Positions 1 through 64,000 of a DNA stretch of 64,000 bases are shown here, piece after piece. Within the stretch, counting starts at the first letter, position 1, and every line of letters begins with the position of its first letter. Below the pieces are notes generated by a model. It did no database searches, was not told the origin of the DNA, and saw only the letters and a program-made list of their open reading frames with translations. Location: NCBI RefSeq assembly GCF_020715565.1, contig NZ_CP085839.1, positions 2,604,001 through 2,668,000 of the forward strand. Direction: 5' to 3'. Source of the stretch: Nocardioides sp. Kera G14 (GTDB lineage: Bacteria; Actinomycetota; Actinomycetes; Propionibacteriales; Nocardioidaceae). A program made the translations under genes and the position numbers.

Positions 1-3000
1 TATCTGTCGTCGGATCCGCGCTCCGCATGCTTCTACAGCCGTCGCGTCGTGGAGGAGCTGGTCGGCTACCTCTACGACGTCCTGTCGCTACGGACTCCGT
101 ACCGCGATGATCTTGCCGCCAAGATCGGTGACCCCGCGTTCAAGGCGAAGGTGCCGCAGGGCATCGCGCAGAAGCTGACCGCGATTCGCCGGATCGCTAA
201 CACCGCGGTGCACGAGAACCGCCAGATCCGGCCAGATGTGTCGCTCGCGGTGCTGCGCGAGCTGTTCAACGTCGTGGTGTGGACGTCGTATCATCACTCA
301 CCGTCCCCCGACGTGGTGCCGCTGCAGGACCAGTTCGACCCAGCCCTCGCCGACAAGGCCGCTCCGCTGTCGCGCGAGGAGGTTGCGCGGCTGGCCGCGA
401 AGTTCAAGGAGCAGGACGAGGCCCACGCCCGAGAGTTGGCCGAGAAGGACGAGCGTCTCGCTGCCCACGAGGCCGAGATCGCGGAGTTGAAGGCGCAGAT
501 TGCCGCGGCTCAAGCTGCTGCCGCGCCGGACACCCGCGACTACGACGAGGCTGCCGCCCGGGACCTGTTCATCGACGTTCTGCTCCACGAGGCCGGTTGG
601 GAGCTCTCTGAAGAGCGCGATCGCGAGTACGAGGTTGCGGGCATGCCCAACGCCGAGGGCAAGGGATTCGTCGACTACGTCCTGTGGGGCGCAGACGGCC
701 TGCCGCTGGCCGTGGTGGAGGCAAAGCGCACCGCGAAGTCACCGGAGGTGGGCCAGCAGCAGGCCAATCTGTACGCCGACTGTCTGGAGAAGCAGTTCGG
801 CCGTCGTCCGGTGATCTTCTACACCAACGGTTACGAGCACCGGATCTGGGACGACGCCGGTGGCTACCCGCCCCGAGAGACCCAGGGCTTCTACACCCAC
901 GACGAGCTGGAGCTGCTGATCCAGCGCCGCCGGACCAAGCAGGCTCTGTCGAGTGCTCCGGTGAACACCGACATCGCCGGTCGGCCCTATCAGGTGCGTG
1001 CGATCAAGGCGGTCGGCGACGCGTTCGACCGCAAGCAGCGCGCGGCGCTGCTGGTGATGGCGACAGGGTCGGGCAAGACCCGCACCACCATCGCGCTCGT
1101 CGACCTGCTGCAGAAGGCGAACTGGGCCAAGCGAGTGCTCTTCGTCGCGGACCGCACCGCCTTGGTCAACCAGGCCGCCAACGCGTTCAAGGAGCATCTG
1201 CCCGGCTCTACGACCGTGAATCTGGTGACTGAGAAGGCCGGCGAGGGCCGCGTCTACGTGTCGACGTACCCGACGATGATGAACCTGATCAACGAGGTCG
1301 ACGGCGGCCTGCGGCGGTTCGGTCCCGGCTACTTCGACCTGATCGTCATCGACGAGGCACACCGCTCGGTCTACGCCAAGTACGGTGCGATCTTCGACTA
1401 CTTCGACGCCATGCTCGTCGGCTTGACCGCGACGCCGAAGGACGAGGTCGACCACAACACCTACCGGCTGTTCCATCTCGAGGACGGCGTCCCCACCGAC
1501 AACTACTCGCTCGACGAGGCCGTCGATGCGGGCTATCTCGTACCGCCCAAGGGCATCAGCGTGGGCACTCAGTTCCTTCGTTCGGGCATCAAGTACGACG
1601 ACCTGACCGAGGAGGAGAAGGACCAGTGGGATGCGCTGGACTGGGGTGAGGACGGTCCGCCGGACGAGGTCGGCGCCGAGGAGCTCAACCGGTTCCTATT
1701 CAACGAGGACACGGTCGACAAGGTCCTCGAAACCCTGATGATGCAGGGCTACAAGGTCGCCGGCGGGGACCGGCTGGGCAAGACGATCATCTTCGCCAAG
1801 AGCCAGAAGCACGCGGAGTTCATCGAGAAGCGGTTCAACCTCGCCTACCCCGAGCTCGCTGGCCACTTCGCCCGCGTCATCACCCACGGCACCCCGTACG
1901 CCCAGTCCCTGATCGACGACTTCTCGATCAAGGACAAAGCGCCTCACATCGCCATCAGCGTCGACATGCTCGACACCGGAATCGACGTACCCGAGGTCGT
2001 GAACCTCGTGTTCTTCAAGATGGTGCGCTCCAAGTCGAAGTTCTGGCAGATGATCGGCCGCGGCACGCGCCTGTGTCCGGACCTGTTCGGCCCCGGCGAG
2101 GACAAGGAGGACTTCCTCGTCTTCGACTTCTGCGGCAACCTCGAATACTTCAGCCAGGACCTGCCCGGTTCGCAGGGGCAGACCCAGAAGTCACTGTCCC
2201 AGCGGCTCTTCGAGGCGCGGCTTGGGCTCGTCATCGCCCTCGGCGACGCCGAGCCTGAGCTCCGGTCGTCCACGAAGGAGACCCTGCACGAGGTCGTCGC
2301 CGGCATGAACCTGGACAACTTCGTGGTCCGCCCGCACCGCCGAATGGTCGAGAAGTATGCGTCGGCGGAGGCCTGGAGCAGCATCGTGCCGGAGGACTCC
2401 GAGGGGCTGCTCACGCTCGCTGGTCTCCCGTCGTCCGTCCGTGACGACGACGAGGACGCAAAACGCTTCGACCTGCTCATCCTGCGCCGCCAGCTTGCCC
2501 AACTCGACGGCGACGCCGTCCTGGCCGAACGGCTGCGCGAGACTGTGCAGCGCATCGCCGCTGCGCTGCTCGGCAAGACCACCATCCCGAGCGTCGCCGA
2601 GCAGGCCGTCCTGTTGGAGTCGGTGGCCGGAGACGAGTGGTGGATCGACGTCACGCTCCCGATGCTGGAGCTCGCGCGGCTGCGCATCCGCGGCCTCGCG
2701 CGGTTCATCGAGAAGACGCCCCGCAACCCGATCTACACCGACTTCGAGGACACCATCGGCGAAGGCGTGGAGGTCGTGCTCCCCCGCGTCACGCCCGGCA
2801 CGAACTTCGAGCGCTTCCGGGCCAAGGCCGAGGCGTACTTGCGCGAGCACCTCGACAATCTCGCCCTCCAGCGCCTGCGCCGGAACAAGCAGCTCACGCC
2901 CGAGGATCTGACGGAGCTGGAGCAGATGCTCGTCGCCTCGGGCGGTCAGCAGGTCGACATCGCCTGGGCGACCGAGTCTGGCGGCGGTCTTGGCATCTTC

Positions 3001-3282
3001 GTACGCAGCCTGGTCGGACTCGACCGCCCGGCTGCCGTGGAGGCATTCGAAAACTATCTGGACGGCACCCGGTTCTCCGCCGACCAGATCCGCTTCGTCA
3101 ATCTCATCGTGGACGAGCTCACCAGGAACGGCGTCATGGAGCCGGCTCGTCTCTTCGAGTCGCCGTACACGGATCATGCCCCGACAGGCCCCGACTACTT
3201 CTTCCCTGATGTCGATGTCGAGGTCATCGTCGACACCCTCCAGCACATCAAGCAGACTGCTGTGCCGAGCGACGTGGCCTGA
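1..3282 (+). CDS. hsdR: Type I restriction enzyme R subunit (HsdR), 5' end outside window
   Basis: This is the motor and nuclease subunit of a type I restriction-modification complex; it translocates DNA and cuts it when the HsdM/HsdS part finds unmethylated sites. The frame is open from base 1, so the GTG at 49 is probably internal and the start lies upstream. Order of parts: an N-terminal DUF4145-like helical region, a coiled-coil stretch (about 400-520), and a PD-(D/E)xK nuclease domain with VEAK at about 715-726. The SF2 helicase follows, with Walker A ATGSGKT (about 1060-1080), DEAH at 1351, TATP near 1426, and motif VI QMIGRGTR at 2047-2070. A C-terminal domain completes it. The hsdM and hsdS genes are presumably to the left. 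The next gene begins 3 bp downstream, suggesting one transcript with a second defence gene. Everything visible appears intact. Confidence 0.95.
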   Translation, partial: YLSSDPRSACFYSRRVVEELVGYLYDVLSLRTPYRDDLAAKIGDPAFKAKVPQGIAQKLTAIRRIANTAVHENRQIRPDVSLAVLRELFNVVVWTSYHHSPSPDVVPLQDQFDPALADKAAPLSREEVARLAAKFKEQDEAHARELAEKDERLAAHEAEIAELKAQIAAAQAAAAPDTRDYDEAAARDLFIDVLLHEAGWELSEERDREYEVAGMPNAEGKGFVDYVLWGADGLPLAVVEAKRTAKSPEVGQQQANLYADCLEKQFGRRPVIFYTNGYEHRIWDDAGGYPPRETQGFYTHDELELLIQRRRTKQALSSAPVNTDIAGRPYQVRAIKAVGDAFDRKQRAALLVMATGSGKTRTTIALVDLLQKANWAKRVLFVADRTALVNQAANAFKEHLPGSTTVNLVTEKAGEGRVYVSTYPTMMNLINEVDGGLRRFGPGYFDLIVIDEAHRSVYAKYGAIFDYFDAMLVGLTATPKDEVDHNTYRLFHLEDGVPTDNYSLDEAVDAGYLVPPKGISVGTQFLRSGIKYDDLTEEEKDQWDALDWGEDGPPDEVGAEELNRFLFNEDTVDKVLETLMMQGYKVAGGDRLGKTIIFAKSQKHAEFIEKRFNLAYPELAGHFARVITHGTPYAQSLIDDFSIKDKAPHIAISVDMLDTGIDVPEVVNLVFFKMVRSKSKFWQMIGRGTRLCPDLFGPGEDKEDFLVFDFCGNLEYFSQDLPGSQGQTQKSLSQRLFEARLGLVIALGDAEPELRSSTKETLHEVVAGMNLDNFVVRPHRRMVEKYASAEAWSSIVPEDSEGLLTLAGLPSSVRDDDEDAKRFDLLILRRQLAQLDGDAVLAERLRETVQRIAAALLGKTTIPSVAEQAVLLESVAGDEWWIDVTLPMLELARLRIRGLARFIEKTPRNPIYTDFEDTIGEGVEVVLPRVTPGTNFERFRAKAEAYLREHLDNLALQRLRRNKQLTPEDLTELEQMLVASGGQQVDIAWATESGGGLGIFVRSLVGLDRPAAVEAFENYLDGTRFSADQIRFVNLIVDELTRNGVMEPARLFESPYTDHAPTGPDYFFPDVDVEVIVDTLQHIKQTAVPSDVA

Positions 3283-3285
3283 CGT

Positions 3286-6200
3286 ATGTGGATCGGTGAC
3301 ATCGATGTACCTCAGGCCGTACTCGACGCTGCAGAGGCAGGCACGCTTGTTCTCTTCGTGGGAGCTGGTGCGTCGCGCGCACATCCAGCCGACCTGCCGG
3401 ACTTCGTGCAACTGGTGCGCAACATTGGCGCACTCGTCGGGCGCGAACCGACGGACGATGAAGTCCGCCACCCCGATGTCTTTCTGGGCCAGCTTCAAGA
3501 CAACGGTAACGACGTGCATCAGCTGGTGGCGAATGCAATTGACCTGCCTGGATCGCAGCCGAACGCCCTTCACCAGGCGATCATGGGACTTGCACTTGCG
3601 TATCCGAGTCCGCGGATAGTGACCACCAATTACGACCGGCACCTCACCTCGTCCGCGACCGCGGCTTCCCTGCGACGTTTACGAAGCTCCTGCCTTACCC
3701 GTGGGAGATGACTTCGAGGGTGTGGTGCACCTCCACGGGTCGTTGTCACAACCGAGCCGCTGGCTGGTTGTTACGGACACCGACTTCGGCCGCGCCTACC
3801 TCCGGGAGGCGTGGGCAGCCAGGTTCCTCGAGAGGATGTTCTCGAAATTCACGGTCGTCTTCATCGGCTATAGCCATGGCGACGTCGTGATGCAGTACTT
3901 GGCTCGTTCCCTCGGCCCGGATCAGCATCGATACGTACTCACCGATGATGAGCAAAACGCAGAGTGGCGCCGCCTCGGGCTGAAACCGATCTCGTATCCG
4001 AATGATGCAGGGAACTACGCCGCCTTGCCAGCGTCGCTCGAGCGGTGGCGAGCCTTGGCGTCAATGGGGCAAGTCGAGCATTGGGCACGACTTGCAGGTC
4101 TCCTTTCTGCGGCACCGCCCACCATCCCTGAAGAAGTCTCGTACGTCGAGGCTGCGCTCGCCCACCCGGAGTGGGTCAGGTACTTCGCGGAGAAGGCGAA
4201 GTTTGATGACGCGGACCGCAGCCAGCGGTGGTTCGCTTGGATGGAAGCCCGCCCTGCTTTCCTGGCCCTGTTCTCGCAGGACGCGGCCGGCGAGCCGACT
4301 TCTCGCACGCTCATGTGGTGGATCGCCGACCGGTACATCCTCACGGAGGAAGGCTCCGGGATGGCACTGCGCGCCTTCAGGGATAGGCCCTGGCCATCCG
4401 ACACCTGGTACGCCATCACGCAGGCGATCTTCTCTTTCAGCGGCACGTTCCCGAAGTGGCTCAATCCATGGCTTCAGCTTGTTCTTCAGAACGCCCCGAC
4501 CCGCGAGCATGACCTCCTCGACATGATGCTTGTCGACAAGGACTGGTCCACGAACTTCGATCTCGCCCTCATGGTGTTCGAGGATCGGACCCGTCCACAT
4601 CTGAAGCGAGCCTTTGACCTTGGCGGATCGTCCGACCAGCCGCGCTTTGAGGTAGATCTCTGCGGCGACGAGCATTGGCTCACCGACAACTGGACGAAGA
4701 TCTTTCTACCGGTAGTCGACCAGCACTTCGCCCAATTCCTCAGCCTGACAACAGAGCAGATCTCGCGGGTCTACCGAAGCCTGCGCGGACTGGATCCTGA
4801 AGGTTCCTTTGATCCAATCTCGTTCTCGCGGTCAGCCATCGAACCCCACGAGCAAGACGCCCATCGCGACCCCATCGACGTCCTCATCGATGCGGCGCGC
4901 GACTCGATCGAAGCAGCTCTCTCCCAATCCGTTCCCACTGGCGAGGGGTATCTGGAGGTCTGGAGCTCCTCACCCTGCACGATCCTCCGACGCCTCGCCG
5001 TCCACGGCTGGCGAGTGCGGAGCGACGTTGGCCCAGATGCCAAGCTGGACTGGTTATTCACGAAGGACCTGCTCTGGGATCTGCTGCTCCAGCACGAAGT
5101 CTTTCAACTGATCCGAGATGCCCTCCCGGGCGCAAGCGCCGATGTAACTCGGAGGCTCATTGAAGCCGCTATCGCCGGCCCTCCGGGGAATGACGATGAG
5201 CACTCGCCGTACCGGAGTTACAACCTGCTCGGTTGGCTCGCGTCCTCCGCACCTGAACTCCGGATGGCAGCGTCCGCCTTTGAGCAGGCGCAGGCTGCCC
5301 ACCCCGAATACGGCCAGAGAGAGCATCCAGATCTGAACCGCTATGCGACCTCCGGCGTGGTCGAAGATGCACCTCCGTTCTCCGCAACAGAGTTCCACGA
5401 GATGGTCTGCGAAGACCCGGCTGCGGCGCTGGCCAGCCTTCGCGCGTTCGAGACTGAAACACACGCACTCAGCGGTCCGACTCGGACCGGCGCACTCCGC
5501 TCCCTTCAAGCATGCGTTTCGATGTACCCCCAGGATGGGGCGCGGGTCGCAGCCGCGCTACAGGACGGTGACAGGGACATCAGGGCGTCTCTCATCTACG
5601 GCTGGGATGATGCCGCGCTTGATGCGGCTCAGATCGAGCAAGTCCTCGCGATCGTCTCCGGTTGGGATCACGATGAGATCCGCCGACCCGCATCGTCGAT
5701 GCTCTCGAATGGTGGAGACCCCGAACACCCCACTGCCTGGCACCAGCATGAGCCAGCTCGGACGCTGGCATCCAATCTCTGGCCCACGGGCGTTGTGGAC
5801 GGAGCAATCGTCAGCGGGGCAGACATCGTTATGGAGGCGATCAATCACCCCGCAGGGGACCTTGCCGAGTTCTGGACGAAGGTCGTCCAGTGGGAATGGA
5901 CCGAGAACGAGTCGACCTGGGAAGGTCTTCCTGAGTCAGTCGCCACCGAGATCGATCGACTGGTGTCGGACGTCGATCGTAACGGGCTCCTGGCACGCAC
6001 GTTCCTGGCCTCCCAGCTGCACTTCTTCTTTGGCGCCGACCGTGAGTGGTGCGAGGACCGACTTCTTCCACTGTTCGATTGGACGAATGAGGTGGAGTCG
6101 AGAGGCGCATGGCAAGGCTTCCTGACATGGGGGCGTTGGAACGACGGGCTGCTCAAAGCAGGACTGCTCGACGCCTATGTGGCGACCACGACGCACGCCG

Positions 6201-6787
6201 AGGAGCTGCCCGACAACATCCGCCGTCAGTTAGCGGTCCATCTGACATCGATCGCGATGTTTGCCCCGGTTGAACCGGCGACGTGGTTGACACGCTTCGT
6301 GGTCGACGCGTCAGAGGATCTACGAGTCTCCTGGGCTCAGGAAGTCGGGCGCGCCCTGGCGCAACTTGAACCTGGCGAGGCACCCGCTCAGTGGGATCGA
6401 TGGATGCGTGCCTACTGGTCCGGTCGCAATCAGTCTGTTCCGCTGCCATTCACACGCGCCGAGGCATCTGCGACGGCCGGCTGGGTCGTCGGGCTGCCCG
6501 GCGTGCGGAACCAGGCAATCGACCTTGTCCTGGGATCCGAGGCGGGCGTCGACGACCACGGCGGATTCCTCTACTGCCTCCAGGACTTGGATCTTGCGGC
6601 AGAAGCAAGCGACTGGGCTCGCCTTCTGACTCATCTCCTGAAGAACACCAACGGGCCGCAGTGGGCCATCGGGCACTACCTCCGGGAGATCGTTCCCAAA
6701 CTGCGTGAAGGGAACCCCGCACCGGACCTCACGGCGCTGATCAATGAAGCCATGCGCTTGGGCGCCACGGACGCGGCCGACTGGTAG
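3286..6787 (+). pseudogene. SIR2-type NADase defence protein, frameshifted
   Basis: The region would encode a protein of about 1,167 residues: an N-terminal SIR2-like NADase followed by a long, mostly helical C-terminal half, the layout of defence-associated sirtuins that deplete NAD on phage infection (family knowledge). The first frame (3286-3711) has the nucleotide-binding GAGAS motif at residues 26-30 and TNYD at 114-117. It then runs into nonsense and stops. The rest continues in another frame, open to 6787, with HLHGS shortly after 3725 and FIGYSHGD near 3862. Reading across the junction, RDRGFP appears in frame 3 at about 3654-3671 and DVYEAPALPVGDDFEG in frame 2 from 3674. Two one-base losses between about 3648 and 3672 would therefore restore the protein. 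It may be a decayed gene or a sequencing error. TTA codons occur at 3695 and 6230. It sits 3 bp after hsdR. Confidence 0.8.
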
Positions 6788-7054
6788 GAACCCTCTACGG
6801 TCGGGACAGACCCGCCCATGGAACCCGACGCCTGCATCCCGCAGCTCACCAACATTCTGCGCTTCTGCCGCCGTCCCGGCCCTCCGCACCCATTCATGAT
6901 CATTAGCGGCTCTCTGATCCGCCATCCAGATCGCCCTCTTCACTCGCCCCTAGAGTCGGCGCGCATGCTACGAAAGTAGTAACCCAGCGCGCCGAAAATG
7001 CACGCTGACCTGCTGATATGTGGTTGTCGACGGTTGTTGATGGAGGCGGTTTCA
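6788..7054. other. Intergenic, remnant of relaxase upstream region
   Basis: No convincing coding region is visible. The last 80 bases, up to the ATG at 7055, are less GC-rich and run into a recognisable relaxase start, so this is probably the former 5' region, and perhaps the transfer origin, of the decayed conjugative element. That link is inference from position; no nic site was identified. Confidence 0.3.
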
Positions 7055-7245
7055 ATGCACGGCGGCATGAAGGTCTACCGCGGCGCCGCCGCGGCCGCGC
7101 GCACTACGTCGAGGCGACCGCTCCCGGTCTGATGACTACTACCTCGCCGAGGGCAGCGGTCTCGCGATGCTGTTCGTCGCCCGCCACGACGAGCGCGGCG
7201 CCGTCGATATCGAACGCCGGCCCGACATGGACGGCGAGGCCTACG
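7055..7245 (+). pseudogene. MobF/TrwC-type conjugative relaxase, 5' remnant
   Basis: The ATG at 7055 opens MHGGMKVYRGAAAAAR, the typical beginning of actinobacterial MobF relaxases, which nick plasmid or ICE DNA at oriT. The frame stops at 7130-7132. A one-base shift near 7105 recovers YVEA, then DRSRSDDYYLAEGSGLA, followed by VARHDERGAVDIERRPDMDGEAY, again in the order seen at relaxase N-termini. After about 7245 the similarity ends abruptly, although a full relaxase would need well over 1,000 further codons. It is therefore both frameshifted and truncated, the scar of a lost integrative or conjugative element. The assignment comes from memory of the family pattern and is moderately sure. 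Confidence 0.6.
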
Positions 7246-7448
7246 TGGGAGGAGAAGCGGATGGCGCTGGCCGAAGCGGCGCTGGACGATCTCGCCGCCC
7301 CCGAACGGCAAGAGCTGACCGTGACCGACCTGTTCCGCCAGCCCAAGCGGCGAGTGGACCCGAGCGAGTCGCATCTATTCCGAGGTATCCGCGGGGCTAG
7401 GCGTGGCAAGTGGGGCTCAACGTCAGAGGCGCGGTACACAATCGGCAC
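7246..7448 (+). other. Unassigned coding-like fragment after relaxase remnant
   Basis: The frame beginning with TGG at 7246 reads as a charged helical stretch (EEKRMALAEAALDDL, then LTVTDLFRQPKRRV) with clear protein character up to about 7380. It has no start of its own and is in a different frame from the relaxase remnant before it. It could be the far C-terminal end of the same decayed relaxase after an internal deletion, or a piece of another gene. No function is assigned. Confidence 0.3.
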
Positions 7449-8534
7449 GTGACCGAAACCTCTTCAACGAACACGGGTCAGCCGCGAATTGAGCCGCAGA
7501 TCCTCGCGCAGGCTGTCCAGCAGTGGAACTCGGGGCAGCACGAGCCAGCTAAGCAGGCGATCCGGCCTTATGCAGATGCGGGCGACCCGATAGGCCAACT
7601 CTTGCTTGCCTGGTTTCTTCATCAACAAGGGGAGCCGGGCTGGAGGGAGGCAGTGCAATACGCGCGCGGGGCGATTGAGGCGGGCATACCGCAAGCCGCA
7701 TCCTACGTCGTGCCGAATATGATTAATGATCCAAGTCTGCGAGTACAGGGCTATGAACTTGCCCGCTTGGCCTCGCTTCACGGAATTAACGTCATCGATC
7801 CGGTAAGTCAGGTGCTCAATTACAGCAATTCTAATGATCTAGCCGCACTTGCTGCAATGATCCAGGCACCGTTTCCCTGGTTTGCTCCAATTACTCCTCA
7901 GGGCTGGGCGTCCGCCGTGGAGTCGGCCCAGCATAATTCGGTATCAATATCTGAGCTCGCGAAGGACATCAATGCGCGCGCGGGAGCCTTGAGTGCTGAG
8001 ATGGAGGCGATCAGGACCAGAGTGAGTGCGCAGGCGACAAATCTTGCTTCGTTCATGACCCAGACCACCAACGCGGAAGCGTCGAGTCACTTCGAGGCGG
8101 AGGCCGCGGCTAGCAAGACCGAAGCGAAGAGCGCGTGGAAGATTGGCGTCGGCGTTGTTGTTGGAGCCGCGACGGTTTCATTGCTTCCCCTCGTTGCCCA
8201 CTACTTCAAACTTTTCACGGGGAAAGGCCCAGATTTTTCTCAGGCGCAACTTGTAAGTATCCATGTCACGGCCGCTCTTGCGCTCGGAACTCTAGCTGGC
8301 GTGCTGTTAACGCGGTCGCGAGTGCGAGATCGCAATCGGCAGCGCAACACGGACCTGTCCGTGGCGTTGAAGATGATGTTCTCCTACGCCCAGCAGATAG
8401 AGGACGAACGCGAGCGGCAGCAGTTCATCTCCGCGAATGGCCGAGTGGTGTTGGAGGCCTACCTGCGCCAAGACGCACCGCCGACCGAAGACCCGCAGTC
8501 GTCCGGAGTCTTTGCCGGCTTAGTCGGTAGGTAA
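7449..8534 (+). CDS. Membrane protein of unknown function, two TM helices
   Basis: I do not recognise this 361-residue protein. The GTG at 7449 is the preferred start because it precedes a polar N-terminus (VTETSSTNTG). The first 150 residues look like TPR or Sel1-type helical repeats (FLHQQGEPGWREAVQYARGA). A coiled-coil, Ala-rich stretch follows at about 165-225. Two hydrophobic helices lie at about 232-253 and 270-290, and an acidic cytoplasmic tail ends the protein. Base composition is clearly lower in GC than the flanking chromosome in 7,700-8,300, and TTA leucine codons occur at 8307 and 8520, both signs of transfer. It lies between the relaxase remnant and an IS110 element in a defence island. 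A role in defence or in the mobile element is possible but unsupported. Confidence 0.7.
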   Translation: MTETSSTNTGQPRIEPQILAQAVQQWNSGQHEPAKQAIRPYADAGDPIGQLLLAWFLHQQGEPGWREAVQYARGAIEAGIPQAASYVVPNMINDPSLRVQGYELARLASLHGINVIDPVSQVLNYSNSNDLAALAAMIQAPFPWFAPITPQGWASAVESAQHNSVSISELAKDINARAGALSAEMEAIRTRVSAQATNLASFMTQTTNAEASSHFEAEAAASKTEAKSAWKIGVGVVVGAATVSLLPLVAHYFKLFTGKGPDFSQAQLVSIHVTAALALGTLAGVLLTRSRVRDRNRQRNTDLSVALKMMFSYAQQIEDERERQQFISANGRVVLEAYLRQDAPPTEDPQSSGVFAGLVGR

Positions 8535-8636
8535 GGCTTGCGACGCGATAGAAGCGGATCACCTGGGCAGCGCGCCAGTCTCGCCGGTGGGCGGTGGGCG
8601 GTGGGCGGTGGGCCCAACACGCGTCAGTCTGGGCTA
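8535..8636. other. Intergenic gap before IS110 element
   Basis: The first 50 bases show nothing recognisable. A short tandem repeat at 8586-8613 is listed separately. The left boundary of the IS110 element probably falls between about 8,610 and 8,640 but cannot be fixed without an empty-site comparison. Confidence 0.4.
8586..8613 (+). repeat. (GGTGGGC)x4 tandem repeat
   Basis: Four perfect copies of the 7-mer GGTGGGC stand in tandem just before the predicted left end of the IS110 element. It is a simple G-rich microsatellite and could be length-variable or form G-rich secondary structure. No function is evident. Confidence 0.9.
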
Positions 8637-8830
8637 CTAGAGACTTCTAGCAGGGCCGGTGTCTGGCCAGACTCGGTCTAGGTATCTGGCGGGCTCGCTC
8701 TCTTCTGGGCTGCCCAGTTCGGTTCGGACTGTGGCTCTCTTCCGGTCTGCGGCCCGCCGGGTGCCGTGACGAGGCGTGGCTCCAGAGGGGACTGCCCTGC
8801 TCGTAGTAGCACTGCCCACCTCGCCCTCCG
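8637..8830 (+). ncRNA. Candidate IS110 bridge RNA
   Basis: In IS110-group elements the 5' non-coding end is transcribed into a bridge RNA whose two internal loops pair with target and donor DNA and direct the recombinase (established for IS621). Here the 220 bp before the transposase contain the expected sort of structure. A CTAGA/TCTAG hairpin lies at 8637-8650. A 7-bp stem GGCGGGC (8688-8694) with GCCCGCC (8752-8758) encloses a 57-nt loop in which GCTCTCTTC occurs twice, at 8697-8705 and 8734-8742. A second stem, ACGAG (8769-8773) with CTCGT (8800-8804), encloses another loop. Two closed loops in tandem fit the target-loop and donor-loop plan. RNA limits and guide assignments are inference. 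Confidence 0.6.
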
Positions 8831-8860
8831 ATCGGTACGAGCGCAGGTAGGAGCATCTCT

Positions 8861-10060
8861 ATGACACAGGTGATCATCGGGGTCGATCCCCACAAACTCT
8901 CCGCAACCATCGAGGTCGTCGACCACGACGAGCGCAAGCTCGGCAATGGCCGCTTCACCACCGACAAGGCCGGCTACGCCGCAATGCGGAAGTACGCCCG
9001 CGCCTGGCCAGAGCGGATCTGGGCCGTCGAAGGGGCCAATGGCGTTGGCCGACCACTGGCCCAACGCCTTCTCGAGTCCTGCGAGGAGGTCCTCGACGTG
9101 CCCGCCAAGCTCGCAGCCCGAGTGCGGCTCTTCGACACCGGTCACAACCGCAAGACCGACGCACATGACGCCCACGCGATCGCCATCGTCGCCGTCCGTA
9201 CCCCGGAACTGCGGGTGCTCAAGATCGACGGCGAGCTCGAAGCCCTACGGATGTTGATCGAACGACGCGAAGCGCTGACCCGTCGTCGGGTCCAGACAGT
9301 TTGCCGACTCCAGGCACTCCTGGCCGAACTCCTGCCCGGGCAACGCAAGGCCGACATCACTGTCCTGCAGGCCAAGAAGATGCTCGCCAGCGTGCGGCCC
9401 CGCGACGTCGCAGGTAAGACCCGACGACGTCTGGCCGCCGAGGAACTGGCCGAACTCACAACGGTCGAGACCAAGATCAAGAAGTCCACGATGGAACTCA
9501 AAGAGATGGTCGAAGCCCGCGGCTCACACCTCATGGACCTCCACGGCATCGGCCCAGTGGTGGCGGCACGGATCCTCGCCGACGTCGGTGACGTGGCCCG
9601 GTTCGCCGACCGCAATCGGTTCGCCTCCTGGACCGGCACTGCACCGCTCGATGCCTCTTCGGGTGAGCAGAACCGGCACCGCCTGTCCCGGGCGGGGAAC
9701 CGGCGGGTCAACCACATGATCCACATCGCCGCGGTCACCCAGCTACGCCTCGACACCGAGGGCCGGGCCTACTACCGGCGCAAGAGAGCCTCAGGGAAGA
9801 AGCAGAAGGAAGCGATTCGCTCTCTGAAGCGACATCTGTCCGACGCCATCTACCGTCAGCTCGTGGCTGATGCCCAGCTCGCGCAGGGCGCGGACCCGGG
9901 AGGGCACTGCGGGGCGTCACTCACATCCAGCGCGGCCGACTTCCACCCGCGTATCGGCACTTCGGATCAGCCACTCCCGGACCCGCCCGCACGACGCTAC
10001 GCCGCTGCATCACACTCTCGGAACACTCCAACACCTGTGGCACTTCAGAACGCGGGTTGA
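8861..10060 (+). CDS. IS110-family transposase (DEDD recombinase)
   Basis: This 399-residue transposase recombines DNA under bridge RNA guidance. The N-terminal RuvC-like domain shows the full DEDD set: D9 (GVDPHK), E57 (VEGAN), D100 and D103 (KTDAHD). A coiled-coil linker occupies about 120-215. The C-terminal transposase-20 domain starts near LHGIGPVVAARILADVGD and contains the serine-bearing segment APLDASSG (S266/S267) followed by HRLSRAGNRRVN. Length and C-terminal tail are those of complete actinobacterial members, so it is probably active. An AGGAG ribosome site precedes the ATG. The 220 bp upstream carry the likely bridge RNA. Confidence 0.96.
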   Translation: MTQVIIGVDPHKLSATIEVVDHDERKLGNGRFTTDKAGYAAMRKYARAWPERIWAVEGANGVGRPLAQRLLESCEEVLDVPAKLAARVRLFDTGHNRKTDAHDAHAIAIVAVRTPELRVLKIDGELEALRMLIERREALTRRRVQTVCRLQALLAELLPGQRKADITVLQAKKMLASVRPRDVAGKTRRRLAAEELAELTTVETKIKKSTMELKEMVEARGSHLMDLHGIGPVVAARILADVGDVARFADRNRFASWTGTAPLDASSGEQNRHRLSRAGNRRVNHMIHIAAVTQLRLDTEGRAYYRRKRASGKKQKEAIRSLKRHLSDAIYRQLVADAQLAQGADPGGHCGASLTSSAADFHPRIGTSDQPLPDPPARRYAAASHSRNTPTPVALQNAG

Positions 10061-10102
10061 CAACAGAGGGGAGCCGGATCGACGCGTCCCTGCTTTCGTG
10101 AA

Positions 10103-10297
10103 TCAGCGCGGCCAAGCGCCTCGCCACAATCGGAACGCACTGACAATCTCGGCGGGGTCAACGAACGTGTCGAAGGCCAACTTGGCCCGCTCGACACTTC
10201 CTGGGTCGCGCAGCACCTCGGCGGTCCAGTCGACGCCTTGTCGAACGTCGGCACCGACCTCAGCGTGGTCTAGGAACTCCTCAACGACGTGAATGGC
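10103..10297 (-). pseudogene. Orphan 3' coding fragment
   Basis: On the minus strand an open stretch of 65 codons with strong protein character (EEFLDHAEVGADV, then FDTFVDPAEIVSAFRLWRG) ends at the stop codon at 10103-10105. It is closed on its upstream side by an in-frame TGA (10298-10300) and has no start codon in a usable place. It looks like the C-terminal end of a gene whose front was lost, probably by the rearrangements that brought in the IS110 element. I do not recognise the family. The remaining bases between the IS element and the Fic promoter show nothing else. Confidence 0.4.
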
Positions 10298-10375
10298 TCA
10301 TGGCCGTGGCCGATCCGCGTCAGACCGCCAGCCCGGTGCCGGATTGACGCCACGCGGAGGCCTTGAGCGGCCTGC

Positions 10376-10475
10376 AAGTCGAGTAGATCAATTGGGTTGG
10401 AATCTGGCTACTCAACTTCCGCTGGACGGCGCATACTGAGTAGATCGTTTAGACAACGGATCGCCTACTCAACTT
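10376..10475 (+). promoter_or_regulatory. Duplicated inverted-repeat operator before fic
   Basis: Two copies of a module stand exactly 57 bp apart: GAGTAGATC at 10381 and 10438, and CTACTCAACTT at 10408 and 10465. Within each copy GAGTAG and CTACTC are inverted repeats. In the first copy the arms extend to AAGTCGAGTAG (10376-10386) and CTACTCAACTT, 10 of 11 pairing. The rest of the 57-bp unit is not conserved, so the repeated parts are under selection. The second CTACTC arm ends just before the AGGAG ribosome site of the Fic gene. The arrangement suggests two binding sites for a dimeric regulator controlling fic. Confidence 0.6.
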
Positions 10476-10492
10476 GCAGGAGCGCCCCCGCC

Positions 10493-11575
10493 ATGGGCCG
10501 AGGACGACCGTCACGGGAGACCGTGTACGCGCGCCTGGAAGCCGGCGTCACGGAATTGAACAGCCGCCTCGGCGGGCTCCCCTCGCCGAACGAGTCCCAG
10601 TTCATCTGGTCGGACATCTGGCACCTCGAAGCCCATCACTCCACGGCCCTGGAGGGCAACACGCTCGTCCTCCGTGAAGTCGAGGCGCTGCTGGACAAGG
10701 GCCGAGCCGTCGGCGCCAAGCCACTCAAGGAGTACATGGAGGTCCAGGGCTACGGCCAGGCGGCTCAGTGGGTCTACAACCAGACGCTCGAGCCCTCGCA
10801 CTGGCACGCCGGCAACCTGGTCAGCATGCACGAGGTCCGCACCATTCACTCCGTCGCGATGACACCGGTATGGGGAGTTGCACCACATCCGGAGGCGACT
10901 GAGCGCGGGTCACCCGGCAACTTCCGCGAACATGACATCCATCCCTTCGACGGCGGCATGACTCCGCCGTCGTGGCCTCTCGTGCCTGCGCAGCTCGACG
11001 GCTGGGTCCAGCGCGTGAACGACCACGCGGAGGTCTTGCACTCACGACAGACCTCGCGGCCGTGGCCAGAGGAGCTGGCTGTCATCCATAACGAGTTCGA
11101 GTGCATCCACCCGTTCATCGACGGCAACGGGCGAACCGGACGTCTGGTCCTCAACCTGCTGCTCGTCCGGCTCGGCTACCCGCCCATCGTCATCTTGAAG
11201 CAGCACCGCCCGCAGTACCTGTCGGCGATGCAACGCGCAGACAACGGAGACTACGGCCCACTCGGCGAGCTACTCGCTCGGGCGATGTACGACAACCTCA
11301 ACCGGTTCATCGTCCCCAACCTCGCGGGCCCCGCACGACTCGTCTCCCTCGCGGCCCTGGTCAGCAATGACTTCACCCTGTCGGCACTCCGACAGGCTGC
11401 CCAACGCGGCCGGCTCGAGGCCTACCAAGGAACCGACGGAACCTGGCGCAGCAGCCGCAAGGCCGTCGACGCCTACAAGCGCACCAAAGGCCAGCGGAGG
11501 TCCTCAGGACGGCGCCCAAGTGATACGAACGCTCAGCAGGAGCGGCACATCTCAGGGCGCGCACGGCAGGAGTGA
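10493..11575 (+). CDS. Fic family AMP-transferase, class II
   Basis: Fic enzymes usually transfer AMP from ATP to a hydroxyl of a target protein. The core motif [12 protein letters not shown] is complete at residues 206-217, with H206 as catalytic base. The inhibitory helix motif STALEGN is at 50-56, with E54 as the autoinhibitory glutamate; its N-terminal position makes this a class II enzyme that regulates itself without a separate antitoxin. The C-terminus carries a small helix-turn-helix-like segment ([18 protein letters not shown]) and a basic tail. The ATG at 10493 is chosen because an AGGAG lies 10 bp upstream; a longer open frame upstream would cover the operator repeats. It is 360 residues, a typical length. 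Target unknown; a toxin or stress role is likely. Confidence 0.9.
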
Positions 11576-11606
11576 CGAACCTTGGCCCCAGCGCTTGACT
11601 AAGACC

Positions 11607-12128
11607 GTGTCCACCCGGTTGCTGATCATGTCCGACACCCACGTGCCCCACCGCGCTCGCGATCTGCCGGCCGAGGTCTGGGCAGCGGTCGACGAGGCCG
11701 ATGTCGTGATCCACGCTGGCGACTGGGTCGACGTCAGCATTCTGGACCAACTGGAGCGACGGTCACGACGACTCCTCGGAGTGCACGGCAACAACGACCA
11801 CGGCGTTCTGCGTGAGCGCCTGCCCGAGGTCGCCCGCGCTGACGTGGACGGCGTGCGCCTGGGCGTCGTGCACGAGACGGGCCCCGCGCAGGGCCGCGAG
11901 CGCAGGTGCAGTGACCGCTTCTCCGACCTCGACGTGTTGGTCTTCGGACACAGTCACATCCCGTGGGACACGACCACGGAATCGGGGCTGAGGCTGCTCA
12001 ATCCCGGCTCGCCCACCGACCGTCGGCGGCAGCCACACTGCACCTACATGACTGCTGTGGCCGACGCCGGAAGCTTGGCGGACGTCAGATTGCACCGCCT
12101 GCCGGCTCGCGCTCCACGAAAGGCGTGA
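11607..12128 (+). CDS. YfcE-type metallophosphoesterase
   Basis: This 173-residue enzyme of the calcineurin-like phosphoesterase superfamily would hydrolyse phosphodiesters with two metal ions. The metal-binding blocks appear in order: SDTH near the start, HAGDW, GNND, VHE and GHSH. The GTG at 11607 is preferred (VSTRLLIMSDTH); the ATG nine residues on would remove the first beta strand. Size and compact domain match YfcE/MJ0936. It follows fic by 31 bp but belongs to ordinary chromosomal content. Natural substrate unknown. Confidence 0.85.
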   Translation: MSTRLLIMSDTHVPHRARDLPAEVWAAVDEADVVIHAGDWVDVSILDQLERRSRRLLGVHGNNDHGVLRERLPEVARADVDGVRLGVVHETGPAQGRERRCSDRFSDLDVLVFGHSHIPWDTTTESGLRLLNPGSPTDRRRQPHCTYMTAVADAGSLADVRLHRLPARAPRKA

Positions 12129-12177
12129 GCCGCCCCCGTCAGGCCTGCTCGGCGAGGACGGGCACAGGCAGCCCCGA

Positions 12178-14292
12178 TCATCGAAGCAGCCGGTCGGCGG
12201 TGAGCGGGATGTCCCGGACCCGCACGCCGGTGGCGTGATAGGCAGCGTTGACGATCGCGGCAGCGGTGCCGACGATTCCGACCTCACCGATGCCGCGTGA
12301 CCCCATGGGGGTGAAGACCTCGGTCTCGTCGTCGAGCCACTCGGCGTCGACGCCGAGGACGTCGGCGTGTGCCGCAACGTGGTAGGTCGCGAGGTCCTGC
12401 GTGACGACGTGACCGAACCGGGGGTCGCGCACGCTCTCCTCGAAGAGGGCGGCCGAGAGGCCCATGATCAGGCCGCCTCGGAACTGCGACAGCGCCGTGG
12501 TCGGGTTGATCACGCGCCCGACGTTGTAGACGCCGAGCAGTCGCGGCACACGGAGCTCACCGGTGTCGCGGTGCACGTGGACCTCGGCGAACACGGCACC
12601 GAAGGAGTGGAAGGAGAACTTCTGCTCCTCCTCACCCCGGATCGCTGAGGCCTCCGAGCGCAGCCCCGGGTCGGGTGCGTCACCGTGGTCGGCCCGGAAC
12701 TGCTGGGCCGCGGCGACGATCGACGAGCCCCACGAACTGGTGCCGGAGGAGCCGCCGGCGACGGTGGCCATCGGCAGGGAGGAGTCGGCGATCCGGAGGT
12801 CGATGGCACGCACGTCGACCGACAGTGCGTCCGCCGCGATCTGCGTGAGCACGGTCCGTGCGCCCGTGCCGATGTCCACGGCCCCGATCGAGATCGCATA
12901 GCAGCCGTTGTCCAGCGACTCGATGCGGGCGACGTTGCCCGGCTGGCGCATGGCGGGGTACGTCGCCGACGCGACTCCCGTGCCGACCCACCACTCCCCT
13001 TCGCGCGTCGAGCGAGGCGCGACGGGGCGGTCGGCCCACCCGAAGCGCTCCGCGCCACGGTCGAAGCAGTCCATCAGACGCCGGCTGTCGAAGGGCAGAC
13101 CGGTCTCCGGATCGGTGCTCGGCTCGTTGCGCCGACGCAGCTCGACCGGGTCCAGGCCGCACGCCTCGGCAAGCTCGTCCATCGCGACCTCGTGCGCATA
13201 CATCCCGGGCATCTCGCCCGGCGCCCGCATCCACGACGGCACGGCGACGTCGAGCACGGCGAGGCGGTGGCTCGTGCGGCGGTTCGGGGCGGCGTACATC
13301 ATCCGTGTCGGCGACGCGGTCTGCTCGGCGAACTCCTTGAGCGCCGAGGTCTGCTCCTGCGCAGCATGCTCGATCGCCACGAGCCGCCCATCCGCGGCAG
13401 CGCCGAGCCGGAAGTGCGAGATCGTCGCGGTGCGGTAGCCGGCCAGCGCGAACATCTGCTGACGCGTCATCGCGATCCGCACCGGCCGTCCGCCGGTCGT
13501 CCGGGCGGCGAGCGCCGCCGCGCTGACATGCGCGTGCGCCACGCCCTTGCTGCCGAAGCCGCCGCCGACGTACGGCGCCATCACCCGCACCTGCGCCTTC
13601 TCCAGGCCGAAGAGATCGGCCAAGGCCTGGGCCACCCCGTGCACGCCTTGGCTCGCGTCGTAGAGCGTCAGGGTCTCGGAGCCGTCCTCGCTCTCATCAT
13701 TGCCCCACCACGCGACCGTGGCGTGCGGCTCGAGCGGGTTGTTGTGCTCGTAGGCGGTGCGATAGGTCTGCTCGACCACGACGTCGGCGGTGGCGAGTGC
13801 GGCGTCGACGTCGCCCTCGTCGGTGTCGGTCTCCTTGTCGGGGTTGACCTTCTCGGGGCGGTACGTCGCGTTGTCGGTGCGCAGCTCGGCCTCGAACGAC
13901 TCTGCCTGCTGCTCCACCCGTACCAGCCGCGCGCCCTCCCGCGCCGCCTCCGAGGTCTCGGCCAGCACGAGAGCCACGATCTGGCCGCGGAAGTGGATCC
14001 GGTCGTCCTGGAGGATGGCGAGCTCACCGTCCTCAGTGCTCGCGAAGCGTGGCGCGTTGGTGTGGTCGAGCACCGCGACGACGCCGGGATGGGCCAGCGC
14101 CTCGGTGGCGTCGATCCGCGTGACGCGGCCGCGCGCGACGGTCGACGGCACCAGCCAGCACGACAGCGCCTCGTCGACGCGCTGGTCGGCGGCGTACGAC
14201 GCCTCTCCGGTGACCTTCTCCAGGCCGTCGACGCGACGAAGGTCTGTGCCCATCGCCCGGGCTGCGATGGGGCTGGGAAGCACCTCGGTCAC
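12178..14292 (-). CDS. Molybdenum aldehyde oxidoreductase, large (Moco) subunit, PaoC-like
   Basis: This is the molybdopterin-cytosine-dinucleotide-binding subunit of a xanthine oxidase family hydroxylase. At 704 residues it has the short size of the PaoC group. The N-terminal aldehyde oxidase a/b hammerhead (KVTGEASYAAD) is followed by the Moco-binding domains with GGGFGSKG. The catalytic glutamate is E670 in RGIGEVG. It is last in a three-gene operon with 4-bp overlaps (12178-15817). No molybdenum cofactor chaperone (paoD/xdhC) or MCD synthesis gene is nearby. Substrates are probably aldehydes, possibly aromatic, by analogy to PaoABC. Confidence 0.9.
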   Translation of the reverse strand: MTEVLPSPIAARAMGTDLRRVDGLEKVTGEASYAADQRVDEALSCWLVPSTVARGRVTRIDATEALAHPGVVAVLDHTNAPRFASTEDGELAILQDDRIHFRGQIVALVLAETSEAAREGARLVRVEQQAESFEAELRTDNATYRPEKVNPDKETDTDEGDVDAALATADVVVEQTYRTAYEHNNPLEPHATVAWWGNDESEDGSETLTLYDASQGVHGVAQALADLFGLEKAQVRVMAPYVGGGFGSKGVAHAHVSAAALAARTTGGRPVRIAMTRQQMFALAGYRTATISHFRLGAAADGRLVAIEHAAQEQTSALKEFAEQTASPTRMMYAAPNRRTSHRLAVLDVAVPSWMRAPGEMPGMYAHEVAMDELAEACGLDPVELRRRNEPSTDPETGLPFDSRRLMDCFDRGAERFGWADRPVAPRSTREGEWWVGTGVASATYPAMRQPGNVARIESLDNGCYAISIGAVDIGTGARTVLTQIAADALSVDVRAIDLRIADSSLPMATVAGGSSGTSSWGSSIVAAAQQFRADHGDAPDPGLRSEASAIRGEEEQKFSFHSFGAVFAEVHVHRDTGELRVPRLLGVYNVGRVINPTTALSQFRGGLIMGLSAALFEESVRDPRFGHVVTQDLATYHVAAHADVLGVDAEWLDDETEVFTPMGSRGIGEVGIVGTAAAIVNAAYHATGVRVRDIPLTADRLLR

Positions 14293-15293
14293 GACTCCTC
14301 CTCCCCCAGCTCCGGTGCCAGCCGCCGGAAGGCGAGTGCCGTTGCGTTGCGCACCATCGTCGCCTTGTACGCCGTCTCCTCGGTCGTCTCCGCCGCCTCG
14401 AGCTCCACCTCCGCGGCCGCGCGGACCGCCTCCTCGGTGAGCCTCACGCCGCGCAGCGCCTCCTCGGCACGATGCGCACGCCAGGGCTTATGGGCGACCC
14501 CTCCCCAGGCGATGCGCACGTCGCGCACGACACCGCTGTCATCGACGTCGAGGCCCGCAGCCACGGAGACCAGGGCGAAGGCGAAGGACGCCCGGTCGCG
14601 GACCTTGACGTAGGTCGACCGGCGGTAGACCGGAGAGGCTGACAGCTCGACGGCCGTGATGAGCTCGCCGTGGTCGAGGACGGTGTCGCGCTCGGGCTGG
14701 TCACCCGGGAGGCGGTGCAGCTCGTCGGCGGGCACGCGGCGCTCGCCGTCCGAGCGCAGCGTCACGAGCGAGGCGTCGACGGCGGCGAGCGCGACAGCGA
14801 GGTCAGAGGGATGCACGGTGACGCAGTCGGAACTGGCGCCGAGGATGGCGTTGTAACGGGCATATCCCTCCCGTGCCGAGCAGCCCGAGCCGGGCTCGCG
14901 CTTGTTGCAGGGCGTGGTCAGGTCCTGGAAGTAGACGCACCTCGTGCGCTGCAGCAGATTGCCGCCCGTCGTGGCCTGGTTGCGGATCTGGCCCGACGCG
15001 CCGGCGAGGAGGGCACGGCTCACGACAGGCCAGCCCGACCGCACGCGTCGGTCGGCGGCGAAGTCGCTGTTCCGCACGTTCGCCTCGATCCGCAGCCCAC
15101 CGCCCTCGATCTCCTCAATGCGATCGAGCGGCAGGTGACTGACGTCGACCAGCGTCGAGGGCGTCGCGATGCCCAGCTTGAGGTGGTCGACGAGGTTGGT
15201 CCCACCCGCGAGGAAGCGCGCCTCCGGGTCGGCGGAGACCGCAGCGACCGCCTCGACCGGAGCGGAGGCGCGGACGTACTCGAGCTGCCTCAT
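14289..15293 (-). CDS. Molybdenum aldehyde oxidoreductase, FAD/4Fe-4S subunit, PaoB-like
   Basis: The medium subunit passes electrons from the iron-sulfur clusters to FAD. FAD-binding motifs are FLAGGTNLVD near the start and TTGGNLLQRTRC around 108-119. The insertion with C119, C129, C138 and C157 is the extra 4Fe-4S site known in PaoB and the hydroxybenzoyl-CoA reductase group. This spacing separates the enzyme from plain xanthine dehydrogenases. It is 334 residues, full length. Start and stop codons overlap both neighbours by 4 bp, implying translational coupling and fixed stoichiometry. Confidence 0.92.
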   Translation of the reverse strand: MRQLEYVRASAPVEAVAAVSADPEARFLAGGTNLVDHLKLGIATPSTLVDVSHLPLDRIEEIEGGGLRIEANVRNSDFAADRRVRSGWPVVSRALLAGASGQIRNQATTGGNLLQRTRCVYFQDLTTPCNKREPGSGCSAREGYARYNAILGASSDCVTVHPSDLAVALAAVDASLVTLRSDGERRVPADELHRLPGDQPERDTVLDHGELITAVELSASPVYRRSTYVKVRDRASFAFALVSVAAGLDVDDSGVVRDVRIAWGGVAHKPWRAHRAEEALRGVRLTEEAVRAAAEVELEAAETTEETAYKATMVRNATALAFRRLAPELGEEES

Positions 15294-15817
15294 GCCCCGG
15301 CCACCTCGCGGACGGCGTCGAGGATGCCGACGTACGCGCCGCAGCGGCAGAGGTTGCCGCTCATCCGCTCACGGATCTCAGTGTCGGTGAGTCCCTCGAG
15401 ACCGACGGGCTCCTCGAGGTTCTCGGTCGCGTGACTGGGATGCCCGCGGTCGACCTCGTCCAGCATGCCCACGGCCGAGCACACCTGGCCCGGCGTGCAG
15501 TAGCCGCACTGGTAGCCGTCGTGGTCGAGGAAGGCCCGATGCATCGGATGCGGATCCGGCCCGCCAGCCGAGAGGCCGGCCGCCGTAGTCAGCTCGGCGC
15601 CGTTGTACGAGACCGCGAGCGCCAGGCACGTGAGCTGCCGACGGCCGTCCACCAGCACCGTGCAGGACCCGCACTGCCCGTGGTCGCAGCCCTTCTTCGG
15701 CGAGGTGTTGCCGAGTCGCTCGCGGAGGGCGTCGAGCAGGGTCGTGCGGGTGTCGACCGTGACCTCGCGTGCGATGCCGTCGACCGTCAGGCTGATCACC
15801 GTCTCCATGACTGGCAC
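15290..15817 (-). CDS. Molybdenum aldehyde oxidoreductase, 2Fe-2S subunit, PaoA-like
   Basis: The small subunit carries two [2Fe-2S] clusters. The plant-ferredoxin-type site is C44, C49, C52 and C64; the second is C104, C107, C157 and C159. Unlike E. coli PaoA there is no Tat signal peptide, so this complex should stay in the cytoplasm. The GTG at 15817 is possible, but the ATG three codons on (15808) also fits, with GTAAGT standing 7 nt before it as a weak -10. First gene of the operon. Confidence 0.92.
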   Translation of the reverse strand: MPVMETVISLTVDGIAREVTVDTRTTLLDALRERLGNTSPKKGCDHGQCGSCTVLVDGRRQLTCLALAVSYNGAELTTAAGLSAGGPDPHPMHRAFLDHDGYQCGYCTPGQVCSAVGMLDEVDRGHPSHATENLEEPVGLEGLTDTEIRERMSGNLCRCGAYVGILDAVREVAGA

Positions 15818-15883
15818 TTACCCGACGGGAGCCCAACCATGTGACCACCCATGGGATGAGCCGGCATGGGTACTGCACCAGCC

Positions 15884-16540
15884 ATGAACGAGACCATCAA
15901 GACGACCGCACAGGGAGTCGCCGCCGCGGGCGGTACGGCGCTGGCCGCTGCCACGCGCGGGGTCGCGGCTCTCCGACCGAGCGCGAAGCCGCTGCATCCC
16001 GCGGGGACGGTGCTGACCGGGCGCCTGCAGCGGCTCGGGACGGGTGTGCTCCATCCGACCCAGGTGCCGTGGATCGACGAGGCAGGTGAGGACGAGGTCG
16101 TCGTACGGCTCTCGAAGGCGATCGGGCTGCCCGACGGCGTGCCGGACATCCATGGGCTCGCGATGCGCGTGCCGACCGATGATGGCCCGGCCGATCTGCT
16201 CTTCGCGACGACGGGGACGAGCAGGATCGGACGGTTCGTCCTGCTGCCGAGCCGCGGCCCGCAGACGCGCCCGATGAGCACCCTGCTCCCCTATCGCAGC
16301 CCGAGCGGCCCACTCCTCCTCCTGGCGGACCACCAATCCGACGACACCGTCGAGCTGTCATGGGCCCGACCGAAAAGCGATTGGCACCAGTTCGCCGTGC
16401 TCCACCTCGGGGAACCGCACGGCGACCCGCAGATCTCCTTCGACCCGCTGCTCCACCAGATGCCCGGCTTGGATCAATACCCCGTGGTGCGACGACTGCG
16501 CGAGCCGTCGTACCTCTGGGCGCGCCGCAGCCGCCGCTGA
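15884..16540 (+). CDS. Small catalase-superfamily-like protein
   Basis: A 218-residue protein whose middle resembles the catalase/SrpA fold: HPAGTVLTGRL, then DEVVVRLSKA, and PDIHGLAMRV, the last two comparable to the VRFS and RGFAxKF blocks of catalases. It is much shorter than monofunctional catalases (about 480 residues) and lacks an obvious proximal-tyrosine region, so catalase activity cannot be assumed. Relatives in actinomycetes carry inconsistent names. The start is ambiguous between the ATG at 15866 and the one at 15884. It is divergent from the pao operon and convergent with the patatin gene. Confidence 0.55.
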   Translation: MNETIKTTAQGVAAAGGTALAAATRGVAALRPSAKPLHPAGTVLTGRLQRLGTGVLHPTQVPWIDEAGEDEVVVRLSKAIGLPDGVPDIHGLAMRVPTDDGPADLLFATTGTSRIGRFVLLPSRGPQTRPMSTLLPYRSPSGPLLLLADHQSDDTVELSWARPKSDWHQFAVLHLGEPHGDPQISFDPLLHQMPGLDQYPVVRRLREPSYLWARRSRR

Positions 16541-16543
16541 GCG

Positions 16544-17485
16544 TCAGTGACCCGTGGCGTCCAGCGCTTCGGCGGCGAGCTTGCGGCCGAGGTCGATCAT
16601 CTCGGCGGCGCGGTGGAAGTCGAGGGTGCGTGCCGCATCGGCGGGCACAGAGACGAGTACGTCGGGCGGCTGGCCCGCCAGCCGGTAGCGGGCGATCATC
16701 TCCTGCATCGCGTCCCATGACAGGGCGAGGACGTCCGTGACGCGGAGATCGGTCACGGGGCGGGTCTCGGTGGTGAGGTCGGCGTCCTCCATCTGGTCAT
16801 CGGGAGTGGCGGAGCGGCCGAAGGCGCCGAGCAGGCGGTGCAGGACTCCGGTGCCGTCCTCATCGGCGGTGACCTCACCGGCATCCTCGACGACCGTTCC
16901 CCTGTTGCCGCGTCCGGCTCGAGCGCCCTGGAGCGAGACCGCCACGGTGAAGTCGGCGTCGACTCCCACGACCGGCTCGACGGGAAGCGGGTTGAGCAGG
17001 CCGCCGTCGACCAGCACGCGCCCGTTCCACGCCACCGGCACGAACATGCCGGGGATCCCGATCGACGCACGGATCGCCTTCACCAGCGGCCCGCTCTGGA
17101 ACCAGACCTCACGCCGTGACTCGAGGTCCGTTGCGATCGCCGTGAACGGGATGGGCAGATCCTCGATCGTCTGGTCTCCGACCAGGCCGCTCAGCTCAGC
17201 CATGACACCGCTGGCGTTGATCGCTCCGCCCGCGCGCCACTTGGGATCGAGCAGCCGCAGGATGTCCCGCTGCCGCAGCGACGACGCCCAGTCGGCGAAC
17301 TCCTCGTCCTTGCCGGCAGCGACCAGGCCGCCGACCACCGCGCCCATCGAGGTGCCGGCGACGGCGACGATCTCGTAACCCCGCGACCGGATCTCCTCGA
17401 CCGCACCCAGGTGCGCATAGCCGCGCGCCCCGCCCGAGCCGAGCGCGAGCGCAACGCGCCCCGTGGATGCCATCAGCTGCCCCAT
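16544..17485 (-). CDS. Patatin-like phospholipase (RssA/NTE type)
   Basis: A serine hydrolase with a Ser-Asp dyad, expected to cleave acyl esters of phospholipids. Motifs appear in order: oxyanion hole GSGGARGYAHLG, nucleophile elbow GTSMG, and DGGLLNPLP with the catalytic Asp. The C-terminal region has an acidic, low-complexity insert (about 205-245) before the closing helices. No signal peptide is seen, so it is cytoplasmic. It is 313 residues from the ATG at 17485; an alternative ATG at 17473 would give MASTGRVALALG, a more usual beginning. It is divergent from the MarR gene with 104 bp between them. Confidence 0.9.
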   Translation of the reverse strand: MGQLMASTGRVALALGSGGARGYAHLGAVEEIRSRGYEIVAVAGTSMGAVVGGLVAAGKDEEFADWASSLRQRDILRLLDPKWRAGGAINASGVMAELSGLVGDQTIEDLPIPFTAIATDLESRREVWFQSGPLVKAIRASIGIPGMFVPVAWNGRVLVDGGLLNPLPVEPVVGVDADFTVAVSLQGARAGRGNRGTVVEDAGEVTADEDGTGVLHRLLGAFGRSATPDDQMEDADLTTETRPVTDLRVTDVLALSWDAMQEMIARYRLAGQPPDVLVSVPADAARTLDFHRAAEMIDLGRKLAAEALDATGH

Positions 17486-17589
17486 TCACCGTGCCTGGAT
17501 GTCTTCTCCAGTCATTCTGGCAGCGGGCCCGCAGGCTCGCGGACGTGCCCTACACAAGAGACGGACCGGCTGGACCTAGCCTGTGGCCT

Positions 17590-18081
17590 GTGCGCGAGAC
17601 CGATCCCATCGCCGAGGCGGCGCGGCAGTGGCGCGCCCACGGATGGGAGGCGGCGGCCGACGGCATGACGCTCGTGACGTCGATCGTCCGCGTGCACCAA
17701 CTCCTCATGGAGCAGATCGACGCGACCTTGCGGCCGTTCGGGCTGACCTTCGCGCGCTTCGAGGCGCTCCGCCTGCTCGCGTTCACCAGCAAGGGCGAGC
17801 TGCCGATGTCGAAGCTCGGCTCACTCCTCCAGGTGCACCCGACCTCCGTGACCTCGGCGGTGAGTCGCCTCGAGGAGCAGGGCTTCGCCCGACGTACGCC
17901 GAGCGAGACCGACAAGCGCGTCGTCCTCGCGACCATCACCGACTCCGGCCGGAAGATCGTCGAGGAGGCGACGGAGGCGCTCAACAGTGCGGTCTTCAAC
18001 GAGCCCGGCCCCTCCCATCAGGACGTCGCGACCCTGATCACGCAGCTGAGCGGCTTCCGCGCCGTGCTCGGCGACTCCTAG
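17590..18081 (+). CDS. MarR family transcriptional regulator
   Basis: A winged-helix dimeric regulator of 163 residues. Helix-turn-helix and wing are visible: LSKLGSLLQVH-type helices around 75-95, then SAVSRLEEQGFARRTPSETDKRVVLATIT, whose DKR motif marks the MarR wing. The GTG at 17590 is preferred: TAGCCT at 17577-17582 is a -10 seven bases away, so the mRNA would be leaderless, and the upstream extension is low quality. Its stop codon overlaps that of icmF on the other strand in the palindrome CTAG. The convergent neighbour is a plausible target, but a direct link is inference. Confidence 0.9.
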   Translation: MRETDPIAEAARQWRAHGWEAAADGMTLVTSIVRVHQLLMEQIDATLRPFGLTFARFEALRLLAFTSKGELPMSKLGSLLQVHPTSVTSAVSRLEEQGFARRTPSETDKRVVLATITDSGRKIVEEATEALNSAVFNEPGPSHQDVATLITQLSGFRAVLGDS

Positions 18082-21000
18082 ACGTTCCGCCGGTACTGGC
18101 CGCCGACCTCGAAGAACGCCTCGGTGATCTGGCCGAGCGAGCAGACCCGCGCGGCCTCCATCAGCACCGCGAAGACGTTCTCCTCAGAAGCGGCAGCAGC
18201 CTTCAGCCGCTCGAGGGCCGCCGCAGACTCCGACCGGTGCCGCGCCTGGAAGTCCCGCACCCGCTCGAGCTGCGAGCGCTTCTCGTCCTCCGTCGCACGC
18301 GCGAGCTCGACCGTGCCGTCCTCGACCTCAGAGTCGGGGCGACGGAACGTGTTGACGCCGATGATCGGCAGCGAGCCGTCGTGCTTGCGGCGCTCGTAGA
18401 GCATCGACTCGTCCTGGATCCGACCGCGCTGGTAGCCGGTCTCCATCGCACCCAGCACGCCACCGCGTTCGGAGATCCGCTCGAACTCCAGGAGCACCGC
18501 CTCCTCCACGAGATCGGTCAGCTCGTCGATGATGTAGGAGCCCTGCAGCGGGTTCTCGTTCATCGCCAGACCCCACTCGCGGTTGATGATCAACTGGATC
18601 GCCAACGCCCGACGCACCGACTCAGCACTCGGCGTCGTGACGGCCTCGTCGTAGGCGTTGGTGTGCAAGGAGTTTGCGTTGTCGTATATCGCGATCAGCG
18701 CCTGCAGCGTGGTGCGGATGTCGTTGAAGTCCATCTCCTGCGCGTGCAGGCTCCGCCCCGAGGTCTGCACGTGGTACTTGAGTTTCTGGGACCGCTCTCC
18801 CGCGCCGTAGCGGTCCCGCATGGCGACGGCCCAGATCCGGCGGGCGACCCGGCCGATGACCGAGTACTCGGGGTCCATCCCGTTGGAGAAGAAGAACGAG
18901 AGGTTCGGCGCGAAGTCGTCGATGTCCATGCCGCGGGCGAGGTAGGACTCGACGTACGTGAAGCCGTTGGCCAGCGTGAACGCAAGCTGCGAGAGAGGGT
19001 TCGCCCCGGCCTCGGCGATGTGGTAGCCGGAGATCGAGACGGAGTAGAAGTTGCGGACCTCGTGGTCGATGAACCACTGCTGGATGTCGGCCATGCAGCG
19101 CAGCGAGAACTCGGTGGAGAAGAGGCAGGTGTTCTGCCCCTGGTCCTCCTTGAGGATGTCGGCCTGCACGGTGCCGCGCACCCGCGCGAGCGCCTCGGCC
19201 GGCTCGATCCCCTGCGCGGCCGCCTGGTCCAGCACGGTGTTGAGGAAGAAGGCGAGCACCGTGGGCGCAGGCCCGTTGATGGTCATCGAGACCGACGTCG
19301 ATGGCGCGAGCAGGTCGAAGCCGTCGTACAGCGCCTTCATGTCGTCCAGCGTCGCCACCGAGACGCCGGACGTGCCGACCTTGCCGTAGACGTCGGGGCT
19401 CTCACCGGGATCACGGCCGTAGAGCGTCACCGAGTCGAATGCGGTCGACAGCCGGGTGGCGGACTGGCCCTCCGCGAGCAGGTGGAAGCGGCGGTTGGTG
19501 CGGAAGGGGTCGCCCTCCCCCGCGAACATCCGCGCGGGATCCTCGTCCTCGCGCTTGAAGGGGAAGACGCCGGCGGTGAAGGGGAAACGTCCCGGCAGGT
19601 TCTCGCGCCGCCAGAAGCGCACGAGCGCAGGCCAGTCGTCGGTGCGCGGCAGGGCGACGATCGGCACCTCGGTGCCGCTGAGCGACGTCCGCGTCCTTTC
19701 CCCGTACGTCGACTTCGTCTCGTCCCACGCGGCCAACTGCGTGCTCACGTCGGTCGGGAGTGCGTCGCGCAGCTCCTGGGCCTTGCGTCCGAGGCTCGTC
19801 TCCTCGGCCGCGACGATCTCGAAGGCCTGGGCCCTGCGCGCGAGGCCGGCGAGGCGCTCGGTCTCGGCGTGGAAGTCGCGCACGGTGGCGGCGATCTCGG
19901 CGAGGTAGCGGACGCGTTCGCCGGGGATGATCCCGGCCGCGCCGGACGAGTGCCGTACCGACACCGGCGCGAGCACCCCTTCGTTGAAGCACACCCCGAG
20001 CTCACGCAAACGCGACCGCAGCTCCTGGTACAGCGCAGTCACACCGTCGTCGTTGAAGGTCGCCGCCGACGTGCCGAAGACCGGCATGTCCTCCGGAGCC
20101 AGGTCGAAGGACTCCCGGTTGCGCACCATCTGGCGGGCCACGTCGCGCAGCGCATCGGCAGCTCCACGACGCTCGAACTTGTTGATCACGACGACGTCGG
20201 CGTAGTCGAGCATGTCGATCTTCTCGAGCTGGCTGGCCGCGCCGAACTCCGGCGTCATGACGTAGACGGGGAGGTCGACGTACGGCACGATGCCGGCGTC
20301 GCCCTGGCCGATGCCCGGCGTCTCGACGATCACGAGGTCGAAGCCCGCCGCCTTGATCACGGTGAGCACGTCCGAGAGGTGCTCGGGAATCTCGTGCGCG
20401 CCGCGGGTCGCCAGCGAGCGGTAGTAGACCGCGTCTCCGCCGATGGAGTTCATCCGGATCCGGTCGCCGAGCAGCGCGCCACCGCCGCGGCGACGCGTGG
20501 GGTCGATGGCGAGGACGGCGACGCGGAGCTTGTCCTCCTGGTCGACGCGGAGTCGTCGGATCAACTCGTCGGTGACGCTCGACTTGCCGGAGCCACCCGT
20601 GCCGGTGATGCCGACAATGGGCACGACACGCGCGGCCGCCGCCTCGCCGAGCCGCGCCAGCATCTCCGGCGGCAGCGCGCCGGTCTCGGCGCCGGTGATC
20701 GCCCGCGCGAGCGCTCCGCGATCACCTGCGAGCACCTCGTCGGCGGAGGTCGAGCGAAGCTCCCAGAGGTCCACGTCCGCCGTCGAGACGACGCTGCCGA
20801 CCATGCCGGGCAGGCCGAGCCGCTGTCCGTCCTCGGGAGAGAAGATCGTGACGCCACTCTCCTTGAGACGGGAGATCTCCTCGGGCACGATCACGCCTCC
20901 TCCCCCTCCCACGACCCGGATGTGGCCGGCGCCGCGCTCGCGCAGGAGCTGGACGAGGTACTCGAAGTACTCGACGTGTCCGCCTTGGTACGACGACACC

Positions 21001-21182
21001 GCGACCGCGTTGACGTCCTCCTCGATCGCCGCTTCCACGACCTCGAGGACGGACCGGTTGTGCCCGAGATGGATCACCTCGCAGCCCTGCGACTGGAAGA
21101 TCCGCCGCATGATGTTGATCGCGGCGTCGTGACCGTCGAAGAGGCTGCTCGCGGTCACGAGGCGCACAGGGTTCTCGGGCAT
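18078..21182 (-). CDS. icmF: Fused isobutyryl-CoA mutase IcmF
   Basis: A coenzyme B12 radical enzyme interconverting isobutyryl-CoA and butyryl-CoA, with its own GTPase chaperone, serving branched-chain and fatty acid metabolism. Three parts are seen. The B12-binding domain has DGHDAAINIMRR, whose His ligates cobalt, and HLGHN. A MeaB-like G-domain has Walker A TGTGGSGKSS and later NKFERRGAAD. The large mutase TIM barrel follows (TINGPAPTVLAFFL, YHIAEAGANP). The product is 1,034 residues from the ATG at 21182. A further 17 in-frame codons upstream (to 21233) are rejected because they cross the palindrome at 21192-21207. It is convergent with a MarR gene and divergent from a lipoprotein gene. 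Confidence 0.95.
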   Translation of the reverse strand: MPENPVRLVTASSLFDGHDAAINIMRRIFQSQGCEVIHLGHNRSVLEVVEAAIEEDVNAVAVSSYQGGHVEYFEYLVQLLRERGAGHIRVVGGGGGVIVPEEISRLKESGVTIFSPEDGQRLGLPGMVGSVVSTADVDLWELRSTSADEVLAGDRGALARAITGAETGALPPEMLARLGEAAAARVVPIVGITGTGGSGKSSVTDELIRRLRVDQEDKLRVAVLAIDPTRRRGGGALLGDRIRMNSIGGDAVYYRSLATRGAHEIPEHLSDVLTVIKAAGFDLVIVETPGIGQGDAGIVPYVDLPVYVMTPEFGAASQLEKIDMLDYADVVVINKFERRGAADALRDVARQMVRNRESFDLAPEDMPVFGTSAATFNDDGVTALYQELRSRLRELGVCFNEGVLAPVSVRHSSGAAGIIPGERVRYLAEIAATVRDFHAETERLAGLARRAQAFEIVAAEETSLGRKAQELRDALPTDVSTQLAAWDETKSTYGERTRTSLSGTEVPIVALPRTDDWPALVRFWRRENLPGRFPFTAGVFPFKREDEDPARMFAGEGDPFRTNRRFHLLAEGQSATRLSTAFDSVTLYGRDPGESPDVYGKVGTSGVSVATLDDMKALYDGFDLLAPSTSVSMTINGPAPTVLAFFLNTVLDQAAAQGIEPAEALARVRGTVQADILKEDQGQNTCLFSTEFSLRCMADIQQWFIDHEVRNFYSVSISGYHIAEAGANPLSQLAFTLANGFTYVESYLARGMDIDDFAPNLSFFFSNGMDPEYSVIGRVARRIWAVAMRDRYGAGERSQKLKYHVQTSGRSLHAQEMDFNDIRTTLQALIAIYDNANSLHTNAYDEAVTTPSAESVRRALAIQLIINREWGLAMNENPLQGSYIIDELTDLVEEAVLLEFERISERGGVLGAMETGYQRGRIQDESMLYERRKHDGSLPIIGVNTFRRPDSEVEDGTVELARATEDEKRSQLERVRDFQARHRSESAAALERLKAAAASEENVFAVLMEAARVCSLGQITEAFFEVGGQYRRNV

Positions 21183-21191
21183 GTTCAAAAT

Positions 21192-21207
21192 ACTAGGACG
21201 TCCAAGT
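21192..21207. promoter_or_regulatory. Candidate operator before icmF
   Basis: A 16-bp near-perfect palindrome, ACTAGGACGTCCAAGT, with 7 of 8 pairs matching around a perfect GGACGTCC core. It starts 10 bp upstream of the icmF ATG. Read toward icmF, it overlaps TTGGAC and TAGTAT, which could be promoter elements, so a bound regulator would block transcription. The cognate protein is unknown; the convergent MarR protein is one candidate. Confidence 0.55.
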
Positions 21208-21295
21208 AACGCCCACAAGGCAGCTCCGCTCATCTCAGAGGGCCCTCAGCCAAACCTGTTCCCTGGTATCAGACGGTGTCCGTAGTCTCGTCGGC

Positions 21296-22573
21296 ATGAC
21301 GACACCCATTCCTCTCCCCCGGCGGACCCTGTCACGGCGATGGCTCCTGGCCGGCGTGCCAGCGGCAGGCCTCGTGCTGGCCGGTTGCGGCTCCGAGTCG
21401 ACCTCGTCCTCCGGCGGCACGAGCAGCGCCACGGCGACCGCCTCGAGCACCGCCACCGCTGACGGCGCAGCCGCCGCCGGATCGGTCGCCGCACTGGCCC
21501 AGGCCTTCTACGCGACGCTGGACGATGACCAGAAGACCGCCACCCTGCTGGACTACAGCCTCAGCAACGCCGCGCGGTGGTCGAACCTGCCGCAGGGCCT
21601 GATCGCGGGCGGTGGCTCCGGTGGAGGCGCTCCCGGCGGTGGCTCAGGCGGCACCCCACCCGGCGGCGCCTCAGGCGGCACGCCGCCCAGCGGTGCTCCC
21701 GGCGACAGCGGCGACAGCAGCAGTGGTGGCGGTGCCGCGGCCGGCACAGGTAGCAGCAGCCAGAGCCGGGTCGGGATCAACCTCGGCACACTCAGCGACG
21801 ACCAGCTGACTGCGTTCGACGCGTTGCTCAAGGCGGCCACCGGCACCAAGGCCGGCCTCGGCTATGCGGAGATCACCGCACATCTCGCCGCCGACGACTA
21901 CCTCAGCGCCAACGGAGGCGGGGACACCTACGGCCGCAGCAACTTCTACGTCGCCCTCCTCGGCAGTCCCCAGGACAGCGGCACGTGGGAGTTCCAGTTC
22001 GGCGGCCACCACCTCGCCGTCGCCAACACGTACGTCGACGGCGTGCTCACCGGCGCCACCCCGTCCTTCCGCGGGATCGAGCCCAACGGCGACTTCACGC
22101 AGGACGGCAAGAGCTACAACGCGCTCAAGGTCAAGGAGAGCGCTTTCACCGCGCTCCTCGCCGGCCTGTCCAGTGACCAGCTCGCGAGCGCCAAGCTGTC
22201 CGATGTCTACAGCGACCTCGTGCTCGGCCCGGGCAAGGATTGGGCGTTCCCCACCGACCATGAAGGTGTGCAGGTCTCCGGCCTGTCGACCGCTCAGAAG
22301 AAGCTCGTGCTCGCCGCCATGGCGACGTACGTCGACGACATCGCAGACGACGACGCCGCGAAGATCCTCGCCCGCTACGCGAGCGAGCTCGACGACACCT
22401 ACGTCGCCTACTCCGGGACGACCGCACTCACCGAGAAGAACGACTACGTCCGCATCGACGGGCCGTCGGTGTGGATCGAGTTCTCGATGCAGAACGGCAT
22501 CGTGCTGCAGGGCAACCACCCGCACTCGGTGTGGCGTGACCGGACCACCGACTACGGCGGCACCAAGAGCTGA
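21296..22573 (+). CDS. DUF3500 lipoprotein
   Basis: An exported protein of 425 residues. The N-terminus has arginine pairs (RRTLSRRW) before a hydrophobic stretch and the lipobox LAGC, so it is probably a lipoprotein anchored outside the membrane, perhaps by the Tat route. A long linker of Gly, Pro, Ser and Thr (about 100-155, with repeated GGTPP units) separates the N-terminal part from the DUF3500 domain. That domain contains FQFGGHHLAV, SFRGIEPNG and a C-terminal segment with HPHSVWRDRTTDYGG. The histidines suggest metal binding, unproven. TAGTCT at 21283-21288 gives a leaderless start. Its stop overlaps the start of the HupE gene (TGATG), so the two are coupled. Confidence 0.85.
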   Translation: MTTPIPLPRRTLSRRWLLAGVPAAGLVLAGCGSESTSSSGGTSSATATASSTATADGAAAAGSVAALAQAFYATLDDDQKTATLLDYSLSNAARWSNLPQGLIAGGGSGGGAPGGGSGGTPPGGASGGTPPSGAPGDSGDSSSGGGAAAGTGSSSQSRVGINLGTLSDDQLTAFDALLKAATGTKAGLGYAEITAHLAADDYLSANGGGDTYGRSNFYVALLGSPQDSGTWEFQFGGHHLAVANTYVDGVLTGATPSFRGIEPNGDFTQDGKSYNALKVKESAFTALLAGLSSDQLASAKLSDVYSDLVLGPGKDWAFPTDHEGVQVSGLSTAQKKLVLAAMATYVDDIADDDAAKILARYASELDDTYVAYSGTTALTEKNDYVRIDGPSVWIEFSMQNGIVLQGNHPHSVWRDRTTDYGGTKS

Positions 22574-23898
22574 TGGTCGTCGCCGTACGCCGACTGGCTG
22601 CCGTCCTCGCCGCCGCGGTCGCCACCCTGGTGGCCGTGGTGGCGATGGCGCTGCCGGCGTCGGCGCACGTCCTTCCGACCTCGACGATCCAGCTCGCCGT
22701 CACGGCCAGCAACGTCGTGGCGACCGTCGACATCCCGCTGTCCGACCTCGAGGCCGCGACCGGCCTCGATCTCGGCGACGAGACGCAGGCGGACATCGAC
22801 TCCCAGGCCGACGCCCTCAAGGACTACCTGCTCACCCACTTCGCCCCGACCAGCGATGACGGCGACGCCTGGACCGTCACGGAGGGGACGCTCACCGTCG
22901 ACAGCGCAGGAGATGCCGCCACCACCGGAATCTACGATCAAGTCGAGACGACCTTCACCCTCACTCCGCCGGCCGGCAGCGACATCGCCGAGGAGGAGAG
23001 CTCCTTCGATCTCGGTTACGACGCCGTCGTCGAGAAGGTCGCGACCCACACCGTGATCGTGACCGTGGCCTCTGACACCACCGACAAGAGCTTCAGCGGG
23101 GCCTACGAGGTCGGGACGGTCCAGCGGGACACCGTCACCAACAAGGTCGAGGAGCTCCACGTCGAGCTCGGCTCCGGCAGCTCACCCTCGGCTCTCGGCG
23201 ACATGGTGAAGCTCGGGATGCAGCACATCAAGGAGGGCACCGACCACCAGTTGTTCCTGCTCACCCTCCTGCTCCCCGCTCCCCTGCTGGCGGCCGGTCG
23301 GCGCTGGGGCCGAGCCGTCGGCGGTCGTCGGGCCGTACGCCGGATCACGGCCGTCACGCTCGCGTTCACGCTCGGCCACTCCCTCACCCTCGCGCTCGGG
23401 GCGCTCGGCGTGCCCGTTCCTCAGCAGTTGGTGGAGGCGGCGATCGCGGCCAGCATCCTGGTCGCCGCCGTCCATGCGATCCGGCCGCTGTTCCCAGGCC
23501 GTGAGGCGCTGGTCGCCGCCGCCTTCGGACTCGTCCACGGACTGGCCTTCTCCGAAGCCCTCCGAGCACTCCACCTCACCGGCACCCACCTCGTGCTCGC
23601 CCTGCTCGGGTTCAACCTCGGCATCGAGGCCATGCAGCTGATCGTCGTCGTCCTCGTCCTGCCACCACTCGTGCTCATCGCACGCTCGGACCACTACGGC
23701 CGGCTCCGGGTCGCTGCGGCGGCGGTCACCGGGCTGGCTGCCGTCGGCTGGCTCACCGCGCGACTGGGCCTCGCCAACCCGGTGGCCGATCTCGCCGACC
23801 AGCTCGGCACCATGGCGGCGCCGGTCGTCATGACCCTCTGGGTGGTAGCGCTCCTCCTCACAGTCACACGGCGAGCACCGGCTCCCGCCCGTGCGTGA
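22573..23898 (+). CDS. HupE/UreJ family membrane protein
   Basis: A 441-residue protein with a signal peptide (cleaved after ALPASA), an extracytoplasmic domain of about 180 residues, and six or seven membrane helices from about residue 220. At the start of the membrane part is GMQHIKEGTDHQLF, the HupE/UreJ_2 signature; the family is linked to nickel or other metal uptake. No urease or hydrogenase genes are in the window, so the metal is open. The ATG overlaps the stop of the DUF3500 gene by one base; together they look like a two-part surface metal system (inference). The 3' end overlaps the convergent amidohydrolase gene by 35 bp. Confidence 0.85.
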   Translation: MVVAVRRLAAVLAAAVATLVAVVAMALPASAHVLPTSTIQLAVTASNVVATVDIPLSDLEAATGLDLGDETQADIDSQADALKDYLLTHFAPTSDDGDAWTVTEGTLTVDSAGDAATTGIYDQVETTFTLTPPAGSDIAEEESSFDLGYDAVVEKVATHTVIVTVASDTTDKSFSGAYEVGTVQRDTVTNKVEELHVELGSGSSPSALGDMVKLGMQHIKEGTDHQLFLLTLLLPAPLLAAGRRWGRAVGGRRAVRRITAVTLAFTLGHSLTLALGALGVPVPQQLVEAAIAASILVAAVHAIRPLFPGREALVAAAFGLVHGLAFSEALRALHLTGTHLVLALLGFNLGIEAMQLIVVVLVLPPLVLIARSDHYGRLRVAAAAVTGLAAVGWLTARLGLANPVADLADQLGTMAAPVVMTLWVVALLLTVTRRAPAPARA

Positions 23899-25507
23899 GA
23901 CCGCCGACCTCCCGTCCGGCAACCACCGTCGTCGTCACACGGGCCTCGAGCAGACTCTCCACCCCTTCCTGGAAGGGATCCCGATCCAGCACGATGAAGT
24001 CGGCGCTCAGCCCGGACTCCAGGCGCCCGGTGACGCCCTCCCACCCGGCCGCCCATGCGGCCTCCCGGGTCGCTCGCAGCAGTGCGGTCTCGAGCGTCAT
24101 GGCGTAGCCCGCATGGTTGGCCGGCAGGTCTGAGCGGGACGCCGAACGTCGGGTGGTGGCGACGTACAGGTTCGGCAGGGGCGCGTACGGCGCCGTCGGC
24201 GCGTCCGATCCGATGACCAGTCGCACGCCGGCCTCCTCGAGCTCGGTCCACGGGAAGCCGCGGGCGACGCGGGTGTCGCCGAGCATCTCCCGCCAGTTCT
24301 CCTGGATCGCCGGGTCGGCGTGCACCGGCTGGACCGAGGCGATCACGCCCAGCTTGCCCATCCGCCCGATCACGTCGGGGGTGACGGTCTCGAGGTGCTC
24401 GATCCGGTGGCGTCGCGGATGGTCGCCGTTGACCTCGCACGCGTGCTCGAGCGCACCGAGAGCGAGCGCCGACGCGCGGTCGCCGATGGCGTGCATGGCC
24501 ACCTGGAGCCCGGCCCGATCGGCCCGTGCGACCACGGCGTTGAGCGAGTCGGCGTCCCAGATCGCGTCGGGATGGCGGCCGTCCGCGAACGGGTGCACCA
24601 TCGCCGCCGTACAGCTGTCGATCACCCCGTCGACGAAGATCTTGATGCCGGCGACCCGCAGCCACGGGCCCTGGTGGCGCTGCGACAGTGCGATGGCCCG
24701 GTCGACCTGGGCAAGCTCCTCGGCGTGATCACCATGGCGGTTGATGATCCAGTGGCCGGCGACCCGGAGCGGCAGGCGTCCCTCGCCGGCCTCGAGCGCC
24801 GACTCCAGAGCGGTGAGCTCCGGGTCGCCCAGGCCCATGTCGACCGCTGCCGTCACGCCGGCGGCGAGGTAGTGCTCGAAGGCGCTCTGCAGAGCCGCGA
24901 GCCGGTCGGCGTCGGTGGTCAGGCCGTCGAGCACGTCGCGCATCAGGCCGAGCGCAGCTCGCTCATAGAGCATCCCGGTGGCGACTCCGTCGGCGTCGCG
25001 GGCGATCTCGCCACTGAGGGGGTCCGGCGTCTCAGGGCCGATACCGAGCTCGGCCAGGGCCGCCGTGTTGACCCAGGCCGAGTGCTGGTCCGACGCGGCG
25101 AGGTAGACCGGCCGGTCCGGCACTGCCTGGTCGAGCATCTGCCGGGTGGGCAGTTGCCCGTCGAGGGCGGCGAAGAGCCAGCCGAAGCCGCAGAGCCGCG
25201 GGGCGTCGGGGTCGGCCGCCGCCGTACGACGGAGGCGGTCCTGGATCTCGGCCAGGTCCGCTGCGTCGGCGAGATCGATCTGCCCGAGCGCCTCGCCCAG
25301 GCCGACGATGTGGGCGTGGGCGTCGACGATGCCCGGGAGGACCAGCGCACCCTCGAGATCGACCGTCCGGGTGAGGCCCTCGATCCGCTCGGCATCCTCG
25401 GTCGAGCCGACGTGGAGGAGGGTGTCGTCGTCGACGACGAGGGAGGACGCCCACTCCTGCTCGGTCGCCGTGAAGATCCGGCCACCTCGATAGTGCACGC
25501 GGCTCAT
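23864..25507 (-). CDS. Amidohydrolase family 3 protein (YtcJ-like)
   Basis: A metal-dependent hydrolase of 547 residues in the YtcJ group. The metal site starts with DAHAHIVGLG in the first strand after the N-terminal beta domain, followed by KIFVDGVIDS, VAMHAIGDRA, RIEHLE and IGSDAP. Length is typical. The start at 25507 overlaps the stop of the NCS1 permease gene by 4 bp (ATGA), so permease and hydrolase form one operon: uptake of a nitrogen compound followed by hydrolysis. The substrate is not evident; NCS1 partners suggest a purine, pyrimidine, hydantoin or related amide. Confidence 0.9.
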   Translation of the reverse strand: MSRVHYRGGRIFTATEQEWASSLVVDDDTLLHVGSTEDAERIEGLTRTVDLEGALVLPGIVDAHAHIVGLGEALGQIDLADAADLAEIQDRLRRTAAADPDAPRLCGFGWLFAALDGQLPTRQMLDQAVPDRPVYLAASDQHSAWVNTAALAELGIGPETPDPLSGEIARDADGVATGMLYERAALGLMRDVLDGLTTDADRLAALQSAFEHYLAAGVTAAVDMGLGDPELTALESALEAGEGRLPLRVAGHWIINRHGDHAEELAQVDRAIALSQRHQGPWLRVAGIKIFVDGVIDSCTAAMVHPFADGRHPDAIWDADSLNAVVARADRAGLQVAMHAIGDRASALALGALEHACEVNGDHPRRHRIEHLETVTPDVIGRMGKLGVIASVQPVHADPAIQENWREMLGDTRVARGFPWTELEEAGVRLVIGSDAPTAPYAPLPNLYVATTRRSASRSDLPANHAGYAMTLETALLRATREAAWAAGWEGVTGRLESGLSADFIVLDRDPFQEGVESLLEARVTTTVVAGREVGGLTHGREPVLAV

Positions 25508-26943
25508 CGGGTCACCTCCCGCTCGACCCAGGTCCGCATGAGGAGGAGGTAGACGGCCGCCGGGACGACCAGGCCCACCGGGACCGAGATGTCGATACCG
25601 CCGATCGCGTCGGCGATCGGGCCGGTGTAGACCGGCGCGGCGCTGCAGAGCAGCGCGAGCGCGATCCCTCCGACGAGAGCGATCGCCCCGGCCGGGTTGA
25701 CGCCGCCGGCGTACCAGAACCGGCTGCCCGGCCGCTGGTCGCCGAGTTCGACGCCGTCGTAGCGGTTGCGGCGCAGCCACATGTCGGCGACATAGATCGA
25801 CATCACCGGCGCCAGCACGGCGGCGATGAGCTGCATCGCGTTGGAGACGCTGTCGAGGAAGTTCCACACGAGCAGGCCGAAGAGGGTCATGGCGGTGCCG
25901 ACGATGCCGTCGAGGACGACGGTGCGGGAGCGGCGCATGCGGATGCCGATGGACTGCAGCGCCAGGCCGGAGCTGTAGGCGGTCATGGCGTTGTTGGCGA
26001 TGGTCGCGACGATCACGGCGACCAGGAAGATCGGGGCGAACCACGACGGCAGCAGCCCCTCGGCCGCCGCCTGGGCGTCGGAGGCGTCGACGGCCGTGGC
26101 GGCGAGCGCACCGGCCCCGGTGACGACCAGGCCCGGAAGGATGCAGCCGAGGGCGGTCCAGAAGGCGACCTTCGCGACCGGGGTGGCGCTCGGCAGGTAG
26201 CGCGCGAAGTCGGCGCTGTTGGTGTAGGAGAGCGGCCCGGAGGCGACCAGGGCGAAGGCGGCCGCCAGCGTCGCCCAGAGCTCCGTCCCGCCGAGGTGGG
26301 TCGCCGGCGTGTAGTTCCAGTCGGCGCCCCGCACCACGTAGACGATCATGACCGCGAAGATCGCGGTGAGCACCAGCGCCATCGGCTGGTAGATCCGCAT
26401 GATGAAGCCGTGCCCGTAGACGCTGATCGCGAGGGTCGCGGCGGCGATGAGGACGATCACGGCCACCTTGACCGGCGTCGTCGCGGAGAGCCCGGCGCGC
26501 TCGACGAGGCTGAAGCCGACGTACGACGCCGCCGACCAGTTCAACGCCAAGTAGCAGACACTCACGAGCCAGCCGGTCAGCGCGACGTTGACCCGGTTGC
26601 CGCGCACGCCGTACATCGTGCGGGTGATGACCTCGCTCGGCGTCCCGGCCGCCGGGCCGCTGCCGGCCACTGTCCCGGTGAAGAGGGAGCAGAGGCTGCC
26701 GGCGAGGACGACCGCCATGGCCTGCCACAGGCTCAGCCCCATCAGGACGAGGACCGTGCCGATGATGAAGCCGAGGAAGTTGACGTTGGCTGCCGCCCAG
26801 ACCCCGAAGAGGCTCGAGGCGCGGCCGTAGCGTTCGGACTCGGGGATCGCGTCGATGCCGTGGCTCTCGATCGAGAGCCCCGCACCGGGGTGCGGCCAGT
26901 CGGCTGGGATGTCTGCTGCGGCGTCTGTCATGGTCCCGCTCAC
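25504..26943 (-). CDS. NCS1 family nucleobase/amide permease
   Basis: A 479-residue cation symporter of the nucleobase:cation symporter-1 family (cytosine, purine, hydantoin, related solutes) with about twelve membrane helices. Visible family features are the N-terminal SIESHGIDAIPESERYG, the ANVNFLGFIIGT helix and the GTVAGSGPAAGTPSEVITR loop. The gene is first in a two-gene operon with the amidohydrolase and diverges from a LacI regulator, with a perfect palindrome between them. An AGGTGAGC sequence just before the ATG may serve as ribosome site. Confidence 0.92.
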   Translation of the reverse strand: MSGTMTDAAADIPADWPHPGAGLSIESHGIDAIPESERYGRASSLFGVWAAANVNFLGFIIGTVLVLMGLSLWQAMAVVLAGSLCSLFTGTVAGSGPAAGTPSEVITRTMYGVRGNRVNVALTGWLVSVCYLALNWSAASYVGFSLVERAGLSATTPVKVAVIVLIAAATLAISVYGHGFIMRIYQPMALVLTAIFAVMIVYVVRGADWNYTPATHLGGTELWATLAAAFALVASGPLSYTNSADFARYLPSATPVAKVAFWTALGCILPGLVVTGAGALAATAVDASDAQAAAEGLLPSWFAPIFLVAVIVATIANNAMTAYSSGLALQSIGIRMRRSRTVVLDGIVGTAMTLFGLLVWNFLDSVSNAMQLIAAVLAPVMSIYVADMWLRRNRYDGVELGDQRPGSRFWYAGGVNPAGAIALVGGIALALLCSAAPVYTGPIADAIGGIDISVPVGLVVPAAVYLLLMRTWVEREVTR

Positions 26944-26989
26944 CTTTCACTGCGGCCCTCGTGGCCTCACTCGCGTCGGAGCGTAGATA

Positions 26990-27005
26990 TCCAAATCGAT
27001 TTGGA
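26990..27005. promoter_or_regulatory. LacI-type operator between permease operon and regulator
   Basis: TCCAAATCGATTTGGA is a perfect 16-bp palindrome with the central CG typical of LacI-family operators. It sits 47 bp upstream of the permease start and 21 bp upstream of the regulator start, overlapping the -35 zone of the LacI gene (its -10, TAGTCT, is at 27013-27018). One bound LacI dimer could repress both directions, with the permease substrate as likely inducer. Confidence 0.85.
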
Positions 27006-27025
27006 CAATGGGTAGTCTGCCGGCC

Positions 27026-28087
27026 ATGACGGTGCGTCGCGCGACGATCCAGGACGTCGCCCGCAAGGCGGGCGTCTCGGCCACGACCGTGTCGCACACC
27101 TTCAGCGGCAACGGGTTCGTCGCCACCGCCACGCAGAAGCGCGTGCGCGAGGCCGCCAGCGCGCTCGGCTACCGGCCCGATGCGCTTGCGCGTGGCCTTC
27201 GGAGCAGCCGATTCGGTGCCGTCGCGCTGGTCGAGCGGAGCCTGATGGCCGACGTGACCCGGTGGGTCCTCGGGGTCGACTACTTCCTGCGTTTCGCCGG
27301 CGCCGCCGCGCTCGCCGCAGTCGATCAGGGCTTCGCGCTGATGTTCGTCGCCGACCCCTCTGACAACGCCGCGCCGAGCGCCGCGCTGGCCTGCGACGGA
27401 TTCCTGCTCACCGAGCCGCTGGAGGACGACCCTCTCCTCGCGATGCTCGACCACCACGGCATCCCCTACGTCACCGTCGGACGCGACCCGGGCCGCAGCC
27501 ACGACGCCTCCTCCGGGGTGGCGGACGCCACCGTCGTCGACATCGCCACCGAGCTCATCACCATGCGCGCCGTCGAGCATCTCCTGGACGGCGGCGCGAC
27601 GCGGGTGGCGATCATGGTCGGCACCCATCGCGACGCGTGGACCCTCGACTCCGAGTTCCACTACCGGGCCTGGGCCGAGGGCCGGGGCGAGGAGCCGATC
27701 GTGCTCCAGCAGCCCGAGGAGGACGGCGTCGCCGCCGGCCACCGGGCGGCCGCAGAGCTTCTCGCGCACCATCCCGAGGTCGACGCCGTCTACGTGCTGA
27801 CAGCCGATCATGCCGTCGGGCTCCAGGAGGCCCTCCGAGCCCACGGGCGGGACGACGTACTCCTGCTCGGCGGTTCAGACTCCGCCGTCCTCCGGAGCGC
27901 CGACCCTCCCATCAGCGCCGTCGACCTCCAGCCCGAGGCCCTCGCCTGGGAGGCCGTCATGCGGCTGCTCAACCTGATCGACGGCGGTGACCGATCGGCG
28001 CCGACGCCCGAGCACGGTCAGATCCTCGTCCGCGGCCGAGCCTCACGGCCGGAGGAGGACGGGCCCGAGTCGCCGGGAGCCCGCTAA
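27026..28087 (+). CDS. LacI family transcriptional regulator
   Basis: A 353-residue regulator with the LacI helix-turn-helix at the N-terminus (TIQDVARKAGVSATTVSHTFSG), the hinge helix (YRPDALARGLRSS) and a periplasmic-binding-protein-like effector domain. The ATG at 27026 is chosen over 27008 because TAGTCT at 27013-27018 is a -10 hexamer seven bases before it. The usual final hinge leucine and alanines are present in altered form. It very likely represses the divergent permease-amidohydrolase operon through the palindrome at 26990-27005 and also itself. Effector unknown. Confidence 0.93.
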   Translation: MTVRRATIQDVARKAGVSATTVSHTFSGNGFVATATQKRVREAASALGYRPDALARGLRSSRFGAVALVERSLMADVTRWVLGVDYFLRFAGAAALAAVDQGFALMFVADPSDNAAPSAALACDGFLLTEPLEDDPLLAMLDHHGIPYVTVGRDPGRSHDASSGVADATVVDIATELITMRAVEHLLDGGATRVAIMVGTHRDAWTLDSEFHYRAWAEGRGEEPIVLQQPEEDGVAAGHRAAAELLAHHPEVDAVYVLTADHAVGLQEALRAHGRDDVLLLGGSDSAVLRSADPPISAVDLQPEALAWEAVMRLLNLIDGGDRSAPTPEHGQILVRGRASRPEEDGPESPGAR

Positions 28088-28097
28088 CGTCGGCACC

Positions 28098-29294
28098 ATG
28101 ACCGGATCGACCATGGAATCCACGCCTGGACCCACCCGTGAGCGAGAGCTCGACGTCGTCGTCTTCGGGGCCACGGGCTTCACGGGCGGGCTGACGGTGG
28201 ACTACCTCGCCGAGCACGCGCCGGCAGAGCTGAGGCTCGGCCTGGCCGGCCGCAACCTCGGCAAGCTCGAGGCGGTCAAAGCCCGTCTCGGGCGCGACGA
28301 CCTCGAGCTGATCCAGGCGGACGTCGACGACCCTGCCTCCCTGACAGCGCTCGCCGAGCGGACCCGGATCGTCGTCACGACGGTCGGCCCCTACCTCGAG
28401 TACGGCGAGCCGCTCGTCGCGGCCTGCGCGGCGGCGGGAACCGACTACCTCGACCTGACCGGGGAGCCGGAGTTCGTCGACCGGATCTACCTCGCACACC
28501 ACGAGACGGCGAAGCGGACCGGAGCCCGGCTGGTCCATGCCTGCGGCTTCGACTCGATCCCCCACGACCTCGGCGTGCTCTTCGCGGTGAAGGCGCTCGA
28601 CGCGACCGGCCCCGTGACGGCTCGGGGCGTCGTACGCAGCAACGGCACGCTCTCCGGCGGCACCTTCCACTCGGCGCTGACGCAGTTCAGCCGCGCCCGC
28701 CCGATGGCCCAGGCGGTGAAGGAGCGGGCCGGCGTCGAGAAGGCGGCCGGCGGCGCCGTACGTCGGGCGCACGGTGCCGCGCCCACGCCGCTGCGCGACG
28801 GCAAGCTCGGCTACTGGCTGCTCCCGCTGCCGACGATCGACCCGATGATCGTGCTGCGCAGCGCTCGCGTCCTGCCCGGCTACGGGTCCGAGTTCACCTA
28901 CGGCCACTACGCCGGCACCAAGACGCTGCGGTACGCCGCCGGCGGAACGGTCGCGGTCGCGGGCCTCATGGCCGCCGCCCAGGTGCCGCCGCTGCGCCGG
29001 TGGCTCGGCACGAAGATCCCGCAGGGCACCGGCCCGAGTGAGAAGCGCCGGGAGAAGTCCTGGTTCACGGTCGACCTACGCGCCGAGGGCGATGGTCGCG
29101 TCGTCAACGCACGCGTGGCCGGCCCGGACCCGGGCTACACCGGCACCGCCATCATGCTGGCGGAGTCGGCACTCTGCCTCGCGCTCGACGACGTTCCCGC
29201 GACGACCGGGCAGGTCACCACGGCGGTCGCCATGGGCCAGCCGCTGATCGATCGCCTCGAGGCCGCCGGGATCACCTTCACCGTCACCGACTGA
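28098..29294 (+). CDS. Saccharopine dehydrogenase-like / trans-acting enoyl reductase
   Basis: An NAD(P)-dependent reductase of 398 residues. The Rossmann motif GATGFTGGLTVDYL begins near residue 25, followed by TVGPYLEYGEPLVAACAAAGTDYLDLTGE, the hallmark of the family that includes the mycobacterial trans-acting enoyl reductase (phthiocerol lipid pathway). No polyketide synthase is nearby, so that function cannot be assumed. A hydrophobic segment near 285-300 may associate with the membrane. TAACGT at 28085-28090 lies seven bases before the ATG, suggesting a leaderless message, independent of lacI 10 bp upstream. Confidence 0.85.
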   Translation: MTGSTMESTPGPTRERELDVVVFGATGFTGGLTVDYLAEHAPAELRLGLAGRNLGKLEAVKARLGRDDLELIQADVDDPASLTALAERTRIVVTTVGPYLEYGEPLVAACAAAGTDYLDLTGEPEFVDRIYLAHHETAKRTGARLVHACGFDSIPHDLGVLFAVKALDATGPVTARGVVRSNGTLSGGTFHSALTQFSRARPMAQAVKERAGVEKAAGGAVRRAHGAAPTPLRDGKLGYWLLPLPTIDPMIVLRSARVLPGYGSEFTYGHYAGTKTLRYAAGGTVAVAGLMAAAQVPPLRRWLGTKIPQGTGPSEKRREKSWFTVDLRAEGDGRVVNARVAGPDPGYTGTAIMLAESALCLALDDVPATTGQVTTAVAMGQPLIDRLEAAGITFTVTD

Positions 29295-29366
29295 GTCATC
29301 TCCGCGTCACCGGGCTTTCACTTCGCGGTCCTTGGGGGCGCCGGCACCCCTGCCTAGGTTCGGTCC

Positions 29367-30506
29367 ATGACGAGGGTGCTGTCTCTCTACGAGGGGTTCT
29401 TCGCGGGCGGGGCGCGGATCCTGCACACCGCGGTCGTGCGCAACCTGCACGCCACGACCGACCAGGACCATCGCGTCCTCAGCCTCACCAACCGTGTGAC
29501 GCGCGAGTTCACCATCCAGGCGATCGACACCGACACGTCCTATCGCCGCCTCGTGAGCGCGAGCATCCCGGTGCGTGCCCTCGACCGCGGGCCGACCGAC
29601 CCGCTGAAGGCCTACGACCTGCACCTCATCGCCCGCGAGATCCGGTACGCCGACGTGCTGTTCTCCCTCAAGGAGCAGCCGCTCGACGCGCTCCTGAGGG
29701 TCGGCACGCGGGGCACTCCCCTCGTCACCGCACTCCACCGGAGCGACCCCGAGCATTCCGGAGCGGCGCTCGGCTCACTGGTCGAGGTGCACCGCCAGGG
29801 ACTGCTGAGTGCGGCCGTCTGCTGCTCCCACGCCACCCAGCGGGCCTACCACGCAGCGACCGGCATCCCGCTGACGAAGCTGCCGGTGATCCCGAACGGT
29901 GTCGACCTCTATCGCTTCGCGCCGAACGCCCAGCGGGGCGCCGACGTACGGCAGCAGCTGGGGATCCCGGCCGGCGCGCCCGTCGTGCTGATCGCCGCGC
30001 GCAATGACCCGATGAAGGACATCCCCACGTTCCTGCGGGCCGCGCGCCTCTTCCTGCGCCACCACCCGCGGGCGCACTTCATCCTCTGCGGCGCCGGCAT
30101 GACGACCGACAATCCCGATCTGACGCGCCTGCTGACGCTGCGGCTCCGCTCGCGCGTGCACGCGCTGGGGATCCAGCCCCAGATGGCGCCGCTCTACAAC
30201 GCCGCGGACCTGGTCGCGCTCACCTCAGCCTACGGCGAGGCGGCGCCGCTCTGCCTGCTCGAGGGCATGGCCTCGGGGGCGGTGCCGGTGACCACCGACG
30301 TCGGGGACGCGGCCCTCATGGTCGGCGACCCGCGGCTGGTGACGACCCACGAGCCCCGCGACATCGCGCATGCTTGGGGCGAAGCCCTCGCCGCGAAGGA
30401 CGAGCACGTCGAGCGACTCGCGCGTCACCGCCAGCGGCTCAACGAGCAGCACTGCTTCGACTCCTACGCGCGGCTACTCAGGAGCTACGAGCCCAGCGCG
30501 GTCTGA
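29367..30506 (+). CDS. Glycosyltransferase family 4
   Basis: A retaining GT-B glycosyltransferase of 379 residues. The N-terminal half carries the acceptor domain (FFAGGARILHTAVV). The C-terminal half has the donor site: IPNGVDLYRF, LIAARNDPMKDIPTFLRA, and SAYGEAAPLCLLEGMASG with the EX7E-type glutamates. No membrane anchor or signal is seen, so it acts on the cytoplasmic face. It stands alone without other glycan genes; sugar and acceptor are unknown. TAGGTT at 29355-29360 gives a leaderless start. Confidence 0.88.
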   Translation: MTRVLSLYEGFFAGGARILHTAVVRNLHATTDQDHRVLSLTNRVTREFTIQAIDTDTSYRRLVSASIPVRALDRGPTDPLKAYDLHLIAREIRYADVLFSLKEQPLDALLRVGTRGTPLVTALHRSDPEHSGAALGSLVEVHRQGLLSAAVCCSHATQRAYHAATGIPLTKLPVIPNGVDLYRFAPNAQRGADVRQQLGIPAGAPVVLIAARNDPMKDIPTFLRAARLFLRHHPRAHFILCGAGMTTDNPDLTRLLTLRLRSRVHALGIQPQMAPLYNAADLVALTSAYGEAAPLCLLEGMASGAVPVTTDVGDAALMVGDPRLVTTHEPRDIAHAWGEALAAKDEHVERLARHRQRLNEQHCFDSYARLLRSYEPSAV

Positions 30507-30512
30507 CTCTCC

Positions 30513-30746
30513 TCAGTCCTGCTTGGGGCCCGCGACCGGGATCTGCGGCGCCGGCCTCGCCGTCGACGGCAGGACGCCCGCCTCCCGGTTGCGCTTGGCC
30601 TTGCGGAACTGCTTGGCCATCGAGAAGCCGAGGGCGACCACGGCCGCAAACATCAGCAGGAAGATCACGAACGCCGTCCATCCCGCCTTCACGTCCTTGG
30701 GGTTCGGCGTGGCGTCGGTGAGGTGGATCAGGAGGGTGTCGATCAT
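30513..30746 (-). CDS. Small single-pass membrane protein after mca
   Basis: A 77-residue protein with one hydrophobic helix (about 24-44: AFVIFLLMFAAVVALGFSM) followed by a basic stretch (KQFRKAKRNREAG) and a proline-rich tail, so N-out/C-in is likely. Its ATG overlaps the mca stop by one base (TGATG), giving tight coupling. Small membrane proteins in this position accompany mca in related actinomycetes, as I recall, but no function is known. Confidence 0.75.
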   Translation of the reverse strand: MIDTLLIHLTDATPNPKDVKAGWTAFVIFLLMFAAVVALGFSMAKQFRKAKRNREAGVLPSTARPAPQIPVAGPKQD

Positions 30747-31669
30747 CAGGAGGCCTTGCTCTCAGCGGGTTCTGCGGTGATGCCGGCGAACAGGTCGTTC
30801 TCCGGATTGTCGTACGTGGGCAGCTCGAAGCCCTCGAGGTGGGCCGAGACCAGCTCGAAGTCCTCGGTGGGCCAGACCTCGGTCTCCAGCTCGCGCGGGG
30901 TGGCGAACCACCAGCTGTCCGGGTCGATCTGCGTGGCATGGGCGAGCAGCGCCTGGTCGCGCACTCCGAAGTAGTCGGCGCACGGCACCTTCGTCGTGAC
31001 GCGCCTGTCCCAGGACTCGTCGCGGGTCCACTTCTCCAGCCGCTCGGCGTAGTGCGACTCCAGCCCGTGGGCGAGCAGCGCCTCGTGCAGCGCGACCGCC
31101 TTCGGCCGGCTGAAACCGTGGTGGTAGTAGAGCTTGCTGACCTGCCACGCCGGCCCGAGGTCGGGCCGGTACTCCGGGTCGGAGGCGAGCTCGTAGGCAC
31201 GCACGGACACGTTGTGGCACTGGATGTGGTCGGGGTGCGGATAGCCGCCGTTCTCGTCGTACGTCGTCAGCACGTGCGGCTTGACCTCGCGGATGAGCTT
31301 CACCAGGGGCACGGCCGCCTCGTCGACGGGCACCGTGGCGAAGCAGCCCTCGGGCAACGGAGGCTTGTTGCCCTCCTCGTCCGGCTCGGGCCAGCCCGAG
31401 TCGACGAAGCCGAGCCAGTCCTGGGTCACGCCGAGGATGTCGCGGGCACGCTCCATCTCCTGGCGGCGGATCTCGTGGATGTTCTCCAGGATGCCGGGGC
31501 GGTCCATCTTCGGGTTGAGGATCGAGCCGCGCTCACCGCCCGTGCAGGTCACGACGTGGACCTCGACGCCGTTGTCGGCGTACATCGCGGTCGACGCGGC
31601 ACCCTTGCTGGACTCGTCGTCGGGATGGGCGTGTACGTGCATCAACCTCAGACCAGCCCACTGCGCCAT
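30746..31669 (-). CDS. mca: Mycothiol S-conjugate amidase Mca
   Basis: This zinc enzyme cleaves mycothiol S-conjugates of toxins and antibiotics into a mercapturic acid and GlcN-Ins, completing detoxification. The LmbE-fold metal motif AHPDDE is at residues 13-18 and the third ligand is in HPDH near 145. It is 307 residues, usual for Mca and longer at the C-terminus than MshB. The ATG at 31669 is preferred, giving MAQWAGLRLMHVHAHPDDE; TAGACT (31677-31682, minus strand) is a -10 seven bases before it. Its presence marks the host as a mycothiol-making actinomycete. Confidence 0.95.
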   Translation of the reverse strand: MAQWAGLRLMHVHAHPDDESSKGAASTAMYADNGVEVHVVTCTGGERGSILNPKMDRPGILENIHEIRRQEMERARDILGVTQDWLGFVDSGWPEPDEEGNKPPLPEGCFATVPVDEAAVPLVKLIREVKPHVLTTYDENGGYPHPDHIQCHNVSVRAYELASDPEYRPDLGPAWQVSKLYYHHGFSRPKAVALHEALLAHGLESHYAERLEKWTRDESWDRRVTTKVPCADYFGVRDQALLAHATQIDPDSWWFATPRELETEVWPTEDFELVSAHLEGFELPTYDNPENDLFAGITAEPAESKAS

Positions 31670-31699
31670 GGGCCTCAGTCTAGGTGGGAGGATCAGGGG

Positions 31700-32098
31700 G
31701 TGAGTGAGCAGTCCGGTCTCCGCGAGCGCTACGCGGCCCACCCGTCACCGTGGCCGAAGGTCTTCCTCGCCATCGGCGTCGTCATCTTCGCCGGACTCCT
31801 GGTGTGGCTGGGTTGGGTGATCTGGCTGAAGGTCAACCCCGCGGTCACGTCCAACCTCGTGACCTGGAAGGTCGTCGACGAGCACTCCGTCACCGCCAAG
31901 GTCAGCGTGCAGCTCGACTCGGGCGCGAAGAACCCGACCTGCCTCCTGCGGGCCACCGCCGAGGACCACACCACCGTCGGTGAGAAGTCCTTCGTCCCCC
32001 ATGACGGAAACAACGAGGTCGCCATCCGCACGGAGCGGACGGCGACCTCGGTCGAGTCGATCGGTTGCACCGCCCACAACCAGAACGACGCTCGTTGA
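31700..32098 (+). CDS. DUF4307 membrane protein
   Basis: A 132-residue protein with a short cytoplasmic N-terminus, one transmembrane helix (VFLAIGVVIFAGLLVWLGWV, about 21-40) and an extracytoplasmic domain with two cysteines (PTCLL and IGCTA) that may form a disulfide. It is divergent from mca, an arrangement kept across actinomycetes. The GTG at 31700 is preceded by AGGATCAGGGG as ribosome site. Function unknown. Confidence 0.85.
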   Translation: MSEQSGLRERYAAHPSPWPKVFLAIGVVIFAGLLVWLGWVIWLKVNPAVTSNLVTWKVVDEHSVTAKVSVQLDSGAKNPTCLLRATAEDHTTVGEKSFVPHDGNNEVAIRTERTATSVESIGCTAHNQNDAR

Positions 32099-32208
32099 TC
32101 TGGGCCGCGACGGAGCGTCCGCGGCGTTGCACGCCGCTCGACGGCCGCTCCGCTCAAAGGCCGCCTTCGCGGCGGCGCCTTGCGGCCGCACGCGTCGCGG
32201 CCCAGATC
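32097..32208. repeat. Cloverleaf-like palindromic element between DUF4307 and greA
   Basis: The whole gap between two convergent genes is a nested inverted repeat. Outer arms GATCTGGGCCGCGACG (32097-32112) and its exact complement (32193-32208) are 16 bp each. Inside lie GAGCG/CGCTC (32113-32117, 32146-32150) enclosing a GCGGCG-TTGCA-CGCCGC hairpin (32121-32137), a GCCGC-CTTC-GCGGC hairpin (32160-32173), and the perfect palindrome TGCGGCCGCA (32181-32190). It could act as a bidirectional terminator, but it is far more elaborate than a normal terminator and resembles a mobile palindromic (REP/MITE-like) unit. Confidence 0.75.
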
Positions 32209-32209
32209 G

Positions 32210-32719
32210 TCAGCTGAGGGGTACGACTTTCAGGACCTCGACCTTGAGGGGACCACGCGGGCCCTCGAAGGTGACGACGTCACCGGCGGTGGCGCCGAGG
32301 AGGGCCTCACCGACGGGCGACTGCGGGGAGCTGATCTCGATGCCGTCGGCGAAGTCCGACATCTCGATGGAGGCGATCAGCCGCGTCTCGGCCTCGTCGT
32401 CGTCATCGCCCTCGAACTTGAAGGTGACGATCTTGCCCGGGCCGACGATGCCGTCGTCGACAGGCTCGGTGGTGTCCACCTTGAGCAGCAACGCATGCAG
32501 CGCCGCGATCTCGCCCTCGAGGCGGCCCTGGGCCTCGCGTGCGGCGTGGTAACCGCCGTTCTCCTTGAGGTCGCCCTCGTCGCGTGCAGCGCTGATCTCG
32601 GCCACGATCTTGTCGCGCTGGGGACCCTTCATGTCCTCGAGTTTCGCGGTGAGCTGACGATACGCGTCCTTGCTCAACCACACCGTCGAGGAGGACGGGG
32701 TCTCAGTCTGCTGGGTCAT
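32210..32719 (-). CDS. greA: Transcription elongation factor GreA
   Basis: GreA binds in the RNA polymerase secondary channel and stimulates cleavage of backtracked RNA. It is 169 residues, with the N-terminal coiled coil (LTAKLEDMKGPQRDKIVAEI) carrying the acidic tip AARDEGDLKENGGYHAA, and the C-terminal FKBP-like domain with SPVGEALLGATAGDVV. An acidic DDDDE insert near 105 is an actinobacterial trait. Its start overlaps the end of the AI-2E-type permease gene by 17 bp on the same strand. Confidence 0.96.
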   Translation of the reverse strand: MTQQTETPSSSTVWLSKDAYRQLTAKLEDMKGPQRDKIVAEISAARDEGDLKENGGYHAAREAQGRLEGEIAALHALLLKVDTTEPVDDGIVGPGKIVTFKFEGDDDDEAETRLIASIEMSDFADGIEISSPQSPVGEALLGATAGDVVTFEGPRGPLKVEVLKVVPLS

Positions 32720-33992
32720 GGGAGTTCACTCCTGCTTCGTCTTGCGGACCAGAGGAGTCTATCAAGTCACCCTCGATCTGGTCCTTCTCTTCCTCCGTGA
32801 CGGGGCCACCGCCGGAGGCCAGATGCTGGACGACGGCATTGAGCGCCGCCGCCAACGGGACCGCCACGAGGGCACCCGCGACACCGGCCACGAGGACACC
32901 GACCGCGATGGCGATGATGACGCCGAGCGGATGCACCGAGACCCAGCGACCGAGCAGGAAGGGCTGCAGCCCGTGGGCCTCCAACTGCTGGACGAGGATG
33001 ACACCGGCCAGCATGAGCAGGGCCGTGACGAAACCGTGGTCGACGAGCGCGACGAGGACCGCGACCGAGCCCGCGACGGTGGCGCCGATGAGCGGCACGA
33101 AGGCTCCGAGGAAGACCAGGACCCCGATCGCCGCGACGAACGGCACCCGCAGGATCGCCGCGACGATCATGATGCCGATCGCGTCGACCGCCGCGACGAT
33201 CACGGTGGCACGGACAAACTGCGTGAGGCTGATCCACGCCACGCGGCCCGAGCTGTCGACGGCCTCACGCGCTGCCTTCGGAGCGATCCTGACGATCCAC
33301 GCCCAGATTCCGGCGCCGTCGGCGAGGAAGAAGTACGTCGCGAAGAGGACGATGAACAGCCCGGCGAAGACGTGGGTGATCGCGGTGCCGACCTCGGTGA
33401 CGTGCCCGAGGACCTTGCCGTCGGAACTGCCCTTCGAGATCGCCTTCTGCACCTTGTCGATGTAGTCGTTGATCTGGCTCTCGCTGGCGTGCAGCGGCCC
33501 GGTCTTGAGCCAGTCCTTGATCTCGTCGAGGCCCTGCACAGTCTGATCCGCGAGGTCCTGGGCGCCACTCACCACCTGGTGACCGGCGAAGGTGAGGAGC
33601 GCCGCGATGAACACGATGCCACCGACCACGACGAGCACAGCAGCAAGCCCACGACGTACGCCGGCGCGACCGAGGATATTGACGAGCGGCGCGGTCAGCG
33701 CGGCGATCAAGAGCGCCACCACCAGCGGCACCACGACGACGCCCAGGAATCCGAGGACGCGGAAGAGCACATAGCCGGCCGCGCCGATGACGAGGAAGCG
33801 CCACGCCCATGCCGCGGCCAGCTCGACACCCCAGGGCACATCCGGACGTCCGGCGACCACCGGCGGGACCGGTGCGGCGAGCTGAGCCTGCCGCTCCTCG
33901 CGCAGATGGCTCCACTGCTGGAAGAGCCGGCGCGCGAAGCGCTCGGTGTCCTCCCGGGTCGCTCGCTCCGGCGCGGCGCCTTCGTCGCTCAT
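32703..33992 (-). CDS. AI-2E family transporter
   Basis: A 429-residue membrane protein of the AI-2E transporter (PerM/UPF0118) family with about eight helices and the soluble helical insert between helices 3 and 4 (about 150-215). Characteristic are PLVVALLIAALTAPLV, the FFLADG segment and GAFVPLIGATVAG. The name comes from one autoinducer-exporting member; most relatives have other or unknown solutes. The ATG at 33992 is supported by a TACTCT -10 (34000-34005, minus strand) seven bases away. It is divergent from msrA and upstream of greA. Confidence 0.9.
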   Translation of the reverse strand: MSDEGAAPERATREDTERFARRLFQQWSHLREERQAQLAAPVPPVVAGRPDVPWGVELAAAWAWRFLVIGAAGYVLFRVLGFLGVVVVPLVVALLIAALTAPLVNILGRAGVRRGLAAVLVVVGGIVFIAALLTFAGHQVVSGAQDLADQTVQGLDEIKDWLKTGPLHASESQINDYIDKVQKAISKGSSDGKVLGHVTEVGTAITHVFAGLFIVLFATYFFLADGAGIWAWIVRIAPKAAREAVDSSGRVAWISLTQFVRATVIVAAVDAIGIMIVAAILRVPFVAAIGVLVFLGAFVPLIGATVAGSVAVLVALVDHGFVTALLMLAGVILVQQLEAHGLQPFLLGRWVSVHPLGVIIAIAVGVLVAGVAGALVAVPLAAALNAVVQHLASGGGPVTEEEKDQIEGDLIDSSGPQDEAGVNSHDPAD

Positions 33993-34070
33993 GCGTGCGA
34001 GAGTAACCGGGAACGCATCGGTCATCCTCGTGGTTGCACCAGGTGCCACCACCATCCTCAGGAGGTCACC

Positions 34071-34724
<654 letters not shown>

Positions 34725-34728
34725 GCCG

Positions 34729-35223
34729 ATGCGAGCGCTGACGACCGAGGAGTTCGACCCCTTCATCGAGGGGTTGGACTACCCGGTCTTCGTGGTGACC
34801 GCGTCCTCCGGCGAGGAGGCCGACGGCTGCCTCGTCGGCTTCGCGACGCAGGCCAGCATCGACCCGCCGCGGCTGCTCGTCTGCCTCTCTGTGGCGAACC
34901 GAACCTTCCGTGTCGCGCAGGGCACGGAGTTCCTTGCGGTGCATGTGCTCGCTGCCGACCAGCATGGGCTGGCCGAGCACTTCGGCGGCGAGACGGGCGA
35001 CGAGGTCGACAAGCTCGCTGGTGTGCCATGGCATCCCGGGCCGGACGGCGTCCCGCTGCTCGACGACCTGCCGCGCTACGTCGTGGGCCGCGTCCTCTCG
35101 CGCACCCCCTTCGGTGACCACGTCGGGCATCTCCTGGAGCCGGTCTCCGAGTCGGTCGACTCCTCCGAGCAGGCGCTGACGCTACAGGACGCGGACGACA
35201 TCACGGCGGGCCATCCCGCCTGA
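34729..35223 (+). CDS. Flavin reductase-like domain protein
   Basis: A 164-residue flavin-binding split-barrel protein of the flavin reductase family. It shows YPVFVVTASSGEEADGCLVGFATQASIDPPRLLVCLS, the typical FMN-binding pattern, then FAVHVL and an acidic C-terminus. It starts 5 bp after msrA and is probably cotranscribed, so a reducing function supporting repair is possible (inference). The partner oxygenase, if any, is not in the window. Confidence 0.85.
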   Translation: MRALTTEEFDPFIEGLDYPVFVVTASSGEEADGCLVGFATQASIDPPRLLVCLSVANRTFRVAQGTEFLAVHVLAADQHGLAEHFGGETGDEVDKLAGVPWHPGPDGVPLLDDLPRYVVGRVLSRTPFGDHVGHLLEPVSESVDSSEQALTLQDADDITAGHPA

Positions 35224-35264
35224 CCGTCTGGGGTGAATGGATCTGGCACCTCCCGCTGCCGGAG

Positions 35265-35663
35265 TCATTCACCCGCGGCAGCGTCCACCGTCAGGACATC
35301 GCCCTCACGGACCAGGCGCGTCAGGAGTCGGAGCGGTCGCGGCAGCAGGTCGCGGCCCTGAGGGGCCTGCACAACGGTCGGATTGCTGACGTCGTACGTC
35401 GTGCCGCGGTGCTCGACCCGGCCGCCGCCGGCCGCGACCAGGTTGCGCACCCAGTCCGACTGCCGGCCGTAGCCGATCAGGAAGACGAAGCCCGTTGGCC
35501 CGTCGGGGCGACGGAAGCAGAGCACCGGCGTGCGGAACGCCTTGCCCGAGCGGCGGCCGGTGTGCTCGATGATCGCGTGCAGCGGGATCCGCCCGGCCCA
35601 CCGGCGTTGGATCGGGTTGGTGACGACCCGATTGAAGGCCGCGAGGGCGCGAGGTGCGTGCAT
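35265..35663 (-). CDS. Nitroreductase-family deazaflavin-dependent oxidoreductase (DDN-like)
   Basis: A split-barrel protein of 132 residues resembling Ddn, the F420-dependent nitroreductase family. Visible pattern: GRRSGKAFRTPVLCF, FVFLIGYGRQSDWVRNLVAAGGGRVEHRG, the classic F420-binding run. The ATG at 35663 (MHAPRALAAFNR) is taken; an upstream start at 35687 would add eight residues. It is divergent from the amidase gene. Substrate unknown. Confidence 0.88.
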   Translation of the reverse strand: MHAPRALAAFNRVVTNPIQRRWAGRIPLHAIIEHTGRRSGKAFRTPVLCFRRPDGPTGFVFLIGYGRQSDWVRNLVAAGGGRVEHRGTTYDVSNPTVVQAPQGRDLLPRPLRLLTRLVREGDVLTVDAAAGE

Positions 35664-35701
35664 GCCCGCCAGTGTGACACCGCGCACACTACGCTGCGAT
35701 C

Positions 35702-37210
35702 GTGAAGCTCGCCGACTACCTCACCTCCGACGCCACCACGCTCGCCGGCCTCCTGGCCTCAGGCGACGTGACGCCGGCCCAGCTGCTCGCGCTCGCCCGA
35801 GAGCGGGCGGCCCAGGTCAATCCCCAGCTCAACGCGGTCGTCGCCACACTCGACGAGGTCGCCGACGAGCGTGCGGCCTCCTCGCTGGAGGGGCCGTTCG
35901 CCGGGGTGCCCTTCCTGGTGAAGGACCTCGCGCAGGAGTACGCCGGCTTCCCGACCAGCAGTGGCTCCCGCGCCCTGGCGCACGATGTCGCCGACGAGCA
36001 CGCGGTGATCACGCAACGCTTCCTCGACGCCGGGCTGGTCGTCTTCGGCAAGACCAACACCCCGGAGTTCGGCGCCAAGGGCATCACCGAGGACTCACTG
36101 CTGGGCACCGCGCACAACCCGTGGAACCTCGCCCACACGCCCGGCGGCTCCTCCGGCGGCTCAGGTGCGGCCGTGGCAGCGGGCATCGTGCCGGCGGCCG
36201 GCGCCAACGACGGCGGGGGGTCGATCCGGATCCCCGCGGCCTGCAACGGACTGGTCGGCCTCAAGCTGAGCCGCGGCTACACGGCGTACGGACCGCAGAC
36301 CGGTGAGTCGATGTTCGGCATGGTCACGCAGGGCGTGGTCTCGCGCACCGTCCGCGACAGCGCGGGACTCCTCGACGCCGTGGCCGGTGCGCCGAGCCGG
36401 TACGCGGCGTACGTCGCCGCGCGTCCCGACTCCTTCCTCGCCTCCCTGGATGAGCGCCCGCGCGGGCTGCGGATCGGCTTCTCCAGCGCGTCGGCGATCA
36501 ACCCCTCACCCGACCCGGAGGCGGTCGCCGCCGTCGAGAGCACGGCCGCCCTCCTCGCCGAGCTCGGCCACGAGGTCGAGGAGGTGGCGCCGCCGCACGA
36601 CGACGAGGCACTCGCCCGCGACTTCCTCACCATCTGGTTCGCGCAGCTCCACGGTCAGATCAGCGAGATCAAGAAGCGCCTCGGCGCACCCGACAGCGCC
36701 TTCGAGGCCGATTCGCTCGCGGTGGCGGAGATCGGCCGTGCCGCGGGCGTCGGTGCACTCTTCGGCGCGTTGGACAACGTCCACGCGCACACCCGTGCGC
36801 TGGAGGACTTCCATGAGCGCTACGACCTCTTCCTCACGCCGACGCTGGCGAAGCCCCCGCTCGCAGTCGGCTCGATCGCCACCGCCCCACTGTTGCAGAG
36901 CGCCTCTCGGGTCATCGCCCGGCTCCGTGCCGGGAAGCTCCTCGCGGCCACGGGCATCCTCGACCAGCTGATCACGGAGAACCTCGGCTGGGTCCCCTAC
37001 ACCCAACTGGCGAACCTCACCGGCCGGCCTGCGATCTCGGTCCCGATGCACTGGACGGCTGCCGGTCTCCCGCTGGGGGTCCAGTTCGTCGGGCCGCTCG
37101 CCTCCGACGGCCTGCTGCTGCGCCTCGCCGCCCAACTGGAGGAGGCACGGCCGTGGTTCGCGCGGTACGCCGAGCTCGACCCGTCGCTTCAGGGGCCGGT
37201 CACCCGATAG
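35702..37210 (+). CDS. Amidase signature family enzyme
   Basis: A serine amidase of 502 residues with the Ser-Ser-Lys triad: Lys in VPFLVKDL, the Gly/Ser-rich signature HTPGGSSGGSGAAVAAG, and the nucleophile within GANDGGGSIRIPAACNGLVGLK. It is similar to 6-aminohexanoate-cyclic-dimer hydrolase and general amidases rather than GatA, since no gatB or gatC is adjacent. The GTG at 35702 follows a TACGCT -10 (35690-35695) by six bases. Its 3' end overlaps the convergent reductase gene by 22 bp. Substrate not predicted. Confidence 0.92.
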   Translation: MKLADYLTSDATTLAGLLASGDVTPAQLLALARERAAQVNPQLNAVVATLDEVADERAASSLEGPFAGVPFLVKDLAQEYAGFPTSSGSRALAHDVADEHAVITQRFLDAGLVVFGKTNTPEFGAKGITEDSLLGTAHNPWNLAHTPGGSSGGSGAAVAAGIVPAAGANDGGGSIRIPAACNGLVGLKLSRGYTAYGPQTGESMFGMVTQGVVSRTVRDSAGLLDAVAGAPSRYAAYVAARPDSFLASLDERPRGLRIGFSSASAINPSPDPEAVAAVESTAALLAELGHEVEEVAPPHDDEALARDFLTIWFAQLHGQISEIKKRLGAPDSAFEADSLAVAEIGRAAGVGALFGALDNVHAHTRALEDFHERYDLFLTPTLAKPPLAVGSIATAPLLQSASRVIARLRAGKLLAATGILDQLITENLGWVPYTQLANLTGRPAISVPMHWTAAGLPLGVQFVGPLASDGLLLRLAAQLEEARPWFARYAELDPSLQGPVTR

Positions 37211-37767
37211 GTGGCCTGGAGGAACTGGCCGACCTGATGTGCCTTCACCAGCTGGAGGCGATCGGACTCGAGGCGGCCGGTGAAGAGCGGCGCACCTGAG
37301 CCCAGGGTCACCGGAGCGATGGAGAGCTGGAGCTCGTCGAGACGCCCGGCGTCGGCGAACTGGGCGGCCAGGTCTCCCCCGCCCATGACCCACACGTCCT
37401 TGCCTGCGGCGGTCTCGAGGATCGGATCGAGGTGGTCAGCGACCGATCCACCGACGAACTCGATCGACTCGCCCACCGGCCCGGGGATCACCGGCATCTC
37501 CTCAGGCCGCGAGGTGAAGACGAAGGTACGACGATCGCCGTAGTACGACGTCCACGTCTCCGGTTTCTCGACGAGATTCTCGTGCTCGACCACCCAGCGG
37601 TACGTCGTCGACCCCATGACCAGCACCCCGACACCCTCGACGAACGCGGCCATCTCGGACATCGCGTCGTCTCCCCCGTCGACGGCGAAGAGCCATTCGA
37701 GCGAGTGGTCGGCATCGGCGAGGAAACCGTCGAGTGAGGTCGCGGTGGCGAAGACGAAGCGGGTCAC
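37189..37767 (-). CDS. Dihydrofolate reductase-like (RibD C-terminal) protein
   Basis: A 192-residue NADPH-type reductase domain with the fold of DHFR and RibD-C. It shows TSLDGFLADADHSLEWLF, VLVMGSTTYRWV, and VWVMGGGDLAAQF for the cofactor loop. Actinomycetes carry many such paralogues (YwjB/YyaP type) of unknown substrate. Start GTG at 37767 follows TAGGTT (37774-37779, minus strand) by six bases. Confidence 0.9.
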   Translation of the reverse strand: MTRFVFATATSLDGFLADADHSLEWLFAVDGGDDAMSEMAAFVEGVGVLVMGSTTYRWVVEHENLVEKPETWTSYYGDRRTFVFTSRPEEMPVIPGPVGESIEFVGGSVADHLDPILETAAGKDVWVMGGGDLAAQFADAGRLDELQLSIAPVTLGSGAPLFTGRLESDRLQLVKAHQVGQFLQATYRVTGP

Positions 37768-37796
37768 CGTCCGAACCTAACGCCGTCGATCGAGGT

Positions 37797-38567
37797 TCAG
37801 AGCAGGCCGACGCCGATCTTGATCGCGAAGCAGGCCACGACCAGCACGAAGACCACGCGGACGAAGCCGGTGCCGACCCGCAGCGCGGTGCGCGCACCGA
37901 GCCAGCCGCCGAGCAGGTTGCAGGCGCCCATGACGAGCCCGAGGCGCCACATCACCGCGCCCTGCGGGACGAAGACGCACAGTGACGCGAAGTTGGTCGC
38001 CCAGTTGGCGAGCTTCGCCCGCGCGGTGGCGCCGAGGAACGAGTGTCCGACGATGCCGACCAGGGCGATGGTGAGGAACGAGCCGGTGCCCGGACCGAGG
38101 GCTCCGTCGTAGAAGCCGATCACCGCGCCGATGATGGCGAGGGCGACGAGCTCGGGCCAGCCGTGCCAGCGCAGGGCGGTGTGCCCACCGAGCGTCGGGC
38201 GTGCGACCACCCAGGCGCCGACGAGCACCAGCGCCACCAGCACGATCGGGTCGAAGACGTCACGCGGCACGTGGCTCGCGACCGCCGATCCGGCGGCGGA
38301 GCCGCCGAAGGCGCAGAGCACGAGCGCGATCGATGTCCGGAGATCGGGGCGGACCTTGCGGGCGTAGGTCACGGCGGCGGCCGACGTACCGCAGATGGAG
38401 GAGAGCTTGTTGGTGGCGAGCAGGTGGATGGGGGCGACGCCCGGGAACGCGACCAGGAGCGCGGGCAGCTGGATCAGTCCGCCTCCGCCGACGACCGCGT
38501 CGATGTAGCCCGCGACCAGCGCTGCCAGCCCCAGCAGGAGCAGGGCGGTCAGGCTGACGTCGGGCAC
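37797..38567 (-). CDS. TauE/SafE family sulfite/anion exporter
   Basis: A 256-residue membrane protein with about eight helices in two repeats. The repeat motifs are GYIDAVVGGGGLIQLPALL in the first half and GFYDGALGPGTGSFLTIALV in the second, both typical of TauE/SafE. It is a candidate exporter of sulfite or organosulfonates, but no sulfur genes adjoin it. GTG at 38567 is chosen: TACGCT (38574-38579, minus strand) is a -10 six bases before it, and the longer upstream frame overlaps the neighbour's coding region. Confidence 0.9.
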   Translation of the reverse strand: MPDVSLTALLLLGLAALVAGYIDAVVGGGGLIQLPALLVAFPGVAPIHLLATNKLSSICGTSAAAVTYARKVRPDLRTSIALVLCAFGGSAAGSAVASHVPRDVFDPIVLVALVLVGAWVVARPTLGGHTALRWHGWPELVALAIIGAVIGFYDGALGPGTGSFLTIALVGIVGHSFLGATARAKLANWATNFASLCVFVPQGAVMWRLGLVMGACNLLGGWLGARTALRVGTGFVRVVFVLVVACFAIKIGVGLL

Positions 38568-38583
38568 GTCGCAAGCGTAGGGA

Positions 38584-40608
38584 TCAGCCGGCCCACCAGC
38601 CGCGGCCGCCCCAGCCGCCCATACTCCCGAAGCCCGCATCGCCGCCGTACGCCGACCCCGACCGCCGTCCGAGGTAGGACCCGACCACGGCGGCCCCGAG
38701 GTCGTCCAGCTCCGGCGCGACGACCGAGCCGTCCACGCGGCGGGCCATCTGGTCGACGAAGCGTGCCAGGCCGGCGTCGTCACCGAGCCGGAAGAAGGTC
38801 GCCTGGGCACCGATGCGACGGGCGCTGTCGAGTTCGTTGACGGTGAGCGCGATGGTGCGCATCGAGGGCGGGTAGGCGAAGGAGACCTCGCCGTTCGCCT
38901 CGAGGTGTGACGTCGGCTCGCCGTCGGTGACGATCAGCAGCACCGGCTGGGCGTTGGGGTGCTTGCGGAAGTGGCGGTTGGCCAGCAGCAGCCCGTGGTG
39001 GAGGTTGGTGCCCTTGTCCCAGCGGGCATCCAGCGCGGTGAGCTCCTCGATCTCCATGGTCTGGGCCGCGCGGCCGAAGGCGATCAGCTGGAGGTCGTCG
39101 CCGCGGAACCGTGACCGGATGAGGGTGTGGAGGGCGAGCGCGGTGCGTTTCATGGGGACCCAGCGGCCGTCCATCGCCATCGAGAAGCTGGTGTCGACCA
39201 GGAGGGCCACGGCGGCCTGGGTGCGGTCCTCGGTCTCCTGGACCTCGATGTCCTCGAGCCGCAGCTGCAACCCGGATCTCGCGGGGCCAGAACCCGGATC
39301 TCGGGGGGATCGGACTTGGGCGTTGAGGATGGTGCGCGGCAGGTCCCAGGGCTCAGTGTCGCCGAACTCGAAAGGACGGGTGGAGCCGGTGAGGTCGCCG
39401 GTCGCTCCCGCCCGGCGGGTGTCGCGGGCGCCCTGACGCCCGTTGAGCTTCGTGGCCACGTCCTTGAGAAGCGCCTTGCCAAGCTGGCGCATCGCCTTCG
39501 GCGTGAGGCGCAGGTCGCCGTCGGAGCCTCGCTCGAGCTGGCCAGAGTCGCGCAGGGCACGTTCGATCTCCTGCAGCGTCCGGGCATCGACCGCCGCCTC
39601 CTCGCCGAGCTGGCGGGAGACCGCGTCCAGGTCGAGGTCGTCCATCCGGGCGCCACCGTACGACTGGGAGAGCTGCTCGGCGAGCTGGTCGAGCTCGGCC
39701 AGGTCCTGCAGCACGCCGGTGCCGTCACCGAGCCCGAGGCCCTCCCCGCCGCCGAACTCCTCTCCACCGGCCCAGTCCTCACCGGGTCGCAGCTGCTGCA
39801 GGTTGGCATCGAGCCGCGACAACTGCTCCATCAACGCCGGCGACCCGAAGGCCTGCGCCGAGAGCTCCATCAGCTCGGCGCGCTGCTCCGGAGTCATCGA
39901 GTTGAGCATCCGCTGCGCGGCAGCGGCACGGGCGGCGAGGGAGTCGAGCAGCTCGTCGAGGTTCTGCGGGTTCTCGGGAAACTGGTCACCATGCTTGGCC
40001 ATGAACTCGGCGAAGTCCTCAGGCGTGTCCTCCCCCAAGGCCCGCTTCTCCAGCAGCGAGTTGAGGTCGGAGAGCATCTCGTTGATCGCGGCGCGATCCT
40101 CCTCGGTGGCTCCCTCGAGGGCCTGCTTCATGCCGGCGAAGCGCTGGTCGAGGAGCTCGCGGCCGAGCAGGTCCTTGATCTGCTCGAAGGCCTCGCGCGC
40201 CTCCCGGCTCTGCCAGTCGTAGGAGCCGAGCTCGGAGACGGCAGCCGCCGTGTTCGGAGAGAGGTTGGAGAGCTGCATCTCGCGGAACGCGCGGTCGGCG
40301 TCGTCCATCATCGCGTCGCGGGCGAGCTGCTTGCGCTCCTCCAGGACCGCCTTGTCCAGCAGTTCGCGCACCTCGCGCAGCGTGCCGTCGAGGTTGTGCC
40401 GATCCAACAGCTCACGGCGCTTCTCGGCGACACGGCGGGCCAGCTCGTCGAGCCCGGCCTGGTCGCGGCCGCCTCGGCGGAGGAACTCACGCATCGCCCG
40501 CTCGGGCGAGTACCCCGCCATGACGTCCTCGCCGATGGCGTCCAGCGCCTCGGCCAGGTCCACCGGCGGGGCGAGCGGGTCGCCGCCGTCGTACTTCCGA
40601 TATCTCAC
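38584..40608 (-). CDS. VWA domain protein of a MoxR-VWA pair
   Basis: A 674-residue protein. The first 450 residues are helical and acidic with runs of coiled-coil character. The C-terminal von Willebrand A domain has the MIDAS motif DTSFSM, then the conserved Thr and Asp of TDGEPTSH. The last 30 residues are a Gly/Trp-rich tail (GGWGGRGWWAG). Its start overlaps the MoxR-type ATPase gene by 4 bp. Such pairs act as chelatase-like chaperones that insert metal or remodel partner proteins; the client is not evident. Confidence 0.88.
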   Translation of the reverse strand: MRYRKYDGGDPLAPPVDLAEALDAIGEDVMAGYSPERAMREFLRRGGRDQAGLDELARRVAEKRRELLDRHNLDGTLREVRELLDKAVLEERKQLARDAMMDDADRAFREMQLSNLSPNTAAAVSELGSYDWQSREAREAFEQIKDLLGRELLDQRFAGMKQALEGATEEDRAAINEMLSDLNSLLEKRALGEDTPEDFAEFMAKHGDQFPENPQNLDELLDSLAARAAAAQRMLNSMTPEQRAELMELSAQAFGSPALMEQLSRLDANLQQLRPGEDWAGGEEFGGGEGLGLGDGTGVLQDLAELDQLAEQLSQSYGGARMDDLDLDAVSRQLGEEAAVDARTLQEIERALRDSGQLERGSDGDLRLTPKAMRQLGKALLKDVATKLNGRQGARDTRRAGATGDLTGSTRPFEFGDTEPWDLPRTILNAQVRSPRDPGSGPARSGLQLRLEDIEVQETEDRTQAAVALLVDTSFSMAMDGRWVPMKRTALALHTLIRSRFRGDDLQLIAFGRAAQTMEIEELTALDARWDKGTNLHHGLLLANRHFRKHPNAQPVLLIVTDGEPTSHLEANGEVSFAYPPSMRTIALTVNELDSARRIGAQATFFRLGDDAGLARFVDQMARRVDGSVVAPELDDLGAAVVGSYLGRRSGSAYGGDAGFGSMGGWGGRGWWAG

Positions 40609-42008
40609 CCGTAGATCACTTCCGAGCCGTCGGTGTCCTTGCCGATCTTGCGGGCGAGGTAGAGACCCTCGAGGGCGAGCTCGATCGCGCCCGCGCGCTC
40701 ACCGTCGTCAGTGGCGCCGAGGCGCTCACAGATCTCGTCGTAGATCGCGGACTCACCGATCCGTGGCAGGCCCTCGAGGAACTCCCGGGCGGTCACGTGG
40801 TCACCGGTCGTCACCATCGCGCCGGACTCGATCGCGTCCACGAGCAGGGCGAAGTCGATGCCACGCAGCCGCGAGCGCACGGTCTCGGCCACGGCCGTCC
40901 GGAGCAGGTGCGTCAGGATCTCGGCCTCGCGCCCCTCCTCACCGGTCTCGAACTCCACCTTCCCGCCGAGTACGTCGACCGCCGTCTGCACATCGACGAG
41001 CCGGGCGACCGCGGGCTCGCCGTGGACCGTGCCACGACGCAGTGCCGCGGCCGCGATGGTCTCCGCACCCGCGATCGAGAACCGGGCGGACACGCCGGAG
41101 CGCTGGTCGACGGCCGACGAGGCGCGCAGTGCACGGGTGAAGCGCGCGAGGATCTCGACGAGCACGTCCGGCACGGTCGCGACGAGGTCGGCCTCCTGGC
41201 GGATGACAGCGATCTCATCCTCAAGAGCGAGGGGGTAGTGCGTGCGGATCTCGGCACCGAAGCGGTCCTTGAGCGGCGTGATGATCCGGCCGCGGTTGGT
41301 GTAGTCCTCCGGGTTGGCGGAGGCGACCACCAGGACATCCAGGGGCAGCCGCACGATGTAGCCGCGGATCTGGATGTCGCGCTCCTCCATCACGTTCAGC
41401 ATCGCCACCTGGATCCGCTCCGCGAGGTCGGGCAGCTCGTTGATCGCGACGATGCCGCGGTGCGAGCGCGGGATCAGGCCGTAGTGGATCGTCTCGGGGT
41501 CACCGAGCGAGCGGCCCTCGGCGACCTTCATCGGGTCCACGTCACCGATCAGGTCCGCCACCGAGGTGTCGGGCGTGGCGAGCTTCTCGGCATAGCGCTC
41601 CGAGCGGTGACGCCACTCGATCGGGAGGTCGTCGCCCATCGACTCGGCCCGGCGCAGCGCGGTCACCGTGATCGGCTCGTAGGGGTGCTCGCCCAGCTCG
41701 GACCCCGCGATCACGGGCGTCCACTCGTCCAGCAGCCCGACCAGGGTGCGCAGCAGCCGGGTCTTGCCCTGGCCGCGCTCGCCGAGCAGGACGATGTCGT
41801 GACCGGCGATGATCGCGCGCTCGAACTGCGGCAGCACCGTGTCCGACAGGCCGTGCAGCCCGGGCCACGGGTCCTCGCCGGCAGCGAGCCGTTGCAGGAG
41901 GTTGGAGCGGAGCTCCTCGCGCAGCGTCCGCTGCACGTGCCCGGAGGCACGGAGCTCGCCGACGGTCGCGGCCGAAGGAGCGGGAGAGGCGGAACCGGAG
42001 AGTGTCAC
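40605..42008 (-). CDS. MoxR/magnesium-chelatase-like AAA+ ATPase
   Basis: A 467-residue AAA+ ATPase of the MoxR/ChlI clade. Walker A is GERGQGKTRL near residues 75-84, and the Walker B region lies in GIVAINELPDL; sensor I is VVASANPEDYTNRG. An insert of about 60 residues between Walker A and B includes the DLIGDVDPMKVAEG segment. It works with the VWA protein encoded next. GTG at 42008 follows TAGCGT (42015-42020, minus strand) by six bases. It is divergent from the YchJ-like gene. Confidence 0.9.
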   Translation of the reverse strand: MTLSGSASPAPSAATVGELRASGHVQRTLREELRSNLLQRLAAGEDPWPGLHGLSDTVLPQFERAIIAGHDIVLLGERGQGKTRLLRTLVGLLDEWTPVIAGSELGEHPYEPITVTALRRAESMGDDLPIEWRHRSERYAEKLATPDTSVADLIGDVDPMKVAEGRSLGDPETIHYGLIPRSHRGIVAINELPDLAERIQVAMLNVMEERDIQIRGYIVRLPLDVLVVASANPEDYTNRGRIITPLKDRFGAEIRTHYPLALEDEIAVIRQEADLVATVPDVLVEILARFTRALRASSAVDQRSGVSARFSIAGAETIAAAALRRGTVHGEPAVARLVDVQTAVDVLGGKVEFETGEEGREAEILTHLLRTAVAETVRSRLRGIDFALLVDAIESGAMVTTGDHVTAREFLEGLPRIGESAIYDEICERLGATDDGERAGAIELALEGLYLARKIGKDTDGSEVIYG

Positions 42009-42065
42009 CTCTTCACGCTACTCACGGTGGCAACCGACGGAACAGCCTTCTATAGGGTGATTTCG

Positions 42066-42437
42066 ATGTTCGGGATAGACGATCGGCCCTGCCCGTGTGG
42101 CTCGCTGACGACGTACGGCGTCTGCTGCGGGCGCCTGCATCGCGGAGCCGAGCAGGCGGCGACCCCGGTCGAGCTGATGCGCAGTCGCTACAGCGCCTAT
42201 GCGGTCGGCGATGCCGACTACGTCTGGCGGACGTGGCACCCGAGCACGCGCCCGGACGAGATCGAGCTCGACGGCCGCCTGACCTGGACCGGCCTCGAGA
42301 TCCGCAGCGAGGACGACGAGCACGTCGAGTTCGTCGCCACGTACGTCGCGCCCGACGGTGCCGGCCAGCTCCACGAGCGCAGCCGCTTCCAGCAGCGTGC
42401 CGGCCGCTGGTTCTACCTGGACGGGGAGCTGTCGTGA
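42066..42437 (+). CDS. YchJ/UPF0225 SEC-C motif protein
   Basis: A 123-residue protein starting with a zinc-binding cluster, CPCGSLTTYGVCCG, and followed by the NTF2-like UPF0225 domain (MRSRYSAYAVGDADYVWRTWHPSTRP). Function unknown; the SEC-C-type zinc motif suggests protein or ribosome contacts. TAGGGT (42053-42058) stands seven bases before the ATG. Its stop overlaps the histidine kinase start by 4 bp (GTGA). Confidence 0.9.
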   Translation: MFGIDDRPCPCGSLTTYGVCCGRLHRGAEQAATPVELMRSRYSAYAVGDADYVWRTWHPSTRPDEIELDGRLTWTGLEIRSEDDEHVEFVATYVAPDGAGQLHERSRFQQRAGRWFYLDGELS

Positions 42438-43588
42438 GCGCCGAGCACGGCGAGACGGCCGGGCCCGAGGCCAACGCTCCGCTGCAGGACATCCGGGCCT
42501 CCGACACGACCGCGAAGGTCCTGCTCGAGGCCGTCATCGCGATGTCGAGCCATCTCGAGCTGCACTCCGTCCTGGCCCGGATCGTCGAGTCCGCCGCCAC
42601 ACTCACCGGGGCCAAGTACGGCGCCCTGGGCGTCATCGGCGCCGGCGGGGTGCTCGACGACTTCGTCACCTACGGCATCGATCCCGACGAGCAGGAGCGG
42701 ATCGGCGACCTGCCGAGCGGCCACGGCATCCTCGGGCTGCTGATCCGGCACCCGCGGCCGCTTCGGCTGCAGGACATCCAGGCACATCCGGAGACATCAG
42801 GCTTCCCGGACGACCACCCGCCGATGAAGACCTTCCTCGGTGTGCCCGTGCGGATCCGCGGCACCATCTGGGGAAACCTCTATCTGACCGAGAAGGAGGG
42901 TGGCTTCACCGAGGAGGACATCACCCTCACCGAGACCCTCGCCACCGCCGCCGGTGTCGGCATCGAGCGGGCACAGGCGGTCGCGGACCGTGCCGACCTC
43001 GCCGTCCTCTCGGACCGCGAACGGATCGCGCGCGACCTGCACGACAACGTGATCCAGCGGATCTTCGCGACAGGCCTGCGCCTGCAGGGCGTCGCCCTCA
43101 AGGCGCCCGAGATCGCCGAGCAGGTCGCCGCGGCCGTCGACGAGCTCGACCAGACCATCCGCGACATCCGCTCCACGATCTTCGAGCTCGAGCACCGGGG
43201 TGGCTCCTCCCTGCGCAAGGAGATCCGCGAGGTGCTGCGCACCTACATCGGCATCCTCGGTTTCACGCCGACCGTACGGATCACCGGTCCGCTCGACACG
43301 GCCGTCCCGGGCCCGATCCGGGAGCACCTGGTCGCCGTCATGCGCGAGGGGCTCTCGAACATCTCCCGCCACGCGCGCGCCCAGAGCGCCGAGCTCGAGC
43401 TGTCCGTGGAGCCGGGGTCGGTCTCCTTCCGGATCCTCGACGACGGCGTCGGCGTCACGGAGGGCGAGCCGCTGTCGGGGCTGCGCAACCTCAAACGCCG
43501 GGCCCATGAGCTCGGCGGCACCTTCGAGCTCAGGCCCCGTGCGGGCGGCGGCACCGAGTTCCTCTGGCAGGTCCCCCTGGCGCGCTGA
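42434..43588 (+). CDS. GAF-domain histidine kinase, DevS/DosT-like
   Basis: A soluble sensor kinase of 384 residues. One GAF domain (about 40-185) closely follows DevS/DosT GAF-A: KYGALGVIG, LPSGHGILGLLIRHPRPLRLQDI, and DDHPPMKTFLGVPVRI, where H128 is in the place of the haem-ligating region of DevS. A HisKA_3 dimerisation domain has H203 in RIARDLHDNVIQRIF, and the HATPase ends with DDGVGV and GLRNLKRRA. It lacks the second GAF of DevS. Coupled to the YchJ-like gene; its likely partner is the convergent response regulator 6 bp downstream. Oxygen or redox sensing is inference. Confidence 0.9.
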   Translation: MSAEHGETAGPEANAPLQDIRASDTTAKVLLEAVIAMSSHLELHSVLARIVESAATLTGAKYGALGVIGAGGVLDDFVTYGIDPDEQERIGDLPSGHGILGLLIRHPRPLRLQDIQAHPETSGFPDDHPPMKTFLGVPVRIRGTIWGNLYLTEKEGGFTEEDITLTETLATAAGVGIERAQAVADRADLAVLSDRERIARDLHDNVIQRIFATGLRLQGVALKAPEIAEQVAAAVDELDQTIRDIRSTIFELEHRGGSSLRKEIREVLRTYIGILGFTPTVRITGPLDTAVPGPIREHLVAVMREGLSNISRHARAQSAELELSVEPGSVSFRILDDGVGVTEGEPLSGLRNLKRRAHELGGTFELRPRAGGGTEFLWQVPLAR

Positions 43589-43594
43589 GGTGCC

Positions 43595-44230
43595 CTACCT
43601 CCGCGTCAGCAGCTTGCTCGCCAGTACGGCGGCCTGCGTCCGTCGCTCCAGGCCGAGCTTCCTCAGCATGATCGAGACGTAGTTCTTCACGGTCTTCTCC
43701 GCCAGGTACATCTGCTCGGCGATCTGGCGGTTGGTCAGCCCCTCGGCGACGAGCTCGAGGATGCGGCGCTCCTGGTCGTTGAGCGCCTCGAGCTCGGGCG
43801 CGACGGCGGGTCCGTTGCGGACCCGGTCGAGCACCCGCTGGGTGAGCGAGACGTCGATGAGCGACAGTCCCTCGGCGACCGAGCGGATGGCCGAGACGAG
43901 GTCGGCGGTGCCGATCTCCTTCAGCACATAGCCCGACGCACCGGCCATGATCGCGCTGAAGAGCGCCTCGTCGTCGTCGTACGACGTCAGGATGAGGGCC
44001 CGGATCTGACTGTTGGCGGCACGGATGTCGCGGCAGACCTCGATGCCCGAACCGTCGGGAAGGCGGTTGTCCAGCACGGCGACCTGCGGGGCCAGCACAG
44101 GGATCTGGGCCACCGCCTCGGCCGCGGTGCCGGCCTCGCCGATGACCTCGATCTGCCCGGACGCCTCGAGCAGCGTGCGCAGTCCGTCGCGCACGATGGC
44201 GTGGTCGTCGAGCAGATAAACCGTGATCAC
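43595..44230 (-). CDS. NarL/DevR-type response regulator
   Basis: A 211-residue LuxR-type regulator. From the GTG at 44230 the phosphoacceptor falls at D54 (VLDNRLPDG), with T82 and K104 (YVLKEIG), the same numbers as in DevR. A TAACGC hexamer (44238-44243, minus strand) lies seven bases before, so this start is preferred over the ATG at 44248. The C-terminal HTH reads LNDQERRILELVAEGLTNRQIAEQMYLAEKTVKNYVS. It faces the GAF kinase gene tail to tail and is the obvious partner. Possible targets include the nearby cyd genes, not demonstrated. Confidence 0.92.
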   Translation of the reverse strand: MITVYLLDDHAIVRDGLRTLLEASGQIEVIGEAGTAAEAVAQIPVLAPQVAVLDNRLPDGSGIEVCRDIRAANSQIRALILTSYDDDEALFSAIMAGASGYVLKEIGTADLVSAIRSVAEGLSLIDVSLTQRVLDRVRNGPAVAPELEALNDQERRILELVAEGLTNRQIAEQMYLAEKTVKNYVSIMLRKLGLERRTQAAVLASKLLTRR

Positions 44231-44278
44231 GGGGCCAGCGTTACACACCTTTCCGGACCGCTGCGCAACAATGGCCCG

Positions 44279-45133
44279 GTGTCCTCGGGTGATGCTGAAC
44301 TTCTTCCTCAGGTGGCGATGCCGTCACAGCGACGTCCTCCTACCGTCGCGGCGCTCGCGCAACCGTTGGGGACTCACATCGCCATGCAGCACATGCTCAT
44401 GAGTGGCGGAATCGGCGTGGTCTACCAGCCGATCGTGGATCTCGCCTCGGGCCGGATCTGTGGCTGGGAGGCGCTCGCCCGCTACGCGCCGGATCCCACG
44501 ACGTACTCGCCCCTCGATCTCGTCGAGGCGGCCCGCGACCACGAGCTGCTCAACGAGCTGACGTGGCGCGTGGTCAGCCATGCCCACGCGACGCTGTGTG
44601 CGGTGTCCAGGATCGTCGACGTCCCGCTGATCGTCAGCGTCAACGTCGAGCTGGAGCAGCTGCGCCGGGACAACCCACTCTTCGACAAGATCGCCGAGCT
44701 GCCCTGGCCGGAGAACACCCGCCTCATCCTGGAGATCACCGAGCGGGGCCAGGACCTCTGGCACGACGACTACGCCGAGGCCGCGCGCTCGCTCAACGAC
44801 CACGACATCATGCTGGCGCTCGACGACTTCGGTGCGGGCGCCGCCCGGCTGACCTTCCTGCACCACCCACAGTGGGCCCTGGTGAAGTTCGACCGTCAGC
44901 TCATCGCCAGCGACGGCCGCACCGAGCAGATCGTCATGACCCACACGGCGCGGATGTTCGCCGACCTCGGAGTGCTCTCCCTGGCCGAGGGCATCGAGAC
45001 GCACGAGCAGCTGGCGTCGGTCAAGGCGTTGGGCATCGAGCTCGGACAGGGCTACCTGCTGGGCCGTCCGGCCAGTGCCGAGCTGCTGCTCGCCGACCTC
45101 GCCAGCCGCGGCCTGGACGTCCTCAGCGCCTAG
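44279..45133 (+). CDS. EAL domain c-di-GMP phosphodiesterase
   Basis: A 284-residue, nearly stand-alone EAL domain. Residues needed for catalysis are present: EAL itself in WEALARY, Asn in VSVNVE, EITE, the DDFGAG loop, K in VKFDRQL, the glutamate of EGIET and the closing GYLLGRP. It should therefore hydrolyse c-di-GMP. No GGDEF, PAS or membrane part is seen, only a 40-residue N-terminal leader. GTG at 44279 or ATG at 44321 may be the start. It is convergent with the PilZ gene 4 bp away, so enzyme and receptor are neighbours. Confidence 0.9.
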   Translation: MSSGDAELLPQVAMPSQRRPPTVAALAQPLGTHIAMQHMLMSGGIGVVYQPIVDLASGRICGWEALARYAPDPTTYSPLDLVEAARDHELLNELTWRVVSHAHATLCAVSRIVDVPLIVSVNVELEQLRRDNPLFDKIAELPWPENTRLILEITERGQDLWHDDYAEAARSLNDHDIMLALDDFGAGAARLTFLHHPQWALVKFDRQLIASDGRTEQIVMTHTARMFADLGVLSLAEGIETHEQLASVKALGIELGQGYLLGRPASAELLLADLASRGLDVLSA

Positions 45134-45137
45134 AGGC

Positions 45138-45788
45138 TCAGCGCGCGCCCGCGCGGAGGCGGACCTGCTCGGCGAAAAGCGCGCGTCGGATCGCGGTCCG
45201 CACCGACTCCTCCTCCTCGATCATCAGGACGAGTTCGACGCGCGGCGGCTCGAGGTCGGTCATCTCCCGCACCCGACCGATCTCGCCGCGGATCACGAAC
45301 GTCTCCGCTCCGAGGGAGAAGTGCGCCTCAACGCCGGTGCCGACGCCGTACGCCGCCGCGTCCTGCGGCTTCACCGAGCAGCGGACGGCCGCCTCGGCGA
45401 TGTCGAGCGTGAGCCCGACGATGTTCTTCGGGACGCCGAGGAGCTCCGGGTCGAGCGGGATGGGGTCGAGCATGAGCCGGACCTCGCGCTGCGCGGGCAC
45501 GCGCACGTACTGGCGCCGCTGGACGCGCCGGACCTCGCCGTTCGGGTGGACGCGGGCCACCGGAATCCCATCGATCAGGAGCCGCTCGACGACGACCACC
45601 CGAACCTGCTGGACGGCCGATCCGTCGGCGGCCCAGACCAGGTCGTAGTTGCTGCCGATCTGTCCGACCTGTCCCTCGTCGAGCCGGACCGTGAAGACGT
45701 GGTCGCCCTCGACCTGCAGGACGAAACCCGGAAGCTCCTCACCCTCCTCGTCCGCCAGGTGCACAGGGTCATTGACCGCAGGCATCAT
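45138..45788 (-). CDS. PilZ-like (YcgR-type) protein at end of cyd operon
   Basis: A 216-residue protein with an N-terminal YcgR-like beta domain and a C-terminal PilZ-like domain. The first c-di-GMP motif, RxxxR, is well kept (RRVQRRQYVRVP, about 88-99). The second, (D/N)xSxxG, is degenerate: DIAEAAV has Ala for Ser and Ala for Gly, so binding may be weak or lost. The start overlaps the cydDC stop by 4 bp or less, making it the fourth gene of the cytochrome bd operon. It is convergent with an EAL phosphodiesterase gene. Role unknown. Confidence 0.8.
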   Translation of the reverse strand: MMPAVNDPVHLADEEGEELPGFVLQVEGDHVFTVRLDEGQVGQIGSNYDLVWAADGSAVQQVRVVVVERLLIDGIPVARVHPNGEVRRVQRRQYVRVPAQREVRLMLDPIPLDPELLGVPKNIVGLTLDIAEAAVRCSVKPQDAAAYGVGTGVEAHFSLGAETFVIRGEIGRVREMTDLEPPRVELVLMIEEEESVRTAIRRALFAEQVRLRAGAR

Positions 45789-48700
45789 CGGCGCAGTTCC
45801 TCCAGTTCGATCCTCACGTCGGCCCCCTCCGGGTGACCATGGTGGCCGATCCAGACGATGCTCCGCGGCATTTCCGCCGACTTGGTCATCACCGTCAGCA
45901 CCTCGTCGCGGAGCCGATCGGCCGTCGCCGTGTCGAGGTGAGCAGTCGGCTCGTCGAGCACGAGGACCTGATGGTCGGCGAGGAGGCTGCGGGCGATCGC
46001 CAAGCGTGCCCGCTCGCCGCCGCTGACCTCGGCGTAGCCGTCACCGAGCCGGGTCTGGAGTCCGTCCGGGAGCGCCTCGATCCATTCTCCGAGCTGAGCC
46101 TCGGCGAGTGCCGCCGCGACCTCCGCGTCCGTGGAGCCCGGCCGGGCGAAGCGGATGTTCTCGGCGACCGTGCTCGCGAAGAGGTGCGGGTCGTCGTCCA
46201 CGAGGCCGACATGACGGCGTACGTCGTCCGGGGCCGCCTCGCGCAGGTCGGTGTGCCCGAGGGCGACCCGGCCGCTGCTGGGGTCGAGGAACCGCATCAA
46301 CAGGGCGGCCAGCGTGGACTTGCCCGACCCGCTGGGGCCGCTGATCGCGAGCACCTGGCCCGGCGTGAGGGTGAGGTCGAGGCCGGCCAGGACGGTCCGG
46401 CCGTCACGCGTGACCGCCGGGTGGTCGATCCCCAGGGTGGTGTCCGTGATCGGTCGCGGCTCCGCCGGGTCGGTCACCGCGGGCGGCTGGTCGAGGAGTC
46501 CGTCAAGGCGCTGCTGTGCGGCCGCGACCCTGGCCGCGACCGCCCCCGCATCCGCCATGGTGGCGAGCGGCTCGGCCAGGGCGAGCGGCGTGAGGATGAG
46601 GAGCGCGGCGACCGGATCGCTGTGGTCACCACGGCTGGCGAGGACGGCGGCGGTGAGGGCCACCATCGCACCGGCGGAGAGGAGGGTGAGTGCCCGCGCG
46701 GAGGCGAGCCATCGGGCGCTGGTGGTGGTGGCGGCCGCGGCCTGGGCCCCGGCATCGCTCACGGCGGTGAGGGCTCGATCGGTCGCCTGCCAGCGGCGCA
46801 GCTCGGCGGCAGCCTGGACGGCGTCGGTGACCTCTTCGCTGATCCGCGCGCGGGCGGCGACGGCCTGCCGCTCGGACTCTCGCGCGCCATGCCGGGCGAG
46901 GAGGAAGGCGGCCGTCCCGGCACCGGCGGTGAGGGCAGCGGTGGCGACGCCGGCAAGGGGGTCGATCACCGCGGTGACGGCCGTGGCGATCGCACCGGTG
47001 AGCATGAAGCCCCTGACCGGCACGCGCAGCCTGAGCTCCCGGTCGAGCACGACATCGACGTCGTCGACCACGCTGGCCAGCACGTCGCCGCGCCGCCGGG
47101 GCAACCTGCCGGGCACGAGCGGGACGAGCGCGTCGAAGACACCCACGCGGGTCTGGGCCAGCAGTCGCAGCGCCCGGTCGTGCGAGACCAGCCGCTCGGC
47201 GTACCGCAGGACGGGCCGCGCGATGCCGAACGTCCGCACCCCGACGATCGCCACGAGCAGTGTCAGCACGGCCGGCTCGGCGCTGGCCTTCACGATCAGC
47301 CACCCCGCCGTCGCCGTGAGCGCCACCCCGCTCGTGCTCGCCAGCCCTTCGAGCACCCAGCCCCATCCCCGCCGAATCGGGTCGTTCCTGCCGTCGAGTT
47401 CGGGGCCTCCTGCCGCCGCGTCTGGGGTTTTCTGCCGCTGAGTTGCCCGTACGTCGCCGGCCGACTGCGTCACCACTGCGTCGTGTTCCTCAGCGGCCGC
47501 GACGGAATCGCTGGACACGAGGGCGTGGACCGGTAGCTCCTCGCGACCCAGGTCGAGCACGCGACCGGCGAGACGGACGAGCGCGGGTCGGTGTGCGACC
47601 AGGACGACCCCGCGTGTACGGCCGAGCTCTTCGACGACGTCGGCGACCACTCGCTCGGTCTCCGGATCGAGATGCGCGGTGGGCTCATCGAGCAGCACCC
47701 ACGGGCGGTCGGCAAGAAGCACTCGGGCGAGCGCCAGGCGAGCCCTCTCCCCCGCCGAGAGGTCGAGTCCGTCCTCGCCGACCTCGGCGTCGAGGTCGGT
47801 GATGCGGTGGTCGAGGGAGACTCGGGCGAGCACCCCGCGCAGCTCCGCATCCGTCGCTTCCGGCGACGCGAGACGAAGGTTGTCGGCGACCGACCCGGCG
47901 ACGAAGACCGGTCGCTGGGGCAGCCAGGACACCTGCGACCGCCACTGCGGATCGGTCAGGGTGACGCTGCCGCAGCGGGCGGCGCCGTACGTCGGGGGCA
48001 GCTCGCCAGCGAGAACGGCCAGCAGGGTGGACTTGCCGCAGCCCGACGGCCCGACGAGCGCCGTCACACCCGGCCCGGAGATGTCGACGGACGTCTCGGC
48101 CAGGGCCGGCGTGACGCGGCCGGGGTAGGTCACGTTCACGTGCTCGAGGCGGATCACTCCGTGCGCCGTGCCGCCGGGCGACACGGTCATCTCCTCGCCA
48201 GGCAGGAAACCCGGGACTCGGCGGCAGGAGACCCCGGACTCGGTGTCAGGAAGGGCCGGATTCGGCGGGAGGGCCGGCAGGGAGGCGAAGACGGCGAGGC
48301 CCTCGGCGGAGGCGTGGAACTCGGCACCGACGCGGCGCAGCGGCCAGTACGCCTCCGGCGCCAGCAGCAGGACGGGCAGGGCCGCCGAGAGCGCGACGGA
48401 CCCGCTGGCGAGGCGCAGGCCGATGGTCACCGCGACCAGGGCGACCGACAGGGTGGCGACCAGCTCAAGGACGGCGGAGGAGGCGAAGGCGATCCGGAGC
48501 GTGCGCATCGTGCGCGTCCGGTAGCGCTCGGTCACGGCGCCGATGACAGCCGACTGGGCGCGCGCCCGGCGGTAGGCGACCAGTGTGGGCAGGCCGCGCA
48601 TCACGTCGAGGAAGTGGCCGGCCAGATCGGCCATGGCCCGCCACTGCCCGGCGGCCTCGTCGCGGGTGGCGAGACCGACGAGGATGCCGAAGACCGGGAT

Positions 48701-49189
48701 CAGCGGCAGGGTCAGCACCACGACGAGCGCCGACCACAGGTCCTGGGTCGCGATCGCGAGCAGTACCAGTGGCGGCAGGGCGACCGCGAGCACGAGCGCC
48801 GGCACGTAGCGCGTTAGGTACGGCTCGACCGACGCCGCTCCACGGGTGGCCAGGGCCGACGCCGCACCGACCGACTCCGAGGAGCCGGCCAGCAGGGTGC
48901 CCATCACCCGTCGCCGTACGTCGCCGCCGACCCGTCCCGCCGCGTGTGCCGCCGCGACGTCGGAGACCCAGCCGACCGCCGCGCGACCGGCGAAGAGGGC
49001 CACCACGACGATCGCCCAGGGCAGCACTGCCCCGGCGCCGATGGCCGCGAGGATCAGCCGCGAGAGCGCGAAGGCCTGAGCGATGAGCAGCAGGGCACCC
49101 ACGATCCCGCAGCCGACGACGACCGCGAGGGGGCGGGCGGCGGGCGCCAGCGCCCGCCGCACCGCCGGGTCAGTCGGCCGTGGGGTCAC
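45785..49189 (-). CDS. cydDC: Fused CydDC thiol/haem ABC exporter
   Basis: A single 1,134-residue protein joining CydD and CydC, each a membrane domain plus ATPase; in most bacteria they are two proteins. It is needed to assemble cytochrome bd, exporting cysteine or glutathione (E. coli) or acting on haem. The first ATPase has GPSGCGKST, LSAGERARLALAR and WVLLDEPTAHLD; the second has GPSGSGKST, VSGGERARLAIAR and VLVLDEPTAHLD. A basic linker near 590-620 joins the halves. GTG at 49189 overlaps the cydB stop by 4 bp (GTGA). The fusion is known in other actinobacteria. Confidence 0.93.
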   Translation of the reverse strand: MTPRPTDPAVRRALAPAARPLAVVVGCGIVGALLLIAQAFALSRLILAAIGAGAVLPWAIVVVALFAGRAAVGWVSDVAAAHAAGRVGGDVRRRVMGTLLAGSSESVGAASALATRGAASVEPYLTRYVPALVLAVALPPLVLLAIATQDLWSALVVVLTLPLIPVFGILVGLATRDEAAGQWRAMADLAGHFLDVMRGLPTLVAYRRARAQSAVIGAVTERYRTRTMRTLRIAFASSAVLELVATLSVALVAVTIGLRLASGSVALSAALPVLLLAPEAYWPLRRVGAEFHASAEGLAVFASLPALPPNPALPDTESGVSCRRVPGFLPGEEMTVSPGGTAHGVIRLEHVNVTYPGRVTPALAETSVDISGPGVTALVGPSGCGKSTLLAVLAGELPPTYGAARCGSVTLTDPQWRSQVSWLPQRPVFVAGSVADNLRLASPEATDAELRGVLARVSLDHRITDLDAEVGEDGLDLSAGERARLALARVLLADRPWVLLDEPTAHLDPETERVVADVVEELGRTRGVVLVAHRPALVRLAGRVLDLGREELPVHALVSSDSVAAAEEHDAVVTQSAGDVRATQRQKTPDAAAGGPELDGRNDPIRRGWGWVLEGLASTSGVALTATAGWLIVKASAEPAVLTLLVAIVGVRTFGIARPVLRYAERLVSHDRALRLLAQTRVGVFDALVPLVPGRLPRRRGDVLASVVDDVDVVLDRELRLRVPVRGFMLTGAIATAVTAVIDPLAGVATAALTAGAGTAAFLLARHGARESERQAVAARARISEEVTDAVQAAAELRRWQATDRALTAVSDAGAQAAAATTTSARWLASARALTLLSAGAMVALTAAVLASRGDHSDPVAALLILTPLALAEPLATMADAGAVAARVAAAQQRLDGLLDQPPAVTDPAEPRPITDTTLGIDHPAVTRDGRTVLAGLDLTLTPGQVLAISGPSGSGKSTLAALLMRFLDPSSGRVALGHTDLREAAPDDVRRHVGLVDDDPHLFASTVAENIRFARPGSTDAEVAAALAEAQLGEWIEALPDGLQTRLGDGYAEVSGGERARLAIARSLLADHQVLVLDEPTAHLDTATADRLRDEVLTVMTKSAEMPRSIVWIGHHGHPEGADVRIELEELRR

Positions 49190-50256
49190 TCGGACGCATC
49201 CAGCACGCCCGCCGGGTCGGGATCCATGCCGATCTCCGCCCTGCTGGACTCCTTCAGCTCCTCGGTCGGGATGTGGTGCACCGCGATCCGCTTGCGGAAC
49301 ACCCAGTAGCTCCAGGCCTGGTAGGCGACCACGCACGGGGTGAAGATCGCCGCAATGATCGTCATCACCTTCAACGTGTAGCCCGTCGCCGAGGCGTTCG
49401 TCGTCGTGAGCGAGACACCGTCGGCGAGCGTCGTGGGCATGACGTCGGGGAAGAGCGCTACGAAGAGGCCGGCCACGGCGAGGGCCAGGGTGACGAACGT
49501 GCCGAGGAAGGCCCAGCCCTCCCGGCCACGGGCCGCCATGAGGAGGCCGCCGACCAGTGCCAGGGCGGCGATCGTGAAGAGCACCGCGGAGCCGGCGTTG
49601 CCGGTGTGCAGTTGCGTCCAGACGAGGAAGACCACGGCGAGGACGGCGGCCACGAGCCCGAGCCTCACAGCGAGCGCGCGGGCCCGGTGACGGATGTCGC
49701 CGTCGGTCTTGAGCGCCACGAACATCGCACCGTGGGTGAGGAACAGGGTCAGCGTCATGAGCCCACCGAGGAGCCCGAACGGGTGGAGCAGGGTGAGCAG
49801 CGAGCCGGTGAACTCCTTGTCCGCATCGATGGGTACGCCGTAGACGATGTTCGCGAAGGCGACGCCCCACAGCAGGGCCGGCACGAACGAGCCGACGATG
49901 ACGGCGCGGTCCCACCAGCCGGCCCACGCAGCGCCCGGCCGCTGGTGGCGGTACTCGAAGGCCACGCCTCGCAGGATCAGCGCGATGAGGATGAGGAACA
50001 ACGGCAGGTAGAAGCCGGAGAACAACGTGGCGTACCACTCCGGGAAGGCAGCGAAGGTCGCACCGCCGGCCGTGAGGACCCACACCTCGTTGCCGTCCCA
50101 GACCGGGCCGATGGTGTTGATCAGGACGCGCCGCTCGCGGCCGTCCTTGGCGAGCACCGGCAACAGCATGCCGACGCCGAAGTCGAAGCCCTCGAGGACG
50201 AAGTACCCCATCCAGAGGACGGCGATGAGGCAGAACCAGACGGTGGTGAGCTCCAT
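49186..50256 (-). CDS. cydB: Cytochrome bd quinol oxidase subunit II
   Basis: A 356-residue membrane subunit of cytochrome bd, with nine or so helices in two similar halves. The beginning is typical: MELTTVWFCLIAVLWMGYFVLEGFDFGVGMLLP, then the NTIGPVWDGNEVWVL loop and FPEWYATLFSGFYLPLFLILIALI. The C-terminus contains the NASATGYTLKVM and YWVFRKR segments. It lies 11 bp after cydA and overlaps cydDC. Together they give a high-affinity oxidase for low oxygen. Confidence 0.97.
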   Translation of the reverse strand: MELTTVWFCLIAVLWMGYFVLEGFDFGVGMLLPVLAKDGRERRVLINTIGPVWDGNEVWVLTAGGATFAAFPEWYATLFSGFYLPLFLILIALILRGVAFEYRHQRPGAAWAGWWDRAVIVGSFVPALLWGVAFANIVYGVPIDADKEFTGSLLTLLHPFGLLGGLMTLTLFLTHGAMFVALKTDGDIRHRARALAVRLGLVAAVLAVVFLVWTQLHTGNAGSAVLFTIAALALVGGLLMAARGREGWAFLGTFVTLALAVAGLFVALFPDVMPTTLADGVSLTTTNASATGYTLKVMTIIAAIFTPCVVAYQAWSYWVFRKRIAVHHIPTEELKESSRAEIGMDPDPAGVLDASE

Positions 50257-50267
50257 GATCGCCCCTC

Positions 50268-51740
50268 TCAGTACGCGAAGTTCAGCGGACGGTCGGCATC
50301 GTCGGGCTCATCCGGATCCCGTCGCCATTTCGGCTCGGGCGGCTCGACGAACGCGTCGACGCCCTTCTTGACGAATCGGATGAGGAGGCCGACCTCGACG
50401 ATGGCGAGGACGAGGTAGACGAGCGTGAAGCCGATGAGCGACGTCCACACCTCCCACGCGCTCACTCCCGGGGAGACGGCGTTGCTCGTCGTCATCAGCC
50501 CGAAGACCACCCACGGCTGTCGCCCCATCTCGGTGAAGATCCACCCCACCGAGTTGGAGAGGAGCACGAAGAGCGGCACGGAGATCGCCAGCGGCGCGAA
50601 CCAGCGGAAGGTCGGCGTACGCCCCTTGCGGGTGAGCCAGAGGATGAGCGCCGCACCCGCGGCCCCGGCCGCGCCGAGCCCCATCATCCAGCGGAAGCTC
50701 CAGTAGGTGACCGGGATGATCGGCGTGTAGTCGCCGGAGTCGGAGGTGACGGCGTCGCGGTCGGCGCCGTACTTCTCCCGGTACTCCTCCTGGAGGTTGT
50801 AGATGCCCTGCACCTTGCCGTCGAAGGTGCCGGTGCCGAGGAACGACAGCACGCAGGGCACCTCGAGCGCCCACTTCTTGTGCTGGCCGTCGCGGGTGCC
50901 GATGGTGAGGATCGAGAACGGGGCGCAGCTGTCGGAGGTCTGCCACAGCGCCTCGGCACTCGCCATCTTCATGGGCTGGACCTCGGTCATGATCTTGCCC
51001 TGCACGTCGCCGCTGATGACGACGGCGATGCCGGCGATGAAGAGCACCCACGAGCCGAGTCGGATCGACCGGCGGTAGAGCGGCTGGTCCTCGCGCTTGC
51101 CGCGGACGTAGAGCCAGGCGCTGATGCCGATGAGGAAGGCGGCACCGGTCATGTACGCCGCCCCGATGACGTGCGGGAAGGTGCCGAGCTGGACCTTGTT
51201 GAACATGACCGCCCAGAAGTCGGTCAGCTCGGCGCGCCCGCTGTCGGGGTTGAACCGGTAGCCGACCGGGTGCTGCATCCAGGAGTTGGCCGCGAGGATG
51301 AACCAGGACGAGGCGAGCGTGCCGAGGTGGACGATCCACATGCAGCCTGCGTGCAGTCCGCGTGGGAGCTTGTCCCAGCCGAAGATCCACAACCCGATGA
51401 AGGTCGACTCGAGGAAGAACGCGAGCAGCGCCTCCACGGCCAGGGGTGCGCCGAAGACGTCACCGACGAAGCGCGAGTAGTCGCTCCAGTTCATGCCGAA
51501 CTGGAACTCCTGCACGATGCCGGTCACCACCCCCATCGCGATGTTGATGAGGAAGAGCTTGGAGAAGAACTTGGTCAGCCGCAGCCACTCCTGGCGCCGG
51601 GTGCGGAGCCAGATGGTCTCCATCACCGCGACGAGGAAGCTGAGGCCGATCGTGAGCGGCACGAAGAAGAAGTGGTAGACGGTAACGATGCCGAACTGCC
51701 ACCGAGCGAGGTCGAGGACGCTATCCACGTTCTCCACCAT
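50268..51740 (-). CDS. cydA: Cytochrome bd quinol oxidase subunit I
   Basis: A 490-residue haem-bearing subunit that oxidises quinol and reduces oxygen to water. Haem ligands are expected in TVYHFFFVP (His near residue 22) and FPHVIGAAYMTG, with the Met ligand after the Q-loop. The quinol (Q) loop is of the short type and is followed by GWIFTEMGRQPWVVFG. The ATG at 51740 follows a GGAG ribosome site. A Rex-type operator sits 17 bp upstream. First gene of the operon cydA-cydB-cydDC-pilZ. Confidence 0.97.
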   Translation of the reverse strand: MVENVDSVLDLARWQFGIVTVYHFFFVPLTIGLSFLVAVMETIWLRTRRQEWLRLTKFFSKLFLINIAMGVVTGIVQEFQFGMNWSDYSRFVGDVFGAPLAVEALLAFFLESTFIGLWIFGWDKLPRGLHAGCMWIVHLGTLASSWFILAANSWMQHPVGYRFNPDSGRAELTDFWAVMFNKVQLGTFPHVIGAAYMTGAAFLIGISAWLYVRGKREDQPLYRRSIRLGSWVLFIAGIAVVISGDVQGKIMTEVQPMKMASAEALWQTSDSCAPFSILTIGTRDGQHKKWALEVPCVLSFLGTGTFDGKVQGIYNLQEEYREKYGADRDAVTSDSGDYTPIIPVTYWSFRWMMGLGAAGAAGAALILWLTRKGRTPTFRWFAPLAISVPLFVLLSNSVGWIFTEMGRQPWVVFGLMTTSNAVSPGVSAWEVWTSLIGFTLVYLVLAIVEVGLLIRFVKKGVDAFVEPPEPKWRRDPDEPDDADRPLNFAY

Positions 51741-51752
51741 GCTCCTTTTCGG

Positions 51753-51778
51753 GCGCTTGTGCAAACTTTCACAAGCGC
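51753..51778. promoter_or_regulatory. Rex-type operator before cydA
   Basis: TTGTGCAAACTTTCACAA (51757-51774) differs by one base from the Rex consensus TTGTGAANNNNTTCACAA, and the palindrome extends to 9-bp perfect arms GCGCTTGTG and CACAAGCGC (51753-51778). Rex, the NADH/NAD sensing repressor, controls cydABCD in Streptomyces (established). The site is immediately upstream of the cydA ribosome site and would block transcription when NAD dominates. It could also touch the divergent hydrolase promoter. Confidence 0.88.
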
Positions 51779-51802
51779 CGTGCCGTAGGCTTGTGCACCG
51801 AC

Positions 51803-52603
51803 ATGGGAACGCTGCGCACGGCTTGGAGAGTCGCTTCTGCCGGCAATGGCGGAGGCGGCGTCGGCCTTGCAGGAGCAGGGCTCCTGGCACTCCTGGTCGC
51901 TGAGGCGCGGTTGGCGCGCAACCGGATCGGCCGGGCCATCCACGCCGTCCCTGTGGCCGACGGGGTCTATGGCGACGGCGATCCCGCCGAGACGATCCGA
52001 CTCGCCGTCATCGGCGACTCGGCCGCCGCCGGCTACGGCATCCATCAGCCCGAGGAGACGCCCGGCTCGGTGATGGCCGCCGGCCTCGCCGCGAAGATGT
52101 CCGTCCCGGTCCGGCTCCGCTCGTACGCCGTCGTCGGCGCCCGTTCCTTCGACCTCGCCACACAGGTCGCCCTGGCGCTGGAGGACGGGGTGGATGTCGC
52201 CGTACTCCTGGTGGGATCCAACGACGTGACCCACCTGGTGCCGCCGGGGCGCGCGGCGCGCTACATGAAGGACGCCGTCTTCGCGCTGCGCCGGTCCGGG
52301 GTGACCGTCGTGGTGGGCACCTGCCCCGACCTCGGCACGATCAAGCCGATCCTTCCGCCGCTGCGCGACGTGCTGCGCACGATGTCGCGCCACCTCGCGA
52401 CCCTGCAGGCGGTCGCGACGGAGGTCGCCGGCGGCCACGCGGTCTCGCTGGGCTCGCTGCTCGGTCCGGAGTTCTACGCAGATCCGGCCGCGCTCTTCGG
52501 ACCCGACAGGTTCCATCCAAGCGCGGCCGGTTACTGCAGGGTCTCCCTCGTCCTGGTGGACGAGGTCGTCACGGCGCTGCAGCGCCCTGTGGTGCAGTCC
52601 TAG
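51803..52603 (+). CDS. SGNH/GDSL family hydrolase
   Basis: A 266-residue esterase or lipase of the SGNH fold. Block I is AVIGDSAAAGYGI, block III is VGSNDVTH, and block V is DRFHPSAAGY with the catalytic Asp and His. A hydrophobic N-terminal segment (about 13-35) may act as an anchor. The gene diverges from cydA; TAGGCT at 51786-51791 could be its -10. Substrate unknown. Confidence 0.88.
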   Translation: MGTLRTAWRVASAGNGGGGVGLAGAGLLALLVAEARLARNRIGRAIHAVPVADGVYGDGDPAETIRLAVIGDSAAAGYGIHQPEETPGSVMAAGLAAKMSVPVRLRSYAVVGARSFDLATQVALALEDGVDVAVLLVGSNDVTHLVPPGRAARYMKDAVFALRRSGVTVVVGTCPDLGTIKPILPPLRDVLRTMSRHLATLQAVATEVAGGHAVSLGSLLGPEFYADPAALFGPDRFHPSAAGYCRVSLVLVDEVVTALQRPVVQS

Positions 52604-52606
52604 GAC

Positions 52607-53401
52607 TCAGTCCCTGAGGATCGCGAGGAGACGCAGCAGATTCTGGTAGATCCAGATCAGGCTGACCGTCATCGCGAAGGCGGCACGCCACGACTCGCGC
52701 TCCGGCAGGCCGGCAGCGATGCCGCGCTCGACGAAGTCGAAGTCCATCACCAGCATGAAGATGCCGAGGACGAGTCCGGCGACGGCGGTCAGGAGACCGA
52801 GCGTGCCGAAGCCGAAGAGGCCGAGCGAGCTGCCGAAGAGGCTGAGCACGAGCTCCATCAGGGCCAGGCCGACCATGCCGAACATCGCGGCGGTGACGAT
52901 GGTGCGGAACTTGTTGCCGACCCGGATGTTGAAGAACTTGTACGCCGCGAGCGTGCCGGCGAAGGCGGCGAAGGTGCCGATCACCGCGCCGGAGATGACG
53001 CTGCCGCCGAACTGGGCATCCATGAGCTTGGACAGTGCGCCCATCGCGACGCCCTCGAGGGCGGCGAAGGCGAGCACCAGCACGGGGTTGATGACCCGGC
53101 TGAAGCTGTTGATCATCGAGAGTGCGAAGGCCCCGATGCCGCCGATCATCAGGGCCGCGTACAGCGGGCCGAGATCGGTGGTGAAGTCGTTGAGGTCGGG
53201 CGTGAGCACCCACGTGGCGAGGGCGGCGACGATGACCACGCCGACGGACAGCGCGGTGCGCTGCACGACGGAGTCGATCGTCATCAGGCCGCTGCCATAG
53301 GTCGTCTGCGGCTTCGTCATGACCGGGCCGTCGCCGAAACCGGCGTACGGGCGGCCGTTGAAGCCCTCGGAGCGGTTGAACACCGGGTTGTTGCTCTGCA
53401 T
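52607..53401 (-). CDS. Bax inhibitor-1/YccA family membrane protein
   Basis: A 264-residue protein with seven hydrophobic helices following a 60-residue hydrophilic N-terminus. The later helices and the charged end DFDFVERGIAAGLPERESWRAAFAMTVSLIWIYQNLLRLL are the actinobacterial BI-1/YccA pattern; the paired aspartates form a pH-sensitive calcium leak in related structures. It is convergent with the SGNH gene and divergent from the HNH gene. Physiological role unknown. Confidence 0.9.
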   Translation of the reverse strand: MQSNNPVFNRSEGFNGRPYAGFGDGPVMTKPQTTYGSGLMTIDSVVQRTALSVGVVIVAALATWVLTPDLNDFTTDLGPLYAALMIGGIGAFALSMINSFSRVINPVLVLAFAALEGVAMGALSKLMDAQFGGSVISGAVIGTFAAFAGTLAAYKFFNIRVGNKFRTIVTAAMFGMVGLALMELVLSLFGSSLGLFGFGTLGLLTAVAGLVLGIFMLVMDFDFVERGIAAGLPERESWRAAFAMTVSLIWIYQNLLRLLAILRD

Positions 53402-53490
53402 CGTGGTCTCCTGTGAGGCCGGGGGTGGCCGGTTCCCTACCGGCTCACCAGTATGAACGCTGAACGCGGGTCCAAAGTTCCGTCGGAGGT

Positions 53491-53973
53491 ATGCGTGATG
53501 CTGATGGCATGCGGAACCGCACGTGGACTGAACTTGACCTCGAGACTGCCGTACTCGCCTCATCGTCCTTGGCGCAGGTCATCGCGCGCCTCGGGCTCCG
53601 GGCAGCCGGCGGCAACTATGCCACCATCCGCAGAGCAATTACCGCCGCTGGATTGGATACGTCGCACTTCCGCGGCCAGGCATGGAGCAGGGGCCGCTCC
53701 CTCGGCCCGAGGCGACGACTCGAGGACTACCTCTCCAATCGCCACCGCGTCGGCTCACACCAACTGAGGCTGCGCCTCATCAGCGAAGGGGTCTTCGAGG
53801 CGAAGTGCAACCGCTGCGGCCTGACGGAGTGGCTAGGAAGGCCGATTGCGCTTGAGCTCGAACATCGTGATGGCAACCCCGACAACAATGCACTCGAGAA
53901 CCTCGAACTACTCTGTCCCAACTGCCACGCACAGACGAGCACCTACCGCGGCAGGAACATCAAGCGGGCGTAG
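53491..53973 (+). CDS. HNH endonuclease overlapping a tRNA gene
   Basis: A 160-residue protein of a family common in actinomycetes and their phages. The first 60 residues form an HTH-like DNA-binding part (SSLAQVIARLGLRAAGGNYATIRRAITAAGLDTSHFRG). The HNH nuclease follows: CNRCG, then LELEHRDGNPDNNALENLELLCPNCH, with two CxxC zinc pairs and the catalytic His (H125 region). GC content is lower than around it. The start may be the ATG at 53491 or at 53509. Its last codons and TAG stop (53971-53973) form the first ten bases of the tRNA gene that follows, so the two were acquired or maintained together. Confidence 0.85.
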   Translation: MRDADGMRNRTWTELDLETAVLASSSLAQVIARLGLRAAGGNYATIRRAITAAGLDTSHFRGQAWSRGRSLGPRRRLEDYLSNRHRVGSHQLRLRLISEGVFEAKCNRCGLTEWLGRPIALELEHRDGNPDNNALENLELLCPNCHAQTSTYRGRNIKRA

Positions 53974-54039
53974 GCCAACGGTGAGCCGGGGACCTTAAAA
54001 GTCCTGTCGAATTTGTGGGTTCGAATCCCATCGCCCGCA
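53964..54039 (+). tRNA. tRNA with UAA anticodon (Leu), short variable loop
   Basis: All arms fold. Acceptor GCGGGCG pairs perfectly with CGCCCGC (54032-54038). The D arm is GGC/GCC with a loop holding GG. The anticodon stem GGGAC/GTCCT (53989-53993, 54001-54005) closes the loop CTTAAAA, anticodon TAA. The variable region is only nine bases. The T arm GTGGG-TTCGAAT-CCCAT is canonical; the discriminator is A, then CC, and CCA is not encoded. A normal tRNA-Leu has a long variable arm (about 85 nt), so this 76-nt form is unusual. The 5' end lies inside the HNH gene. Confidence 0.82.
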
Positions 54040-54200
54040 CCTAGTGGGACCGCCGGAATTCGGCGCCGTCCAGGCCGACAGAAGCAGGCCAAGAGCGCGC
54101 GCACAGCGCCATCGAGACTCGCGCAGTTCGCGATCCACAGCGCTCAACAGTCCTAGCATTAGGATCGGCAATAAGGCGCGCAACTGGCGCGCAGCAGGCG

Positions 54201-54225
54201 TAGTCTGACCGCTTCGGCTTCGAAG
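54201..54225 (+). promoter_or_regulatory. Promoter and hairpin operator of the Xre-RES operon
   Basis: TAGTCT at 54201-54206 is the same -10 hexamer used by several other genes here. Directly downstream, CTTCG-GCTT-CGAAG (54212-54225) is a perfect inverted repeat at the likely transcription start, a fitting operator for autoregulation by the antitoxin. Between the tRNA and this site (54042-54200) nothing else is recognised. Confidence 0.5.
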
Positions 54226-54243
54226 TAGAGATGAGAGGTGCGC

Positions 54244-54654
54244 ATGACTTATGAACGCAACACCCTCCACGTCGATATGGCGGAGGTGTGGGAGAAGGCC
54301 TACAAGCAGGCACTCACAACGGCGCCGGGAGAACAAGCCGAGTACCTGTTGAGGACGATCGGCCCGCGCGTCGCGTCGGCCGCCCTCGGGCTTGCGGATG
54401 CGAGGCAACTGAAGGCATGGAGTCGGGGAGAGACCGTGCCCCGCGAGCACGCCGTTCTCGGTCGCTTGAGCCTCCTCTATCGGGTCGCGTATGCGATCGC
54501 CGAGACCCAAGGGGGCACTGTCGCGGCGCTGTTCCTTCGCTCGTCGAACCCACAGCTTGACGACGAGGTGCCACTGATGGTCCTTCGCAAGAGCGATTCA
54601 GAGGAAGTGCAGGGACGCCTGCTTGCTGCTACTCGGGCGTTCTTGGAGGGATGA
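54244..54654 (+). CDS. Xre/MbcA-type antitoxin of RES system
   Basis: A 136-residue protein with the pattern of antitoxins paired with RES toxins. It has a helical DNA-binding part (LLRTIGPRVASAALGLADARQLKAWSRGETVPRE) and a C-terminal region corresponding to the toxin-binding domain (TVAALFLRSSNPQLDDEVPLMVLR). It should neutralise the toxin and repress the operon. ATG at 54244 has GAGAGG seven bases upstream; the earlier ATG at 54238 is within that ribosome site. The RES gene starts one base after its stop. Confidence 0.82.
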   Translation: MTYERNTLHVDMAEVWEKAYKQALTTAPGEQAEYLLRTIGPRVASAALGLADARQLKAWSRGETVPREHAVLGRLSLLYRVAYAIAETQGGTVAALFLRSSNPQLDDEVPLMVLRKSDSEEVQGRLLAATRAFLEG

Positions 54655-54655
54655 G

Positions 54656-55378
54656 ATGCCGGAGGTTCAGGTCGTGGCGGCGTTGCCGCGGGAATTCCTC
54701 AGGGTTCATTGGAACCCCGCCGCCCTGAGGCGGCCCCCTTACGACCTGGACCCCGCTTCGATGTCTCGCTTCGACGATCCGCAGGGCAGCTTTTCAGTTC
54801 GATACCTAGCTACGACCCTGCGCGGGTGTCTGGTCGAGACGATGTCCCGGTTCCGCCCAGCCCCGGAGGTGGAGACGTTGCTCGCTGATGTTGGAGGCAT
54901 TGAAGAAGGGGACGAGGACCCGACCCGCGGTGTTGGGTTGTCCGAATGGCTAGCCGGACAGCAGGTCGGCCACTGCACCCTCCTCGGGGCAAAGCCAACA
55001 ATCATCGATGTAGACGCACCGGAGTCACTTGTTGCACTCGACAAGCACCCAGTGGTTCGCAACGCACTCGACCGCTCCAGACTTGGCAGCGCGGCGAATC
55101 CCGCGCGATTGGACTCAGGGGTGGTCAAGCTTGCCGGTCCCATCGGCAGACCGATCACACAGGCCGTTTCACGCGCCGTCTTCGAGTGGTACGACGATGT
55201 GGACGGACTGCGGTATGCATCGCGCCTGGACGGGAGCGAAACCTGCTGGGCGCTCTACGACAAAGTTCAAGTCGCCTTTCGTGTCGAAGCACTCAGCAGC
55301 GAAGTGGTGGAGCATCGCGACGCCGTTCGCTCCGTAGCGGCGCTGTACGAAATCGAACTTCCCGATCCTTGGATCTGA
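54656..55378 (+). CDS. RES domain NAD-degrading toxin
   Basis: A 240-residue RES toxin. RES toxins break down NAD and stop growth (established for MbcT, a phosphorolase, and others). The family residues are visible: Arg in FLRVHW (R16), Tyr in SVRYLA (Y50), Glu in LVETMSR (E61) and the later DGLRYASR with Ser. It is longer than the minimal RES domain but in the range of actinobacterial members. The start codon follows the antitoxin stop by one base, so translation is coupled. The gene is convergent with ppx/gppA, with a stem-loop between. Confidence 0.88.
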   Translation: MPEVQVVAALPREFLRVHWNPAALRRPPYDLDPASMSRFDDPQGSFSVRYLATTLRGCLVETMSRFRPAPEVETLLADVGGIEEGDEDPTRGVGLSEWLAGQQVGHCTLLGAKPTIIDVDAPESLVALDKHPVVRNALDRSRLGSAANPARLDSGVVKLAGPIGRPITQAVSRAVFEWYDDVDGLRYASRLDGSETCWALYDKVQVAFRVEALSSEVVEHRDAVRSVAALYEIELPDPWI

Positions 55379-55449
55379 CAACGCTGAAGCCAGCAGGCCG
55401 TGGTCCGCGGTCTTCTCAGATCATCGCTCCGACGTCCGATCGGGTGATT

Positions 55450-55472
55450 GGGGCCGCGGTGGGGGCGGCCCC
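55450..55472. terminator. Stem-loop between RES toxin and ppx genes
   Basis: Perfect 8-bp arms GGGGCCGC (55450-55457) and GCGGCCCC (55465-55472) around a 7-base loop, placed between two converging genes. There is no T tract, as is usual in actinomycetes, so termination in both directions is probable but not certain. Confidence 0.5.
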
Positions 55473-55483
55473 ACTCACAGACT

Positions 55484-56380
55484 TCAGGCTAGTGACCAGG
55501 CGATCCCGTCGAGGATGTCCGCCTCGGAGATCAGCAGCTCGTCCACGGGGGCGCGGCGGAGCATGCGGCTGAGGATCAGGCCGCCCGCCGCGATCACGTC
55601 GGCGCGACCGGGGTGCATCCACGGAAGCGTGAGCCGCTCGCTCACCGTCATCGCGACGAGCCGGTCGACGAGGGCATGCACCTCGCCGACGGGAAGCACC
55701 GCCTGGTCGATGGCCTCACGGTCGTACGCCGGCAGGTCGAGCACTCCAGCCGCGATGGTCGTGATCGTGCCGGCGACCCCGATGACACTCGCGGCCCCTG
55801 CTGCGGAGACCGGCGAGGCGTCGAGGGCGTCATCGATGTCGGCGACGCAGGCGGCGATCTCCTCCATCGTCGGAGGGTCGGAGCGCAGGTGCCGCTCGTG
55901 CTGGCGGACCGAGCCGATCTGCATGCTGAACGCGTCGTCGGCACCGTAGATCAGCTCGGTGGAGCCGCCGCCGATGTCGATGATCATCACCGGCTGGGCG
56001 GGCTGTGCCCGGAGGTTGCGGACGGCCCCGTCGAAGGCGAGCGCCGCCTCCTCGGTGCCGGCGACGACCTCGGGCTCGACGCCGAGACGCTCACGCACTC
56101 CGGCGGTGAAGACGTCGGCGTTGGCCGCGTCGCGCGTGGCGCTGGTGGCCACGAAGCGGATCCGTTCGGCGCCGTGGTCACGGATGAGGTCGGCGTACTC
56201 GTCGAGGGCGGTGAAGGCGCGCTTCAGCGCACCCTCGGAGATGACTCCGGACTGGTCGAGCCCCTCGCCGAGGCGGACCATGCGGGCCTCCTTGACCTCG
56301 ACGGTCAGGGCTCCGCCGTCAACACTGCCGACGAGGAGCTTGATCGTGTTGGTGCCGCAGTCGATCGCGGCGACCTTCAT
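55484..56380 (-). CDS. Ppx/GppA family phosphatase
   Basis: A 298-residue short exopolyphosphatase or guanosine pentaphosphatase of the sugar kinase/Hsp70 fold. ATP-site motifs are AIDCGTNTIKLLV near the N-terminus, FVATSATRDAAN, and DIGGGSTELI. It lacks the C-terminal HD-like domains of E. coli Ppx and matches the short actinobacterial Ppx1/2 form. ATG at 56380 is chosen over the upstream start at 56407. It is the end of the eno-ftsB-DUF501-ppx group. Confidence 0.92.
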   Translation of the reverse strand: MKVAAIDCGTNTIKLLVGSVDGGALTVEVKEARMVRLGEGLDQSGVISEGALKRAFTALDEYADLIRDHGAERIRFVATSATRDAANADVFTAGVRERLGVEPEVVAGTEEAALAFDGAVRNLRAQPAQPVMIIDIGGGSTELIYGADDAFSMQIGSVRQHERHLRSDPPTMEEIAACVADIDDALDASPVSAAGAASVIGVAGTITTIAAGVLDLPAYDREAIDQAVLPVGEVHALVDRLVAMTVSERLTLPWMHPGRADVIAAGGLILSRMLRRAPVDELLISEADILDGIAWSLA

Positions 56381-56443
56381 CCGGGGTCCCCGCCGATTCG
56401 GGAGCACAGCGAGCGAATCGGTGGGATGGTCAACGTGCCGCCC

Positions 56444-57001
56444 TCACTGGTCGACCTCGTGCTCGGCGTCGGCGAGCTGGTCGGCGACGCAGGAGCCGTC
56501 GGCCCACCACTCCCCCAGCGCGGCGAGCACCTCGTCACCGAGCGGGTTGACACCGCGGCCCTGGGCGAGCGACTGGCCGGCCAGGACGTGCAGGCACTTG
56601 ACGCGCGTCGGCATGCCGCCGGCCGAGATGCCGGCGATCTCCGGCACGTCGAGCTCGGCCTCCTCGGCGATGGCCGTCCTGGCGGCGAGGTAGGACTCAT
56701 GTGCCCGCTGGTAGGCGGCGGCGAGCTCGGGGTCGGAGGCGAGACGCGCCTCCATCTCCTTCATCACACCGTTCGACTCGAGCGTCGAGATCCGGCCGGT
56801 CGCCTTGGGACAGGTCATGTAGAAGGTCGTCGGGAAGGGCGTGCCGTCCGGCAGCCGCGGCTCGGTCGTCACCACGTCGGGCAGCGAGCAGGGGCACCGG
56901 TGACCGATCTCGCGGATACCGCGCGGGAGACGGCCGAGCTGGGCTGCGATCGCGTCGATGTCGCGCTGGTCGATGGTCGCGGCCGGGTCCTGCTCGGTCA
57001 C
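56444..57001 (-). CDS. DUF501 protein
   Basis: A 185-residue cytoplasmic protein of unknown function, always near ftsB and ppx in actinomycetes. Conserved features visible are GRLPRGIREIGHRCPCSLPDVVTTEPRLPDGTPFPTTFY-like blocks with clustered cysteines (RCPCS, TCPK, VKCLH) and GMPTRVKCLHVLAGQSLA. The cysteines may hold a metal. GTG at 57001 overlaps the ftsB stop by 4 bp, so the genes are coupled. Confidence 0.9.
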   Translation of the reverse strand: MTEQDPAATIDQRDIDAIAAQLGRLPRGIREIGHRCPCSLPDVVTTEPRLPDGTPFPTTFYMTCPKATGRISTLESNGVMKEMEARLASDPELAAAYQRAHESYLAARTAIAEEAELDVPEIAGISAGGMPTRVKCLHVLAGQSLAQGRGVNPLGDEVLAALGEWWADGSCVADQLADAEHEVDQ

Positions 57002-57582
57002 TTGGCCTCCGTGCCCTTCTGGGTGATCTTCTCTGCGGGCTGGTCGGGATCGGCGGGCGGGTTCCCGGCGAGCTCGACGGAGTCCCACACGGTGCCCCAC
57101 CAGGGCGACTCCTTCTTCTCCCCGACCGTCGACGGATCGGCGAGCTCGCCGGCGGGCTGGATCCGGTTCCCGTCCGAGTCGAGGGCGACGTACGACGTCT
57201 CCCCCGGCATCACGTAGCCGAACCGCTGCCGGGCCTGGGCCTCGATGTACGCCGGGTCCTTCCAGCGCGCCTTCTCGGTCTCGAGGTCCTGGATCTGCTG
57301 CTGTCGGGTGTCGATCTGCGACTTCAGGTCGTCGATGCTGCGGCGCTGCTGCAAGTAGGCCTGCAGGCTCGACGCGAACGAGAGCACGAGCACCGCGCAG
57401 ACCAGCACCAGGATGATGGCGCGGCCGGTCAGCTTGGGGTTCTGGCGCGGGTCGACTCGTCTGAGCCGGGCCGCGGCAGCCGCAGCCGCCGCACGGGCCT
57501 CAGCAGCACGACGGGCGGCGCCGCTGCGGCCGGGTCGCGAGGGCCCCTTCGGACCTCGGGACGTCGAACGCTGCTGTGCCAC
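56998..57582 (-). CDS. ftsB: Septum formation initiator FtsB/DivIC
   Basis: A 194-residue divisome protein. A basic, Ala-rich cytoplasmic N-terminus (about 1-55) leads to one transmembrane helix (AIILVLVCAVLVLSFASSL). A coiled coil follows (YLQQRRSIDDLKSQIDTRQQQIQDLETEKARW), then the DPAYIEAQARQRFGYVMPGE motif. It pairs with FtsL and FtsQ in division. The GTG at 57582 is picked where the basic N-terminus starts. It lies downstream of eno, the usual order. Confidence 0.93.
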   Translation of the reverse strand: MAQQRSTSRGPKGPSRPGRSGAARRAAEARAAAAAAAARLRRVDPRQNPKLTGRAIILVLVCAVLVLSFASSLQAYLQQRRSIDDLKSQIDTRQQQIQDLETEKARWKDPAYIEAQARQRFGYVMPGETSYVALDSDGNRIQPAGELADPSTVGEKKESPWWGTVWDSVELAGNPPADPDQPAEKITQKGTEAK

Positions 57583-57613
57583 CCGTCGATTCTCGCTTAC
57601 GCGAGCACGTGGA

Positions 57614-59671
<2,058 letters not shown>

Positions 59672-59691
59672 TCAGCACATGCCGTGCCAGC

Positions 59692-60099
59692 TCAGTCGGG
59701 AGCTGACGTCCGCTCACTCGCCTTGGCCTGCTGCCAGAGCTCCTCGATCTGCTCGATCGTGTAGGGGCCGGCGGCGGCGACGTCCGGGTCGAAGACGTGC
59801 GGGTTGCGGCGGCGCATCTTCGCGGTCAGGCCGGCGATGACATCGTCCATCGTGAACTCACCGGCCTCCTCGGCGATCGCGGCATGGAAGTAGACCTGCA
59901 GCAGCAGGTCCCCCAGCTCGTCGGCGAGGTGCTTCGGGTCGCCCTCCGCGATGGCCTCCAGGACCTCCTCGGACTCCTCGCGCAGGTGCTTCGCCAGGCT
60001 CTCGTGGGTCTGGGACGCCTTCCACGCGCAGCGCTCGCGCATGGTGCGCATCATCTGGAGGAACTCGACGAGACCCTCGCCCGATGCGGGCTCGGCCAT
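59692..60099 (-). CDS. mazG: MazG-type nucleotide pyrophosphohydrolase
   Basis: A single MazG domain of 135 residues that hydrolyses NTPs or dNTPs to monophosphates, cleaning the nucleotide pool. Metal-binding ExxE...ExxD pattern: LREESEEVLEAI and LADELGDLLLQVYFHA. E. coli MazG has two such domains; this is the short form. It is 1 bp from the NUDIX gene and probably in the mfd transcript, a usual actinobacterial order. Confidence 0.9.
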   Translation of the reverse strand: MAEPASGEGLVEFLQMMRTMRERCAWKASQTHESLAKHLREESEEVLEAIAEGDPKHLADELGDLLLQVYFHAAIAEEAGEFTMDDVIAGLTAKMRRRNPHVFDPDVAAAGPYTIEQIEELWQQAKASERTSAPD

Positions 60100-60100
60100 G

Positions 60101-60688
60101 TCAGATGGCGCCGACGTGGTGCAGCAACTGCTTGAGGAGGGAGGCACGACCACCCTCGAGCTCCTCGGCGAAACCCTCGGAGACCGCCTCCTCGGGTGTC
60201 ACCCAGCTGATCTCGAGGGCGTCCTGGCGAGGGTGGCACTCCCCGGTGACGGGCACGACGAAGGCGAGCGAGACCGCGTGCTGGCGCGGGTCGTGGAAGC
60301 GGCCGGTCGGCCAGGGGAAGTACTCAGCGACGGCCGCCGGAGTGATCGCGGTCGGCAGCACCGGGAACGCCGTCGGGCCCAGGTCCTTCTCGAGGTTGCG
60401 CATGAGGGCGTCGCGGAGCTGCTCGCCGTGGAGCACCCGCCCCGAGACCAGACTCCGGGCGATCCGGCCGGTGGTCGACGAGCCCCGCAGGAGCAGGCCG
60501 ACCGACGTCACGGCGCCACCCGCGTCGACGCGGACGGGCAGGGCCTCGACGTACAGCATCGGGACACGGCCGCGGGTGGCGGCGAGCTCCTCGTCGCTCA
60601 TCCAGCCGGGCTGGACGTCCCACGCGTCGGCGTTGTTCCAGCCGGTGGGCTCCTCGCCGAACTCGTCCCCGAACGCCTCCATCGTCAT
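60101..60688 (-). CDS. DUF4916/NUDIX-like hydrolase
   Basis: A 195-residue protein of the NUDIX superfamily (DUF4916 in actinomycetes). The N-terminal WMSDEELAATRGRVPMLYVEALPVRVD and the middle GRVLHGEQLRDALMRNLEKDLGP correspond to the NUDIX fold, but the canonical GX5EX7REUXEE box is only partly kept, so pyrophosphatase activity is uncertain. ATG at 60688 follows TAGGGT (60695-60700, minus strand) by six bases. Confidence 0.8.
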   Translation of the reverse strand: MTMEAFGDEFGEEPTGWNNADAWDVQPGWMSDEELAATRGRVPMLYVEALPVRVDAGGAVTSVGLLLRGSSTTGRIARSLVSGRVLHGEQLRDALMRNLEKDLGPTAFPVLPTAITPAAVAEYFPWPTGRFHDPRQHAVSLAFVVPVTGECHPRQDALEISWVTPEEAVSEGFAEELEGGRASLLKQLLHHVGAI

Positions 60689-60708
60689 GGGGAAACCCTA
60701 TCGGGGCC

Positions 60709-64000
<3,292 letters not shown>

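Follow-up and report, generated by a model that had tools for sequence, protein, structure and literature searches.

An HNH endonuclease gene that ends inside a tRNA-Leu(UAA) gene of Nocardioides: a probable homing endonuclease unit that may replace a host tRNA

Introduction

According to two reports, a free-standing homing endonuclease of the GIY-YIG class, SegB, is encoded in the interval between tRNA-Arg and tRNA-Ile of phage T4 (PMC2988022); SegB is widely associated with tRNA genes across phages and cuts within them (2026, PMC13096335); and free-standing homing endonucleases bias the inheritance of flanking DNA by co-conversion (PMC2988022, PMC13096335). The locus described here is an HNH endonuclease open reading frame (ORF) that ends inside a tRNA-Leu(UAA) gene of a Nocardioides chromosome. 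The original prediction for this locus held that no system of its form had been described, a claim that must be given up, as these reports make tRNA-linked SegB a precedent in kind. What the locus shares with SegB of phages T4 and T6, so described, is a free-standing nuclease gene tied to tRNA genes. What separates them is that SegB is a GIY-YIG enzyme of phage tRNA regions, whereas the enzyme studied here combines an HNH motif with a predicted helix-turn-helix (HTH)-like part on a bacterial chromosome, in a type of ORF that is linked to tRNA-Leu and ends inside the tRNA, with the host tRNA gene exchanged. Membership in the SegB family was ruled out by the HNH motif and a match to an HNH family, rather than a GIY-YIG family, in PHROG.

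Two further systems are useful for comparison. Group I introns of tRNA-Leu(UAA) and tRNA-fMet reportedly involve endonucleases of the anticodon region (Bonocora and Shub in 2001, going by the title), and the entire tRNA-Leu locus is said to undergo recombination (Rudi in 2002, likewise by title). The likeness lies in a nuclease aimed at the anticodon region, given that HNH relatives of the enzyme studied here sit in group I-like sequence at the anticodon of tRNA-Leu(UAA); the difference is that the tRNA of our locus is intron-free and the HNH lies outside it, with a different tRNA. With no intron present, an intron-encoded homing endonuclease was ruled out for this locus and is suggested only for relatives such as L253. 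Synthetic Cleave-and-Rescue drives pair a nuclease that attacks a host gene with a version of that gene that resists it. We predict a comparable pairing of nuclease and substitute copy here, although our unit is natural and bacterial and carries a tRNA instead of a protein gene. In the open-licence PMC literature, we found no description of HNH genes that end in bacterial tRNA genes, tRNA-Leu included.

The locus

The window is the whole 64,000-nucleotide stretch of DNA that was analysed, and it belongs to a genome of 3.47 Mb in a single contig. On its forward strand lies an HNH endonuclease ORF of 160 aa (53491..53973; PHROG 10822 type), for which alignment with homologues suggests translation from the second ATG (53509) and a protein of ~154 aa. 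The tRNA-Leu(UAA) gene on the same strand (53964..54041) is called tRNA-Leu(taa) by ARAGORN and scores 52.2 bits with Rfam RF00005 (gathering score, 29); neither program finds an intron in it. The 10 shared nucleotides (53964..53973, forward strand) are at once the final HNH codons with their stop and positions 1-10 of the tRNA, the stop TAG (53971-53973) being tRNA bases U8-A9-G10. An HNH ORF that ends inside a tRNA(UAA) and shares its stop with it, as was originally predicted, is thus borne out by ARAGORN and Rfam. The tRNA had also been called short; it has 78 nt, but this length is not unusual, the native genes of congeners having 74-77 nt (27 genes). Because the ORF abuts the 5' end of the tRNA, its stop is borrowed from tRNA bases 8-10. 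Strong conservation of these bases among tRNAs would account for the repeated appearance of an overlap of exactly 10 nt, and the overlap is probably set by U8-A9-G10 as the first stop rather than by a special fusion.

Within the ORF, a three-helix HTH-like N-terminal part is predicted from weak matches only (53530..53649, forward strand; residues 14-53), and an HNH nuclease domain with two C-x2-C pairs occupies 53740..53964 of the same strand (residues about 84-158). The window protein matches its PHROG HNH family at 4.9e-44 and stays under the cut-off of Pfam HNH_3 (20.5 vs 24.8 bits). A 40-member alignment that includes it has 13 invariant columns, among them HNH-type C, H and N residues; because these columns keep the expected residues, the nuclease looks intact. 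A homing-family nuclease motif together with a predicted DNA-binding part is the combination expected of free-standing homing endonucleases. In a 61-protein tree, the window HNH clusters with those of other Nocardioides and of Janibacter (100/95), the next neighbours of this clade being two viral HNHs (99/93), and five Gammaproteobacterial HNHs from split tRNAs join next (94/93, just below the star of the tool).

Two genes on the reverse strand are conserved flanks of the tRNA-Leu(UAA) locus: a Bax-inhibitor-1 family gene (BaxI; 52607..53401) and, on the opposite side, a Ppx/GppA phosphatase gene (Ppx; 55484..56407). On the 3' side of the tRNA there is also a small ORF (54241-54654) that is Xre-like by appearance and has no Pfam or NCBIfam match, directly followed by a RES-domain gene (54656-55378; E 1.2e-11); together, they are possibly a toxin-antitoxin pair.

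Exchange of the native tRNA

When the 215 genomes of the genus were searched for the HNH, 57 of them yielded a total of 69 match rows. In the best 30 of these rows, which are the genus loci examined, a tRNA lies near the HNH in all 30. By chance, ~2% of genes would lie within 500 nt of a tRNA (an arithmetic value from 45 tRNAs in 3.47 Mb), and the proximity of HNH and tRNA in the genus is therefore more than chance. Leu(UAG) is the tRNA in 16 of the 30 loci, 13-71 nt downstream of the HNH in 14 of the 16, and HNH-domain relatives adjoin Thr(UGU) in eight. The latter (L072-L075 and L077-L080) have a different, Cys-rich N-terminus, and one further locus of the 30 (L068, in G225) has its HNH relative within a tRNA array in which at least 20 genes are called. 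A close HNH, 65-100% identical, is found in 5 of the 215 genomes, that is, the window genome, N. luteus (G011), N. albidus (G060), G147 and Root240 (G157), and every one of the five has the identical 10-nt overlap with Leu(UAA).

What stands at this site where the HNH is missing? In all 12 HNH-less loci that were read (L195-L206), Ppx and BaxI enclose the native tRNA-Leu(UAA) gene, which in 10 of the 12 is preceded by an ACT-def gene pair. That pair is missing at the window locus, and the window genome has no clear copy of the neighbouring def, with partial matches of 43% and 35% elsewhere. In all five carriers, the HNH-tRNA cassette occupies the same Ppx-BaxI interval, in the native orientation in N. 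albidus and Root240 and inverted in the window genome, N. luteus and G147. The HNH-linked tRNAs are 94-100% identical to one another and 53-65% identical to the 27 native genes. In the window genome, the linked copy is the sole Leu(UAA) among 45 tRNA matches by Rfam and ARAGORN. By this census, a divergent gene copy is present and the original is absent, as would be expected of a cleave-and-rescue unit, and we infer that the divergent copy is functional. In the other four carriers, native-type Leu(UAA) is missing from its usual place and two patterns fail to match it, which is weaker than the Rfam census of the window genome because the first pattern matched only 125 of the 215 genomes.

Comparisons of close relatives delimit the exchange. 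Between G147 and G001, flanks that are 88% identical over 1069 and 1035 bp enclose 613 bp with an inverted HNH-tRNA in the former and 99 bp with the native tRNA in the latter. Between Root240 and G167, homology ends at the end of def and resumes within the T arm of the tRNA, so that ~508 bp in Root240, in direct orientation, stand against ~66 bp in G167. In both pairs, the exchange is confined to the tRNA and the HNH. N. albidus offers no pair as clean as these: it is homologous to G167 from the 3' end of the native tRNA onward, and ~1.5 kb separates that point from the cassette; N. luteus and G147 are close relatives and are not independent cases.

Janibacter, a genus of a different order, offers a similar picture. 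J. melonis and its HNH-less congener L331 share one flank of 1462 bp at 85% identity and another of 1136 bp at 78.5%; between them the J. melonis cassette is inverted, and the exchange takes in more than the tRNA (about 485 vs 692 bp). Over 78 nt, the linked tRNA of J. melonis does not differ from that of N. albidus, the 10-nt overlap is present in both Janibacter loci and in others, and both HNH-less genomes of the Janibacter search have a native-like tRNA gene. The HNH of J. limosus matches in two frames and looks frameshifted.

In total, these comparisons show that in Nocardioides and Janibacter the native tRNA was swapped for an HNH-tRNA cassette, inserted either way round. Occupied and empty alleles of one site in relatives, together with a sporadic distribution, are the pattern that homing would leave. 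The expectation of a small mobile cassette is upheld here, since HNH and tRNA act as one unit in replacing the native tRNA in both genera. The original prediction also named an ancestral tRNA, present in relatives without the HNH, as a finding that would count against it; the position of the tRNA is indeed ancestral, but the gene itself differs from the copy of the HNH-less relatives.

Relatives in other bacteria and in viruses

Across several bacterial phyla, and in phages as well, relatives of the window HNH overlap or adjoin genes for leucine tRNAs. In the genome collection, of which the best 80 of 84 loci were taken, a tRNA lies within 500 nt of the HNH in 74 of the 80 and a tRNA-Leu in 55 (29 UAA, 15 UAG and 11 CAA). 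No tRNA-Leu is called within that distance in 19 of the 74, or in 13 once six split ones are set aside, and other partners include Thr and Gln; in the Anaerolineae loci L305 and L307, for example, the HNH likewise adjoins tRNA-Thr(UGU). As for the remaining six of the 80, L254 has a tRNA just downstream by Rfam, L289 has Leu(UAG) at 566 nt, and no tRNA was found near the HNH in L260, L279, L284 and L319. It had been anticipated that tRNAs with varying anticodons would recur beside homologues, which they do (Leu with UAA, UAG and CAA; Thr, Gln and others), and the adverse outcome of homologues mostly without a tRNA was not found, most of those sampled having one. Most bacteria have the HNH on the 5' side of the tRNA, and in 28 of the 80 loci the ORF ends 1-60 nt inside a downstream tRNA on the same strand, by exactly 10 nt in 13 of them and by 15 nt in 7.

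Six loci of this collection are of a different kind. In L244-L248 and L253, which enter the tRNA-linked count solely through their Cys or Gly tRNAs, the 5' half of a tRNA-Leu(UAA) ends at the anticodon into group I-like sequence that holds the HNH. The orientation of the HNH relative to the split tRNA is antisense in L244-L248 and sense in L253, and a 3' half could be located in every locus but L246 (five of six). No split locus has an Rfam intron at the gathering score. In a relaxed search of L246, L248 and L253, Intron_gpI matches L253 at 26 bits (E 0.0068; gathering score, 50) and no intron matches L246 or L248.

IMG/VR holds 326 viral relatives, of which 80 were kept, and 60 distinct ones were counted after 20 with an identical protein had been dropped. 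A tRNA lies within 500 nt in 74 of the 80 (in 2 of the 80, the sequence stretch holds no tRNA), and within 100 nt for 41 of the 60 distinct HNHs; random stretches from these loci have one that near in 20% of cases, and the other 19 HNHs have none. In 37 of the 60, the HNH directly follows tRNA-Leu(UAA), and Leu(UAA) accounts for 40 of the 254 tRNAs of these loci in all. Most viral relatives thus have the HNH 3' of the tRNA. Given that it is 5' in most bacteria, the place of the HNH relative to its target is not fixed. Named phages illustrate the range: the HNH ends 10 nt inside tRNA-Glu in Gordonia phage GodonK, follows tRNA-Leu(taa) in Rhodococcus phage Francesca, ends 1 nt ahead of tRNA-Leu in Escherichia phage mistaenkt and 15 nt within a tRNA, of a type not given in the annotation, in Vibrio phage D69, and has tRNA-Glx and tRNA-Arg, not Leu, as neighbours in Pseudomonas phage vB_PaeS_B8. 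Some viral HNHs lie by tRNAs for Ser, Leu(UAA), Leu(UAG) or Leu(CAA) on the opposite strand (L142-L144, L153-L155, L183, L185 and L188), and some such opposite-strand relatives have a longer C-terminal tail.

The Hymenobacter sites

In Hymenobacter, 91 genomes were searched, 89 were pattern-matched and 86 were analysed (G272, G284 and G310 were left out). By rough rules, an HNH was called intact when the C-x2-CH motif stood in an open frame 135 codons long or longer and decayed when an HNH match lacked this; on these rules, the 86 genomes comprise 41 empty, 32 intact and 13 decayed sites. The gap between tRNA-Gly(GCC) and tRNA-Leu(UAA) is 56-194 nt at empty sites and 521-620 nt with an intact HNH. 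Here the HNH has been gained and lost beside a resident tRNA. The view that nuclease and tRNA must always move together is therefore not supported here, nor is it in viruses, where the HNH is mostly on the opposite side of the tRNA.

The resident tRNA is not always left as it was. The anticodon arm is of the common type at 40 of the 41 empty, 13 of the 32 intact and 8 of the 13 decayed sites, so that a changed arm accompanies 19 of 32 intact HNHs and 1 of 41 sites without one (Fisher p 3e-8, uncorrected for relatedness). In the altered arms, both sides of the stem change, and the arm label requires four changes on the HNH tree, two of them forced by well-supported branches. Recoding is not a general need because an unchanged arm adjoins 13 of the 32 intact HNHs and 8 of the 13 decayed ones.

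Proposed mechanism and alternatives

We consider it probable, on the strength of the sequence comparisons above, that the unit is a free-standing HNH homing endonuclease with a tRNA-Leu gene as its home and probable target, joined in the window to a divergent tRNA-Leu(UAA). Filled, empty and decayed sites, split-tRNA relatives and isoacceptor bias are marks of homing endonucleases; what is added to the known homing pattern is the exchange of the tRNA itself. In this model, DNA with the cassette would enter a cell, and the HNH would cut the native tRNA-Leu(UAA) gene. Repair from the incoming DNA, or its capture, would then swap the native tRNA for the cassette, whose own tRNA would be a poor target and would make up for the one lost. 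Inverted exchanges do not fit ordinary homologous homing; they suggest end-joining capture at the cut site, where the incoming tRNA would make good the loss. The shared stop would have a further consequence: given that the stop codon lies within the tRNA, RNase P processing would remove it from the transcript, so that processing and HNH translation would compete and one transcript could yield a mature tRNA or a full HNH message, not both.

Could the nuclease instead be a passive passenger, that is, a general free-standing nuclease tolerated beside insertion hot spots, with the foreign tRNA brought in by ordinary horizontal transfer? Insertions into tRNA genes are frequent, the 3' side of the window tRNA carries a RES-domain gene with its partner, gene content between the tRNA and BaxI varies in HNH-less genomes too, and the Janibacter exchange extends beyond the tRNA. 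We regard this as unlikely all the same. Integrases use the 3' end of tRNA genes, whereas the HNH abuts the 5' end in most bacteria, and no further copy of the tRNA 3' end was found elsewhere in the 64-kb window. A mere passenger would also sit poorly with the isoacceptor bias, Leu(UAA) being the nearest tRNA at 37 of 60 viral loci despite its small share of their tRNAs, and with the two Nocardioides pairs that exchange tRNA and HNH alone. More improbable still is a domesticated regulator, to which we give very little credence: an immobile HNH whose fusion couples the supply of tRNA-Leu(UAA) and the decoding of UUA, in a bldA-like manner, to nuclease expression. The stop inside the tRNA, which would set RNase P processing against full translation, could serve such coupling, and TTA codons are absent from the nine window genes counted; UUA is reported to serve as a rare, regulatory codon in Streptomyces (PMC4932002). 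Against this, the distribution is sporadic (5 of 215 genomes), divergent HNH sequences keep catalytic-type residues, and near-identical linked tRNAs occur in two genera, all of which a mobile element fits better.

The Hymenobacter arms raise the question of defence. That is, an altered tRNA might escape the tRNA-cutting nucleases of phages or rivals, with the HNH mobilising or amplifying it. Recoded anticodon arms do go with HNH presence, the named phages have such HNHs within tRNA arrays, and SegB is reported to amplify phage tRNAs that overcome tRNA-cutting defences (PMC13096335). However, most of the recoding takes the form of paired changes in the stem, and among the 32 HNH-bearing Hymenobacter genomes 13 are unchanged; we think a role in defence or counter-defence quite unlikely.

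Returning to the homing endonuclease, we speculate that the unit could go further and act as a bacterial cleave-and-rescue drive, a possibility that we take seriously while leaning against it. The HNH would destroy the native tRNA-Leu(UAA), the cut-resistant fused tRNA would take over decoding, and a unit of ~0.6 kb would replace the allele either way round and be hard to lose; relatives at Leu(UAG), Leu(CAA) and other tRNAs would have done the same or something simpler. Because TTA is absent from the nine counted genes, the cell may need the window tRNA very little, and rescue may not be required. If the proposal is right, bacterial chromosomal tRNA genes are targets of a widespread selfish nuclease family, and some replacements of tRNAs between species are driven rather than neutral, which would explain both the abrupt switches of tRNA-Leu type between close relatives and the recoded anticodon stems of Hymenobacter. 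Cleave-and-rescue inheritance would also gain a small natural model system, and one could test directly how intron-encoded and free-standing homing endonucleases on one target arose from each other.

Other leucine tRNAs of the genus

A second class of HNH in Nocardioides lies between an AhpC/TSA-family gene and tRNA-Leu(UAG) (L056-L071 and L421-L438); in HNH-less relatives, the AhpC/TSA-family gene is directly beside tRNA-Leu(UAG), with no HNH in the interval. The Leu(UAG) loop reads TTAGGA, with a shifted loop base, in 14 of 16 HNH-bearing genomes and in 6 of 71 listed genomes without the HNH, counts made by hand with 77 of the 215 genomes among those listed. In addition, the window genome and many congeners (L041 and L048) have short Leu(UAG), Leu(CAA) and Leu(UAA) tRNAs of 74-78 nt without a long variable arm. 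Other congeners have a long-armed Leu(UAG), and the short and long types alternate between species.
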